Shown here piece after piece: positions 1-50,399 of a DNA stretch of 50,399 nucleotides. This DNA comes from Bacteroidota bacterium (GTDB lineage Bacteria > Bacteroidota > Bacteroidia > Chitinophagales > Chitinophagaceae). The position numbers were made by a program, and so were the translations under genes. How positions within the stretch are numbered: position 1 is the stretch's first letter; every line of letters starts with the position of its first letter. Location of the stretch: the NCBI GenBank assembly GCA_005883765.1, contig VBAQ01000002.1, positions 13,787-64,185 on the forward strand, read 5' to 3'. A model generated the notes under the pieces. That model worked only from the letters and a program-made list of their open reading frames with translations. It was not told the origin of the DNA and did not search any database.

Positions 1-625
1 CTATGTTCTCGATAAAATGAAGTAAAGATTCTCCTTCATACCAACTCATCTTCTCGGACCTCTCAACAATATTGTCTCCATGCAATGCGCTTACCGGTAT
101 ATAATGGACATCATGCAGGTTTAAAGATTTTACCACCTCTGCATAGTCGATCACGATATCATTGAAAACATCCTGCGAGTAATTTACCAGGTCCATCTTG
201 TTGATGGCAATTAATACGTGCGGGATATTCAGCAGGGAGGCAATAATTGAATGGCGACGTGTTTGCTCCACCACTCCCTGCCTTGCATCGATCAAAATAA
301 TGATCAGGTTGGCATTTGATGCGCCTGTTATCATGTTGCGGGTATATTGCACATGACCAGGTGCATCAGCAATGATAAATTTTCGTCTTGGCGTAGTAAA
401 GTACCGATAGGCTACATCTATCGTGATCCCTTGTTCTCTTTCCGCCCGCAGTCCGTCAGTGAGATAAGCCAGGTCAATTTCACCGGACTCTTTATTCTTG
501 CTTTGCCTTTCTAATTGCTCCAACTGATCGATCAAAATATTCTTGCTGTCGTATAGCAATCGACCGATCAATGTGCTCTTCCCATCATCGACACTTCCTG
601 CAGTTATAAATCTTAAAATATCCAT
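1..625 (-). CDS. cysN: Sulfate adenylyltransferase large subunit CysN (N-terminal part, cut by window edge)
   Basis: GTPase subunit of ATP sulfurylase, which with CysD makes adenosine phosphosulfate from sulfate and ATP. Only the first 208 residues are inside the window; the gene continues past position 1. Visible GTPase motifs are G1 GSVDDGKST (residues 10-18), G3 DAPGH (87-91) and G4 NKMD (142-145), all in the EF-Tu-like order. The ATG at 625-623 begins the typical [18 protein letters not shown] start. It lies downstream of cysD on the same strand, with an 86-base spacer of repeated words. Whether a CysC kinase domain is fused at the C-terminus cannot be seen. Confidence 0.95.
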
Positions 626-711
626 AATTAGAAAAGTCAAAAATCAAAAGTCAAAATCATTCTCCTTATTCTTTATGACTGACAAAGGTTTTTTGATTTT
701 GAATTTTGAAT
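626..711. repeat. Spacer of reiterated TCAAAA/TTTTGA words
   Basis: The spacer between cysD and cysN is mostly copies of a short word. The cysN-proximal half reads repeatedly as AAGTCAAAA / ATCAAAAGTCAAAATC, and the cysD-proximal half carries the opposite orientation (TTTTGATTTTGAATTTTG), with about 40 bases of ordinary sequence between. This is the same inverted arrangement seen in other spacers of the window. It could form a weak hairpin in the cys mRNA. Confidence 0.5.
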
Positions 712-1620
712 TTAAAAATATCCATTCTTTTTCCTGTCTTCCATGGCAGCTTCTGTGACCCTATCATCAATTCTAGTTTCTCCCCTTTCACTGATTCGCG
801 TTAATATAATTTCATTGACCACCTCATCGAGCGTCACCGCATTTGATTCCACGGCAGCCGTGCATGTCATATCACCTACAGTACGGTAACGCACTTTCTT
901 TTTCAGAATCACATCCGTATCGTCTATCCGGATAAACGGAGATACTGCCACTAATTGACCTTCGTGTTCTATCACCTCACGCTCATGAGCAAAATAGATA
1001 GAAGGTAAAGCAATGTTCTCTTTTCGTATATAGTTCCAAACATCGAGTTCCGTCCAATTGCTGATTGGAAAGGCGCGAACATTTTCGCCTTTATGAATTC
1101 GACCATTGTAAATGTTCCATAACTCAGGCCGTTGCAATTTTGGATTCCACTGACCAAACTCATCTCTCACCGAAAAAATTCTTTCCTTGGCCCTTGCCTT
1201 CTCCTCGTCCCTTCTTCCTCCGCCAATACATGCGTCACATTTGAGCTCTTCGATCGCATCAAGCAATGTGTACGTCTGAAGCCAGTTCCGGCTGGCAAAT
1301 TTTCCTTTTGGCTCAGTAAGGTTCTTTGCTTTAATAGTGTCTTCTACTTTACGAACAATTAAAGTCGCACCTGTTTCCTGCACAAGCCAATCACGATATT
1401 CCAGTGCCTCCGAAAAATTATGGCCCGTGTCAATATGCATTAGTGGAAAAGGAATCTTGCCGGGAGCAAATGCTTTTTTAGCAAGGTGTACCAGCGTGAT
1501 CGAATCTTTACCCCCACTAAATAATAAAACAGGACGCTCAAACTGCGCGGCTATTTCGCGAAAGATGTGTATACTTTCCGTCTCAAGTTGTTCAAGATAG
1601 TCCAGTCGGTACTCACTCAT
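712..1620 (-). CDS. cysD: Sulfate adenylyltransferase small subunit CysD
   Basis: Catalytic subunit of ATP sulfurylase (302 aa, the usual family length). It is an adenine nucleotide alpha-hydrolase-fold enzyme; the PP-loop SGGKDS is at residues 35-40, followed by the conserved HIDTGHNF and the GGGRRDEEKARAKER segment. The ORF stays open upstream to 1722, but the ATG at 1620 gives MSEYRLDYLEQLE, the normal CysD start, and avoids running into cysH. It lies 35 bases after cysH and before cysN, so the three genes are probably one leftward operon. No defects are seen. Confidence 0.96.
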   Translation of the reverse strand: MSEYRLDYLEQLETESIHIFREIAAQFERPVLLFSGGKDSITLVHLAKKAFAPGKIPFPLMHIDTGHNFSEALEYRDWLVQETGATLIVRKVEDTIKAKNLTEPKGKFASRNWLQTYTLLDAIEELKCDACIGGGRRDEEKARAKERIFSVRDEFGQWNPKLQRPELWNIYNGRIHKGENVRAFPISNWTELDVWNYIRKENIALPSIYFAHEREVIEHEGQLVAVSPFIRIDDTDVILKKKVRYRTVGDMTCTAAVESNAVTLDEVVNEIILTRISERGETRIDDRVTEAAMEDRKKNGYF

Positions 1621-1655
1621 ATTTAGTTGACGATCGGTTTGCGGATTGAAAAATA

Positions 1656-2369
1656 TTATTTCACTGTCTCTGGAGCCTGCACGTGCAAGCCACATTCCTT
1701 TTGCGATGTTTCCCACCACCACCGTCCCGCTCTTGGATCCTCACCAGGCTCTATGGCTCTTGTGCAAGGCGCACATCCAATACTGATGAATCCTTTATCA
1801 TGGAGGGGATTGTAGGGCACATAAAATTCCTTTACGTAATCCAACACTTCAACATACGTCCAATTTATTAATGGATTGAACTTATAAAGCTGTTTTTCTT
1901 CCAGCCATTCAATCATGGGCATTTCCTTTCTGCTACCCGATTGTTCAGCACGAAGGCCAGTGATCCAAACGCTAGCACCCTGCAATGCACGGTTCAAGGG
2001 TTTCACTTTTCGAATGTGGCAACATTCCTTTCTGTTTTCCACCGATTCATAAAAACTGTTGATGCCCTTTGTTGTGACAAATTCCTCAACATCCTTCGCT
2101 TCGGGAAAATAAACCTGGATGCTCTTTTTGTACCGTGCGGTTGTTCTTTCGAGCAGTTCATAGGTCTCACCAAATAGCCGGCCCGTGTCTAACGTGAATA
2201 TTTTTATTGGCAAGTCGTTTTTAAAAATAGCGTCAGTGATAACCTGGTCTTCCTGCCCCAGCGAAGAGGAGAATACGACCTTGCCGGGAAATAATTTGCT
2301 TATCATTTCCAGGCCTTCATTTAAAGAAGTGGCCTCAATTGTTTCTATATCTGATTTGCTCAATCTCAT
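1656..2369 (-). CDS. cysH: Adenylylsulfate / phosphoadenylylsulfate reductase, Fe-S type
   Basis: Thioredoxin-dependent reduction of activated sulfate to sulfite. The 237-aa protein has the adenylylsulfate-reductase set of cysteines: Cys116-Cys117 (ECCHIRKVKPL) and Cys199-x2-Cys202 (GCAPC), known ligands of a [4Fe-4S] cluster, and the catalytic Cys226 in ECGLH. The PAPS-specific enzymes lack the two cysteine pairs, so use of APS directly is the better call, which fits the lack of an obvious cysC nearby. ATG at 2369 is preferred over the TTG two codons upstream. It is the first gene of the leftward cysH-cysD-cysN unit. Confidence 0.94.
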   Translation of the reverse strand: MRLSKSDIETIEATSLNEGLEMISKLFPGKVVFSSSLGQEDQVITDAIFKNDLPIKIFTLDTGRLFGETYELLERTTARYKKSIQVYFPEAKDVEEFVTTKGINSFYESVENRKECCHIRKVKPLNRALQGASVWITGLRAEQSGSRKEMPMIEWLEEKQLYKFNPLINWTYVEVLDYVKEFYVPYNPLHDKGFISIGCAPCTRAIEPGEDPRAGRWWWETSQKECGLHVQAPETVK

Positions 2370-2430
2370 TGTCAATCCTACCTACAGATCAATGGATGAT
2401 TATCCAAATTTTGGCTCATCATTTGAAATT

Positions 2431-2462
2431 CGAAATTAAGCTAAAATCAATACCCTACCAAA
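2431..2462 (-). promoter_or_regulatory. Candidate promoter of the cys operon
   Basis: Reading leftward, TTTG (2462-2459) is followed after 20 bases by TAATTTCG (2438-2431), one mismatch from the Bacteroidota TTTG-N19/20-TAnnTTTG consensus. It lies about 60 bases upstream of cysH. The -33 element sits in CCACTTGTTTGGTAGGG, a possible binding site for the neighbouring Rrf2 regulator. Inferred from motif and position only. Confidence 0.35.
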
Positions 2463-2509
2463 CAAGTGGACTTCATTATGATTTCTTTCGAAAACAACCG
2501 TTAGTAACT

Positions 2510-2923
2510 TTACCTGGGGATTGTGAGGTCCTGTAAAGTGCGGTGCTCAAGGATGCCGAGGGTGGCATCACGAACGGCTATCATCGTGTCGTGCAAAGCA
2601 CAAAACTCCTCGTTGCAATTTTTGCACCGTTCATAAAAATACAGGCTAACGCAGGGCAACATAGCAATGGGGCCATCTACAATGCGGATAATGTTAGCCA
2701 TATGAGTTTTAGAGGGATGATTTTTGATGTAGTACCCGCCACCCTTACCTTTTTTGCTTTCCAGGATCCCGGCTTTTTTTAGCTCCAAAAGGATGTTTTC
2801 AAGGAACTTCAAGGGAATTTTTTTCTTTTTTGATATTTCAGAAATGAGTACGGGCCCCTGGTCATATTTTTCCACCAGGTGGGTTAAGGCTCTGAATGCG
2901 TATTGTGCTTTTCGCGACAACAT
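2510..2923 (-). CDS. Rrf2-family transcriptional regulator
   Basis: A 137-aa winged-helix regulator starting MLSRKAQYAFRALTHL, the usual Rrf2 N-terminus; the recognition region and wing (KKGKGGGYYI, residues 58-66) follow. Cysteines 91, 100, 103 and 108 lie in the dimer/sensor region, where Rrf2 proteins such as IscR and NsrR bind an Fe-S cluster; the spacing here (C-x8-C-x2-C-x4-C) differs from the IscR pattern. It is encoded just upstream of cysH on the same strand, so control of sulfate assimilation by sulfur or Fe-S status is a reasonable inference. The ligand is not determined by the sequence. Confidence 0.88.
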   Translation of the reverse strand: MLSRKAQYAFRALTHLVEKYDQGPVLISEISKKKKIPLKFLENILLELKKAGILESKKGKGGGYYIKNHPSKTHMANIIRIVDGPIAMLPCVSLYFYERCKNCNEEFCALHDTMIAVRDATLGILEHRTLQDLTIPR

Positions 2924-2930
2924 AACAAGC

Positions 2931-3329
2931 TTACAATATTTGCAATTTATAATGAATCGGAGAATTTTTTTTCAGCATGGCCGATACCCCGCAGTATTTA
3001 TCCAGCGAAAGTTCAATCGCTTTTCTCACCTTTTGCTCGTTGGCTTTATCAGTTTTTAATTTATAAGTAATAAAGATATCTTTAAAAACCCGCGGATGTT
3101 CTTCGGTTTGATCGGCCTCTGTTTCAATTTCGAAATCAGAAAAATCGACCCGCATTTTAGCAAGAACATCTACGATATCAATGCCGCTGCATGCAGCGGC
3201 CGCTGATAACAATAAGGCTTTAGATCCAAAACCGTTTTCTCTCTTCCCGTCAATCTTTATTTCATTGTCACCATGGTAACTTTTGAATTGCTGATCTTTC
3301 TGCCAGTACGTAATTGTTTTAGTGCTCAT
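2931..3329 (-). CDS. OsmC-family protein
   Basis: A 132-aa protein of the OsmC/Ohr superfamily. Two conserved cysteines are present, Cys47 (AAAACSGID) and Cys113 (KYCGVSAML), the redox pair used by this superfamily to reduce organic peroxides. It ends 8 bases before the Rrf2 gene on the same strand and may be co-transcribed with it. Subfamily (Ohr versus YhfA-like) cannot be fixed from the sequence alone; the second Cys within CGVSAML is more typical of the OsmC/YhfA branch. A role in thiol or sulfur homeostasis is inferred from location. Confidence 0.87.
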   Translation of the reverse strand: MSTKTITYWQKDQQFKSYHGDNEIKIDGKRENGFGSKALLLSAAAACSGIDIVDVLAKMRVDFSDFEIETEADQTEEHPRVFKDIFITYKLKTDKANEQKVRKAIELSLDKYCGVSAMLKKNSPIHYKLQIL

Positions 3330-3339
3330 GAATTCAAAA

Positions 3340-4341
3340 TTATAATTGATGCTTCTTGTCTTTTAAAACTGTTTCAAGCGTCCACTCGATCCTTTTTTCA
3401 AAGGGATGATGCCTGACGGCACAATCTGATTTAACACAAATAGGGCATTGCACATACAAACAACCATCGGAATGTACAAAAAGTTCAAGCAGCTCGCCAA
3501 ACTCCTTTCTGATCAAAGAACCTAAGGCCTCAATTTCGGCGTGTGCCTCATAAACATTTAAATACCACGGTACCGTCAGGTGACAATCGACATGCAAAAT
3601 GCTTCCGTACTTGATGACGCGCAGGTTGTGAAGATCGACCCAATTTTCCCTGCGATTGCGATTCAACAATTGTATCATATGCGACAACAACTCTTCGTCA
3701 GCTTCATCCATAATTCCTGCTACGGACCGGCGAAGGATCTTATAGCCAGTATAGATAATGATCATTCCAAAAAATATCGCGACGGCACTGTCGATCCACA
3801 ATTTTTTTGTTAGCCAGATCAGCAATAGACCCGCAATAATCCCAAGTGTTGAATAAGAGTCCGAAATGAGATGACGACCACTCGCCATCAATGCAAGTGA
3901 CTGATTTTTTTTCCCATATTTTACACCTATCCATCCAGCCCCAAAATTGATAACAGCAGTAGCACCGACTAAAAAAATTCCCTTGTCGATGCTGCTAATT
4001 GACACCGGGTAAATTAAATGCTGTACGGCCTTGTAAATGATGATCGCACCCGCAGATAGAACTAATGTTCCCTCGACAGCAGCCGAGATAAATTCTGCCT
4101 TGCCGTGACCGTACGGGTGATTGATGTCACGTGGCTTGGCTGCCACATACAGGCTATACAAGCCAATAAAACCCGCAACAACGTTCACAATACTTTCCAA
4201 CGCGTCGGTCAGAATCGCTACGGAGTAAGTTAGATAATAAGCTATGAATTTTGTGGCAAGCAAGACTATTGAAATAGCTGCTACCCATTTTTGAACTTGC
4301 AGATTTTGATATTGAGCTTTCAACAAAGACAAGTTATTCAA
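3340..4341 (-). CDS. Cation diffusion facilitator (CDF) metal efflux transporter
   Basis: A 333-aa inner-membrane protein with about six transmembrane segments exporting a divalent metal such as Zn2+, Fe2+ or Mn2+ against protons. Metal-site residues include Asp46 (TDALES) and the His157/Asp161 pair (GRHLISDS); HPYGHGKAEF follows the second segment, as in the family. The cytoplasmic C-terminal domain ends in a Cys/His-rich tail (cysteines in QCPICVKSDC then RHHPF), probably an extra metal site. It lies 10 bases before the OsmC gene. The specific metal is unknown. Confidence 0.92.
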   Translation of the reverse strand: MNNLSLLKAQYQNLQVQKWVAAISIVLLATKFIAYYLTYSVAILTDALESIVNVVAGFIGLYSLYVAAKPRDINHPYGHGKAEFISAAVEGTLVLSAGAIIIYKAVQHLIYPVSISSIDKGIFLVGATAVINFGAGWIGVKYGKKNQSLALMASGRHLISDSYSTLGIIAGLLLIWLTKKLWIDSAVAIFFGMIIIYTGYKILRRSVAGIMDEADEELLSHMIQLLNRNRRENWVDLHNLRVIKYGSILHVDCHLTVPWYLNVYEAHAEIEALGSLIRKEFGELLELFVHSDGCLYVQCPICVKSDCAVRHHPFEKRIEWTLETVLKDKKHQL

Positions 4342-4371
4342 CTTTCTTTTTTACGAAATCTGAAATCATCG

Positions 4372-5796
4372 TTAGGCCTTCACAAGCATTTTTCTCAAGT
4401 TCTTTCTCAATCTGAAATAAAATTCTTTATTGAACAACTGTGAATCCTTTAAAGCTTTATAGGTAAGGAAAATGCCAATGGGAACAAGCACAAAGGTTGA
4501 AAGCCACATTCCCAAAAAAGGACTCATGGCTCCCTCTTTTGCAAACTTTTGCCCGGTGTTGCTTAAAAAATAAAACACCATGAAAAAAATAATGGCGAAT
4601 ATCAAAGGAGTTCCAAGGCCGCCTTTGCGAATAATGGAGCCAATCGGAGCGCCGATCAAAAACAAAACAAGACATGCGATAGACAAAGCGATTTTGCGAT
4701 GCCACTCTATCTGGTGCAAACGAAGATCTTTTTTCTTGCTTTCATACTCTGCCACCAGAATGTCGTTAACCGATTTCGCAGACGTGGTTTGGTTGTAGGC
4801 CTGTTGGTTCACAGGGTTTCTTAATGAATCAGGAATTAAGTCATAAAAATTTTTCACTCCTTTGATCTTGAATGTATCAGGTCTGCGCCAGCCACTGTCT
4901 AAATAAGCAGGAAATTGAAAAAAAGAGAGTTCTTCCTTACTGGTTCTTAATTTTATTTTGACCAATTCCTTCTTTAATGAATCAATTGCATAGTCCAGCT
5001 GATTCATGTTTCTCATCTGCTGATTGTTTTGGTAAAGGCTATCGGATGTTTTTCTAAACTGTAGTGAAGAAAGGTCAAATTGCTTGATATATTCTTTAAA
5101 CCCCATTCGGATGAAATCCGGACTTGTCGTGGAATATCTTTCACCTTTCTCCTCGTATCGCCACCCATCGTACAATTTCATTTCAAGAAACCGCCGGTTT
5201 GCCGTTATTCGCATCAGCCCGCTTTTGGCAATAATAAAATTATCCTGCAAGGGTCCGCCTCTCTCGTAAATGATCACATCATGAATGATACTGTCATTTT
5301 CTTTTTTGCCCACTTTAATAGCGAAGCCTTCAATTTTATTGTAGAAAACTCCTTCTTTCAATTCGAAAGCTGGTTTGGTGATATAGATATCCCCGAGCAA
5401 GGTTTTTGATTTCAATACCGCAACAGGCATTACGTAGTTGGCGAATAAAAAAGCCAGGAAACATAAAAAAAGAGAAACAACAAATAATGGCCTCATGAAA
5501 CGGAGCAAGGAGATTCCCGCCGATTTAATCGCTACCAGCTCAAAACTTTCACCAAGATTTCCAAACGTCATTAATGAAGAAAGTAATACAGCGAGTGGCA
5601 ATGCCAGGGGAACAAGGGCTGCCGTCTGGTACCAGGTGAATTCAAGAATGATCCCGGTGCTTAATCCCTTTCCTACAAAATCATCGATCCACAACCAGAA
5701 GAATTGCATGACCAAAACCAATAGCGTAATAAAAAACGTTGCGACGAACGGACCGATGAAAGCTTTTACAATTAATATGTCCAGTTTCTTGATCAA
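4372..5796 (-). CDS. LptF/LptG-family (YjgP/YjgQ) LPS export permease
   Basis: A 474-aa inner-membrane protein with three N-terminal transmembrane helices, a large periplasmic domain (about residues 110-370) and three C-terminal helices, the fold of LptF and LptG. These permeases work with the LptB ATPase to extract lipopolysaccharide and pass it to LptC/LptA. The sequence does not separate LptF from LptG. It starts MIKKLDILIVKAFIGPF. It ends 30 bases before the CDF gene. A short repeated-word segment lies immediately upstream of its start. Confidence 0.9.
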   Translation of the reverse strand: MIKKLDILIVKAFIGPFVATFFITLLVLVMQFFWLWIDDFVGKGLSTGIILEFTWYQTAALVPLALPLAVLLSSLMTFGNLGESFELVAIKSAGISLLRFMRPLFVVSLFLCFLAFLFANYVMPVAVLKSKTLLGDIYITKPAFELKEGVFYNKIEGFAIKVGKKENDSIIHDVIIYERGGPLQDNFIIAKSGLMRITANRRFLEMKLYDGWRYEEKGERYSTTSPDFIRMGFKEYIKQFDLSSLQFRKTSDSLYQNNQQMRNMNQLDYAIDSLKKELVKIKLRTSKEELSFFQFPAYLDSGWRRPDTFKIKGVKNFYDLIPDSLRNPVNQQAYNQTTSAKSVNDILVAEYESKKKDLRLHQIEWHRKIALSIACLVLFLIGAPIGSIIRKGGLGTPLIFAIIFFMVFYFLSNTGQKFAKEGAMSPFLGMWLSTFVLVPIGIFLTYKALKDSQLFNKEFYFRLRKNLRKMLVKA

Positions 5797-5808
5797 CCAG
5801 AAAATTTT

Positions 5809-5835
5809 AGATTGCAGAATTCAGATTGTAGATTG
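5809..5835. repeat. Short AGATTG(C/T)AGA repeat
   Basis: The words AGATTGCAGA and AGATTGTAGA occur in tandem with AATTC between, directly upstream of the leftward lptF/G-like gene and in the spacer shared with the rightward gene at 5874. It is one of several word families found in spacers here. Confidence 0.4.
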
Positions 5836-5873
5836 CCGGGACAAATACCAAATCGGCGATCTGAGAACTAAAC

Positions 5874-6485
5874 ATGGATATGGAACCAAAAATACAGCTT
5901 TCATCATTTGAGATGGACTTATTAAATAACTCCGAATGGATTTTAACAAAGAACACAATTGTAAAAAAAGCACAACGATTGCTGGAACAGGTTCAAGGAA
6001 ATATTTACGATCACACAAAACTGAATCCGGGTGTTTTTCCGACTGAAGTGATCACCATTTCACCCAAAATTTCAAAAGGAGAAAACTACCTCGGGCTTCC
6101 CTGGCTCATGCTTGATTACCCGAGATATTTCGATAAAGAAAATATTTTTGCAATCCGAACCATGTTTTGGTGGGGCAATTTTTTTAGCACCACTCTTCAC
6201 CTTTCCGGCAAGTACCAACAGAAATATGGGGATATGATCAAGCGTGCGTATGATGACTTTCGTAAAAACGATTTTTTTATCTGCGTTCATGAAGAGCAGT
6301 GGCATCATCACCTTGAGCAGGAAAACTACGCGCCTGTTAAAAATTTTTCTCTCGATGATTTTGCTCGTCACATCGAAAAAATGACATTCGTAAAATTAGC
6401 GCGGAAACTTTCGTTCTCTGAATGGAATAACGCTGTGAAGCAGTTAACAGAAAATTTTGTAAGAATAAGCCATTGGCTGGGCTAA
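5874..6485 (+). CDS. Conserved hypothetical protein (203 aa)
   Basis: I do not recognise a domain. The protein is soluble-looking (no signal peptide or membrane segment), with aromatic-rich stretches such as GLPWLMLDYPRYFD and FWWGNFFSTTLHLSG, and a histidine cluster EEQWHHHLEQE near the middle. Two ATGs two codons apart (5874, 5880) are possible. It is divergent from the LptF/G-like gene and its stop overlaps by four bases the stop of the convergent START-like gene. Its place between these two envelope-related genes is the only functional hint. Likely a Bacteroidota family. Confidence 0.75.
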   Translation: MDMEPKIQLSSFEMDLLNNSEWILTKNTIVKKAQRLLEQVQGNIYDHTKLNPGVFPTEVITISPKISKGENYLGLPWLMLDYPRYFDKENIFAIRTMFWWGNFFSTTLHLSGKYQQKYGDMIKRAYDDFRKNDFFICVHEEQWHHHLEQENYAPVKNFSLDDFARHIEKMTFVKLARKLSFSEWNNAVKQLTENFVRISHWLG

Positions 6486-6862
6486 TTGCTTCCGATCCGG
6501 TGGAACAGGTCTTTCACCTGGTAATCCCACAACATGCTTTGATCTTTCACTTCTTTTTTTTCAGCAAAGTCTTTAACGACAAGGATCGTTTGATTAGTTA
6601 TCTCAGATTTTTCAATACTGAACTCAAAAAATTCTTCCTTCGGAGCATCAAGCCAGTGAAATCGTATAAACTTTTCGTCCTGGCTTTCGAGGACTTCTGC
6701 CCTTTGAGCGGAGCCATTCCAGGAAAAATAGAAAACATTGTCTCGTTCATCGACTCTATCGGCGAACCATTCCTGCAAACCTGCGGGCGTAGAAAGGAAT
6801 TCGTATAAAATACTGGGTGAACATCTTACCGGGTACTCAAGCGTATACAATTGTTTACTCAT
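6482..6862 (-). CDS. START-like (SRPBCC) domain protein
   Basis: A 126-aa single-domain protein of the SRPBCC/START-like helix-grip fold, beginning MSKQLYTLEYPVRCSPSILYEFLSTPAGLQEWFAD, the typical strand, then helix with a WF-D pattern seen in AHSA1-like proteins. Members bind hydrophobic ligands or act as co-chaperones; this Bacteroidota branch has no assigned ligand. It reads toward the 203-aa gene and their stop codons overlap. The start at 6862 fits family length. Confidence 0.8.
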   Translation of the reverse strand: MSKQLYTLEYPVRCSPSILYEFLSTPAGLQEWFADRVDERDNVFYFSWNGSAQRAEVLESQDEKFIRFHWLDAPKEEFFEFSIEKSEITNQTILVVKDFAEKKEVKDQSMLWDYQVKDLFHRIGSN

Positions 6863-6911
6863 CTTCGTCTTTTAAAATCGTCAATCAATGCAATTATAAA
6901 TAATTATTCCA

Positions 6912-7094
6912 AGCGTCAAAGTTTTTTCGTGTTTATTTTTTTACGCTCAGGACAGTCATATACTAAAACATTCTAAACAACGTTTTAATGAGACCAGAGA
7001 TTTTTTTGGGACGTATCGTTAATTACGCTAATTTGCTTTGACGCTCAACATTTTCTGGTGGACGACGGACATTGTGATGGGATTTTTTTGGGAC
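6912..7094. promoter_or_regulatory. Repeats in the rpoD upstream region
   Basis: Two exact copies of GATTTTTTTGGGAC lie at 6999-7012 and 7081-7094, 82 bases apart. Between and before them, AGCGTCAAAG (6912-6921) is matched by its reverse complement CTTTGACGCT (7036-7045). All four sites are in the 295-base spacer before rpoD. Exact repeats of this length in a regulatory spacer suggest binding sites or a duplicated leader; no function is known to me. Confidence 0.4.
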
Positions 7095-7157
7095 AACTAT
7101 AACCAAACTAACAATAATTCTTAAACCCTAAAAATAACCCATTTTTAAAACCAACCT

Positions 7158-8033
7158 ATGAGTATGCGACAGTTGAAGATCACGAAGTCGATTACGAATC
7201 GTGAATCTCAAAGTCTTGAAAAGTACCTTCAGGAAATCGGCAAAGTCGATCTTATCACCCCCGAAGAAGAAGTCAAGTTAGCCCGTTTAATTAAGCAAGG
7301 AGATCAGAAAGCATTGGATCGTTTGACCAAGGCAAACCTGCGTTTTGTTGTGTCAGTAGCAAAGCAGTATCAAAACCAGGGACTTTCTTTACCCGACCTT
7401 ATCAACGAGGGTAACCTGGGACTTATCAAAGCAGCTCAACGCTTTGATGAAACAAGGGGATTCAAATTCATTTCTTATGCCGTGTGGTGGATACGCCAAA
7501 GCATTTTGCAAGCGTTGGCTGAGCAATCCCGTATTGTTCGACTTCCATTGAACAAGGTTGGATTGACCAATCGGATTCAAAAGGCCTACTCCCAACTCGA
7601 GCAAGAGTATGAAAGAGAGCCTTCAGCTGAAGAATTGGCAACTTTGCTCGAAATGGACATTGAAGAAGTCTCCGCTACGCTTGGAATTTCAGCACGACAT
7701 GTAAGTGTTGATACTCCACTGGCAGAAGGTGAAGACAATACCTTACTTGACGTATTGGAAAATCCTAACGCCGAAAAAACGGATAACGCACTCGATCATA
7801 CCGAATCGCTGAAAGTGGAAATTGAAAGGTCTTTGAAAGCGCTGACCGAGAGGCAAAAGGAAGTGATCTGTTATTTCTTTGGTATCGGTGTCGATCATCC
7901 CATGAGCCTGGAAGATATCGGTGAAAAATTTAGTTTGACGCGTGAGAGAGTTCGCCAGATAAAGGACAAAGCCATCACCAAGCTTAGAACAGTCAATCGT
8001 TGTAAACTTTTGAGAACCTACCTCGGAGGCTAA
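7158..8033 (+). CDS. rpoD: RNA polymerase primary sigma factor RpoD/SigA
   Basis: The housekeeping sigma factor, 291 aa, with no long acidic region 1.1, as in Bacteroidota. Region 1.2 begins [13 protein letters not shown]-like, region 2 includes [16 protein letters not shown] (about residues 96-111, -10 recognition and melting), and region 4.2 has the helix-turn-helix [19 protein letters not shown] (-35 recognition). The conventional start may be the second methionine (7164, [13 protein letters not shown]), two codons inside. It stands alone, with a repeat-bearing leader and a strong terminator at 8106-8132. Confidence 0.97.
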
Positions 8034-8105
8034 CTAATCTAAAATTTAAAATAATCAGACTGAAATAATTCTACTTTCCTCTTCTTATTTTTGCAAGTTG
8101 ATTAG

Positions 8106-8132
8106 AGTGAACTTTAAAGTTCACTTTTTTTT
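8106..8132 (+). terminator. Rho-independent terminator of rpoD
   Basis: Perfect palindrome AGTGAACTTTAAAGTTCACT (8106-8125), giving an 8-bp stem with a TTAA loop, followed by a run of eight T. It is 73 bases after the rpoD stop. A repeat island begins directly at the end of the T-run. Confidence 0.85.
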
Positions 8133-8822
8133 ATCGCGGATTATGGGATTGAAACCCGATTGCGAAGATTATTAAATTATTTTGGTCCGGTATTTTATCA
8201 CCGATTCTGGGATTTATAAATGGATTACGCGAATGATTTCAACCGAATTAATTCATAAAATCCGACGATAATTGCAAATGTGTCGGTTGCTGACTTGAAA
8301 TATCATGAAATTACGGGACAAATAATTGGCTGTGCAATGAGAGTGCATCGTTATTTTGGTCCCGGTTTTCCAGAGATAGTTTATAAGAGAGCGCTTATGA
8401 TTGAACTGCGAAAGCTGAGATTAGAATATGTCTCTGAGATGGAACGAGAAATTTATTACGACGGGCAGCTCATTTATAAAAGGAGATTAGACTTGATCGT
8501 AAACAAAGGCATCCTAATTGAATTGAAAGCGGTGGCAGGAATTGACAAGGCTTGCTTTGCCCAAATCATTAACTATTTGAGAGTATTCAAAATGGAAGTT
8601 GGCCTCTCGTTAAATTTTGGATCAAGCAGCTTGCAATTCAAGCGGTTCATCAGCACTGATCGCGGATTAAAAGATTAAAAAGGGACTGGTCGTTTGAGTT
8701 TTTGGCCGGGCATGCTTGCAAAAGTCATGAATACAAACAACCTGCGAAATCCTGATAAAATCCATGAAATCCGCGATCAGCAATCCGTGAAATCCTAATA
8801 TAATCCATGAAATCTGTGATAT
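8133..8822. repeat. Repeat island A enclosing a GxxExxY gene
   Basis: The whole space between the rpoD terminator and ffh carries copies of one word. The left end has ATCGCGGATTATGGGATT (8133-8150); the right end has AATCCATGAAATCCGCGAT (8759-8777), whose reverse complement matches the left copy except for small indels. A near-identical direct copy with two mismatches follows at 8802-8820, and AATCCGTGAAATCC lies between. Another copy, ATCGCGGATTAAAAGATT (8659-8676), forms the last codons of the enclosed gene. Inverted ends around one gene look like a mobile unit, but no transposase or clear target duplication is seen. Confidence 0.6.
8280..8678 (+). CDS. GxxExxY protein (PD-(D/E)XK nuclease-like)
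   Basis: A 132-aa member of the GxxExxY family, named for the motif seen here as GFPEIVY (Gly29, Glu32, Tyr35). The family belongs to the PD-(D/E)XK nuclease-like superfamily; Asp71 and Glu81-Leu-Lys83 (RLDLIVNKGILIELK) match the D-xn-ExK core, so the site looks intact. Cellular function is unknown. GTG at 8280 is used since an in-frame ATG occurs only at 8337, inside the conserved region. The last residues (DRGLKD) are encoded by a repeat copy, suggesting the gene lost its own stop and reads into the island. Confidence 0.85.
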   Translation: MSVADLKYHEITGQIIGCAMRVHRYFGPGFPEIVYKRALMIELRKLRLEYVSEMEREIYYDGQLIYKRRLDLIVNKGILIELKAVAGIDKACFAQIINYLRVFKMEVGLSLNFGSSSLQFKRFISTDRGLKD

Positions 8823-10145
8823 ATGTTCGAATCATTAAGTGATAAATTAGAATCCGCTTTTAAGAATTTAAAAGGGCAGGGACGAATTACCGAACTCAAT
8901 ATTGCATCTACAGTAAAAGAGATCCGCCGTGCACTGGTAGATGCTGATGTCAATTATAAGATTGCGAAGGAATTTACAGACCGGGTCAAGGACAAGGCCA
9001 TGGGTGAAAAGGTCATCAATGCCATTAGTCCCGGCCAATTGATGACGAAGATCGTAAAGGATGAATTGGCCGATTTGATGGGTGGGCAGGAAAGTAGTTT
9101 TGACGCCAAAGGAAATCCCGCGGTGATATTGATAGCAGGTCTTCAGGGTAGCGGTAAAACCACGTTCAGCGGAAAGCTTGCAAATTATTTAAAAACCAGG
9201 AAGGGTCTTTCTCCTTTGCTTGTTGCTGCTGATGTCTATCGCCCGGCTGCCATAGAGCAATTAAAAATAATAGGAGACCAGGTCGGCGTAGATGTTTACA
9301 CCGAAGAAGAAAATAAAAACCCGGTGTCAATCGTACAAAATGCAGTCTAGGAATCAAAAAGCAAAAATAACAACATAGTCATTATCGATACAGCTGGTCG
9401 CCTTGCGATTGATGAAGCCATGATGGCGGAAGTAGCCAACATTAAAAATGCCGTTAGCCCGAATGAAATATTATTTGTGGTTGACAGCATGACGGGGCAA
9501 GACGCGGTGAACACGGCTAAGGCATTTAATGATCGCCTGGACTTTTCGGGCGTTGTGCTGACAAAATTGGATGGCGATACACGAGGTGGTGCGGCACTTT
9601 CGATCAAATACACGGTCAATAAGCCCATTAAATTTATAAGCAGTGGTGAAAAGATGGACACGCTCGATGTGTTTTATCCCGACCGGATGGCGCAGCGAAT
9701 TTTAGGAATGGGTGACATTACCTCTTTAGTTGAAAAAGCACAGGAACAGTTTGACGAAGAGCAGGCAAAAAAACTTGAAAAGAAGATCCGTAAAAATAAA
9801 TTTGACTTCGCCGATTTCAAGGCACAACTGGAGCAGATCAAAAAAATGGGTAACCTCAAGGACCTGATGGGGATGATACCCGGAGTTGGAAAACACATCA
9901 AGGACATTGACATTAGCGATGATTCGTTCAAAGGCATCGAAGCGATCATCAATTCGATGACACCACAGGAAAGAGCCGACCCCGATCTAATTGATAGCAG
10001 TCGCCGCAGACGCATTGCAAAAGGAAGTGGAAAAGATATAACCGAGGTGAATTCCTTTATGAAACAGTTTGAGCAAATGCGTGAAATGATGAAGAACATG
10101 AACAAAATGAACATGTTTGGCAAGACAATGGGGATGCGGAAATAA
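8823..10145 (+). CDS. ffh: Signal recognition particle protein Ffh, interrupted by an in-frame TAG
   Basis: SRP54 GTPase that targets nascent membrane proteins to the Sec translocon through FtsY. The N domain, G1 GLQGSGKTT (residues 106-114) and DVYRPAAIEQL (137-147) are followed by a TAG at codon 176 (9348-9350). The same frame then continues with VIIDTAGRLAIDE, TKLDGD and the methionine-rich M domain to 10145. Total length of 440 codons is normal for Ffh. The stop falls where homologues usually carry a sense codon; CAG to TAG is the simplest change. TAG ends other genes here, so it is not reassigned. Either a sequence error, a real lesion, or readthrough. Confidence 0.93.
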
Positions 10146-10180
10146 TTAATAATTATTAATTAATAATTATTAATTGAACA
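10146..10180. repeat. AT-only palindromic repeat after ffh
   Basis: The spacer between ffh and the MurC-like gene is almost entirely tandem TTAATAATTA / AATTATTAATT units reading the same on both strands. It could form a weak AT hairpin at the ffh mRNA end. It is another of the word families in this window. Confidence 0.5.
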
Positions 10181-10184
10181 CAGA

Positions 10185-11561
10185 ATGATAAGCTCTCTAG
10201 ATAACTATCAGCATATATTCTTTATTGGTATCGCTGGTTCGGGAATGAGTGCATTGGCTCAATATCTTGCAGGCTTCGGAAAGACAATCAGCGGATCCGA
10301 CCGCTTTTTTATTCCGGGTCAGCCGAATGAGACCAGAGATAAATTAGAACGTGAAGGAATAAAATGTTTTTTACAGGATGGAAGTGGCATTAATGCTGAC
10401 ACCGATTTAGTGATTGCTTCCACGGCAGTCGAAGAAACAAATATTGAAATTCAAAAGGCAAGAACGTTAGACATTCCGATCCTTCTGCGTTCTGAATTGC
10501 TTACTCTCATTAGCGACCCAAAAAGAACTATCGCGGTTGGCGGCACCTCGGGCAAATCAACTACTACCGCCATATTGTTTGATATACTCTACCAGGCGGC
10601 GCTCGGCCCCAGTATTATCAGCGGAGCCGGATTGGTCAAATTGCAAAAAGAAGGCAAAATTGGCAATGCTTACGTTGGCAAGGGTGAATGGCTAGTAATC
10701 GAAGCCGACGAATCAGACGGCTCCATTGTGAATTATCATCCTGAAGTAGGCCTGCTGTTGAATATCGATAAAGACCACAAAGAGATTGAGGAACTGATCA
10801 ACATTTTTCAAACATTCAAAGAGCATACGAGAGAATTATTTATTGTCAATGCTTCGAATCCATTGACAGCACCATTCTCCCAAAATAAAAAACAAGACTT
10901 TTCTTCGACTGATGCTGACGCAGGATATAAAGCCTCCGAATTTGTACAAAAAGATTTCCAGATCCAGTTTAAGATCAATGGCGTTGATTTTTTGATGAAT
11001 GCGATCGGAAAACACAATATGGAGAACGCGTTGGCCGCCAGCTGTGTTGCCAACCAATTGGGTGTTGACTTGAAAACGTGCTCGGACGCCCTCAAAAAAT
11101 ATGAAGGCATTTACCGCCGTAACCAGGTGCTGGGACAAAAAAATGGTGCGTGGGTGATCGATGATTATGCGCATAACCCTGCGAAAGTCGCGGCAGCTAT
11201 TCGCTCCGTGCAGCCCCTGGCAAAAAAAGTTGTCGCGTGGTTTCAGCCGCACGGATACGGACCCACCAGGTTCCTGAGAAATGATTTTGTCAAAGAAATT
11301 TCCCACGCCCTGCGAACGCAGGATGAAATTTGGATGAGCGAAATTTTTTATGCAGGGGGAACGACTACAAAAAATATCAGTGCTGCTGATTTGATCAATG
11401 ATCTTAAATCACTTGGCAATAATGCTTTTTTTGTTGAAAATAGAAATGATCTTGCCAGATCAATCAGGCCGCATTGCAACGATAATTGTGCGATCTTGTT
11501 GATGGGTGCAAGAGATCCTAGCCTCGATGAGTTCGCTAAAAAATTCTTCGAGGAATTCTAG
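10185..11561 (+). CDS. Mur ligase family protein (MurC/Mpl-like)
   Basis: A 458-aa three-domain ATP-dependent ligase of the MurC branch. The N-terminal nucleotide-sugar domain starts IFFIGIAGSGMSALAQYL; the ATP loop is GGTSGKSTTTA (residues 119-129); the central EADESDGS and C-terminal DDYAHNPAKV motifs are present. Known members add L-Ala (MurC) or tripeptide (Mpl) to UDP-MurNAc. The P-loop reads TSGKST instead of the usual THGKTT of MurC and Mpl, and the gene is outside a division/cell-wall cluster, so it may be a paralogue with another substrate. A separate canonical murC would be expected elsewhere. Confidence 0.82.
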   Translation: MISSLDNYQHIFFIGIAGSGMSALAQYLAGFGKTISGSDRFFIPGQPNETRDKLEREGIKCFLQDGSGINADTDLVIASTAVEETNIEIQKARTLDIPILLRSELLTLISDPKRTIAVGGTSGKSTTTAILFDILYQAALGPSIISGAGLVKLQKEGKIGNAYVGKGEWLVIEADESDGSIVNYHPEVGLLLNIDKDHKEIEELINIFQTFKEHTRELFIVNASNPLTAPFSQNKKQDFSSTDADAGYKASEFVQKDFQIQFKINGVDFLMNAIGKHNMENALAASCVANQLGVDLKTCSDALKKYEGIYRRNQVLGQKNGAWVIDDYAHNPAKVAAAIRSVQPLAKKVVAWFQPHGYGPTRFLRNDFVKEISHALRTQDEIWMSEIFYAGGTTTKNISAADLINDLKSLGNNAFFVENRNDLARSIRPHCNDNCAILLMGARDPSLDEFAKKFFEEF

Positions 11562-11578
11562 CTTCCTCAGCGGTTTTT
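11550..11578 (+). terminator. Hairpin at the end of the MurC-like gene
   Basis: GAGGAA (11550-11555) pairs with TTCCTC (11563-11568); the TAG stop codon is in the loop and a TTTTTT tract follows four bases after the stem. A plausible terminator that overlaps the coding end. Confidence 0.45.
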
Positions 11579-11621
11579 TGTTTCGGATAGGACTAGCCAT
11601 TTTAAATTTTGAATCGAAACT

Positions 11622-12203
11622 ATGAACGAGGTATTTTCCACAATATCAGCAGTCATAAAAAATCGCAGGAGTATCAAGCCAGCAAAAATGAATGGCAAAA
11701 AGATCCCCGATGAACAGGTCAAAGAAGTATTGAAACTGGCGAACTGGGCTCCGACCCATGGCCGTACGGAGCCGTGGAGATTTATTGTCTACTCCGATGA
11801 TAAGGTGAAACAATTTTGCTATCAACATGCTGAGCTATACAAAGCGAATACTCCAGTTGAAAAATTTGAGCAAGGGATTTATGATAAGCAATTGCATAAT
11901 GGCGATCTTGCCTCGCACATTGTCATTGCCATTATGCAAAGGGGTGATGTACCGAAAATTCCTGCATTGGAAGAAATTGCAGCTACTGCGATTGCCATCC
12001 AAAATATTTTATTGGGCGCGACTGCTGCAGGTATTGCCAGCTTTTTGAGCACCAGTGGACTGACGCACCACCCAGCCATGAAAAATTTTCTGCAATTGAA
12101 AGACGAAGACGTTGTAATGGGCATCGTGTATCTCGGCTATTCTGATGAAAAAATGGAAGGAAACCGGCGCACAGAGATGGACGAGAAGGCGACCTGGAAA
12201 TAA
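11622..12203 (+). CDS. Nitroreductase family protein
   Basis: A 193-aa FMN-dependent oxidoreductase of the nitroreductase fold, closest in look to the single-domain YdjA-like branch. The N-terminal IKNRRSIKPAKM contains the arginine/serine stretch that contacts FMN phosphate, followed by LANWAPTHGRTEPWRFIV, the standard second FMN segment, and AIQNILLGATAAGIASFLSTS near the C-terminus. Substrate is unknown; family members reduce nitro groups, quinones or flavins with NAD(P)H. It has its own spacer on both sides and no obvious partner. Confidence 0.88.
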   Translation: MNEVFSTISAVIKNRRSIKPAKMNGKKIPDEQVKEVLKLANWAPTHGRTEPWRFIVYSDDKVKQFCYQHAELYKANTPVEKFEQGIYDKQLHNGDLASHIVIAIMQRGDVPKIPALEEIAATAIAIQNILLGATAAGIASFLSTSGLTHHPAMKNFLQLKDEDVVMGIVYLGYSDEKMEGNRRTEMDEKATWK

Positions 12204-12385
12204 AAGCCCTGCTGGCAACCTAGCGAGATGCAGAGTAGCACGGTTGTAGTGCTTCAGGAGAAATAGCGATTGAAGTGGACAATGACGATTTGTAAGGTTG
12301 GACGGGTTATGCGGCAACTGAACGGTAGGTCTGAAAGGATTGCTGTTGGCATATTAACACAAAAGACCTTGTGATAAAAAATATG

Positions 12386-12416
12386 TTTGCTTTTTGACGT
12401 TCAGAGCTTATTTTTG
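12386..12416 (+). promoter_or_regulatory. Bacteroidota-type promoter of rpsP
   Basis: TTTG (12386-12389), exactly 19 bases, then TATTTTTG (12409-12416): a full match to the TTTG-N19-TAnnTTTG consensus of the Bacteroidota primary sigma factor. The expected start site, about seven bases on, leaves a leader of roughly 40 bases before rpsP. Confidence 0.7.
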
Positions 12417-12462
12417 CCGTTAGAATAACTAATTTTTTAACGCATTTAAATTTCTATTTAAG

Positions 12463-12903
12463 ATGCCTGTAAAGATCAGACTCCAAAGACATGGGTCGAA
12501 GAAAAGGCCGTTTTACTTCATAGTAGTGGCCGACGCCCGCAGCCCCCGCGACGGCAAATTCATTCAGAAACTTGGTACTTACAACCCGTTGACTGTTCCT
12601 GCTACCATTCAGGTAGACAGGCAGCGAGCCCTTGACTGGCTTCACAAAGGCGCACAGCCAACTGACACCGTGCGCCGCATTTTGTCATTCAAAGGCGTGT
12701 TGTACCTGAAACATTTGCTGCGCGGAGTAAAGCTGGGTTTGTTTGATGAAGCAACAGCCATGGAAAAATTCACCAAGTGGAGCACCGAACACGATGCCCA
12801 GATCAGGAAACGCCAGGATGAAGCTCAAAGGAACAAACGTGCCCGCAGACCTATGCCCGGCCGCAGGCCAGAGAGAAAAGCTGAGAGCGGTAACCAGGGT
12901 TAA
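12463..12903 (+). CDS. rpsP: 30S ribosomal protein S16
   Basis: Small-subunit ribosomal protein needed for 30S assembly. The conserved core [42 protein letters not shown]-type start is complete. At 146 aa it is well above the 80-90 aa of many bacteria, because of a basic C-terminal tail ([17 protein letters not shown]) common in Bacteroidota. It lies before rimM as in many bacteria, but a terminator and a repeat island now separate the two genes. Confidence 0.97.
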
Positions 12904-12938
12904 ACCCTCCTATCGGTCCCTTATCCCAAAAAGGTATT

Positions 12939-12968
12939 AAGGTGATGCTCTAAGCGTCACCTTTTTTT
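12939..12968 (+). terminator. Rho-independent terminator of rpsP
   Basis: AAGGTGATGC pairs with GCGTCACCTT (one G-T pair) around a TCTAA loop, and the stem runs into seven T. Repeat island B starts directly after the T-run. Confidence 0.85.
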
Positions 12969-13091
12969 ATCGCAGATTAATGGATTAGATTGGTTTCGCT
13001 GATTACTTTTATGAAGTGTTGTTACATTCGTCGTCACCTGTCAGTTCAACGAATAACTTCTTAAATCCCTACAATTAAATCCGCGTAATCA
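12969..13091. repeat. Repeat island B (gene-less) between rpsP and rimM
   Basis: The left end reads ATCGCAGATTAATGGATT (12969-12986), matching the left end of island A, and likewise begins at the T-run of a terminator. The right end has AATTAAATCCGCGTAAT (13073-13089), the same word in opposite orientation. The roughly 85 bases between contain no ORF. It looks like a short, gene-less version of island A. Its last bases run into the GTG used as rimM start. Confidence 0.55.
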
Positions 13092-13610
13092 GTGATTGAA
13101 TACTTCAAAATAGGAAAGTTAGTCGCAGCGCATGGAATAAACGGAGAGTTACTACTTAAGCATGAGTTGGGGAAAAAAACCTCATTAAAGGGTTTGAAAA
13201 CTATTTTTATTGAGGACAGAAAACATTCCTTTTTACCCTGGTTTGTTCAAGCCACAAGAGTTAAAAATAAAGAAGAAGTTTTCATAAAACTGGACGACGT
13301 GGCAACAAGGGAAGCAGCTATTAAACTTGCACAAAAAGAAGTTTGGATCACTGAAACCGATCTGAAAAAATTCGCGGCCAAATCATCCCCCATAAACTTA
13401 CTAGGCTACACAATTATTGATGAAGAGAAAACTCTTGGACAAATTATTGAAGTGATCGAACAAGCTCATCAAATGCTTTGTAAAATTGAGCTTAACAAAA
13501 AAGAAGTCTTAATTCCTTTAAATGGAGACACGCTAAAAAAAATTGACCATAAAAATAAAGAAGTAAAAGTGAATTTGCCGGACGGCTTACTGGAAATATA
13601 TTTAGAGTAG
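13092..13610 (+). CDS. rimM: Ribosome maturation factor RimM
   Basis: 16S rRNA processing factor that binds S19 and helps mature the 30S head. The 172-aa protein has the N-terminal RimM domain (YFKIGKLVAAHGINGELLLKHEL) and the C-terminal PRC-barrel-like half (INLLGYTIIDEEKTLGQIIEVIEQAHQMLCKIE). The start is GTG at 13092, because an in-frame TAA lies at 13086-13088 and no ATG fits. This GTG lies at the edge of repeat island B. No trmD follows, unlike the order in many other bacteria. Confidence 0.93.
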   Translation: MIEYFKIGKLVAAHGINGELLLKHELGKKTSLKGLKTIFIEDRKHSFLPWFVQATRVKNKEEVFIKLDDVATREAAIKLAQKEVWITETDLKKFAAKSSPINLLGYTIIDEEKTLGQIIEVIEQAHQMLCKIELNKKEVLIPLNGDTLKKIDHKNKEVKVNLPDGLLEIYLE

Positions 13611-13704
13611 AACCAGAACGGGCACCATAAAAAAAGTTTTTACGAAAAAAATAAGTATCATTCTATTCTCCACGGAATCCAAAAAAATCCTCCAATCCGT
13701 GGTC

Positions 13705-14178
13705 CTATTTCGGTCCTTTGATGAAGTCTGCCAACAATTTCATCCTGTAGTAGAGATTACTCATCATGAGTGAGATATTGTTTTTTACTTTTTCCACGCT
13801 GTTTCCGTTTAGTTTCTTGATGATCTTTAATTCTTCGATCTTCTCATCGATTTTGTCAATTAGTTCTTCAGCATCCCACCCAACATATTTTTTATTGCGG
13901 TCATCGTACACATGGTAGGGCTCAATAGTGCCTGCTTTTATTTTCTTAAACCTGAAATTGTTTTTGATGGCATCCTTGATTGCCTCATTGCTTAACAGGT
14001 CGATCATCACATCGGGGGAATTATTGTTTTTATACGCATTGTGAAAAACATTGAGATTGTCACGCAATTCGCGGATCACTTGTCTTTTCAACACGTCACT
14101 GGTCTTGCTCTCTTTATTTAAAAAGGTTAGCAAATCTTTTAACGGACCAATGCCGGTTTTGAGCCAGTCAAGATTCAT
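13705..14178 (-). CDS. Hypothetical protein (157 aa)
   Basis: No recognised domain. The reading frame is open to 14436, but the first ATG giving a natural start is 14178 (MNLDWLKTGIGPLKDLLTFLNKES); the region upstream looks like spacer. The protein is hydrophilic and predicted helical, with no signal peptide or membrane segment, and a lysine/glutamate-rich stretch (LIDKIDEKIEELKIIKKL) that could form a coiled coil. It is convergent with rimM and divergent from dinB. Function not assigned. Confidence 0.65.
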   Translation of the reverse strand: MNLDWLKTGIGPLKDLLTFLNKESKTSDVLKRQVIRELRDNLNVFHNAYKNNNSPDVMIDLLSNEAIKDAIKNNFRFKKIKAGTIEPYHVYDDRNKKYVGWDAEELIDKIDEKIEELKIIKKLNGNSVEKVKNNISLMMSNLYYRMKLLADFIKGPK

Positions 14179-14424
14179 AGAATCAAATATAAAAGAACCA
14201 AATCTCAATCCCGAAAGCTTCCGGGAACAAACGACAAATAAATTAAAAATTATGCGGAAGGTCCGATGGACTCCTTTGGAACATTCCTTTTGAAAAAGAT
14301 CAAAAGTAAAAAGTGCGGATTCCGTCGGCATCATGTTGCCATTTGCCTTTTGAATTTTGACTGTTGACCTGGGCCTTGCTATTTGGTTTCCTGGTGCTTT
14401 CGTCGCATCGTATCTTTGGTTTTC

Positions 14425-15627
14425 TTGGCTGAACAATTAAGACATATTGCCCATTTCGATCTTGATTCTTTTTTTGTTTCTGTAGAAATACTGAATGATC
14501 CTTCATTGAAAGGCAAGCCCGTCCTTGTCGGTGGCAGTGACAGGGGCGTCGTCGCGGCTTGCAGTTATGAAGCCAGGAAATTTGGCATACATTCCGCCAT
14601 GCCGATGAAACAGGCAAAAAAGCTTTGTCCTGACGCAATTGTCGTCAGCGGCATGCGTGGCGAATATAGTCGCTACTCACGTTGGGTCACAGATATCATT
14701 GCTTCCAAGGTGCCTTCCTTTGAAAAAGCAAGCATTGATGAATTTTACATCGATCTTACCGGCATGGATAAATTCTTTGGAGTAAGTAACTATACAAAAG
14801 AATTGAGGCTGCAGATCATCAGAGAAACAGGCCTTCCAATCTCATGTGGCTTATCGTCGGGAAAACTGATCAGCAAGATCGCCACCAACGAAGCCAAGCC
14901 AAATGGTTTTTTAGAAATTCCGCATGGCAAGGAAAAAGAATTCTTATGGCCACTTCCAATTGAAAAAATCCCCGGCGTAGGAAAGAATACTGAGCAACAG
15001 TTAAAGAATTTTGGTATATACAAGATCGAAGACATTGCCAAAACACCGATCGATGTGATGGAAAAATATTTTGGTAAATGGGGCGAGTCTCTCTGGCGAA
15101 AATCAAATGGCATCGACAATGCAGAAATTGAAACGGGCTGGGAACAAAAAAGTATGAGCCACGAAAATACCTTTGAAGAAGACAAAATCGATCTGGAGTT
15201 TTTATACAGTGAACTGGTAAGACTAACTGAAAAAACTGCCTACTCGCTGAGAGAGGATGATATGTTGACCGGGTGCATTACGGTAAAGATCAGGTATTCG
15301 AATTTTGAAACTACGTCAAGACAGGAAACTGTTGATTATACTTCCCTGGATGATAAATTAATTGCCAAGGTCAAGAACCTCTTCAATAAATCATGGCAGA
15401 AAGGAAGACCAGTGCGATTGCTCGGTGTTCGTTTCAGTCAATTGATACCATTTACTATGCAGATGAGTTTGTTTGAAAATAATGCGGAGAAATTGAATCT
15501 ATACAAGGCTGTTGACGATATTAAGGACAGGTTTGGCACTAAGGCGGTTGTTAAGGCCGTCACCTCGCATCTAAGCGAAAGTGCAAATCGAAATACGACC
15601 AGGCATAACAGGAAAAAATCATCATGA
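14425..15627 (+). CDS. dinB: DNA polymerase IV (Y-family)
   Basis: Error-prone translesion polymerase. Catalytic motifs are HIAHFDLDSFFVSVE (first Asp of the palm) and SIDEFYIDLTG (Asp-Glu pair); the helix-hairpin-helix region IEKIPGVGKNTEQQL and a little-finger domain follow, and the 401-aa length is normal. The TTG at 14425 puts the first motif near residue 8, as is usual; the upstream ATG at 14383 would add 14 unconserved residues and is the alternative. A short beta-clamp-binding motif near the C-terminus, QMSLFE, is present. The stop overlaps the next gene by four bases. Confidence 0.93.
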   Translation: MAEQLRHIAHFDLDSFFVSVEILNDPSLKGKPVLVGGSDRGVVAACSYEARKFGIHSAMPMKQAKKLCPDAIVVSGMRGEYSRYSRWVTDIIASKVPSFEKASIDEFYIDLTGMDKFFGVSNYTKELRLQIIRETGLPISCGLSSGKLISKIATNEAKPNGFLEIPHGKEKEFLWPLPIEKIPGVGKNTEQQLKNFGIYKIEDIAKTPIDVMEKYFGKWGESLWRKSNGIDNAEIETGWEQKSMSHENTFEEDKIDLEFLYSELVRLTEKTAYSLREDDMLTGCITVKIRYSNFETTSRQETVDYTSLDDKLIAKVKNLFNKSWQKGRPVRLLGVRFSQLIPFTMQMSLFENNAEKLNLYKAVDDIKDRFGTKAVVKAVTSHLSESANRNTTRHNRKKSS

Positions 15628-16007
15628 TGAAGAAGGGGAAAACTTATGGCCTCACTCACATTGCCATTGCCGTAAGGGACCTGGATCGGACACTGGCATT
15701 TTATCAACAGGTTTTTGATGTAGAAGTAATGTATCATCAGGATGAATTCTTACAGGTGACAACGCCCGGGTCAAATGATATCATCGTTTTTGAAAAGAAA
15801 AAAGCCGACTATGGCAAAACAGGTGGCATTGCTCATTTTGGGTTCAGATTGCGGCAAGCAAAGGATATTGATGAAATGGCGGAAAGGATCAAGACAGCGG
15901 GAGGAAAAATAATTGACAAAGGGGAATTTGTTCCGGGTGAACCTTATGTCTTCTTTAAAGATCCGGATGGATACGAAGTGGAACTTTGGTATGAATTAAT
16001 AAAATAA
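15624..16007 (+). CDS. VOC (glyoxalase/dioxygenase) family protein
   Basis: A 127-aa vicinal-oxygen-chelate protein made of two beta-alpha-beta-beta-beta repeats. Candidate metal ligands are His in LTHIAIAV, His in GGIAHFGF and Glu in GYEVELWYE, placed as in metal-dependent family members. Substrate cannot be told; glyoxalase, dioxygenase and resistance proteins share this fold. The ATG overlaps the dinB stop (ATGA), so the two are probably translated from one mRNA. Confidence 0.85.
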   Translation: MMKKGKTYGLTHIAIAVRDLDRTLAFYQQVFDVEVMYHQDEFLQVTTPGSNDIIVFEKKKADYGKTGGIAHFGFRLRQAKDIDEMAERIKTAGGKIIDKGEFVPGEPYVFFKDPDGYEVELWYELIK

Positions 16008-16096
16008 AGTTTAATCTTCGATTTCTCGCTTTCTTGCAATCCACTTCATTTAAAACTTCAAAACACCCTATATTCGTCCTCCAAAATTGAATAGCT

Positions 16097-17464
16097 ATGG
16101 CAAAGGCCTGGACTGATTACCTGGGAAAAAATAAAGATCGTTTTTTGAATGAGATGCTTGACCTTTTGCGAATTCCGTCGGTTAGTGCGAAGAGCGAACA
16201 CAAAGCAGATATGCAAAAATGCGCTGAGCTGGTGAAACAACGCCTTCTCGATGCTGGTTGTGATAAAGCTGAAGTAATGCCAACAAGTGGTCACCCCGCG
16301 GTGTATGGCGAAAAAATTGTTGTCCCATCGAAACCGACCGTGTTAGTGTATGGACACTACGATGTACAACCTCCCGAACCCCTGGAACTTTGGCACAGTG
16401 GGCCTTTTGAGCCGGTGATCAAAGATGGGAGAGTGTATGCCAGGGGAAGTGCAGATGATAAAGGGCAGTTTTTCATGCATGTAAAAGCGCTGGAAACTAT
16501 GGTGCGAACAAAAACGATGAGCACCAATATAAAATTTTTAATAGAAGGCGAAGAGGAAGTGGGTTCTCCTAACCTCGGAAAATTTGTTGAAGAACATAAA
16601 GATCTGCTGAGAGCCGACGTGATACTGATTAGCGACAGTGCCATGCTCAGTATGGAAACTCCTTCATTGGATATTGGTGTGCGCGGTTTAAGTTATATCG
16701 AAGTAGAAGTCACGGGACCCAACAGGGATCTTCATAGCGGTACGTACGGCGGCGCGGTTGCCAATCCAATAACGGTCCTCGCAAAAATGATCGCCGATTG
16801 TCATGATAAGAAAAATCATATCACCATTCCTGGTTTCTATGATGATGTCGCAATGCCGACGAAGGAGGAAAAAAGACTATTGAAAAAAGCTCCCTTTGAT
16901 GAGCAGGCCTACAAAAATGAATTGGGTGTTAAGGAACTCTGGGGTGAAAAAGGATTTACGACCAACGAAAGAATCGGTATTCGTCCAACCCTTGAAGTGA
17001 ACGGTATTTGGGGAGGCTACCAGGGCGAGGGAGCAAAGACCGTGCTGCCTTCAAAAGCTACTGCAAAAATTTCCGCACGACTGGTGCCCAATCAATCGTC
17101 AAAAAAAATTACAGAACTATTATTGAATTATTTCCGGTCGGTTGCTCCGCCATCCGTTACGGTCAAAGCGTTTGAGCATCATGGTGGCGAACCTTACCTC
17201 ACGCCCATTGACAGCAAAGGATACCAGGCCGCATCCAAAGCAGTGAAAAAAACCTTTGGAAAAAATCCAATTCCAGTGCGTGGCGGGGGAAGCATTCCTA
17301 TCTGTTCGATATTAGAAAAAGAACTGGGAGTCAAAATTATTTTTATGGGCTTTGGCCTGGATAGTGACAATCTTCATTCACCCAATGAAAAATATAATAT
17401 TGAGAACTACTACAAAGGAATAGAGACCATTCCTTACTTCCATAAATATTTTGCGGAGGGCTAA
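16097..17464 (+). CDS. M20 family dipeptidase
   Basis: A 455-aa zinc peptidase of the M20/M25/M40 group, carnosinase/CNDP-like. Visible active-site motifs are GHYDVQP (His87, Asp89), RGSADDKGQ (bridging Asp), IEGEEEVGSP (catalytic and metal Glu) and the final LHSPNE histidine. The lid/dimerisation domain sits in the middle (about residues 185-350). There is no signal peptide, so it is likely a cytoplasmic dipeptidase recycling short peptides. It is a single gene, flanked by spacers. Confidence 0.93.
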   Translation: MAKAWTDYLGKNKDRFLNEMLDLLRIPSVSAKSEHKADMQKCAELVKQRLLDAGCDKAEVMPTSGHPAVYGEKIVVPSKPTVLVYGHYDVQPPEPLELWHSGPFEPVIKDGRVYARGSADDKGQFFMHVKALETMVRTKTMSTNIKFLIEGEEEVGSPNLGKFVEEHKDLLRADVILISDSAMLSMETPSLDIGVRGLSYIEVEVTGPNRDLHSGTYGGAVANPITVLAKMIADCHDKKNHITIPGFYDDVAMPTKEEKRLLKKAPFDEQAYKNELGVKELWGEKGFTTNERIGIRPTLEVNGIWGGYQGEGAKTVLPSKATAKISARLVPNQSSKKITELLLNYFRSVAPPSVTVKAFEHHGGEPYLTPIDSKGYQAASKAVKKTFGKNPIPVRGGGSIPICSILEKELGVKIIFMGFGLDSDNLHSPNEKYNIENYYKGIETIPYFHKYFAEG

Positions 17465-17487
17465 AAGTTAAAAAAAAGACTTTGTGT

Positions 17488-17712
17488 TCATGCCTTACGT
17501 CGATTGATCTTCGTCAGCGTCTTCCCTTTGTGCGCTGCTATATGCTCCGTTGCGTCGCTTTTGATTTCATATTGCGGGTCATCCTTTGTAGCATGATGAG
17601 TGTAACCCTTGTAATCAAAATCTTTTGTGTGCACCTTAATGATCTTGCCACAAACGTGCCCAGCTTCCGAGTTCCATGTCACATGATCACCAACTTTAAA
17701 TTGCTTTGGCAT
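17488..17712 (-). CDS. Small DUF2945 (hypervirulence-associated TUDOR-like) protein
   Basis: A 74-aa protein starting MPKQFKVGDHVTWNSEAGHVCGKIIKV, the usual opening of the DUF2945 / HVA1 TUDOR-like family: a small SH3-like barrel, with the conserved YEIKSDATEHIAAHKG end. The ORF is open to 17907 but the upstream part is unlike any family member and overlaps the S4 gene, so 17712 is the start. Function in bacteria is unknown. It is divergent from the S4 protein. Confidence 0.85.
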   Translation of the reverse strand: MPKQFKVGDHVTWNSEAGHVCGKIIKVHTKDFDYKGYTHHATKDDPQYEIKSDATEHIAAHKGKTLTKINRRKA

Positions 17713-17769
17713 AAATTTTATTTTTGTATTCTTAACCTTTGAAAGCAAACTTAAAGCCATTAACATCTT

Positions 17770-18156
17770 ATGGCAGATAAAGAAAAGCTTCGTCTCGACA
17801 AATATCTCTGGGCCATCCGCCTTTTTAAAACTCGGACCATGGCTGCCACCGCATGCGATATGGGCAAGGTGAAATTTAGTGGCACGGCGGCCAAAGCGGC
17901 TAAGCATGTGAATGTCGGCGATGAATACGAAGTGAAAACAGAAAATAAGCGATGGAGAGTAAAAGTGACAGGACTTTTACACAACCGCGTAAAATACGAA
18001 GAAGCCATCAAGTATTATATTGACATTACTCCCGCTGAAGAAATACAACGGTTGCAATACCAGGCTTCAGCTTTTCATACCGGGAAACGGCAAAGCAAGA
18101 TCGGGCGACCTACGAAAAAAGAAAGAAGAGACCTGGATGAGTTTTTGGGCGATTGA
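17770..18156 (+). CDS. S4-domain RNA-binding protein (Hsp15/HslR-like)
   Basis: A 128-aa protein with an N-terminal S4 domain (LRLDKYLWAIRLFKTRTMAATACDMGKVKFSG) and a basic C-terminal tail (KRQSKIGRPTKKERRD). Hsp15 binds stalled 50S subunits carrying nascent chains after heat stress; this sequence has the same layout. Assignment to HslR proper rather than another short S4 protein is by similarity of length and motif only. Confidence 0.85.
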   Translation: MADKEKLRLDKYLWAIRLFKTRTMAATACDMGKVKFSGTAAKAAKHVNVGDEYEVKTENKRWRVKVTGLLHNRVKYEEAIKYYIDITPAEEIQRLQYQASAFHTGKRQSKIGRPTKKERRDLDEFLGD

Positions 18157-18247
18157 ATTTTGGATAGATTATTCTTATGAAGAGGCGATCGAATATATCG
18201 CTCTGTACAGATGTCAAAAAAAATTTTCTGTTTCGTAACTTGTATGA

Positions 18248-20062
18248 ATGGAGAACCCGGTTTTAAAAAAAACCAGCAGGCTTGTCAGGGTGAGAAAAAA
18301 CCTGAGGTATGCAATGGCCCTTGCCTGGGCTGCATCTCCGCGTTTGCTCATTCGTTATTCAGTGCTTGGGATGTTCAACGCGATCATGCCGCCCGTTTCT
18401 GTTTACCTCGGATCTGTACTGGTAAACAAAATTGCTGAAGCGCGTTTTCATCCCCTCCAGTTTCAAAGTGTCCTGTACATTGTCGTTGGCTTGTGGATGA
18501 CATTTGTAGTACAGCGGGCAGTCGGTGCATACATGGGTTACGGAAGAAATCTCTACGTTCGTCGTGTTGAGTTGGAAGCCGAAAGGCGTTTGCTCGAAAA
18601 AGCCTCCAAGGTTGACCTGGGCCATTTTGACAATTCTGATTGGCATGATCGCCTGGCGCGTGCACGGCGCGATGTAAACTGGAGGCCAGGCGATCTCACT
18701 TGGTCAATACTGGGACTCTCAGGCAACATCGTTACTATCATCCTGATGGCGGGTCTTCTCGCAAGCCTGCACTACATGTTAGTTGTCCTCGCATTAGGAG
18801 CAGCATTCCTTTCGCTCTTGTTGGAGAGTCGTGTCACAACGAAAATGTATAAATATTTTTACAAAGAAACTCCTGAGGAAAGAGAGCGGCAATATCTTGG
18901 TGACCTCCTGGTTCAGCCACGAAATACCAAAGAAGTAAGAGCCTATGTGCTCGCAGATTATCTACTCGCAAGACATCGCAAGCTTTCTGATGATCTTTTC
19001 AAACAAAGACAGCAAATGTTTCGCCTGGGAAGTGTAATGTCTTTTGTAAGCGGCTTTGTCACAGGAACGATTCTCGCACTCGCTTATGTATTTGTTGCCA
19101 TCAAAGGAATACATGGCAGCATCAACCCCGGCGCGGTTGTGCTTATCATCGGCGCATTTACGTCAGTATCGGGAACGCTTGGGAATATATCCAGTACCTT
19201 TGTAGCTGTTGATCAGCACACGACTTTCCTGGACGATTATTTTTCATTCCTTGCTATTGATACGTTACTTCCTGTGCCGTCAAGACCTCGAGTCATTCCT
19301 GATGGCCCCATTGAGGAGATTGAATTTGACAATATCACATTCACTTATCCGGGCGTAACGGAACCCGCCGTCGTGGGTCTCAATTTGAAGATACGTAAAG
19401 GAGAACTCATTGCATTGGTTGGCGAAAATGGCGCGGGCAAATCTACGCTCGTTAAATTGTTGCTTCGCTTTTATGATGTGCAGAAGGGAGCGGTGCGTGT
19501 GGATGGAATTGACGTAAAAGAGATGCGGCCCCAGGACCTGCGGGATAGGATTGGCGTACTGTTCCAGGATTATGCCACATATGAACTTTCCGTGCGGGAA
19601 AACGTAGTGATGGGTAGGCCAAATGGTCTGCCCGATGATGCCCAGGTGATAAAAGCACTGCAGGATAGCCGCAGTGAGTGGTTGGTGAGCAAGATGCCGA
19701 ATGGCCTTGATTCAAAAGTGGGAAGATTATTCGAAGGCGGACACGATCTTTCCGGCGGCGAGTGGCAGCGGCTTGCTCTTGCACGCATCATGTACAGAAA
19801 CGCAGACATCTGGATACTGGACGAACCAACCTCCTCCCTCAATCCGGAAGCGGAAGCAGCCATCTTCGCAGAGCTGAAAGAAAATCTCAGGGGACGAATT
19901 GGAATTGTGATTTCGCATCGTTTCTCAACTGTTCGCATTGCGGATCGTATTGCGGTTATTGATGATGGACGTGTAATCGAATTGGGCACGCACGAAGAAT
20001 TGCTCGCTGCGGGCAATCGGTATGCACAGCTCTTCGAACTGCAGGCGAGTGGTTACAGATAA
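18248..20062 (+). CDS. ABC exporter, fused permease and ATPase
   Basis: A 604-aa half-transporter of the ABC-B exporter type: six transmembrane helices (about residues 30-330) followed by the nucleotide-binding domain, with Walker A GENGAGKST, Q-loop LFQD, signature LSGGE, Walker B IWILDEPTSS and H-loop SHRFST. It likely works as a homodimer exporting a lipid, peptide or drug; the substrate is not visible. The codon choice looks richer in G+C than that of neighbours, which may point to transfer, but I did not compute it. Its end is followed 52 bases later by a secreted protein gene. Confidence 0.9.
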   Translation: MENPVLKKTSRLVRVRKNLRYAMALAWAASPRLLIRYSVLGMFNAIMPPVSVYLGSVLVNKIAEARFHPLQFQSVLYIVVGLWMTFVVQRAVGAYMGYGRNLYVRRVELEAERRLLEKASKVDLGHFDNSDWHDRLARARRDVNWRPGDLTWSILGLSGNIVTIILMAGLLASLHYMLVVLALGAAFLSLLLESRVTTKMYKYFYKETPEERERQYLGDLLVQPRNTKEVRAYVLADYLLARHRKLSDDLFKQRQQMFRLGSVMSFVSGFVTGTILALAYVFVAIKGIHGSINPGAVVLIIGAFTSVSGTLGNISSTFVAVDQHTTFLDDYFSFLAIDTLLPVPSRPRVIPDGPIEEIEFDNITFTYPGVTEPAVVGLNLKIRKGELIALVGENGAGKSTLVKLLLRFYDVQKGAVRVDGIDVKEMRPQDLRDRIGVLFQDYATYELSVRENVVMGRPNGLPDDAQVIKALQDSRSEWLVSKMPNGLDSKVGRLFEGGHDLSGGEWQRLALARIMYRNADIWILDEPTSSLNPEAEAAIFAELKENLRGRIGIVISHRFSTVRIADRIAVIDDGRVIELGTHEELLAAGNRYAQLFELQASGYR

Positions 20063-20114
20063 AAACTGCGATCATCGAAAAACGACTTTAGCGCTGAAAA
20101 TTATTTTACTTCAA

Positions 20115-21005
20115 ATGATAAAATCCCTGGTCACTCTAATTTTTATTTTCTCTGGCTTAGTTTGCGCCGGCCAGTCGGCTACAGAGATATTTTTGTTCGA
20201 TATGAAGACCAGCGATGGCAACGTGACTATCTCTACCGGAACAAATATTACGAAACATAAGGGCTATGATAACCAGCCTTTCTTTCATCCTACTCAGCCT
20301 GTTATTTATTATTCGTCATTTGATGACAGCAGCCGCAGCGATATAAAATTTTACAATTATAGCACAAAGAAAACGGCCAATCTTACGGTTACAAAGGAAA
20401 GAGAATATTCGCCAACCGTAACACCCGACGAAAATTTTATTTCCTGTATCATCCAGCGTGATAATGGTGCTCAGGATCTTGCAAAATACCCGATCGATGG
20501 AGGGAAGCCAGTCGTGTTAATCAATCACCTTAAAGTAGGTTATCATGCCTGGGCAGCGGAGAACAAACTATTTTTGTTTGTGCTTGATGACAGCATACGC
20601 AATTCTCTACATTATTATTATTTGGATAAAAATGCAGATACAGTTGTTGCTGAAGATATCGGTCGCAGTCTCCATAAAATTCCCGGGCAAAATGCCATGA
20701 GCTTTGTTCAAAAAATCGGCGACAAAGAATATGTCATCAAAAAATTCGATCTGAACACCGGTGTTATCAACTCAATCATTCCCGCATTGCCCGGACAAGA
20801 CCAGTTATGCTGGTTGCAAAACAACATTATTCTTATGAGTGATGGCAGCAAACTATTTTCTTTCCAGGGAAATTCTTTCAGTGAATTAAAAGACAGGAAA
20901 TGGCAGCCGGTGACCATCAAGGGTGATGCATCCATGCTCAGGGGTGTGACGAGATTAGCCACAAATTATGACAACACAAAACTTGCCGTTGTGGTCAACG
21001 AATAA
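20115..21005 (+). CDS. Secreted TolB-like beta-propeller protein
   Basis: A 296-aa exported protein with a cleavable signal peptide (MIKSLVTLIFIFSGLVCAGQ). The mature part carries WD40-like PD40 segments such as YDNQPFFHPTQPVIYYSSFDDSSRSDIKFYNYSTKK and REYSPTVTPDENFISCIIQ, as in TolB propellers. The ORF is open from 20022, overlapping the ABC gene, but the ATG at 20115 begins the signal peptide. Role unknown; it ends one base before the stop of the convergent DinB-fold gene. Confidence 0.8.
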   Translation: MIKSLVTLIFIFSGLVCAGQSATEIFLFDMKTSDGNVTISTGTNITKHKGYDNQPFFHPTQPVIYYSSFDDSSRSDIKFYNYSTKKTANLTVTKEREYSPTVTPDENFISCIIQRDNGAQDLAKYPIDGGKPVVLINHLKVGYHAWAAENKLFLFVLDDSIRNSLHYYYLDKNADTVVAEDIGRSLHKIPGQNAMSFVQKIGDKEYVIKKFDLNTGVINSIIPALPGQDQLCWLQNNIILMSDGSKLFSFQGNSFSELKDRKWQPVTIKGDASMLRGVTRLATNYDNTKLAVVVNE

Positions 21006-21539
21006 CTACCCCGCCGTTTCGTATTGCAAGGGTAAATACTTCTCGTCTATAACCTTCAAGTGATGGATGAAATGACCCGTGATCAGGAATCCCATTGCCA
21101 ACACCGACATTTCCTTATTCCAGTTGATGCCGGTAACTTGTAGTGTTTCTGCATCGAATGAGCGGAACATCAGGCGGGTGGCTTGATGCAATTGTTTAAG
21201 TTCTTCTAAAATGTCTTCCAGCGTCCGGTTCTCTGCATTGGCATTGCTGGCAAAAAGGTCCTGGTCGTACCCTTGCGGAATAACTCCGTCTCTTCTTGCA
21301 TAACGCAGAGTTCTGTATGCCATCACTCTTTCTGTATCAATAACGTGCTGAAAAATGTCCTTGATGGTCCATTTTCCTTCCGCATAGGATCTATTTTGAA
21401 GGGATTTCAATTTCGCCAGGTTAATTGTTGCCAGCCTGTCCAGGTTTTTTTGAAAAGCATCGTCGAGCTCAATATCGTCCACTTGCCTGATATATCTCTC
21501 AAAATACTCCGGCATAATTGTGATGTCAGATCTTTTCAT
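21006..21539 (-). CDS. DinB/YfiT-fold putative metal-dependent enzyme
   Basis: A 177-aa four-helix-bundle protein of the DinB/YfiT superfamily (not DNA polymerase IV). The likely metal histidines are in DIFQHVIDTERV and GHFIHHLKVIDE, the usual positions. Superfamily members are thiol transferases or hydrolases using bacillithiol, mycothiol or similar; the cofactor here is unknown. No signal peptide, so cytoplasmic. Its stop codon abuts that of the convergent propeller gene. Confidence 0.85.
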   Translation of the reverse strand: MKRSDITIMPEYFERYIRQVDDIELDDAFQKNLDRLATINLAKLKSLQNRSYAEGKWTIKDIFQHVIDTERVMAYRTLRYARRDGVIPQGYDQDLFASNANAENRTLEDILEELKQLHQATRLMFRSFDAETLQVTGINWNKEMSVLAMGFLITGHFIHHLKVIDEKYLPLQYETAG

Positions 21540-21693
21540 AATTCGGTTATTTGATAATAAAGTTATCTATTTTTCTGGTACTTTAAATCCTTGTGTGCCG
21601 GCACAGACTTATGAAACCGGAAACGAATTTCCACAAGAAGGCCGAAATAAAACCGGCATAAAGACGTTTTTAACTCAACACTGAATCTGAGCC

Positions 21694-22548
21694 ATGAAAA
21701 ATCTGCTCCTTGCTTTTTGTTGTTTTCCGATCCTATGTCTTGGACAAAATTTTTATTTTTCCGGCCGGCTTGGCCTTGCCGGCTACCAAGGGGATCTCAA
21801 GGCTAAAGCCATCTCCTTATCACAGACAAAACCCATGCTTTCTATTGGCGCCCGGTATGACCTGTCCGAGCACATCACGGCGCGCAGCTATCTCACTTTT
21901 ACGTCACTGAAAGCCGATGATAAAAAAGGAACGGCTATCATGCAGCAGCGTAACCTTAATTTCAAATCAAAGATCCTCGATTGGGAACTTGCAGCACAAT
22001 ACAGTTTGTTTAGCCTTAATGATCGCTGGTGGACGCCATATGTTTTTGCTGGCATCGGTGCGTTTCATTTCAATCCTTACACCAAAGATTCTGCAGGCCA
22101 CAAAACTTTTTTAAAACCGCTCAGTACGGAGGGAGAAGGTTTTATGCCCGGTGTGAAGAATTATAAATTGATGCAGGTCTGCATACCTTTTGGATTTGGT
22201 GCCGAGTATTCGCTAAATGAAGATATGCGCCTGGGTATCGAATTCGGGTATCGAAAAACTTTTACTGATTATATTGATGACGTCAGCACGGTATATGTAG
22301 ACCAAAATAGTTTATTGGCCGCAAGAGGACAAACCGCAGTTGATCTTGCCTGGCGCGGAGACGAAAAGGGTGGCAGTCCATATCCTGCGGCTGGTGCTCC
22401 ACGCGGTAATTCAAACCGCAAAGACAATTATTATTACTTCGCCATCACTTATACCGTCCGCTACTTTTTTGATAAGTACAAACAGATCGTTGGTCTTCCT
22501 TCAGTAAAAAAACCAAAAAGAGTAGGCTGTCCCGCATCAAGGCAATGA
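21694..22548 (+). CDS. Outer-membrane beta-barrel protein (DUF6089-like)
   Basis: A 284-aa protein with a signal peptide (MKNLLLAFCCFPILCLGQ) and a predicted small barrel: alternating strands such as MLSIGARYDLSEHITARSYLTFTSLKADD, WTPYVFAGIGAFHFNPY and LGIEFGYRKTFTDYIDDVS. This pattern matches the DUF6089 family of Bacteroidota outer-membrane proteins. The C-terminus carries a lysine-rich tail rather than ending in an aromatic residue. Function unknown. Confidence 0.8.
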   Translation: MKNLLLAFCCFPILCLGQNFYFSGRLGLAGYQGDLKAKAISLSQTKPMLSIGARYDLSEHITARSYLTFTSLKADDKKGTAIMQQRNLNFKSKILDWELAAQYSLFSLNDRWWTPYVFAGIGAFHFNPYTKDSAGHKTFLKPLSTEGEGFMPGVKNYKLMQVCIPFGFGAEYSLNEDMRLGIEFGYRKTFTDYIDDVSTVYVDQNSLLAARGQTAVDLAWRGDEKGGSPYPAAGAPRGNSNRKDNYYYFAITYTVRYFFDKYKQIVGLPSVKKPKRVGCPASRQ

Positions 22549-22705
22549 CCCGAATTTATTCCTCGCCACTCATATCAAGTGCGATTGGTGTAAAAGAGAT
22601 AAAATGATCTTTCTTAGGGAAGCTGTGCCATTATTGATAAAATATGACACCCCAAGCGTCATTTCTCAAAAAATTATTTTAATTTCTCCTGACTAAAACT
22701 GTTGT

Positions 22706-23248
22706 ATGAGAAAAATTTTTATTGCCGCACTAATCGTCGGTCAGTCCATATCCTTGTCTTCAACTGCTCAAAAGTTCACCCCTGAAGACATAAGAACACA
22801 ATTTATAAAAGACTGGGAAAGAGCGAAAGCATATACGATCGATTATCTGAATACCGTGCCCGCTGATAAATACTCTTTCAGAGCTACAGACAGCATTCGC
22901 ACCTTTGCCCAGCACATGCTGCACCTGGCCCAAAGCAATGTAAATGTCCTTGCCTTTGTGACCGGAATGCCGAACATTATTGGTGAGAGGGTACTTGAAG
23001 AAAGCAAAACGGCGCAAACAAAAGACTCAGTGATGTATTATGTTACTGCAAGCTATGATCTTGCAATTAACGGTCTCAAAAAAATGGATATGGCTTCACT
23101 TAACGAAAAAGTAAAATTTTATAATTGGGAAGAAACAAAATTCGCGTGGCTCCTAAAAGCTTTTGAACACCAAACGCACCATAGAGCACAAACAACTATT
23201 TATATCCGGTTACTTGGTCTTCATCCGCCTCAGGAAAGATTGTTTTAA
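22706..23248 (+). CDS. Exported DinB-fold protein
   Basis: A 180-aa DinB-superfamily protein with a signal peptide (about residues 1-21, ending SSTAQ). The histidine sites are in TFAQHMLHLAQSN and AFEHQTHHRAQTTIYIRLLG, typical of the family. It is a second, exported member close to the cytoplasmic one at 21006-21539. Substrate unknown. Confidence 0.83.
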   Translation: MRKIFIAALIVGQSISLSSTAQKFTPEDIRTQFIKDWERAKAYTIDYLNTVPADKYSFRATDSIRTFAQHMLHLAQSNVNVLAFVTGMPNIIGERVLEESKTAQTKDSVMYYVTASYDLAINGLKKMDMASLNEKVKFYNWEETKFAWLLKAFEHQTHHRAQTTIYIRLLGLHPPQERLF

Positions 23249-23296
23249 AAAAATACATAACTCGCCATTCAGTTCAGCTGTTTCCTGACATTTTCA

Positions 23297-23596
23297 TTAT
23301 TGTTTTCGTTCCACGCTGCTAAAATCGTTGGGGATATTGGCGGTCATGATGCCAGTTGTATCTATCTTATCGACATGCATGTTCACGCGGAACTCGCAGT
23401 TATATTGTTTTTTCTTTTGGTCGGCAAAAAAAGTCACATCTTTTACTGCATACGTTACACCTGGCTTAGCCGTTTTATTGAGATAATCCTGCATCGTTTT
23501 TATCAATCGGTTTTCCAATTCAGCGCCAGATAATACTTTTTGTTTGCACGCCAAACCGAAAGCGAATGTGAGAATAACAGTGAAAAGATATTTCAT
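23297..23596 (-). CDS. Small putative lipoprotein
   Basis: A 99-aa protein whose N-terminus MKYLFTVILTFAFGLAC forms a signal sequence with lipobox FGLAC, so Cys17 is probably lipidated. The rest is a small alpha/beta-looking domain (YAVKDVTFFADQKKKQYNCEFRVNM) I do not recognise. Convergent with the exported DinB-fold gene. Confidence 0.65.
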   Translation of the reverse strand: MKYLFTVILTFAFGLACKQKVLSGAELENRLIKTMQDYLNKTAKPGVTYAVKDVTFFADQKKKQYNCEFRVNMHVDKIDTTGIMTANIPNDFSSVERKQ

Positions 23597-23938
23597 GTGC
23601 TTTTAGATATAAAAATAAGAATAAGTAAAAAATCACTCACAGATGATCATGTATTTCGCTAATAAAGCGACTTTGGGCGTCCGCAGATATTTAGGCCATT
23701 CACGCTGGCCGTTAACTGTTTATGACGGACTTCTCATGGTTGGACATCTTTAAAGAGAACTAACCTTGTTTGTCGTATCTAGGGCAGCCATCTAATTTTA
23801 CAACATCAAATTATGACAAATACCAATTGTTCCTCGCTGTAAGAATTGATTCTAAAATTTGTCTGCCACGTCAAATTTTTCTTGTTTGCCCGAATGAATT
23901 TTCAAAAAAAAAATTATTGACTCTAAAAATATTTGAAA
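23597..23938. other. Spacer without a recognised gene
   Basis: About 340 bases, A+T-rich near the 3' end. A short frame across it (23770 onward) overlaps the next gene in another frame and shows no protein-like pattern. No repeat, terminator or RNA gene seen. Confidence 0.4.
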
Positions 23939-24334
23939 ATGGAAAAAATTTTTTTAAACAAACGTCTTGTCGTCATTGCTTTTTTCACCGTCTTTTCTAC
24001 CTCTACGGCGCTTGCCGCAGGAAGCGGTGAGGGTTACGACGAAGTTCCGGTAGAAATGAAATTAATAAGATGGATCAAAGACCAGCCGGTTTTTCAATTC
24101 ACGTTTACCGGCAATGCCAAACATGATGACTTTATCATCATCATCAGGGACGATTTCAACAACACTATCTACCGGGAAAATATAAAAGGTGGCAATTTCA
24201 CCAAAACATTTTTGCTAAATACAGATGAAATTGGTGATGATAGATTGATTTTTGAGATCATCAGCAAAAAAGCAAATAAATCAAAAGTCTACCAGGTCAA
24301 CCGTAACACTTTTGTCGAAGAGGAAACGGCGTAA
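23939..24334 (+). CDS. Small secreted protein
   Basis: A 131-aa exported protein: signal peptide MEKIFLNKRLVVIAFFTVFSTSTALAAG, then a domain of about 100 residues with beta-rich character (FQFTFTGNAKHDDFIIIIRDDFNNTIYREN). It resembles the Ig-like small secreted proteins frequent in Chitinophagaceae, but I cannot name a family. An alternative ATG lies two codons upstream (23933). A strong hairpin follows 30 bases after the stop. Confidence 0.68.
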   Translation: MEKIFLNKRLVVIAFFTVFSTSTALAAGSGEGYDEVPVEMKLIRWIKDQPVFQFTFTGNAKHDDFIIIIRDDFNNTIYRENIKGGNFTKTFLLNTDEIGDDRLIFEIISKKANKSKVYQVNRNTFVEEETA

Positions 24335-24363
24335 GGATTTGAATAGGCCAATTGCTTAGTAAT

Positions 24364-24411
24364 GATTTGCCATCCTGATTGGTAACAAACAATCTTATAG
24401 GATGGCAAATC
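24364..24411. other. Long hairpin after the secreted-protein gene
   Basis: GATTTGCCATCCT (24364-24376) is perfectly repeated in inverted form at 24399-24411, a 13-bp stem. Its loop holds a further GATTG/CAATC pair. There is no T-run next to it, so it is not a standard terminator; it could be a processed mRNA end, a small RNA or a remnant of a palindromic repeat. Confidence 0.55.
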
Positions 24412-24494
24412 TTTCGGAAATAAATTTTGTGCTGGTCCCGGGCCCTTGATAAATTGCATCCTCTTACAGGTCTTAACTTTTAAAAAATCAGATC

Positions 24495-25289
24495 ATGGCT
24501 AAGAATCCAATCGTATTCATTCATGGTTTGTGGATGCATTCCAGCACATGGAAACCCTGGATGCAATTTTTTGCTCAACATGGTTATGAATGTTTAAATC
24601 CTGACTGGCCTGGTGATGGCGCTACCGTTGAGGAATCACGGGGCAATACGAAAGCCATCGCCAATCATGGCATAAAAGAAGTTGCAGACGGCTATGCGAG
24701 GGTGATTGCAACGTTGCCCGAAAAACCAATACTCATTGGACACTCGTTCGGTGGGCTGATGGTGCAAATACTTCTTGGTCGGGGTAATGCGGCGGCAGGA
24801 ATTGCGATCGATCCTGCTCCCATAAAAGGAGTTTGGCAGCTGCCCTTTTCAGCACTTAAAGCTTCCTTAGCAGTGTTGGGAAATCCTTTTAATCTTAGCA
24901 AATCGGTTTCGTTGACTCACAAACAATTTCGCTATAGTTTTACCAATGCCATACCAGAAGGTGAATCAAGACAATTGTACGAACGATATACGGTACCTTC
25001 CCCCGCACGTCCCCTTTTCCAGGTGGCATTCGCCACGTTAAATCCCAATGCTGAAAATAAAGTGAATGTTGCCAACTCGACAAGAGGTCCGTTGCTGATC
25101 ACTTCGGGAGACAAGGATCACATTGTTCCCCCGGTACTTTGCAGGGCCACATTCAATAAGTACAAGAGATCAGCGGCAGTAACAGAGCTAAAATCGTTTG
25201 CAAATCGCGGCCATTCACTCGCTCTTGATCATGGATGGAATGAGATCGCTGAATATGCGTTGAGATGGCTCAATGAAAAAGGTCTGTAA
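24495..25289 (+). CDS. Alpha/beta hydrolase
   Basis: A 264-aa alpha/beta-hydrolase-fold protein. The nucleophile elbow is GHSFGG (Ser84), the acid is probably Asp in SGDKDHIVPP, and the base His in NRGHSLALDHGW near the C-terminus. The oxyanion segment FIHGLWMHSSTW is near the N-terminus. No signal peptide, so cytoplasmic. Substrate unknown; esterase, dehalogenase or haloperoxidase-like activities are possible. Confidence 0.88.
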   Translation: MAKNPIVFIHGLWMHSSTWKPWMQFFAQHGYECLNPDWPGDGATVEESRGNTKAIANHGIKEVADGYARVIATLPEKPILIGHSFGGLMVQILLGRGNAAAGIAIDPAPIKGVWQLPFSALKASLAVLGNPFNLSKSVSLTHKQFRYSFTNAIPEGESRQLYERYTVPSPARPLFQVAFATLNPNAENKVNVANSTRGPLLITSGDKDHIVPPVLCRATFNKYKRSAAVTELKSFANRGHSLALDHGWNEIAEYALRWLNEKGL

Positions 25290-25720
25290 ATTAAGGCTGC
25301 GTCAACTAGTCCTCTCGCGATTTTATTCAGAGAATTTGTATTGCGATTAGCAACACCGGAATCGCTATTTGGAGGGGTGCAGGGCAACGGGAAATAAAAG
25401 CTGTGTTCTCAATACAAGGAGCTTAAGGGGACTGAACCAATCAATTATTAGGCTCTGGAGGCGATAATCGGACTTTCAATTCAGCTTATCATCGGCAACC
25501 GCCGCAGGTAGTAATTGAATCAGGATTTAAGACCTCGCAATTGCGGGGTTTTTGTGAAGGTTAGCTAAACGATCGTGACAGATTTCTTAACTTCCGTTAT
25601 CAACATTAGAATCAGACACCCACGTTTCGTTTATGCGATTCTCGCCCGAATAAGTTGGTATATTCATTATAAATATGCATTTCGGCACTATCTTTATTGC
25701 AAGTTTTTAAAGCATGGATT
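25290..25720. other. 431-base spacer with one terminator-like hairpin
   Basis: No convincing ORF. A hairpin with T-run at 25533-25553 lies in the middle, far (over 240 bases) from the preceding gene, so a small RNA ending there is possible, but I see no recognisable RNA family. The rest shows nothing. Confidence 0.35.
25533..25553 (+). terminator. Terminator-like hairpin
   Basis: CCTCGC pairs with GCGGGG (one G-T pair) around AATT, followed by TTTTT. It may end the hydrolase mRNA or an unannotated small transcript in the 25290-25530 segment. Confidence 0.6.
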
Positions 25721-26674
25721 ATGAGAATGGTATTACTAATAGCAGGCTTAGTCGTTGCCACTCTCAGCTATAGCCAAAAAACTGATACATTAGTTAAAAA
25801 ACTGGACAGCCTCCAGGCCAGTAAGAATGGTCCACAGAAAAATGTTACAAATCCTTCTGCCTATAACGAACAAACGAAAATAACTTTTCGTAGCTATTTT
25901 ATTCTTCTTGGAAGTGATCTTCAACAGGAGTTTACTGCGCCTTTTCATTTCCAGAAAAAAGACTGGTTGAAATTTGGAGGCTTTGTGCTCACGGAGCTTG
26001 CCCTCACCGCGGCTGATGAACCGGTGCAAAAGTGGTCTGTTAAGTTAGCAGCAAATAATGCTTCGGTACATAACATCGGTCAATATGTAACACGATTTGG
26101 CGGTACCTACGAGGCATATGTGTTGGCAACATTTGGGACTTATGGTTTTATTTTTAAGAACGACAAAATGAAGACAACTACCTTACTTGCCACGCAATCT
26201 TATCTTACTGCCGGAGCCATGGAGGCGGTGGGGAAATTTTTAACCGGCAGGCAAAGACCAACTGTTTATACGAGTCCCAATGGAGAGGCAGAACCTGTTT
26301 TCAAAGGTCCTTTTGCACCATCGGGGCGTGATATTAATGGCAAAAAGATCAACAGTTCGTTTCCTTCAGGTCATACTACAGTGGCTTTTGCTGCGGCCAC
26401 AACATTTGCGATGGAATACAAAAACATAAAATGGGTTCCTATATTAAGTTATAGTGTTGCTTCACTTATAGGTCTCAGTCGAATTACAGAAAACAGGCAC
26501 TGGCTTACCGATGTGATTGCCGGCGCAGCGCTGGGGTATTTTACCGGCAGACATGTTGTGGACAATTATCATCGCTATGCGAAACTCAAAGCTCCAGAAA
26601 CAAATAAATTAGGTTTCAATCTAGAATACAATTATAATCACCTGGAACCGGCACTTGTTTATCAATTCAGGTAA
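25721..26674 (+). CDS. PAP2 family phosphatase with signal peptide
   Basis: A 317-aa protein of the phosphatidic acid phosphatase type 2 superfamily. The three catalytic motifs are present: KFLTGRQRP (motif 1), PSGHT (motif 2) and SRITENRHWLTDV (motif 3). A signal peptide (MRMVLLIAGLVVATLSYSQ) precedes, so the active site is periplasmic, probably removing phosphate from lipid pyrophosphates or phospholipids. The ATG at 25721 is chosen over a TTG eight codons upstream. Confidence 0.9.
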   Translation: MRMVLLIAGLVVATLSYSQKTDTLVKKLDSLQASKNGPQKNVTNPSAYNEQTKITFRSYFILLGSDLQQEFTAPFHFQKKDWLKFGGFVLTELALTAADEPVQKWSVKLAANNASVHNIGQYVTRFGGTYEAYVLATFGTYGFIFKNDKMKTTTLLATQSYLTAGAMEAVGKFLTGRQRPTVYTSPNGEAEPVFKGPFAPSGRDINGKKINSSFPSGHTTVAFAAATTFAMEYKNIKWVPILSYSVASLIGLSRITENRHWLTDVIAGAALGYFTGRHVVDNYHRYAKLKAPETNKLGFNLEYNYNHLEPALVYQFR

Positions 26675-26820
26675 CAAAAAATATTTTCGGGGATTGCTAT
26701 TTATCGCAATAAAAATCAAATAGAATTACTACAGTTGGCCCCGTAATTTCTAAAGTATACAGTTTTGCATTAAAAAATGTAGCTTCATTTTTCTATGACC
26801 CATTTTAAAATCACACTTAC

Positions 26821-27462
26821 ATGAGGAAATCTATTTATTGGTGCTCTCTGATTGCATGTTTATTGCTTTGTAATGCCGTGCGCACCAGTTCCCAGGATCG
26901 ATGGATCTCTTTATTTGATGGGAAAAGCCTGGCCGGGTGGAAAGTTGGAGAAAATGCAGGCACATTTACAATTGAAAATGGAATGATCGTGGCGCATGGC
27001 CCCACGGCTCATTTATTTTACGACGGTGAGGTGCACCAACACAATTTTAAAAATTTTGAATTTAAAGCAGATGTAATGACAACTCCGGGTTCCAATTCCG
27101 GCATTTATTTTCATACTGCCTACCAGGAAGGCGGCTGGCCAAAAAAAGGTTACGAGGCGCAAGTAAACAATTCACACACCGACTGGCGCAGAACCGGCAG
27201 TCTTTATGCCATCCAGGATATAAAAGATGTTTTTGTAAAGGATAACGAGTGGTTTACTGAATACATAAGGGTTGAAGGAAAAAGAATAATTATAAAACTG
27301 AACGATAAAACAGTGGTGGACTACACGGAACCCGTTAATGTAAAAAGGGAAGCTGGAAATGAAGGACGGGTACTGTCGAGTGGCACCTTTGCACTACAAG
27401 GTCATGACCCCAACAGCAAAATATATTTTAAAAATATTCTCGTAAAACCGCTGCCGGATTAA
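26821..27462 (+). CDS. DUF1080 (3-keto-disaccharide hydrolase) family protein
   Basis: A 213-aa exported protein with signal peptide ending near RTSSQ. The typical DUF1080 opening WISLFDGKSLAGWKV is present, followed by SNSGIYFHTAYQEGGWPKKGYEAQVNN and the final PNSKIYFKNILVKPL. The fold is a concanavalin-like lectin/glucanase sandwich; some members hydrolyse 3-keto-glycosides. Here it is likely periplasmic or lipid-free extracellular and involved in carbohydrate use. Confidence 0.9.
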   Translation: MRKSIYWCSLIACLLLCNAVRTSSQDRWISLFDGKSLAGWKVGENAGTFTIENGMIVAHGPTAHLFYDGEVHQHNFKNFEFKADVMTTPGSNSGIYFHTAYQEGGWPKKGYEAQVNNSHTDWRRTGSLYAIQDIKDVFVKDNEWFTEYIRVEGKRIIIKLNDKTVVDYTEPVNVKREAGNEGRVLSSGTFALQGHDPNSKIYFKNILVKPLPD

Positions 27463-27508
27463 AGGTCTTCTTTGCGGTATGCTATTTGTTTTTGTTTGTC
27501 AAAAACAA

Positions 27509-27712
27509 ATGAGCCGCAAAAAATTGATAGCCGGAATTAGCCTGCTTGCTCTTACGAGAATTGCTATTTACCTCTTGCGCCGGCACAAAAAAAACGTCAT
27601 AAACGAACTAAAAGCTGAACAGGTAGCTGAACATGGATACGAAACCGCCCATGATATATTGTTTCCGCAGAAGACCAGGCGTATAAAAAAATCAAGGCCT
27701 ACTGATCTTTGA
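27509..27712 (+). CDS. Small membrane-anchored protein (67 aa)
   Basis: Starts MSRKKLIAGISLLALTRIAIYLLRR, a single N-terminal hydrophobic segment with positive flanks, then a charged tail ending KKSRPTDL. It is 46 bases after the DUF1080 gene. A further ATG (27479) is possible but would place a second hydrophobic stretch upstream. No family recognised. Confidence 0.5.
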   Translation: MSRKKLIAGISLLALTRIAIYLLRRHKKNVINELKAEQVAEHGYETAHDILFPQKTRRIKKSRPTDL

Positions 27713-28330
27713 GCAAATATTTACACACGTGCAGGCACCAAGCCGCCGAACGCTAGTTCAGCAAATATCAAAATGCTTCTTTCAAACCCTTTGCACTTCT
27801 GTCTTCAAACTTGGGCCTTGGGTAAATCATTCTCGGCTTTTCTTTAACAAGTCTCAAGGCTTCCTGTACGGCAAATAATATTCTTTTCCCGTCGGGATGC
27901 CAAAGTTGGGATAGATCCATGTATTATCAAAATTGCTGTAAGAAGGATTGAAATGTGCTTGTCTTCGATTTAAAAAAAGGAACGGTAGAAAATATCACCA
28001 AATCGGGTAAGTCGCACAGGAATGCCGCCAGTTACAGGCATCGTGTATACATCGGTATTGCCATCGTACGTCGCTGAAAAAGCAAGCGTTTTGCCATCGG
28101 GAGAAAATCTTGGATAACTTTCTTCGCCGGTAGAAGATGTAATACGGTTCGCTGTACCACCGCTCTTTGGCACAATCCAGATATCTCCGCCATAAACAAA
28201 TGCGATCTGGGTCGCAGACACATGGGGAAAGCGAAAAAGCCGTGCATCAATCTGAGCAATCGTGGTTAGGGATGATAATAAAGTTGTGAGGAGAACTATC
28301 TTTTTCATAAAGCAGTTTTTGATTGAGGAA
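27713..28330. other. Decayed region with gene fragments
   Basis: Nearly 800 bases between intact genes (27713-28497), of which this part holds fragments. On the - strand a 50-codon frame (27768-27920) reads DLSQLWHPDGKRILFA, similar to a PD40 repeat, then a tail KEKPRMIYPRPKFED. On the + strand, 27952-28020 reads VFDLKKGTVENITKSGK, also tricorn-propeller-like, in the opposite direction. Together with the fragment at 27970-28308 this suggests one or more rearranged copies of a tricorn-like protease gene. The + strand reading may be chance. Confidence 0.4.
27970..28308 (-). pseudogene. N-terminal fragment of a tricorn-like protease
   Basis: A 112-codon frame with a signal peptide (MKKIVLLTTLLSSLTTIAQ) followed by the start of a tricorn/S41-type propeller: ARLFRFPHVSATQIAFVYGGDIWIVPKSGGTANRIT and SYPRFSPDGKTLAFSATYDGNTDVYTMPVTGGIPVRLT. 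Full tricorn-like proteases of Bacteroidota have about 1,000 residues or more with a C-terminal protease. Homology stops after PVRLT, then a stop follows. The rest is missing, so this is a remnant. Confidence 0.8.
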
Positions 28331-28497
28331 ACATATTGAAGATAGGAAATTCGTGCTGCAATTATCGGCGGAACCCTGGGATTTTAAAAGACCAACTGTG
28401 GAATCACCGCATATTTACAACTGCTGGGGCTGACGTTCGTATTCATCCCGCAATTACATTTGTTCGGCTTGTTCGTCTTGAGTACGTCGTCCCTGTC

Positions 28498-28971
28498 ATG
28501 AGTATATGGTATTATATCAGCACATGGCTGCATATTGCCGGCGCTACATTCTGGATAGGTGGAATGCTATTTTTTCCACTTGTGTTGTTGCCAGCTATCA
28601 AGAACAATCATGAGCGTAGTCAATTATTGATGGCCACAGGACTGAAATTTCGTTTTTACGGATATATCGTTTTAGCGATGATGCTTGTGACCGGCTTCCT
28701 GAACATGTATTTCAAAGACATTCAATTTTCCTGGAAGTTTTTCAATGAAACTCATTATGGCCAGCTAGTGATCATAAAGATCATTTTATTTTTTTCGCTT
28801 GTGCTCATTAGCCTGACCCACGACTTAGTTGCGGGAAAGAAAATTCTTGGCCAAATGCAAAAAGAACAAAAAGCAAAACTGAAACTGATCAATCGATGGA
28901 CAGGACGCATTTTGCTTCTCATATCGTTGATTATGGTATACATCGGCGTGTTGCTATCACGGATCACATAA
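28498..28971 (+). CDS. CopD-like membrane protein
   Basis: A 157-aa integral membrane protein with four predicted helices, starting MSIWYYISTWLHIAGATFWIGGMLFFPLVLLPA, the hallmark of the CopD / DUF4149-like domain with conserved HIAGATFWIGG. CopD-type proteins are linked to copper handling or heme-containing membrane complexes; the exact role is unknown. The frame is open to 28336, but upstream residues are not membrane-like and 28498 fits. It is followed by a strong bidirectional terminator. Confidence 0.78.
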   Translation: MSIWYYISTWLHIAGATFWIGGMLFFPLVLLPAIKNNHERSQLLMATGLKFRFYGYIVLAMMLVTGFLNMYFKDIQFSWKFFNETHYGQLVIIKIILFFSLVLISLTHDLVAGKKILGQMQKEQKAKLKLINRWTGRILLLISLIMVYIGVLLSRIT

Positions 28972-28999
28972 AAAAGGAATCTTCGTGAAGATTCCTTTT
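28972..28999. terminator. Bidirectional terminator
   Basis: AAAAGGAATCTTC and its exact reverse complement GAAGATTCCTTTT are separated by two bases, giving a 12-bp stem with a four-base loop, A-run on one side and T-run on the other. It lies between two convergent genes and should work in both directions. Confidence 0.9.
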
Positions 29000-29018
29000 A
29001 GGTTTTCAACAGGATACT

Positions 29019-29462
29019 TTAATAATATCTTACTTCGCGACCGCGGTCATCCATGTATACATTTTTGTTATTAGCTCCGAGAGTTATTTGAAAGAACGGA
29101 CGTTTTCCGGGCCTTTCAATCCTGTATGCTGAATAATTTTCTTCATGATACTTTCGGCTTAATTGATCCCTAACCATTGGCGGAAGTTTGATCGGGTCCC
29201 ACTCCCTTCCTGTCTGAACATGCCGGCCGGACTTGTCGTAATACACGTCTACATTCCTGTTACCGTTTTGCTTGTCCATATACCGGGTGTGCCACTGGTT
29301 ATTTTGCATATCCCATGTCGGATTATGGTCGTAGTTCCGATATTCTTTTTGATAAGACCGGATCACCATATCCGGCGGCCTGTTACGATCATACCTGTGT
29401 TGTTGCGCATACATCATGATCGTGCCGGCACAGAATAGGATCAAAAACATTGTCTTTTTCAT
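29019..29462 (-). CDS. Secreted protein, probably PepSY-like
   Basis: A 147-aa exported protein with signal peptide MKKTMFLILFCAGTIMMYAQ. The mature part contains WHTRYMDKQNGNRNVDVYYDKSGRHVQTGREW and LPPMVRDQLSRKYHEENYSAYRIERPGKRPFFQITL, which resembles PepSY-like / beta-lactamase-inhibitor-like (DUF2874) units. Convergent with the CopD-like gene. The family call is tentative. Confidence 0.65.
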   Translation of the reverse strand: MKKTMFLILFCAGTIMMYAQQHRYDRNRPPDMVIRSYQKEYRNYDHNPTWDMQNNQWHTRYMDKQNGNRNVDVYYDKSGRHVQTGREWDPIKLPPMVRDQLSRKYHEENYSAYRIERPGKRPFFQITLGANNKNVYMDDRGREVRYY

Positions 29463-29839
29463 AGTGTTTCATTTTAAATAATAATTCATCAAGGATTGAG
29501 CCATGATCGCCGGAGGTATCAACACATCACACTTACCTAATACGTTTACAACTGTCATCGTGTTTCTTAGAAAATGATGAATTTGAAATATGTTAATGAG
29601 GCGCTTGGTTAAATTCTAATCAGCAGTTAGATGGCTCGTAGTACTCTTTGACAAATTCAATGGAATAAAAAAGGAACCTCGAAGAGATCCCGATGATTAA
29701 ATATTTTATAGAGATTTAAGTGCTTCGATTCTTTCCCGGTGTTGTTTGTACCTTCATTTGCCATTGTCAAAAACTTACCCGCCTGAAAAAGACCAGTCCA
29801 TAGTTCGTCCTTGCAAATTCCAGACAACAAAAAAAATTC
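29463..29839. other. 377-base spacer with one leftward terminator
   Basis: No ORF with protein character. The only structure seen is the hairpin at 29667-29691, which probably ends the leftward transcript from the outer-membrane gene at 29840-30379. Confidence 0.4.
29667..29691 (-). terminator. Rho-independent terminator (leftward)
   Basis: Read leftward, GGGATCTC (29691-29684) pairs with GAGGTTCC (29680-29673) around TTC, with two G-T pairs, followed by TTTTTT. It lies 148 bases beyond the stop of the outer-membrane protein gene. Confidence 0.6.
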
Positions 29840-30379
29840 TTAGAAGTTATATCCTACACTTACGGCACCTGAAGGCTGAATATAGCCTTGCGCGATCAGG
29901 GGGGTAAATCCTATTCTCCATGAAAAGCCCCCATTAACTGGCTGCCGTCTATACATAAAAGACGCAGTAACAAAAAAAGAGGATCTCGTACTGTCATAGA
30001 AATCAAAAACTCCGAGCTTTTTACCCGCAACAGTAAAGCCGGCACCGGCCTCAAAACTGTGTGGAGAAGTTGGTTTGCCAAAAATATAATTCACCTGCAC
30101 AGGAAATGTGACGACAGTGGTCGGCCTATCATAATAGTACGGGTCACTGTCGAGATAGCCAGATACAAATCCAATTCCTATCCTTCCACCCCACCCTAAG
30201 TTTGATTTCGTAAATCGTCTGTCAATATTTGCGGAAAATAGAATGCCCGGCCCACCGAGTTCCGCGTAGAAAGAGGTCTGTCCCGAAAATTTCTCATCCG
30301 AACGTGAATTATTTCTTTGAGCAAAAGAGAAGGTAGTGGTAAGAACCAATGCGCAGCTTAAGAGTGTTTCTTTTCTCAT
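29840..30379 (-). CDS. Outer-membrane beta-barrel protein
   Basis: A 179-aa protein with signal peptide MRKETLLSCALVLTTTFSFAQ. Strand-like segments with alternating polarity (LGWGGRIGIGFVSGYLDSD, TVVTFPVQVNYIFGKP, SFEAGAGFTVAG, SFFVTASFMYRRQP) and a C-terminal aromatic (SVGYNF) indicate a small barrel in the outer membrane. No substrate or partner is evident. Confidence 0.78.
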   Translation of the reverse strand: MRKETLLSCALVLTTTFSFAQRNNSRSDEKFSGQTSFYAELGGPGILFSANIDRRFTKSNLGWGGRIGIGFVSGYLDSDPYYYDRPTTVVTFPVQVNYIFGKPTSPHSFEAGAGFTVAGKKLGVFDFYDSTRSSFFVTASFMYRRQPVNGGFSWRIGFTPLIAQGYIQPSGAVSVGYNF

Positions 30380-30462
30380 AAAACAGTTTTAAGGTTAATG
30401 GTTATGACGACAAATCAAAGTAAAGGATTAATCCCTGAAAATTTTGTTAAGTTGAAAAGCGC

Positions 30463-31923
30463 TCATTGAATGGACTGCTGAACTATTTCTCTCACTTTGT
30501 TGGCCGGAATTCTTTTCTGCTGCATGGTGTCGCGATAACGAATCGTCACCGTGTCATCTGTCTTTGTCTGTTGGTCCACGGTTACACAGAAAGGAGTTCC
30601 AATTGCATCCATTCGACGATAGCGTTTTCCGATCGTATCTTTTTCTTCATAGAAGCAGCGGAAATGAGATTTACAATCGTCCATGATCTTTCTTGCAATC
30701 TCTGGTAAGCCATCTTTTTTTACCAATGGCAGCACGGCCAATTTCATCGGTGCAATTTTGGACGGGAATCGCAATACCACACGGCTGTCTTGTTTTTCAG
30801 CAGTGCCTGCCTGTCCGGTAGGCAGGCTCAGATCTTCTTCGGCATAAGCTTCACTCAGCATCATCAAAATCGTTCTGTCTAAACCAATAGAAGTTTCAAT
30901 AACATAAGGAATGTAATTCTGGTTTATTTCTGAATCAAAGTATTGCATTTTCTTTTTGCTGTATTCCTGGTGTTGCTTAAGATCATAATCTGTGCGGCTG
31001 TGAATTCCTTCGACTTCCTTAAATCCAAAAGGAAATTCATATTCAATATCACCCGCATTATCTGCATAAAATGCCGGTTTAGCATGTGGATGCCACCTGA
31101 ATTTTGATTCGGGAATGCTTAAACTCAAATGCCATTTCTGTCTCTCCCCTTTCCAGTATTCAAACCACTCTTTTTGTGTTCCCGGCCGACAAAAGAATTG
31201 CATTTCCATTTGTTCAAACTCACGCATGCGGAAAATAAACTGGCGGGCAACGATCTCATTTCTGAACGCTTTTCCAATTTGCGCGATACCAAAAGGAATT
31301 TTTAAGCGACCGGTTTTTTGTACGTTCAAAAAATTCACAAATATTCCCTGGGCTGTTTCCGGTCGTAAATAAATTTCGCTGGATTCATCGCTCACACTCC
31401 CGATCTGGGTAGAGAACATAAGATTGAATTGACGGACCTCCGTCCAGTTTGACGTTTTACTTATGGGGCACTTTATTCCGCGATTGATGATAAGCTGTCT
31501 TAAACCATCAAAATCATCCTTTGCTATCAATTTATCCATTTCATCCAGCAAACCATCGGCTTCATCATTACGACCATCATTGCGCATTTCTTCGGCTTTG
31601 GTTTCGATCAGGTGATCAACACGATATCTTTTTTTGCTGTCCTTGTTGTCGATCATTGGATCATTGAAATTGTCAACATGGCCGCTTGCTTTCCAGGTGG
31701 TGGGATGCATAAAAATAGCAGCATCAATGCCAACAATATTTTCATATTGCTGAGTCATGCTCTTCCACCAATAATCTTTGATATTTTTTTTCAACTCACT
31801 GCCCCATTGGCCATAATCATACACGGCCTGGAGTCCTTCATAGATCTCACTACTTGGGAAAATAAATCCGTACTCTTTACAATGAGAAATAATCGCCTGG
31901 AATTTGTTAGCATCTGTTGCCAT
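30463..31923 (-). CDS. glyS: Glycyl-tRNA synthetase (alpha2 type)
   Basis: Class II synthetase charging tRNA-Gly; 486 aa, the eukaryote/archaea-like homodimeric type. Motif 2 is in FRNEI and motif 3 in GLDRTILMML; the C-terminal anticodon domain starts near APMKLAVLPLVKKDG. ATG at 31923 (MATDANKF) fits the family better than the one three codons upstream. Between motif 3 and the anticodon domain the segment LSLPTGQAGTAEKQ is extra compared with what I expect in homologues, and it is coded by a palindromic repeat (30805-30827). The frame is kept. Confidence 0.95.
   Translation of the reverse strand: MATDANKFQAIISHCKEYGFIFPSSEIYEGLQAVYDYGQWGSELKKNIKDYWWKSMTQQYENIVGIDAAIFMHPTTWKASGHVDNFNDPMIDNKDSKKRYRVDHLIETKAEEMRNDGRNDEADGLLDEMDKLIAKDDFDGLRQLIINRGIKCPISKTSNWTEVRQFNLMFSTQIGSVSDESSEIYLRPETAQGIFVNFLNVQKTGRLKIPFGIAQIGKAFRNEIVARQFIFRMREFEQMEMQFFCRPGTQKEWFEYWKGERQKWHLSLSIPESKFRWHPHAKPAFYADNAGDIEYEFPFGFKEVEGIHSRTDYDLKQHQEYSKKKMQYFDSEINQNYIPYVIETSIGLDRTILMMLSEAYAEEDLSLPTGQAGTAEKQDSRVVLRFPSKIAPMKLAVLPLVKKDGLPEIARKIMDDCKSHFRCFYEEKDTIGKRYRRMDAIGTPFCVTVDQQTKTDDTVTIRYRDTMQQKRIPANKVREIVQQSIQ
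30805..30827. repeat. Palindromic repeat inserted in frame in glyS
   Basis: GCCTGCCT (30805-30812) and AGGCAGGC (30820-30827) are an 8-bp inverted pair around GTCCGGT. It encodes LPTGQAG on the glyS strand. A degenerate relative, GCCTACCGGCAGG, lies at 44281-44293 in a spacer. Protein-coded palindromes of this kind are seen in other environmental Bacteroidota genomes, to my recollection. Confidence 0.6.
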
Positions 31924-31940
31924 AGGGCGCAAAGATAATT

Positions 31941-32085
31941 GTGAAACGTGAGAAGTGAAAAACGTGAAACGTGAGAAGTGAATCGTGAAAAGACTGCTTT
32001 CGAGGTTGACATTTCACGACAGCGTTGCATGGTCGGCAGTGAATGTGAAAATGGCGAATTCCCGTTTGACGTCTCACGTTTGACG
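31941..32085. repeat. CGTGAAACGTGAGAAG words between yihY-like gene and glyS
   Basis: GTGAAACGTGAGAAGTGAA occurs twice exactly (31941-31959 and 31964-31982). At the other end of the spacer GTTTGACGTCTCACGTTTG (from 32064) is a diverged copy in opposite orientation, with TTTCACGAC between. Same inverted-end architecture as other islands, different word. Confidence 0.6.
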
Positions 32086-32090
32086 AGCTA

Positions 32091-33035
32091 TCACACTTGC
32101 TCTGAGAGCGGCTTCTTCGACACCACTTCCACCTGTTCAACCCAAACCGCGTAATTGTTAGGATAGATTTGAGAGCCCGTTTCAATAGCAAACTCCCTGG
32201 TAAATGAAGCACCGAAATATAGAATGGTCGAAGAATAATACACCCACAAGAGAACAATGATGACCGAGCCGGCCGTGCCATAGGCTGTTGACATCGTGCT
32301 ATGACCCAGGTAATAACTGATCAGAAATTTCCCGAGCATAAAAAACACTGCCGTGGTAAATGCTCCTGCCCTTACATGTTTCCATTTTATACGGGCATCT
32401 GGAAGCACTTTGAATATAAGTCCGAAAATAAAAGCAGTGATAAAAAAAGTGAGAATAACGTTCACCACATACGCAACAATCACAGTGACATTTGGAAAAT
32501 TTTTTAAAAGGTGATTGATGAGAATATCCATGGCTCCGTTAATAACAAGTGAAACGAGAAGAATAAAGCCAAGACTGATGATCATCGAGAACGAAAGCAG
32601 GCGGTTAATGATAAGCCGAAGCCACCCGGTACCTTTTTTAGGTTTGGCTTTTAATCTCCAGAGCAGGTTGATGGAATCCTGTATTTCACCAAATACACTC
32701 GTAGCACCGATGATCAGGGCCGCAAAGCCGACAATGGTTGCAAAATGACTACCTCCTGAAGCCAGTGAATTACGCATGGTCTCCTGGATGCTTGCCGCTG
32801 CATCTGTTCCGATAAATTTTGCCATTTGTCCGTACAGCGAACCTTCGACTACTTCCCGCCGATAAAAAATATTACTGAACCAAATAATGATGATGAGCAA
32901 ACCGGGCAAAGAAAATATGGTCGAGAAGGCGAGCGATGCACTGAGCTTTAAAACATTGTAGGCAAAAAAATCAGCGAACGATCTTTTGATTATTTTCCAT
33001 GTTCTTCTTGGGGCCATAAGCGGGAAAATGTCCAT
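32091..33035 (-). CDS. YihY/virulence factor BrkB family membrane protein
   Basis: A 314-aa integral membrane protein with six predicted helices. The conserved region ASLAFSTIFSLPGLLIIIIW near the N-terminus, and GAFTTAVFFMLGKFLISYYLGHSTMSTAYGTAGSVIIVLLWVYYSS near the C-terminus, are typical of YihY/BrkB. The family was once called RNase BN; its function is unsettled (transport or envelope). Leftward, upstream of glyS in the same direction but separated by a repeat spacer. Confidence 0.9.
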   Translation of the reverse strand: MDIFPLMAPRRTWKIIKRSFADFFAYNVLKLSASLAFSTIFSLPGLLIIIIWFSNIFYRREVVEGSLYGQMAKFIGTDAAASIQETMRNSLASGGSHFATIVGFAALIIGATSVFGEIQDSINLLWRLKAKPKKGTGWLRLIINRLLSFSMIISLGFILLVSLVINGAMDILINHLLKNFPNVTVIVAYVVNVILTFFITAFIFGLIFKVLPDARIKWKHVRAGAFTTAVFFMLGKFLISYYLGHSTMSTAYGTAGSVIIVLLWVYYSSTILYFGASFTREFAIETGSQIYPNNYAVWVEQVEVVSKKPLSEQV

Positions 33036-33166
33036 GCGATTAAATCATCATACATAGTGCCAAAAGAGCGGAAAAATATAAGTTTTGACAGAGCTTTTGG
33101 CGCCAAAGTATTGATTGCATTTCGTGAATTTGTTGAAGGATTCGGTCATTAATGCGGCTAAAATAG

Positions 33167-33514
33167 TTATTCTCCTCCAGGACTTGGGGGTACCAACTTT
33201 TCGTTATGTTGATGCCTTTGCGCGTCCCTGGTATTTTTCTTTTCAAAATTTTTTTCCAGGGCTTCAGTGAGATCGACACCAGTTTGATTGGCGATACAGA
33301 TGACCACCCACAGAACGTCGGCCAATTCATCACTCAACTTTCTTTGCTTATCTGTTTCTTTGAAAGACTGATCTCCATAAATTCGACTCATTAATCTTGC
33401 GACCTCTCCTACTTCCTCTGTTAGAATCGCCATATTGGTCAACTCACTGAAGTAACGAACCCCGGTTGTTTTGATCCATTGATCAACTTTCTTCTGCGCC
33501 TCTTGCAAAGTCAT
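33167..33514 (-). CDS. MazG-like nucleotide pyrophosphohydrolase
   Basis: A 115-aa all-alpha NTP pyrophosphohydrolase with the metal-binding EEVGEVARL and DELADVLWVV motifs that coordinate Mg2+. Members hydrolyse (d)NTPs or damaged nucleotides to monophosphates. The frame is open upstream to 33598; the ATG at 33514 (MTLQEAQKKVDQW) starts at the conserved helix and is preferred; 33538 is an alternative. Divergent from the small secreted gene at 33626. Confidence 0.85.
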   Translation of the reverse strand: MTLQEAQKKVDQWIKTTGVRYFSELTNMAILTEEVGEVARLMSRIYGDQSFKETDKQRKLSDELADVLWVVICIANQTGVDLTEALEKNFEKKNTRDAQRHQHNEKLVPPSPGGE

Positions 33515-33625
33515 AACAAAATTTTTAATTTGCTTCATGCAATATAGCATGATTATTGGCGTTTGAAACTTCCCGCCCTTTTTGAAAACTGCAAACAATC
33601 TTACTAACCTTGAATTTGGTATTCT

Positions 33626-33976
33626 ATGATGTATCTCACCGTCCGTAAAATTGCGGCTATTGCTGCGTTTACGTGTATTGCAAGTTTTTCATTGGCGCAA
33701 GACCCAGGGCCAAAAACAAAATCAACCGTCGCAGAAAAAAATTTAATCAAGCCATTCCGGATTTTAACCAACGGGCAGCGCATCACCATTCAAAGCAATA
33801 AAAATATCAACAACATCATTGTGTGGACGGCAAGCGGTAACCGTTTTATTGAGCAGGCCAGTCTACAAGCCCCCTCTTATAACTTTATCATCCCGTCAAA
33901 GGAAAAATATGTTTTTATGATGCTGCAACTTGAAGGGGGAAAGAGGTATACAGAGAAGATCGGGGTGCATGAATAA
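33626..33976 (+). CDS. Small secreted protein (116 aa)
   Basis: Signal peptide (about residues 1-24, ending SFSLAQ) followed by a short beta-rich domain: FRILTNGQRITIQSNKNINNIIVWTASGNRFIEQ, reminiscent of secretion-tail or Ig-like domains of Bacteroidota. Two ATGs in tandem at 33626. No family assigned. Confidence 0.6.
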   Translation: MMYLTVRKIAAIAAFTCIASFSLAQDPGPKTKSTVAEKNLIKPFRILTNGQRITIQSNKNINNIIVWTASGNRFIEQASLQAPSYNFIIPSKEKYVFMMLQLEGGKRYTEKIGVHE

Positions 33977-33980
33977 CACG

Positions 33981-34008
33981 AATTATATCGAATTACACGA
34001 ATTAAAAG
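33981..34008. repeat. AATTCGTGTAATTCG word, left end of GxxExxY locus 2
   Basis: Read leftward it is TTAATTCGTGTAATTCG followed by another partial copy. It overlaps the stop codon (34002-34004) of the frameshifted GxxExxY gene. Confidence 0.55.
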
Positions 34009-34375
34009 ACCACCCTTTTATAGGAGAGTGATTTCCCTCCAAAGTTGGCTATTATCCCTAACTTAATTCCTGACGCTTTCATGTAATTGATGGTTTGATA
34101 CATAAAAGGATTTACTATAACGGAGGCTGCTTTTACATCCAATATTATTGAATCAAAAACCACAAAATCTGCAAAATATTTTCTTGGTAAAATTCTTCCT
34201 TTATATCGAATTGTATATGGTTTCTCCGTTTAAAAGGAATCTTAGTATTATTAAACTCAATTTCCAATACGTCTCTGTAGATCACTTCTTTAAAGCCCAT
34301 CCCCAACTCCCTGTGAACTTCCATGCAAGCTCCCACTATCTTATAAGATTCTTCCTTTAAAATGATTTCAGCCAT
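34002..34375 (-). pseudogene. GxxExxY gene broken by a one-base frameshift
   Basis: The first frame (34375 downward) gives AEIILKEESYKIVGACMEVHRELGMGFKEVIYRDVLEIEF, with the GxxExxY motif as GFKEVIY. After FDIKEEFYQ it runs into a stop at 34145. The neighbouring frame continues with ILPRKYFADFVVFDSIILDVKAASVIVNPFMYQTINYM and ends KRVVF at 34004-34002. A single-base deletion near the GAAGAATTTTACC segment explains this. In the second frame the core reads D-xn-DVK instead of ExK, so it may have been inactive even before. Confidence 0.85.
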
Positions 34376-34403
34376 AATTCGTGTAATCGTTTAAAATTCG
34401 TGT
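34375..34403. repeat. AATTCGTGTAAT word, right end of GxxExxY locus 2
   Basis: TAATTCGTGTAATCG (34375-34389) overlaps the start codon of the GxxExxY pseudogene and is inverted relative to the copy at its stop. It continues with TTAAAATTCGTGT up to the dtd stop. Confidence 0.55.
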
Positions 34404-34408
34404 TATAA

Positions 34409-34861
34409 TCACTCTTTACTCTTTGTGTCAATTACAATCGTTACGGGTCCATCATTTAGCAGCTCAACTTTCATGTCAGCTCCAAAAATTCCGGTTTGAA
34501 TTTCTTTGCCAACATCATTTGATAATTGCCGCATCAATTTTTCATAAATGGGAATCGCAACATCGGGCTTACTGGCCTTGATGTATGAGGGTCGATTGCC
34601 TTTTTTTGTAAAGGCATGTAAAGTGAACTGGCTGATCAAAAGAATGTTTCCATCCACATCCTTCAATGAAATGTTCATCACTCCGTGCTCATCATTAAAA
34701 ATGCGAAGATTAATTATTTTATTGCTTAGCCATTTGATATCTTCTGCTGTATCCGCATCCTCGATACCAACCAGCACAAGAAGGCCATCAGCAATTTGAC
34801 CATGGACTTTTCCATCAATGGTTACACTGGCCCTGGTTACTCGTTGGATGACCGCACGCAT
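34409..34861 (-). CDS. dtd: D-aminoacyl-tRNA deacylase
   Basis: Removes D-amino acids (and glycine from tRNA-Ala) from mischarged tRNAs. The 150-aa protein has the two diagnostic motifs, SQFTLHAFTKKGNRPS and LNDGPVTIVIDT, with the cross-subunit Gly-Pro. The start MRAVIQRVTRASVTIDG is the universal DTD N-terminus. The gene is bracketed by inverted copies of an ACACGAATT-type word (34381-34403 and 34868-34892). Confidence 0.95.
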   Translation of the reverse strand: MRAVIQRVTRASVTIDGKVHGQIADGLLVLVGIEDADTAEDIKWLSNKIINLRIFNDEHGVMNISLKDVDGNILLISQFTLHAFTKKGNRPSYIKASKPDVAIPIYEKLMRQLSNDVGKEIQTGIFGADMKVELLNDGPVTIVIDTKSKE

Positions 34862-34867
34862 TTCAAT

Positions 34868-34947
34868 ACACGAATTTTAAGCTAATTACACAATTTTTTT
34901 TTTAGATAAAAACATTCATTTCGTTTAATTCGCTTTAATTCGTGTTA
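34868..34947. repeat. Word repeats between dtd and arfB
   Basis: ACACGAATTTTAAGCTAATT (from 34869) is the reverse complement, with small changes, of the copy beyond dtd at 34381-34403. At 34925-34947 a second set, TTAATTCGCTTTAATTCGTG, reads in the opposite orientation. A T-run lies between them. Confidence 0.55.
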
Positions 34948-34958
34948 ACATTGTTTGC

Positions 34959-35363
34959 ATGATCGATATTTCTACCGAAATAAATTTTCAAACGACGCGC
35001 AGTGGCGGTAAGGGAGGACAAAATGTAAATAAAGTAGAAACAGCCGTTATCGGTTCTTTTCATATTGAATCGTCTTTCCTGTTCACCGATGAGCAAAAAC
35101 AGATTCTCCGGGAAAAATTATCGAATCGCATCAACTCAGACGGTTACCTGCAGGTCAAGTCCCAGGTACATCGTACACAATTGGCCAATAAAGAGGAGGT
35201 CGTTGAAAAAATAAACCAACTTATTTACAATGCCCTAAAAAAGAAAAAACCAAGGATAGCAACCAAGCCCAATAAAGAATCAAAGGAAAAAAGATTAGAG
35301 TGGAAAAAAAGAAATGCTGAAATCAAGTCACATCGCAGAAAATTTAATCCTGGTGATTTTTAG
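34959..35363 (+). CDS. arfB: Alternative ribosome-rescue factor ArfB (peptidyl-tRNA hydrolase)
   Basis: Frees ribosomes stalled on mRNAs lacking a stop codon by hydrolysing peptidyl-tRNA. The 134-aa protein has a release-factor-like domain with the catalytic GGQ at residues 19-21 (SGGKGGQNVNKVETAV) and a basic C-terminal tail (KRLEWKKRNAEIKSHRRKF) that enters the mRNA channel. It is too short and lacks the codon-recognition domain of RF1/RF2. Confidence 0.92.
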   Translation: MIDISTEINFQTTRSGGKGGQNVNKVETAVIGSFHIESSFLFTDEQKQILREKLSNRINSDGYLQVKSQVHRTQLANKEEVVEKINQLIYNALKKKKPRIATKPNKESKEKRLEWKKRNAEIKSHRRKFNPGDF

Positions 35364-35381
35364 TTTCAATCGCGGAAAGGG

Positions 35382-35423
35382 GTAATTCGCCTTAATTCGA
35401 GTAATTCGTGTCATAAATTCGTG
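35382..35423. repeat. AATTCG words between arfB and the peroxidase gene
   Basis: Three successive word copies, GTAATTCGCCTTAATTCG, AGTAATTCGTGTC and AAATTCGTG, in the same orientation as those at 34925-34947. Confidence 0.5.
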
Positions 35424-35464
35424 CAACTAGCGTCAATAAAATTGTAACTTCAGGTTCGTATTTT

Positions 35465-36511
35465 ATGAAGCGGAAATGGCTGACCATATTTATTCTAGTT
35501 ATATGCCTGATCGCAGTATCTTATTTGGTTGGTTCGTGTAATAAACATGATATCGTACATGTAACCACCCCGCTTCAACAGATCATCCCGGCAGGCTTTC
35601 CTGATCCCAATTATAAATTCACTGACAATCCTTTGACCGAGGAAGGTTTTCAATTAGGAAGAAAATTATTTTATGATGGCCGGCTTTCAAGGGATAGCAA
35701 TTTTCCCTGCGCTTCCTGTCATCAGCAGATCGCTATTTTCGGAACCTATGAACATGACAGGAGTCACGGTTATAATTTTTCTCATACTCTAAGAAATGCT
35801 CCACCACTTTTTAATCTTGCCTGGCAAAAAGAACTTCATTGGGATGGTAGATTTAAATCTTTATACACTGAGGCCACTCAACCGATCCTCACCCATAATG
35901 AAATGGCGGAAAATTTTTTCACGATCATTTTCCGACTTGGAAGCGACACACAGTACCGACAGATGTTCAAAGCTGCTTTTGGAGTTCCTGTTCCAACAGA
36001 GGACAAGATCCTTAGGGCGCTGGCACAGTTTACCGGTACCATTATTTCGTCTGGTTCTAAATATGATCTCTACAAAAAAGGGCAGGCAACATTCACAGCA
36101 TCCGAGCAAAGCGGTTACCAGCTTTACCAGGCTAAATGTGCGACTTGTCATCCTGAACCCATGTTCACCGATTATAGTTATCGGAATAATGGCCTGCCCG
36201 TTAATCCGGAATTAAATGATTTTGGAAGGATGAGAGTTACCGGCAAGAGCGAAGATTCATTAAAATTTAAAGTCCCGTCATTGCGCAATGTAAACCTCAC
36301 CGCCAATTATATGCACGACGGAAGATTCAATACTCTATTGCAGGTCCTGAATCATTATTCATCGGGAATCCAAAGCAGCGCAACCCTTGATGCCTTGCTG
36401 GTAAATAAAATTCCACTCACGGCTACAGAGAAAACGGATTTGATTTCCTTCCTCAAAACCCTAAGCGATTCAACCATTTTACATGATCCACGGTTTTCAA
36501 AACCACAATAA
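35465..36511 (+). CDS. Di-heme cytochrome c peroxidase (MauG/CcpA-like)
   Basis: A 348-aa periplasmic protein with two c-type heme motifs, CASCH (about residue 80) and CATCH (about residue 225), and the FKVPSLRNVNLTANYMHDGRF segment typical of bacterial cytochrome c peroxidases. The signal sequence ends in a lipobox-like LVGSC, so it may be a lipoprotein. It reduces hydrogen peroxide with electrons from small cytochromes, or oxidises another substrate if MauG-like. Single gene. Confidence 0.92.
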   Translation: MKRKWLTIFILVICLIAVSYLVGSCNKHDIVHVTTPLQQIIPAGFPDPNYKFTDNPLTEEGFQLGRKLFYDGRLSRDSNFPCASCHQQIAIFGTYEHDRSHGYNFSHTLRNAPPLFNLAWQKELHWDGRFKSLYTEATQPILTHNEMAENFFTIIFRLGSDTQYRQMFKAAFGVPVPTEDKILRALAQFTGTIISSGSKYDLYKKGQATFTASEQSGYQLYQAKCATCHPEPMFTDYSYRNNGLPVNPELNDFGRMRVTGKSEDSLKFKVPSLRNVNLTANYMHDGRFNTLLQVLNHYSSGIQSSATLDALLVNKIPLTATEKTDLISFLKTLSDSTILHDPRFSKPQ

Positions 36512-36514
36512 TCG

Positions 36515-37156
36515 TCAAGCGCTCTTTCTTTTTGCTCTCAAAGACTCCAATGCTTGTTTCTGCTTTTCAATTTCTTTTTGCTGGTTTTGCTGATCCTTTG
36601 CGTTCTCTTTCAAATCATCCTGCAATTTCTTAATTTTCTTTTCCATACTTTCCTGGTCATCCTGCAGATCTTTTAACTTCTTTTCCGCTTTCGAAACGGT
36701 ATTTTCCTGGTCCTTGATCTGTACTTCCAGGTTGAAGGCATCTACATCGGGAGCGAGACGGTTGAGAAAAGTTTTTGCATTACTGTTCACCAGTGCGTCA
36801 CTCCTTGCAATAATATTCTCCTCGTTGCGGTTGACCAGCAGGTAGACAACGGATTCATCCCGATCCTTACGACTTTTTCTTTCTACCTTGATCATATAAT
36901 CTGCAGGTTCGGAACTGATGTCAGGCAGAACTGCATTTTTATAAACTAGAAATCCTTTTGATTCTTTTTTCTTGAATCCGAGCTTTTCCATTTTATCAAT
37001 GATGGCATCTTCAACCACCGAAGCGGGATAAGGGAATTCAATGATGATGGCCTTTTCATCCTTCTTTTGATACCCTACTGTTCCTTCATACGATTGGGAT
37101 TTGCCGACAAATGCAAGAAAGAAAATGAAGCAGATGGTTAGTTTGATCTTTCTCAT
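36515..37156 (-). CDS. Exported coiled-coil protein
   Basis: A 213-aa protein with signal peptide (MRKIKLTICFIFFLAFVGKSQ), a globular middle (about residues 22-135) and a C-terminal coiled coil of charged heptads (from VQIKDQENTVSKAEKKLKDL to the end). No family recognised. Its stop is three bases from that of the convergent peroxidase gene. Confidence 0.75.
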   Translation of the reverse strand: MRKIKLTICFIFFLAFVGKSQSYEGTVGYQKKDEKAIIIEFPYPASVVEDAIIDKMEKLGFKKKESKGFLVYKNAVLPDISSEPADYMIKVERKSRKDRDESVVYLLVNRNEENIIARSDALVNSNAKTFLNRLAPDVDAFNLEVQIKDQENTVSKAEKKLKDLQDDQESMEKKIKKLQDDLKENAKDQQNQQKEIEKQKQALESLRAKRKSA

Positions 37157-37222
37157 GGCAAAATTTTTTATAAAGATATACCATCTTTAAAGGGTTGCAA
37201 TCGTGTTAAAACCGGCGCAGCC

Positions 37223-37253
37223 TTAGTAAATCCGCTTTCAAAAGCTATTTTTG
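37223..37253 (+). promoter_or_regulatory. Candidate promoter of the flippase gene
   Basis: TATTTTTG at 37246-37253 is a perfect -7 box; TTAG (37223-37226), one mismatch from TTTG, lies exactly 19 bases upstream. The expected start site gives a leader of about 14 bases to the TTG start codon. Confidence 0.5.
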
Positions 37254-37273
37254 CTCCCGAAATCTCCAATCCC

Positions 37274-38791
37274 TTGAGTGGAATAAAAAAACTTGCCGGT
37301 CAAACCCTTTGGTATGGCATTCCAACAATCGCCAATCGTTTCCTGGGTTACCTAATGAACTTATCGCTGCCATTTATTTTCAAACAACCGGGCACAACGG
37401 CCGACCTGACACAGGTATATGCGATCATCCCTTTTTTGAATGTTCTTTTTACTTATGGCATGGAAACGGCCTATTTCCGGTTTTCGCAGGAAGAAAAGCG
37501 TCGGCATTTATACAGCACTCTTTCTTTTTCCATATTTTTTACGACTATTTTATTTTCTATCTGTCTTTATTTTTTTAGAACAGACATTTCCAATCTTGCA
37601 GGGCTTGACCAGCATCCTCAATACGTAATGTGGATGTGCTGGATACTTTTTTTTGATACGCTTGCGACTCTTCCTTTTGCAAGATTGCGCCAGGAAGGTC
37701 GCCCCAGGAAGTACGCATTTGTCCGCGTTGCGGGAATTGTCATGACGATCTTTGTTGTTGTCCTTTTTCTTGGCATCTTTCCCCGTTACTTGCAAACGCA
37801 TCCCAATAGCGTTATCCGGTTCATTTATATTGACACTGACCCAATCAGTTTCTACCTGCTTGGAAATGTCTGCGGCAGCATTTTTACATTTTTATTGTTG
37901 TGGAAGGAATTCAGGGATTTGCGCCTTGAATTTGACATCGCCCTTTGGAAAAGGGTCATGCGATATAGCTATCCTTTGATCATTGTCGGCCTGGGGGGGA
38001 TGGTAAATGACATGTTAAGTCGCCTGGTTTACCGCCACGTTGTCGATTTGCCAAGAGCGGAGGCCGATAAAGAGCTTGGAGTTTTTGGCAACCTCTACAG
38101 GCTGGCCGTTATGGTAACAGTAATGATACAAGCCTTTCGAATGGCTGCAGAACCTTTCTTCTTTAATCGCTCCAAAGAAGAAAATGCACAACAGATCTAT
38201 GCCAGGGTAATGAAGTTTTTTGTGATCGCCTGCTGTTTCATGTTTTTATTCATTGGATTGTATCGGGACGTGTTGCAATGGGTTATCACGCGCAAATCGC
38301 GGGAGTGGGGAGAAGGAATGTACATTGTACCTATTCTCGCGATGGGAAATATTTTTCTTGGTATTTATTATAATCTGAGCATCTGGTACAAGCTCACCAA
38401 CAAAAATATGTATGGCGCCGTGATCACCTTCACTGGCGCGGTGATCACCATTGTGATCAATATCCTTTTAATTCCCAGGCTTCACTACTTCGGTGCGGCA
38501 TTGGCAACATTTAGTTGCTATTTGTTCATGATGATCACCAGTTATATTTATGGACAGAAGTATTATCCCGTGCCCTATGCCAAAAAGAAACTGATCGCTT
38601 ACCTCGTGATCGTATCCCTCCTATATTTATTACACCGCGGCTTGTTAATGATCTCACACAATTGGCTATTTGATGTTGGCTCGGCCACAATCTTGTTGGC
38701 GCTGTTTGTCATTTTTATTTCAAAAATTGAGAGAAAGGAATTTCAGAGATTACCATTTTTTGGAAAATATCTTACCCCGAAAGTTGCCTGA
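37274..38791 (+). CDS. Polysaccharide flippase (MOP/Wzx-like)
   Basis: A 505-aa membrane protein with 12-14 predicted helices of the MOP superfamily, starting SGIKKLAGQTLWYGIPTIANRFLGYLMN, the usual Bacteroidota lipopolysaccharide/polysaccharide flippase opening. It probably moves lipid-linked sugars across the inner membrane. The start is a TTG at 37274; no ATG is available near. It has no glycosyltransferase neighbours, so it acts away from a surface-sugar cluster. Confidence 0.9.
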   Translation: MSGIKKLAGQTLWYGIPTIANRFLGYLMNLSLPFIFKQPGTTADLTQVYAIIPFLNVLFTYGMETAYFRFSQEEKRRHLYSTLSFSIFFTTILFSICLYFFRTDISNLAGLDQHPQYVMWMCWILFFDTLATLPFARLRQEGRPRKYAFVRVAGIVMTIFVVVLFLGIFPRYLQTHPNSVIRFIYIDTDPISFYLLGNVCGSIFTFLLLWKEFRDLRLEFDIALWKRVMRYSYPLIIVGLGGMVNDMLSRLVYRHVVDLPRAEADKELGVFGNLYRLAVMVTVMIQAFRMAAEPFFFNRSKEENAQQIYARVMKFFVIACCFMFLFIGLYRDVLQWVITRKSREWGEGMYIVPILAMGNIFLGIYYNLSIWYKLTNKNMYGAVITFTGAVITIVINILLIPRLHYFGAALATFSCYLFMMITSYIYGQKYYPVPYAKKKLIAYLVIVSLLYLLHRGLLMISHNWLFDVGSATILLALFVIFISKIERKEFQRLPFFGKYLTPKVA

Positions 38792-38802
38792 TGGGCAACC
38801 CG

Positions 38803-39366
38803 TCATACAAATTCGGCTTCCATTTTCTCTTCGATCACATTCGGATCCGCGTTCCCCGACTCATTTTTATTTCTTTTCCAAAACCTCTCCACTAATAAAT
38901 AAGCCAGCTTTGCAGAAAGAATTCCAATCGCAGCTCCCGCGACAATGTCCCTGAGCCAATGCCGGTTCTTGTATATGCGGATAACACCGGTTGCTGTTGC
39001 ACCAAGGTAACCCGCACAGCTAAGTATGGGAATTGAAGTCTTTAACTCTTTATGCATGAATTCAGCGCCCGCGAATGATGAAGAGGTATGACCCGAAGGA
39101 AACGATCGATTGCCCGTTTGCGGCGCCGGCCGATGTTCTGCAACAATTTTCTTCAGGTTGTCAGTTATTAAGTACCTGATGGCATCTGTCGCCGCAGCGA
39201 TCACAACTTGTTTTTTCCAACCAGATTTCGTCCTTACTCCGGCGAGGCCAAAACCAAAAACCGTCGCATAGGGTAACCATTTCAAATAAAAGTCAACCGA
39301 TGTTGAGAAGAAAAGATGTTTTTCTTCAACGTAATTATGTATTTTCTTTTCAATAGGTAAGGGCAT
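38803..39366 (-). CDS. PAP2 family membrane phosphatase
   Basis: A 187-aa integral membrane member of the PAP2 superfamily without a signal peptide. Catalytic motifs: KKIVAEHRP, PSGHT and RIYKNRHWLRDIVAG. The short length with several helices resembles undecaprenyl pyrophosphate phosphatase or lipid phosphatases. Convergent with the flippase gene, 11 bases apart. A second PAP2 gene is at 25721. Confidence 0.9.
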   Translation of the reverse strand: MPLPIEKKIHNYVEEKHLFFSTSVDFYLKWLPYATVFGFGLAGVRTKSGWKKQVVIAAATDAIRYLITDNLKKIVAEHRPAPQTGNRSFPSGHTSSSFAGAEFMHKELKTSIPILSCAGYLGATATGVIRIYKNRHWLRDIVAGAAIGILSAKLAYLLVERFWKRNKNESGNADPNVIEEKMEAEFV

Positions 39367-39430
39367 AGTTGATTTTCTTTATTACTATGCAATAAAAAAA
39401 TTATGCCATGTTGCGGAAATTGGGCCTCGT

Positions 39431-39916
39431 TCAGAAGAGTCTGCTCCCCCGAAATACAATTAGGTACCCATGGATGAGCATGGGTGCAGAGCCAAAGATG
39501 GCAAGAACGAAGGTCGAAATCAGGTTAAGTCTTTTCTTTTTTACCAGGCGAATGACAACGAACAAATAAAATGGAAGGTACAAAGCGATCGCCGTGATCA
39601 GGCCTGGCGTGTAGTGCTGATCCGCAATAGCACCTGTAATATGAAAAATGGCATTGGCGAACATTAAAAAACTAAGCCATAAAATGATAAGTGAGGCTGA
39701 AAAACCGGAGGGTTCAATTAATTCGATCAGCATTACAATTAACGTGATCACCAACACTGTACTGTTCACATTCCAAAAAAGGCCCGTGGTGATTCCGCGG
39801 CCAACATGAGCATTGAACCAGTCCACAAAGCCCGGCGATTCTTCCAAAAAATGACACGTGAAAATAAACGGAGCCAAAATAATGATTATTCCAAGTCCTT
39901 TTTTTGAGGAATTCAT
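39431..39916 (-). CDS. HXXEE-domain membrane protein
   Basis: A 161-aa protein with four to five predicted helices and the motif HFLEE (residues 22-26) in the first helix, diagnostic of the HXXEE family (histidine-x-x-glutamate-glutamate) of membrane proteins of unknown function. Same strand as the PAP2 gene at 38803. Confidence 0.8.
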   Translation of the reverse strand: MNSSKKGLGIIIILAPFIFTCHFLEESPGFVDWFNAHVGRGITTGLFWNVNSTVLVITLIVMLIELIEPSGFSASLIILWLSFLMFANAIFHITGAIADQHYTPGLITAIALYLPFYLFVVIRLVKKKRLNLISTFVLAIFGSAPMLIHGYLIVFRGSRLF

Positions 39917-39968
39917 TTAAGTTCGTTTTGGTTTTTTTTCGGCACCCGCCAGTTAGACCAGCAGAAAT

Positions 39969-40613
39969 TTAATACAACTTCACGAACGGGTTATTCATTT
40001 TTTCCAGGCTAATCGTCGTCATTGGTCCATGGCCTGAATAAATTTTTGTATCATCGGGCAGAGTGAAAAGCTGTGTTTGGATGCTACTGATCAAAACATC
40101 AAAGTCGCCGCCGGGCAAATCGGTTCTTCCAATGCTACCGTTGAATAGTACGTCGCCGCTGATGGCAAAACCATCTACCTCGTCATAAAAACAAACGTGA
40201 CCCTGGGAATGGCCGGGAGTAAACCGAATTCCCAGTTCATCCGTTCCAATCCCTATCGTCGATCCTTCTTTGATAAATCTGAGTTCGCCTTTAAAATTTT
40301 CAATGGGGAGCTGCCAGACCTGCCCACTGGCCGACGCCATTTCCAGCATCGGCTTCTCTTTTTCGTGTATGTGAAGGGGCAGCTTCCAGGTGTCGTGAAC
40401 AAATTGATCCCCGAATACATGGTCAAGATGGCAATGGGTATTGAGCAGCAGAACAGGCGCCAGGCCATTATCTTCAATAAATTTCTTCAGTTTATTCTTT
40501 TCTTCAGGAAAATAACAGCCGGGATCAATAATGCAACACTGTTTTTTTTCGTTATAGAGGATATAAGTATTTTCTTCAAAGGGATTAAAACTAAATGTCT
40601 TGACGGTTAACAT
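39969..40613 (-). CDS. Metallo-beta-lactamase-fold hydrolase (glyoxalase II-like)
   Basis: A 214-aa zinc hydrolase with the metal motif THCHLDH, then GHSQGHVCFY and SGDVLFNGSIGRTDLPGGD and the final SGHGPMTTISLEK. Short members such as this act on glutathione-type thioesters or as persulfide dioxygenase-like or related enzymes; the substrate is not visible. No signal peptide. Starts at ATG 40613. Confidence 0.9.
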   Translation of the reverse strand: MLTVKTFSFNPFEENTYILYNEKKQCCIIDPGCYFPEEKNKLKKFIEDNGLAPVLLLNTHCHLDHVFGDQFVHDTWKLPLHIHEKEKPMLEMASASGQVWQLPIENFKGELRFIKEGSTIGIGTDELGIRFTPGHSQGHVCFYDEVDGFAISGDVLFNGSIGRTDLPGGDFDVLISSIQTQLFTLPDDTKIYSGHGPMTTISLEKMNNPFVKLY

Positions 40614-40774
40614 TTCGGTTTTTTGTATTTTACGTGCAATTTACAACCTTTACCACCTGCCAGACTTTAGCCCGTGAGCATCGCGGTATCCGATAGATAT
40701 TGGAGCAAGGCCAGTTTCTGAGTAAACTTGTTCTCATGATTCACGTCTCACGGAGAATAAAAAAATAAAAACCC

Positions 40775-40795
40775 GCGCCTGCTGAGGCTGCGGCA
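40775..40795 (-). terminator. Orphan leftward terminator-like hairpin
   Basis: CCGC-GCCT pairs with AGGC-GCGG around GCTG with one bulged base. Read leftward it is followed by GTTTTTATTTTTTT, ideal for termination, but no leftward gene is seen upstream (the next gene to the right reads rightward). It may stop antisense or unannotated transcription. Confidence 0.5.
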
Positions 40796-40838
40796 AGCAA
40801 AGAAAGAACGATTTGATTATACGAAACAAAGAGACAGT

Positions 40839-43800
40839 ATGAAGAAGATTATTAGTTCTGTTCTTAGTGTTGCTATTCTAATTACTACACAAGCGCAGGT
40901 AAGTGCGGTTGAATTTGGAAAGAACCGCGTCCAATACCAGAAGTTTAAATGGAAATATTACCAGACGGAGAATTTTAATACCTATTTCAGCCAGGATGGG
41001 CTGGAGTTGGGTAAATATGTAGCCCAGGTTTCCGAAGTCGAGCTCCCGGGTATAGAGGAATTTGTCGAGTACGGATTGCAGCGTCGTGCAAATATTGTGG
41101 TATACAACAATTTTGATGAATACCGGCAGTCAAATATTGGCCTTGGTATTGACTGGCAAACGACGGGTGGCGTAACCAAGCTTGTAAATAACAAGATGGT
41201 GGTTTACTTCAGTGGCAATCATGATAGTCTTAGGTTACAGATACGGCAGGGCCTTGCCAGGATACTGGTCGAAAATATTTTATTTGGTGATGACCTGGGA
41301 GAGTTTGCCGCCAACCAGGCATTGCTCGACCTGCCCAAGTGGCTTACTGATGGATATATTGAATACGCGGCCGAAAGGTGGAGTCCCAAGCTCGATGACG
41401 AATTAAAGTCTGCGCTGCTTTCAGGAGACTTTAATAATTTTTACCAGTTTGCTTTTGTAAAACCCTCGTTGGCGGGTCATGCGTTCTGGCATTACATCGG
41501 GGATAAGTACGGTGTAAACAGAACAACGTACATGCTGTACCTGAGCCGCATTTATCGAAACTTAAACAGCGCATCGCAAAAAGTAACCAAGAAAAAATTC
41601 AAACAGGTACTCCGAGATTTCATGACAGATGAAACTCAAAAGTATTATAAAGACATTCGCGGTCGTCGCAATGTGCCCAAAGGACAGCTGTCGGTAACCA
41701 GGGAAATTGGCAAAAGAGATTATATCCGCTTTAATGCAAATCCGCAGCCCCGGAGCTTTACTTATGCCTTCGTCGAGTTTCGCCAGGGCCAATACCGCGT
41801 TGTGCTGATGGAAAATTTCTTGAACAGAAAAGTGCTGTTGAAATATGGCGTTCGTGCCAATGACAATGAACAAAATCCTAACTACCCCATTCTTGCGTGG
41901 GATGGAAAGGGAACTCGCCTTGCCTGCATCTACTGGACGGAAGGCAAATTGAAATTGTTTGTTTATGATGTGGTGAACAGAATTAAGATCGTCAAAGACC
42001 AGGAGCTTCACCAGTTTGACCAGGTGCAGGACATGAAGTATATGCTGGACGCCAACACGCTTATTCTCTCAGCAGTGAAGGCAGGCCAGTCAGATATTTA
42101 TGTTTACAAAATTGACAAGGGAACTATTCAACAAGTCACCGATGATGTATATGATGATCTTGACGCTTCCTTCGTATCATTCCCTGGAAAAACGGGCATC
42201 ATTTATTCCAGCAATAGGCCCAATGCTACCGTTGCCAGCAGCAGCGACTCATTACCGGCTAAGCATTTCAATATTTTCATGGTGGACAACTGGAATCAAT
42301 CCGAGTTCAAACAAATTTCACAACTCACAGATTTGAAATTCGGCAATGCTCGCTTTCCCTCTCAATATAATACTACGCATTTTACATTCGTCAGTGATGA
42401 AAATGGAATAAATAATCGTTATGCGGGTTTCTTTAAAACGGAAAGAGCAGGGTTGGACACACTCGTCTTCATAGGGGATGAAGTGCTTCGTAATCCGTCA
42501 AGGGACGATGTTGACAGTCTGCTGAAGGAATGGAACAAAAACGATATCGATTCTGTGGGCTTTGTGTCTGTGACGAATGATTCATCTTATGTTTTCCCAT
42601 TGACGAATTACCAAAGCAGTTTGCTTGAAACAAGGACGGCGGGAGACAACAGCCTGGTGAGCGAAGTAGTAAGGCAGGGCAATTTTAAATTTCTTTATCG
42701 TTTGCGTGTGGATGAAAACGCCTTACGCCGTCGAAACATTGCCGCAAAGCCCACCGAATATGTCAAGCGGCTGATGGAGCAGCAGCGTCTCGAAGCAGGC
42801 AAGACAGAACTTGAAAAACCGCAACAAACCGACAGCACAAAAAAGAGCGAAGATTTTTTTAAGAGTGAATTCGAGAATGAGAAAAAAGATTCATCGCAGT
42901 TGGGCAAGGTGGTTACAGGCGAAGAGATTACAGGACCGGAGCCTATCCTGAAAAAAGCCAAAGTGTTTGAATATCGCCCTCCAAAATATTTTGTCGATTA
43001 TGCCGTAACGGGTTTCAATAATACAGTTTTTGGAACGCGGTTTCAGCCTTACGCTGGAGGCAGTGGACCCATTCAACTTTCTAACGGCGATGATTTCAAC
43101 GGCATGATACGCATGGGTACCGCTGATCTTTTTGAAGATGTGAAATTCATGGGTGGTTTTCGTTTGGCGACCAGCAACCTGAGTAATTATGATGTGCTTT
43201 TCTCTTTCATGAATTATCGTAAGCGCTTGGATTGGGGAGCTATGGTTTACCGAACAAATGAGAAAGTAGGATTTCTCGCTGGTCCACCTCCAAGTATTGC
43301 TTACCCGGGATTACTGCGCTCCAACCTCTACCTGATCAATTTGCAATATCCCCTCGATCGCGTCCGGAGCATCAGGGCGAAGATCGGTCCGCGCTTTGAC
43401 CGCTCTATATTAAAAGGAGTAGATCAAAATACCTTAGAACAACCTGACCTCAAAAAAACTTTTGGCCAGTTTGATATCGAATATGTATATGACAATACGA
43501 TCAACCCTACTTTAAATATTTGGAAGGGACTGCGGTATAAGGCCTATTTTGATTGGTATACCCAACTGAGCAACGTGTCAAGCACCGAAGGAAAGTTTTT
43601 ATTGAATGCCGGTTTTGACGCACGTCACTATTTGCCTATTTACCGCAACGTGATATGGGCCATGAGAGCTGCGGGCGATTTTTCCTGGGGAAGTCAGAAA
43701 GTAATTTATTATCTCGGCGGAGTAGACGGATGGATCGCACCGAAATTCAACAACGCCAATCCTCCGGCTCCCGACATCGACTATACTTACCAGTCTTTAG

Positions 43801-44195
43801 CAGTAAACATGCGGGGTTTCCCGCAAAATGTAGCCAACGGAAATAATGCTATTGTTATAAATAGTGAGGTTCGAATGCCTCTGTTCTCGACGTTGTTGAA
43901 TAAGCCAATCAACAATGCGTTTCTCCGAAATTTCCAGGTGGTACAGTTTTTTGATTTGGGTACTGCGTGGAATGGTCAATTCAGTAAAATTGAAAGGCCT
44001 TCTGTGATCTATGGCGCGGATCCTTTAACCGTGAGAATAAAAGCAGGAGGCATTGGTCCCTTTGTAGGCGGATATGGTTTTGGTGCCCGCAGCACCTTGT
44101 TGGGTTATTTTGTCCGCTTTGATGCAGCCTGGGAAATGAATGGCTTTTTCAAAGGGAAACCACAGGTTTATGTGGCGCTGGGTATGGACTTTTGA
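40839..44195 (+). CDS. Large exported protein: peptidase-MA-like head, propeller-like middle and C-terminal outer-membrane barrel
   Basis: An 1118-aa Bacteroidota envelope protein. A signal peptide (about residues 1-22) is followed by a peptidase-MA-like region; the expected HExxH helix reads RQGLARIL (136-143) and the second helix is PKWLTDGYIEY (166-176), so the zinc site looks lost. Residues about 280-600 carry PD40/TolB-like repeats, then a linker rich in K/E, and from about 700 a 16-strand-like barrel resembling the surface-antigen/BamA family, ending in GMDF. Export to the outer membrane is likely; function is unknown. Single gene. Confidence 0.8.
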   Translation: MKKIISSVLSVAILITTQAQVSAVEFGKNRVQYQKFKWKYYQTENFNTYFSQDGLELGKYVAQVSEVELPGIEEFVEYGLQRRANIVVYNNFDEYRQSNIGLGIDWQTTGGVTKLVNNKMVVYFSGNHDSLRLQIRQGLARILVENILFGDDLGEFAANQALLDLPKWLTDGYIEYAAERWSPKLDDELKSALLSGDFNNFYQFAFVKPSLAGHAFWHYIGDKYGVNRTTYMLYLSRIYRNLNSASQKVTKKKFKQVLRDFMTDETQKYYKDIRGRRNVPKGQLSVTREIGKRDYIRFNANPQPRSFTYAFVEFRQGQYRVVLMENFLNRKVLLKYGVRANDNEQNPNYPILAWDGKGTRLACIYWTEGKLKLFVYDVVNRIKIVKDQELHQFDQVQDMKYMLDANTLILSAVKAGQSDIYVYKIDKGTIQQVTDDVYDDLDASFVSFPGKTGIIYSSNRPNATVASSSDSLPAKHFNIFMVDNWNQSEFKQISQLTDLKFGNARFPSQYNTTHFTFVSDENGINNRYAGFFKTERAGLDTLVFIGDEVLRNPSRDDVDSLLKEWNKNDIDSVGFVSVTNDSSYVFPLTNYQSSLLETRTAGDNSLVSEVVRQGNFKFLYRLRVDENALRRRNIAAKPTEYVKRLMEQQRLEAGKTELEKPQQTDSTKKSEDFFKSEFENEKKDSSQLGKVVTGEEITGPEPILKKAKVFEYRPPKYFVDYAVTGFNNTVFGTRFQPYAGGSGPIQLSNGDDFNGMIRMGTADLFEDVKFMGGFRLATSNLSNYDVLFSFMNYRKRLDWGAMVYRTNEKVGFLAGPPPSIAYPGLLRSNLYLINLQYPLDRVRSIRAKIGPRFDRSILKGVDQNTLEQPDLKKTFGQFDIEYVYDNTINPTLNIWKGLRYKAYFDWYTQLSNVSSTEGKFLLNAGFDARHYLPIYRNVIWAMRAAGDFSWGSQKVIYYLGGVDGWIAPKFNNANPPAPDIDYTYQSLAVNMRGFPQNVANGNNAIVINSEVRMPLFSTLLNKPINNAFLRNFQVVQFFDLGTAWNGQFSKIERPSVIYGADPLTVRIKAGGIGPFVGGYGFGARSTLLGYFVRFDAAWEMNGFFKGKPQVYVALGMDF

Positions 44196-44246
44196 TTGCT
44201 GACTGATTTTTTTGTCCTCGCAGCTTTCGCATTGTCTTCATCGCTT

Positions 44247-44402
44247 CGAATTCTTTGCGTTCACTGCGTCTTCCTTCCGTGCCTACCGGCAGGTTCGCCC
44301 ACTCTGCGTCCTAATATCTAATACTGAGCAAAAAACGCAGAGCTAATGCAAAGTTCGCAGCGATCTTCTTTAATCCGAATTCTTTGCGCTCACTGCGTCT
44401 TC
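44247..44402. repeat. Pair of 27-base direct repeats with CTTTGCG/CTGCGTC words
   Basis: Positions 44247-44273 and 44376-44402 are identical but for one base (core CTTTGCG-TCACTGCGTC). Between them lies an inverted relative (CGCAGAGCTAATGCAAAG, 44335-44352) and a degenerate copy of the glyS palindrome (GCCTACCGGCAGG, 44281-44293). The right copy lies inside the end of the DUF1361 gene and codes its last residues. Confidence 0.7.
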
Positions 44403-45092
44403 TTTGCGCGCCCTGCGTCCTATCTCGCCCAGATTTTTGACCGTGTAGTAGATGATGATCATCAAAAAAGCAAAACAAAAACTCATGGCCCATGCATATC
44501 GATAATCGTACGGATTAAAGATCATGTCGGCAATCTCAGCAAGTAATGAAAAAGGATTAACGATAATGTCCCAGCTATTGAAGCGTAAGAATCGTCCGAT
44601 GTAGATCCCGAAAGCATTAAGCCACATAACCAAACAGATCACCAGACCAGAAACAAATTTTCCTTTCGCCTCTGTTAAAAGCAATTCCATTTTGCGAATA
44701 GAAATTATGCCCAACAGGATACCGTTCCAGGCAAAAGAAAGTATCAGGGTAAGGTCAAACCAGGGATGTCCATTTTCCATATTCTGCAAATGGAAAAGAT
44801 CGGTGAGGATGTAAAAACAATTAGGCATGAATAAGATCCATAGAAACAGCAAAACGACCAGTCTGATCCTGTTCCGCAGCGCCTTTTCATTTTTACAGAT
44901 CTCTTCAGATATAAAGAAAGGTACATAAGCAAGGAAAAGATTCCATGCGAGAAAGGCATAACTGAACCGGCCTGACGTCATTATCCTGATCAACAATAAC
45001 ACGATGCTGAATGCCGAAGAAATCAAGATCCAATCCCGGATTGTAAATACGGGTGTGCTCTTTTTTTCTATTTTAACTGGCAAGTTTTTCAT
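44370..45092 (-). CDS. DUF1361 membrane protein
   Basis: A 240-aa protein with about six predicted helices and the family core FMPNCFYILTDLFHLQ and FNPYDYRYAWAMSF. Function of DUF1361 is unknown. Its start overlaps the end of dgkA by four bases. The final residues (RRARKEDAVSAKNSD) come from a repeat, so the original stop was probably just upstream and has been lost. Confidence 0.85.
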   Translation of the reverse strand: MKNLPVKIEKKSTPVFTIRDWILISSAFSIVLLLIRIMTSGRFSYAFLAWNLFLAYVPFFISEEICKNEKALRNRIRLVVLLFLWILFMPNCFYILTDLFHLQNMENGHPWFDLTLILSFAWNGILLGIISIRKMELLLTEAKGKFVSGLVICLVMWLNAFGIYIGRFLRFNSWDIIVNPFSLLAEIADMIFNPYDYRYAWAMSFCFAFLMIIIYYTVKNLGEIGRRARKEDAVSAKNSD

Positions 45093-45484
45093 ACATGTAT
45101 CTTAGGGAGAAAAATAATTGCGCCGGTTAAGAATGCCGCCAACGCAGAAATTAGTACAGCCGCCGCCGAAACATCCTTTATGAACTTTATGGAAGGATGA
45201 TGATCTTTTGAAACCATATCGCACAATTTTTCAACGGCGGTATTAAATAATTCCGTTGTCCACACGAACCCTGTCGCGAGAATGATAGCGATTAGCTCTC
45301 CCATAGTTACACTAAAAAATATGGCGGCTGCCAATACCGTTATCGTAATGAACAAATGGATAATCGCATTGTGTTGAGTAGCGAAAAACCTGTTCAAGCC
45401 CTCGAACGCGTAGCGGAAACTTTTCAGTCTTGCTTTAATTGAAAAGGAATTTGATTGTTCGTGTTTAACTATCATTTCTTTCAT
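45089..45484 (-). CDS. dgkA: Diacylglycerol kinase (DgkA/undecaprenol kinase type)
   Basis: A 131-aa three-helix integral membrane kinase that phosphorylates diacylglycerol or undecaprenol using ATP. The conserved FVWTTELFNTAVEKLCD motif and FRYAFEGLNRFF amphipathic helix are present. It lies 12 bases after creD and overlaps the DUF1361 gene, so the three are likely co-transcribed. An undecaprenol-kinase role would fit cell-wall lipid recycling; this is inference. Confidence 0.92.
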   Translation of the reverse strand: MKEMIVKHEQSNSFSIKARLKSFRYAFEGLNRFFATQHNAIIHLFITITVLAAAIFFSVTMGELIAIILATGFVWTTELFNTAVEKLCDMVSKDHHPSIKFIKDVSAAAVLISALAAFLTGAIIFLPKIHV

Positions 45485-45496
45485 TTTTTAGAGAAT

Positions 45497-46798
45497 TTAC
45501 CATTGCACTCGTTTTGAATAATGCATCACAATAGCCAACGCCGCGAAGAGTCCAATGCTTCCAAGTAATAAAGCATAATCTTGTAGTTGCAGGATCGTGA
45601 ACACAAAGGAATACATCAGTACAAGAATGAGCGATAAAAGCATTGAAAGCTTCGTAGAATTCAATAACCCTTTTACAAACCAGGTGATGACTGCCACTGT
45701 CGCCAATGTTGCCACTGCATATGCCCCATTAAAACCTATGTATTCGGAAAATGACAACAATAGTGTATAAAAAAGAATCAATGCAAAGCCAATGAGTGCG
45801 TAGTGAATAGGATGAACCGATTTTTTGTTGTTTGTTTCAATAAGAAAAAACGCGGTAAAAGTTAGCAGGATACAGAGGATCGCATATTTCACAGACCGCA
45901 TGGTTTTCTGGTATCCATTGACCGGGATGAAGAGATCCGTACCGAATGAGGCCGAGCTTAAGTTATAACTATCATCCTTCCAGGTTTGCGGAAAATTTCT
46001 CGTATGAGAAAGACTTTTCCATTTTGCAAAAAAACCGGACTTGGAAATGGCTGAGGTGTCTGGCAATTGATTACCTGTAAAGCTGGGATCAGGCCAGGTT
46101 GATTGCATTTGCACGGTTGTCTGTTTTCCAACGGGCGTAAACAAAAGTTGTTCTGAGCCATTGAGGCTAATTTGCCCGGAGAATTTGATGGTCGACGTTG
46201 CATCGTTGGAACTGATGGACACAGGCGAAACAAAGCAATCTTTAAACACAGCGTTATTTACATTCGACGGTATAAAGGATAGAACGCTATCGTTCCAATT
46301 TATCCTTAATTCATCTTTCAAACCCTTTGCGTCATTTATTCCCATGCATACATAAGCCTCGTTCCACACCATGTCGCCCGGAGTAAGTTTTAATTTTTCC
46401 AATGGCAACGGGGCAAAATGTCCGCTTAGCTCAACAACAGAAGAATAAAGCATTACCTGGTAAATGCCGCGATATTTCTTTATCGGAGCCACTCTTGATG
46501 TAATTGACAATTCATCGGGTAAAAAATAAGCCCACGACTTTATGATGATAGGCCTTCCATTATTATCTGTTGATGACCGTGTATAGGGAATAACCAAGAC
46601 AGGGCCAGTAATATTTTGTCGGTCTGCCCATTTGTTGCTTATCTCGGTAAATGCTTCCTTCTGCCTCGCTTCCCTTTCACGGATAAGATTTTCTACAAAA
46701 TAAGCCGGTATCAAAAGTAATAATGCAAGAACGCCAATGAGTAGTCCCTTGACGATCAATTTGCTTTTCTGCCAAATATTGTTTGCTACAGTTTCCAT
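45497..46798 (-). CDS. creD: CreD family inner-membrane protein
   Basis: A 433-aa protein: one N-terminal helix, a long periplasmic domain (about residues 45-285) and five C-terminal helices, the CreD layout. Conserved segments are ITGPVLVIPYT near the N-terminus and VHPIHYALIGFALILFYTLLLSFSEYIGF in the membrane part. In Enterobacteria CreD belongs to the CreBC response to cell-wall stress; the role in Bacteroidota is unclear. The frame continues upstream to 46897 but ATG at 46798 fits. It starts four bases after the small membrane protein gene. Confidence 0.9.
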   Translation of the reverse strand: METVANNIWQKSKLIVKGLLIGVLALLLLIPAYFVENLIREREARQKEAFTEISNKWADRQNITGPVLVIPYTRSSTDNNGRPIIIKSWAYFLPDELSITSRVAPIKKYRGIYQVMLYSSVVELSGHFAPLPLEKLKLTPGDMVWNEAYVCMGINDAKGLKDELRINWNDSVLSFIPSNVNNAVFKDCFVSPVSISSNDATSTIKFSGQISLNGSEQLLFTPVGKQTTVQMQSTWPDPSFTGNQLPDTSAISKSGFFAKWKSLSHTRNFPQTWKDDSYNLSSASFGTDLFIPVNGYQKTMRSVKYAILCILLTFTAFFLIETNNKKSVHPIHYALIGFALILFYTLLLSFSEYIGFNGAYAVATLATVAVITWFVKGLLNSTKLSMLLSLILVLMYSFVFTILQLQDYALLLGSIGLFAALAIVMHYSKRVQW

Positions 46799-46802
46799 CT
46801 TA

Positions 46803-47033
46803 TTAATTTTTATTTTCCAAAGAAGTTTTTTCGGCGATCCATTTCCACCAAAACGCGGTGCATGTAGTATATACAAACATTTCATAGAGGTCATCACTTA
46901 CTGAATGACCATTCCGTGTAACAGCCATATAAATTGGGATCAAAAAAATAATGGCGAGGACCGTAATAAATATCCCCATGACGTGTGTGGGTATGTAAAC
47001 CCAACCGAATTGTTTGAACCATATCTGTTTCAT
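46803..47033 (-). CDS. Small membrane protein upstream of creD
   Basis: A 76-aa protein with two predicted helices (MKQIWFKQFGWVYIPTHVMGIFITVLAIIFLIPIYM and LYEMFVYTTCTAFWWKWIAEK). It is translated directly before creD with four bases between stop and start, suggesting a tight functional link. No family is known to me. Confidence 0.75.
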   Translation of the reverse strand: MKQIWFKQFGWVYIPTHVMGIFITVLAIIFLIPIYMAVTRNGHSVSDDLYEMFVYTTCTAFWWKWIAEKTSLENKN

Positions 47034-47070
47034 GTGTTGACTTTTTGGTTATTAAGAGCATTTAAAATGT

Positions 47071-48445
47071 TTAAGCAATGGCCGGGAAAGGCGATCTCTC
47101 TGGTCGACCCTGGGTATTATCAACTTTAGATAAAATTGTTTCCAGCAATGGCAGCATTTTGTTTAGTCCTTTAGTTTTAATAATAAAATTCCAGAGAGGT
47201 TCAAATTTTTTCCATCCTCCTGCATACGCGAAATGCTTAACAACATGCTTCAACTTGTCATGTTGCCAGCTTCCTTTCCAGATATTTGACCAACTGTAAA
47301 AAGAACGATAAGCCCAGTCGTAACCTCGTTTTAATTCGACAGTTGATAAGGCTTTTGTCTTATAAACAACATGCCTGGTATCATACAGATCCCAATGACG
47401 ATGGAGGATCCGATTCTCTTTCTCCATGCTTTGGAAAAGTCTCGTTCCCGGATAAGGAGTCAGGATATGATAAGTAGAAGTTGTAAGTGCATTTTTAACC
47501 CCCCAGTCCACCGTTTTTTTAAAAACATCATTATCGTCTTCATCCAAGCCAAATACAAAACTTCCATTGATCATGATCCCGAGAGAATGCAATCGCTGAA
47601 TGGCTTCTTCATAATTTCTTCCGAGGTTTTGCTTTTTATTACTCTGTGAAAGGTTGGACGAGCTTAATGTTTCAAAACCTACAAATACACTCCGCAGACC
47701 AGCATCTGCTGCCTTTTCAATCAGGTCGCCTCTTAAAATAGCATCAATAGTGGAGGCCCCCTGGAATACCCTGTTCATTCCTTTCATCCCTGCAAAGAGT
47801 GCGGAAGCGAATTTGTAATTACCGAGCAAATGATCATCAATCAATCTCCTTCAACGCGGCGTCAACTCGTTGCGTGTAAAAAGATTTGCCGCCTTCAAAA
47901 AAAGCATCTTTATAACAGAAGTCACAGTGATGAGGACAACCCCTTGAAACGACAATGGAGTTTGGCACTAAATAGAGATTGCGTTTGATGAGATCCCTTC
48001 TTATTGGAGGAATATCATCGATTTCTCTTTTTGCGTTTACATAAATTCTCTTCGGATTTTTTTTCCTGAAGTCTTTGAGAAATTGTGGGAATATATCCTC
48101 GCCGGGACCGATAAAAATACTGTCGGCATGGGGCATTGCTTCTTCGGGTAATGAGCTCACGTGTAAGCCACCAAGACATACATAAACACCTTTTTTCCTG
48201 TAGTGGTCTGCCAATGCATAGGAGCGATATGCATTTGTGATATAAACCTGGATCACTACAAGATCCGGGCTATCATTGATATTTAGTTTTTCGACATGTT
48301 CGTCCTGCAAATCAATTTCATCATGAGCTGAGCCATAAGCAGCGAGCGTAGCCAGCCCAAGAGGCGGAAATAAAGAGTACTTTATCGGTCGCCAATATGG
48401 ATTTTTTGCTTCCGTTAATGCTGGCAATATCATTTTAATTTTCAT
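47071..48445 (-). pseudogene. B12-binding radical SAM protein, split by a short deletion
   Basis: Two frames together give one protein. The first (48445-47837, 202 codons) has a cobalamin-binding-like domain and the radical SAM cysteines SRGCPHHCDFCYKDAFF, then stops after ALKEID. The second frame resumes with DDHLLGNYKFASALFAGMKGMNRVFQG and ends at 47071. Members normally have about 10 residues (of the type RLPGRHLYFL) between EID and DDHLLG; these appear deleted together with the frame. The protein class includes methylases and carbon-ring modifying enzymes; substrate unknown. I call it a pseudogene, though the two frames overlap by eight bases. Confidence 0.82.
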
Positions 48446-48944
48446 ACACCGAATTTTGACGTGACAAACTTTCTATTTCATTTATTTTATTATAGCAAAT
48501 GCCCAATGGGATCAGCCCGGCAATTCCAAATGAACAATCAATTATCCGCCACCAAAAAGGAATACCACGGAAATAACCAACAATAAGAGCAAAGGGAAGT
48601 ATCAGTAAACAGGCAGTCGCGCCGAACTCGATCACCCATTTATTTTTCACCGGATCTTTGTAAGGACCGATAAAGGCAATGGCGATGATAATATGAGCGA
48701 AGGCCAGCCAGTCGTAACCATAAAACAAATACGGATATTTTTCACCCGTGTTTTTTATAGCACTGAGGACTTCATTCAGCCAATTTCCCATTGCAGAATC
48801 CGGATCGAAAAACCTTGCTGCGATCGACAATTCCTGCTCGGCAGGCATGGCAGTAATGCCGCTTAGTATCAGCATGGCAATGAAAAAGACCAGCCATCGC
48901 TTGATCGCTCTTTTATTTTTTTCTATGCGGAAAGTGCTTTGCAT
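48435..48944 (-). CDS. Membrane protein (169 aa)
   Basis: Four predicted helices, starting MQSTFRIEKNKRAIKRWLVFFIAMLILSGITAMP. It includes YLFYGYDWLAFAHIIIAIAFIGPYKDPVKNKWVIEFG. No family recognised. It lies 24 bases after the HTH regulator and overlaps the radical SAM gene by 11 bases, so it belongs to the same leftward unit. Confidence 0.78.
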   Translation of the reverse strand: MQSTFRIEKNKRAIKRWLVFFIAMLILSGITAMPAEQELSIAARFFDPDSAMGNWLNEVLSAIKNTGEKYPYLFYGYDWLAFAHIIIAIAFIGPYKDPVKNKWVIEFGATACLLILPFALIVGYFRGIPFWWRIIDCSFGIAGLIPLGICYNKINEIESLSRQNSVYEN

Positions 48945-48968
48945 TTCAAAGTGATTAGTTAAAAAAAA

Positions 48969-49268
48969 TTATTTTACTCCTTTGATCACGTTTTCCAAGG
49001 CAGCAATATGATCGGAGAAAGCTTTTTCTCCTGCCTTGGTGACTGCATAGGTTGTATTTGTTTTTCTACCGATGAATCCTTTATGTACTTTGATATATCC
49101 ATTGTCTTCAAGATTTACCAGGTGTGTGGCGAGGTTACCATCTGTTACTTCCAGCATTTGTTTAAGATCATTAAAATTTACCTCCTCATTCACCATGAGT
49201 ATGCTCATTACACCCAGGCGAACGCGATTATCAAAAATTTTATTTAAACCAATAATCGGATTTTTCAT
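48969..49268 (-). CDS. Winged-helix transcriptional regulator (HTH_34-like)
   Basis: A 99-aa single-domain winged-helix DNA-binding protein, like the MarR/ArsR-type HTH_34 family: NFNDLKQMLEVTDGNLATHLVNLEDNGYIKVHKGFIGRKTNTTYAVTKAG. It has no evident ligand site. It leads the leftward set (membrane protein, radical SAM, creD, dgkA), which it may control. ATG at 49268 is preferred over the one two codons upstream. The dyad at 50216-50232 next to the upstream gene is a possible operator for it. Confidence 0.9.
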   Translation of the reverse strand: MKNPIIGLNKIFDNRVRLGVMSILMVNEEVNFNDLKQMLEVTDGNLATHLVNLEDNGYIKVHKGFIGRKTNTTYAVTKAGEKAFSDHIAALENVIKGVK

Positions 49269-49336
49269 AAACAACTCCCATAAAGGAGGTAAATTTTTTA
49301 TAATTGATCATTAAAGAACTAAACGTTGAAGAGTCA

Positions 49337-49486
49337 CCGACGCTTCGGTCGGGATGCCGACATTTATCGTCGGCCATATGAAATAAAGCTGGTAACACTA
49401 TAATCAACTTTCTTATAAAGAACTTTTTTTAATAAAAAGAGTGCATCAACCTAAGTTCCCCTTTGCGCCGACGCTGACGCCGTCGG
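49337..49486. repeat. Cluster of GC-rich hairpins
   Basis: Three hairpins with similar CCGAC/GTCGG stems lie in this spacer: 49337-49352, 49356-49374 (GCCGAC/GTCGGC) and 49468-49486 (CCGACG/CGTCGG). Farther right, CTTTAGCGCAAGCGTTAGG follows. They stand out in an A+T-rich spacer. Confidence 0.5.
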
Positions 49487-49524
49487 GCACAGTCTAAGGC
49501 GCCGGCCGAGCTTTAGCGCAAGCG

Positions 49525-50208
49525 TTAGGGAATAGGGGTTGTATTTCTTTCATACTTCCACCACATAATAACTCCGTAAACGACGTGCAGCACACCAAAG
49601 CCAACCGCCCAGAAATACAAACCTGAGTGAATGAATTGCGTATTTACCAAGCCCAGGATAATTTCCAAATAGCCCAAATAGCGAACATCACTCAAGGTGT
49701 ACTTACTTCCATTGACCAGCGCAAGTCCATAAAAAATTAGGCACGCAGGTGCCACAAAATGCCATTCACTATATTGAAGCATAGCCAGTACAAAAAGTCC
49801 ACCGGCCACCAAAGGGATCAAAACATTCCACAACAGCTTCCTTACCGTCAGATCCCAAACAGGCAAATGGTTTTGCTTTGCTCTTCTCCACGTGAAAACA
49901 AAGGCAAGGAGCAAAGCGGCCAGCAACACTATTCCGGCAAGAAGAACGAGTTTAACTTTCAATACTTCAAAATCTTTATCTGTGTAACCCACGCCATGAT
50001 TGTATCTTAAATAATAATCCTCAAGAATGGCGTTTGCAAAATAGGCGCCGATCAATGCGCAAAGACCCGCAGCAACACCGCTTAATCCGCTCAATGAGAT
50101 AAATCGCGAGGATCGCTCCATGATACGCTTTATATCACTGATCTCCCGCAAGGTGTCGGCTGGTCCGGGCGACCCGCCCGGTCGCATTGATTGATTTTGT
50201 TCACTCAT
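49525..50208 (-). CDS. Membrane protein (227 aa) upstream of the HTH regulator
   Basis: Six predicted helices with a hydrophilic N-terminus (PADTLREISDIKRIMERSSRFISLSGLSGVAAGLCALIGAYF). The IMERSSRFISLSGLSGV segment is typical of Bacteroidota membrane proteins coded next to HTH_34 regulators and CreD. The start MSEQNQS at 50208 is preferred to one three codons upstream. Function unknown; possibly a partner or sensor of the regulator. Confidence 0.78.
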   Translation of the reverse strand: MSEQNQSMRPGGSPGPADTLREISDIKRIMERSSRFISLSGLSGVAAGLCALIGAYFANAILEDYYLRYNHGVGYTDKDFEVLKVKLVLLAGIVLLAALLLAFVFTWRRAKQNHLPVWDLTVRKLLWNVLIPLVAGGLFVLAMLQYSEWHFVAPACLIFYGLALVNGSKYTLSDVRYLGYLEIILGLVNTQFIHSGLYFWAVGFGVLHVVYGVIMWWKYERNTTPIP

Positions 50209-50215
50209 AGAAAGC

Positions 50216-50232
50216 ACTTTGTGCTACAAAGT
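50216..50232. promoter_or_regulatory. Operator-like dyad before the membrane protein gene
   Basis: ACTTTGTGCTACAAAGT is a perfect 7-bp inverted repeat around GCT, a few bases upstream of the 50208 start and overlapping a TACTTTG -7-like box (read leftward), with TTTG about 21 bases further upstream. The position suggests a repressor site, likely for the winged-helix regulator. Confidence 0.5.
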
Positions 50233-50336
50233 ACACACACGGTTTTGACTTTTCCAAACTTTTTGTCGGTTATTTAACATAGACGGTCGATAAAATAAAG
50301 CGCTCCTTTTATCGTTCTGTACATTTGTTCCCCAGT

Positions 50337-50399
50337 ATGAGAAGATTGGAATTACTGTTAACCCTGTCCCTGTTGAGCTTCGGATTTGTCCTGCATGCT
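50337..50399 (+). CDS. N-terminus of a secreted protein (cut by window edge)
   Basis: Only 21 codons are inside the window: MRRLELLLTLSLLSFGFVLHA, a typical signal peptide. A TACATTTG -7-like box sits at 50320-50327. The rest, and the function, lie outside. Confidence 0.55.
   Translation, partial: MRRLELLLTLSLLSFGFVLHA

Follow-up and report, generated by a model that had tools for sequence, protein, structure and literature searches.

What does a small gene of a nuclease family do between rpoD and ffh, framed on both sides by short repeated words? The question is raised by the window, i.e., the whole stretch of 50,399 nt that was analysed from a Chitinophagaceae genome. An rpoD-like sigma factor gene of the open reading frame (ORF) list (7158–8033, plus strand) lies upstream and ffh (8823–10145, plus strand) downstream, both co-directional with the gene and named as in an earlier note on this DNA. 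The terminator-like hairpin 3′ of rpoD (8106–8132, plus strand), with perfect 10-nt arms and a T run, is outside the element. Then comes the left word array (8133–8236, plus strand), which contains sense words of the class CRCNRAK, namely CGCGGAT (8135–8141), CACCGAT (8199–8205) and CGCGAAT (8228–8234). The gene itself (8280–8678, plus strand) encodes 132 amino acids from a GTG start, a later start being possible, and two abutting words, CACTGAT and CGCGGAT, occupy 8654–8667 (plus strand) within its 3′ end. The right array (8738–8820, minus strand) is formed by two tandem 40-nt units (8738–8777 and 8781–8820) that are 83% identical, with the minus-strand words CGCGGAT (8769–8775), CACGGAT (8783–8789) and CACAGAT (8812–8818); ffh starts 2 bp past it. 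Since the GxxExxY gene is the sole ORF of at least 60 amino acids listed between the rpoD hairpin and ffh, there is no transposase ORF of that size at the element, in agreement with the earlier note. The frame of ffh, a normally essential gene, has one in-frame stop (9348–9350) after residue 175 and continues to 10145; the stop may be genuine or may come from a faulty assembly of this draft genome.

Judged by its sequence, the gene product is clearly a member of the GxxExxY family (TIGR04256, 120.3 bits for a cut-off of 35) within the PD-(D/E)XK nucleases (PF13366, PDDEXK_3, 111.8 bits for a cut-off of 22). In Pfam the flanked gene matched PDDEXK_3 alone, with no HUH Y1 transposase, S23/IVP or known transposase family among the matches. 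The D-xn-ExK core had been described as intact, and so it is (D71, E81 and K83, numbered from the GTG start). Moreover, E27, Y30, D66, E76 and K78 (numbered from a shortened start) show no variation among 103 high-scoring family members, the protein of the window included, 6 of 109 proteins having been omitted for internal stops or length; such invariance would be expected if catalysis matters. Structural information was scarce: an AlphaFold2 model from a four-row alignment had a mean pLDDT of 53, too poor for use, and a sequence search of solved structures gave one chance-level match (E 0.4). No family was matched by the PADLOC defence models.

The family is widespread. In the own genome, 15 HMM matches merge into about 11 GxxExxY loci, six of them intact and the rest decayed or cut by contig ends. 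One of the broken copies is in the window (34008–34351, minus strand, with two HMM matches and an internal stop) between inverted CACGAAT arms (33972–34406; inverted-pair score 42), and a further outer copy of the CACGAAT word was seen there (34375–34895). GxxExxY genes were found in 73 of 148 sampled genomes of the phylum (E 1e-34) and in at least three other phyla. With one GxxExxY protein of genome G028 as query, relatives appeared in 5 of 72,556 plasmid records and in none of 50,697 phage records. A scan of genome contigs gave three relatives. The open-licence literature in PubMed Central yielded neither a function for GxxExxY nor a link to repeats, and no paper for six array sequences searched as text; two published papers mention GxxExxY in passing, and PMC9756366 names PF13366.

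How real is the repeat at this locus? The earlier note had placed four copies of one word, all at correct coordinates: ATCGCGGATTATGGGATT at 8133–8150, AATCCATGAAATCCGCGAT at 8759–8777, AATCCATGAAATCTGTGAT at 8802–8820 and ATCGCGGATTAAAAGATT at 8659–8676. The left and right copies are indeed inverted, but their gapless pairing spans only 10 nt and the remainder needs a 1-nt gap. The copy at 8659–8676 lies, as described, in the 3′ end of the gene, where it encodes the C-terminal end of the protein, but it is direct and not inverted with respect to the left copy. Taken alone, the left/right match is weak, with a score of 23 that is reached at 5.8% of 1394 background positions. The word content gives a much clearer result. 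Three CRCNRAK words are found upstream and three in the reverse complement downstream, with none in the opposite sense; shuffling gave a mean of 0.29 such oriented words, and none of 20,000 shuffles reached six, the word class having been learned from other loci. The exact words are unevenly spaced (starting at 8135, 8199 and 8228, and at 8769, 8783 and 8812), 14–64 nt apart, with degenerate copies visible by eye between them. The repeat of the earlier note is real, but in place of one fixed 18-nt word it is an array of 7-nt words, with letters that follow the protein subfamily. The hypothesis of a fixed word was tried and dropped. The genome contains 14 exact instances of AATCCGCGAT and 4 of its reversed control; among 8 of the 14 places that were examined, three are this locus, one is a gene-free array on contig C159 and four fall in open frames of 343–459 codons with no array. 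The unit is the array and not the 10-mer. The two-word form of the locus has one further copy in the own genome, gene-free, and five matches in G001, a genome of the same genus.

The arrangement recurs at other GxxExxY genes. For each locus, the 250 nt upstream were aligned to the reverse complement of the 250 nt downstream, with mismatched loci as the control. The mean score in family genomes was 36.4 versus 19.9 (n = 28, p 1.8e-12). In a replication with 39 usable loci of 40 it was 43.2 versus 19.1 (p 3e-19), with 28 of the 39 above the 95th percentile of mismatched pairs, and in a phylum-wide set with 29 usable loci of 30 (L306 was dropped) it was 32.5 versus 20.3 (p 5e-13), with 17 of the 29 above that percentile. 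The phylum set keeps L294, whose gene bounds are misplaced by a contig end, and contains the close pairs L287/L290, L291/L300 and L285/L299. The small toxin genes of the ParE control have flanks that are not inverted (19.4 versus 19.6, p 0.38, n = 24; 6 of 30 loci, cut by contig ends, were dropped). In the own genome the score is modest (mean 24.5 versus 18.0, 10 loci); by eye, most GxxExxY loci there are bordered by mirrored arrays of short words whose letters differ by locus. Elsewhere, a Flavobacterium copy (L090) has short CGCAGAT-CACAGAT arms, and copies in G028 have arms of CGCAAAG and of CACAGAG. The words also flank plasmid copies in Gemmatimonadota (inverted score 127), Bacteroides (45) and Bernardetia (36). 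A Treponema copy has two CACGGAT words and an inverted score of only 22, and a Sphingomonas plasmid copy (L309) has two CGCGAAG words and no inverted flank (score 17). Two side observations concern such copies: in Gemmatirosa (L308), each GxxExxY flank looks like a full CGCAGAG hairpin, as if the gene sat between two gene-free arrays, and in L309 the gene lies between fabD and fabG, 2 bp before fabG.

Inspection by eye of the family-level loci, 73 of the 74 collected being usable, gave the class CRCNRAK, for which the phylum set then served as the test; a de novo EM motif search had settled on purine composition and was abandoned. Forms in the family include CACAGAG, CGCAAAG, CACGAAG, CGCAGAT and CACGGAT, to be compared with CGCGGAT, CACGGAT and CACAGAT at this locus, and some subfamilies fall outside the class (TGTCTGAAC...GATT, CACATAG, CATTAAGG and TAAGAG words). 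At the 73 family loci, the sense density is 8.0 per kb upstream and 7.7 per kb in the mirrored downstream flank, the antisense density is 2.9 per kb, and at ParE genes the words occur at 1.2–1.4 per kb. The phylum set, which was not used for the consensus, contains 176 sense and 66 antisense words, against 17 by shuffling, so that antisense words are above chance as well. All 29 of 29 loci have a flank with two or more sense words, and 13 of the 29 have one with two or more antisense words; leaving out L294, L290, L300 and L299 gives 145 sense and 60 antisense words and 25 of 25 loci. The start-to-start distances peak at 8, 9 and 10 nt.

Word and protein vary together. Over 73 loci, protein identity correlates with word similarity (Mantel Spearman 0.226, reached in 0 of 2000 permutations), after removal of 51 of 2628 pairs that share context. 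Coding homology should have no influence when the upstream flank of one locus is compared only with the mirrored downstream flank of a second one; the coefficient was then 0.186 (0 of 2000), versus 0.093 (2 of 2000) in the opposite orientation. At high protein identity, matching in the opposite orientation is nearly equal (0.237 versus 0.271); we read this, together with the antisense excess, as a sign that the flanks are full hairpins. The word ends in G or T, and this last base changes only 3 times on a tree of 103 proteins, with a shuffled mean of 12.9 and 0 of 500 shuffles reaching so few (64 rows of the tree are labelled and 39 are not). It is T in 10 of 10 labelled rows of the deep clade that holds the window copy and G in 50 of 54 labelled rows of the other deep clade. 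Because of this co-variation, recognition of the array word by the GxxExxY protein is strongly suggested.

The history of the site can be followed in relatives. The survey covered 30 loci, the own one included, from 58 genomes with a match, and rpoD and ffh are adjacent in 21 of the 30 genomes. The gene is present between them in the own genome (G000) and in two other genera, G005 and G030, the copy in G030 being broken; it is found there too in L088, from a Chitinophagaceae metagenome-assembled genome. Empty sites, which the earlier note had proposed to look for, do exist: in 17 of the 21 genomes there is no gene but a spacer of 64–227 bp, two of these sites having a possible leftover arm by eye. 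In the same-genus genome G001 the arrays are kept and the gene is absent. Inside this gene-less array pair (L025/L073) there is a hairpin of another word (CACGGAG type, with spacers that by eye measure 1, 2 and 3 nt), possibly a nested insertion. Among the intact copies (the window, G005 and L088), dN is 0.26–0.30 and dS is saturated, so dN is far below dS. Given this, and the same site in two other genera and in L088, the window copy is old and selectively constrained rather than a recent hop; its retention reflects inheritance and selection, along with losses, unless the site was entered repeatedly. No insertion with target duplication was seen, the spacers of gene-less relatives being too diverged for aligning the junctions by eye. 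Neither of the outcomes that the earlier note named as refuting its idea was obtained: words of the same class are strongly enriched near other GxxExxY genes, and gene-less sites exist. For these two reasons a unit framed by inverted repeats, which the protein would recognise, is well supported, and the interpretation given in the earlier note (a mobile unit, or a device that recognises the repeat) is borne out in part.

Arrays without a gene, which we call solos, are numerous. Triple-word matches number 858 in 25 family genomes with GxxExxY at 1e-20 (7.9 per Mb, median 9) and 61 in 15 family genomes lacking it (0.9 per Mb, median 1; p 1.9e-4 between groups), with 30 and 5, respectively, for the reversed pattern; matches overlap inside one array, so there are fewer elements than matches. 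Genome G010 has 305 of them, and 15 places examined among the matches listed are mostly mirrored CACTAAG arms with spacers of 1, 2 and 3 nt, i.e., CACTAAG-1-CACTAAG-2-CACTAAG-3-CACTAAG. The core is mostly constant and 11 of 21 chains are complete; in the twelve commonest forms 76 of 105 words are exactly CACTAAG, while the spacers vary. This large hairpin family was noted as L313–L342. The pairing of words and genes is not one-to-one: the best flank pairs of the three GxxExxY genes of G010 use words other than CACTAAG, its commonest solo word, and G017, which is 98% complete, has 46 triple-word matches as orphan arrays and no GxxExxY gene even at E 1e-3. Gene-free inverted doublets are dispersed between genes in G010, G025 and G028. 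Inverted pairs are about as dense in G028 (44 in 800 kb) as in G019 (11 in 200 kb), and G015 has 7 in 200 kb; G019 and G015 have neither a GxxExxY nor an S23 gene at 1e-20. The difference lies only in the pairs with a period of 7 or 8 nt (match at least 0.5): G028 has 11 among its 44, five located at S23 genes, G015 has 0 among 7, and the 1 among 11 in G019 is a single 17-nt palindrome. Another pair in G028 (C1:139004–139914), 910 bp apart, has its best lag at 7 (match 0.45). The window also holds, at 632–713, a gene-free period-7 word hairpin (AAAGTCAAAAATCAAAAGTCAAAA) of the S23 solo type.

A parallel is given by the genes of the four-helix S23/IVP family (PF05635). At 13 loci of the own genome their mean flank score is 36.1 versus 18.8, and in family genomes it is 36.8 versus 22.8 (n = 27, p 1.7e-13; 2 of 29 loci, cut by contig ends, were dropped). 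No locus of the family set exceeds the 99th percentile of the mismatched pairs (129, with a maximum of 336), though means and p separate; we think that a few mismatched pairs that are near-copies cause this. Inverted arrays with locus-specific words were observed at S23 loci L074–L086 and L119–L147. Among loci with a flank score of at least 28 (29 of 39 usable S23 loci, out of 42 collected, and 46 of 73 GxxExxY loci), 28 of 29 S23 loci have their best period at 7 nt and 36 of 46 GxxExxY loci at 8 or 9 nt. Thus, the pitch of the array follows the protein family. To our knowledge, two unrelated protein families with a family-specific array pitch match no known kind of element. A ring of the TRAP type offers an idea for reading such arrays, and Avd is a pentamer. 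Besides these arrays, S23 proteins are known from intervening sequences of 23S rRNA, as described in parts of PMC4990558, and passages of PMC10053308 deal with Avd and PF05635.

We think it rather probable that the gene and its two arrays form one element, in which the nuclease recognises its own word array in the manner of a REPtron but with an unrelated nuclease. The GxxExxY protein would read a tandem array of a 7-nt word of general form CRCNRAK, usually at a pitch of 8–10 nt, and the inverted arrays around the gene would be its own recognition sites. Gene-bearing copies would act as masters, and the gene-free hairpins would have been dispersed or left behind, relating to GxxExxY as REPINs do to RAYT transposases, with the nuclease family unrelated. 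That the protein binds the word directly, cuts strands and drives the spread is our inference; the pattern suggests a family of dispersing DNA elements that has not been described. More tentatively, and with some doubt, GxxExxY and S23 may each be the master gene of an unrecognised class of elements, whose protein would read a word array at a pitch set by the family (8–10 versus 7 nt), probably in single-stranded form and as an oligomer with one word per subunit. The letters would co-evolve with the protein, so that non-interfering families could coexist in a genome.

The main rival is an element acting at the RNA level, like the intervening sequences of 23S rRNA, that would ride on upstream transcripts, with arms that pair and a protein that binds or acts on RNA. 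The upstream neighbour is co-oriented at 65 of 68 GxxExxY loci versus 246 of 360 ORFs that served as the baseline in G028 (p 2e-7, with orientation set by a longest-open-frame rule), whereas the downstream neighbour, co-oriented at 52 of 69 loci, does not differ from the baseline. On account of this upstream bias, the gene probably depends on transcription from upstream, as an RNA-level element would, and the S23 proteins of rRNA intervening sequences, at least as parts of PMC4990558 present them, have parallel arrays in these genomes. Against this, the fold of the element as RNA is unremarkable (z −1.37), none of 20 loci (16 GxxExxY, 2 S23 and 2 solos) has an Rfam match, and 5 of 15 G010 solos lie between apparently convergent genes. 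Moreover, the arms of G010 solos differ at spacer letters while the word cores are mostly kept, so that word identity and not pairing seems conserved. We consider this explanation unlikely.

It is likewise improbable, in our opinion, that the system only serves the host, with a protein that binds its own arrays for control of expression, genome stability or defence and never spreads. Retention and purifying selection at rpoD–ffh and the co-variation of word and protein would suit such a role; the numerous solos, and the occurrence in one genome of multiple gene copies, some decayed, that carry different words, are left unexplained by it, and no PADLOC model matched. The orphan arrays of G017 and the foreign word of the G010 solos could also mean that the arrays are an unrelated family of dispersed repeats to which GxxExxY genes merely adjoin, but the preferred orientation relative to the gene, the subfamily-specific words and the absence of inverted flanks at ParE genes make this very unlikely. 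That a few short repeats came together by chance at this locus could have been suggested by the ordinariness of the left/right match taken alone; the shuffles of word content speak against it, replication at 28, 39 and 29 further loci refutes it, and we give it practically no weight.

If the arrays are recognition sites of the protein, the function of GxxExxY becomes directly testable and many unexplained intergenic hairpins gain an owner. They would also supply natural word–protein pairs for decoding how PD-(D/E)XK proteins choose their sequences. It would also follow that the arrangement of a repeat plus an endonuclease arose more than once, with unrelated proteins.

Several known systems are close to this element. 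The intervening sequences of 23S rRNA, as portrayed in parts of PMC4990558, share with it a small ORF between complementary ends, the lack of a transposase, vertical inheritance and decay of the ORF. The element described here differs from that account in its location between two protein genes and not in 23S rRNA, in an ORF of a nuclease family and in the word arrays. Palindromes tagged with GTAG or CGTC are dispersed in prokaryotes as well, and passages of PMC3733652 count Bacteroidetes among the phyla with CGTC repeats. Such tags are not enriched in 218 GxxExxY flanks of 109 loci (GTAG 95 versus 176 shuffled, CGTC 53 versus 86), and the arrays of the window contain no GTAG, CTAC or CGTC and a single GACG (8264). 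A further likeness is to REP/REPIN sequences with their RAYT (TnpAREP) proteins and to the REPtron, to which the element does not itself belong, having neither an HUH transposase nor a GTAG or CGTC tag. According to sections of PMC3116915 and PMC8266576, these also comprise short extragenic inverted repeats, hairpin doublets and gene-free copies, with a gene flanked by its cognate repeat and a repeat and protein that co-evolve. Compared with what those sections describe, the protein here belongs to the PD-(D/E)XK family instead of being an HUH tyrosine transposase, the repeat consists of tandem 7-nt words with short spacers, and a genome carries several genes, each with its own word.
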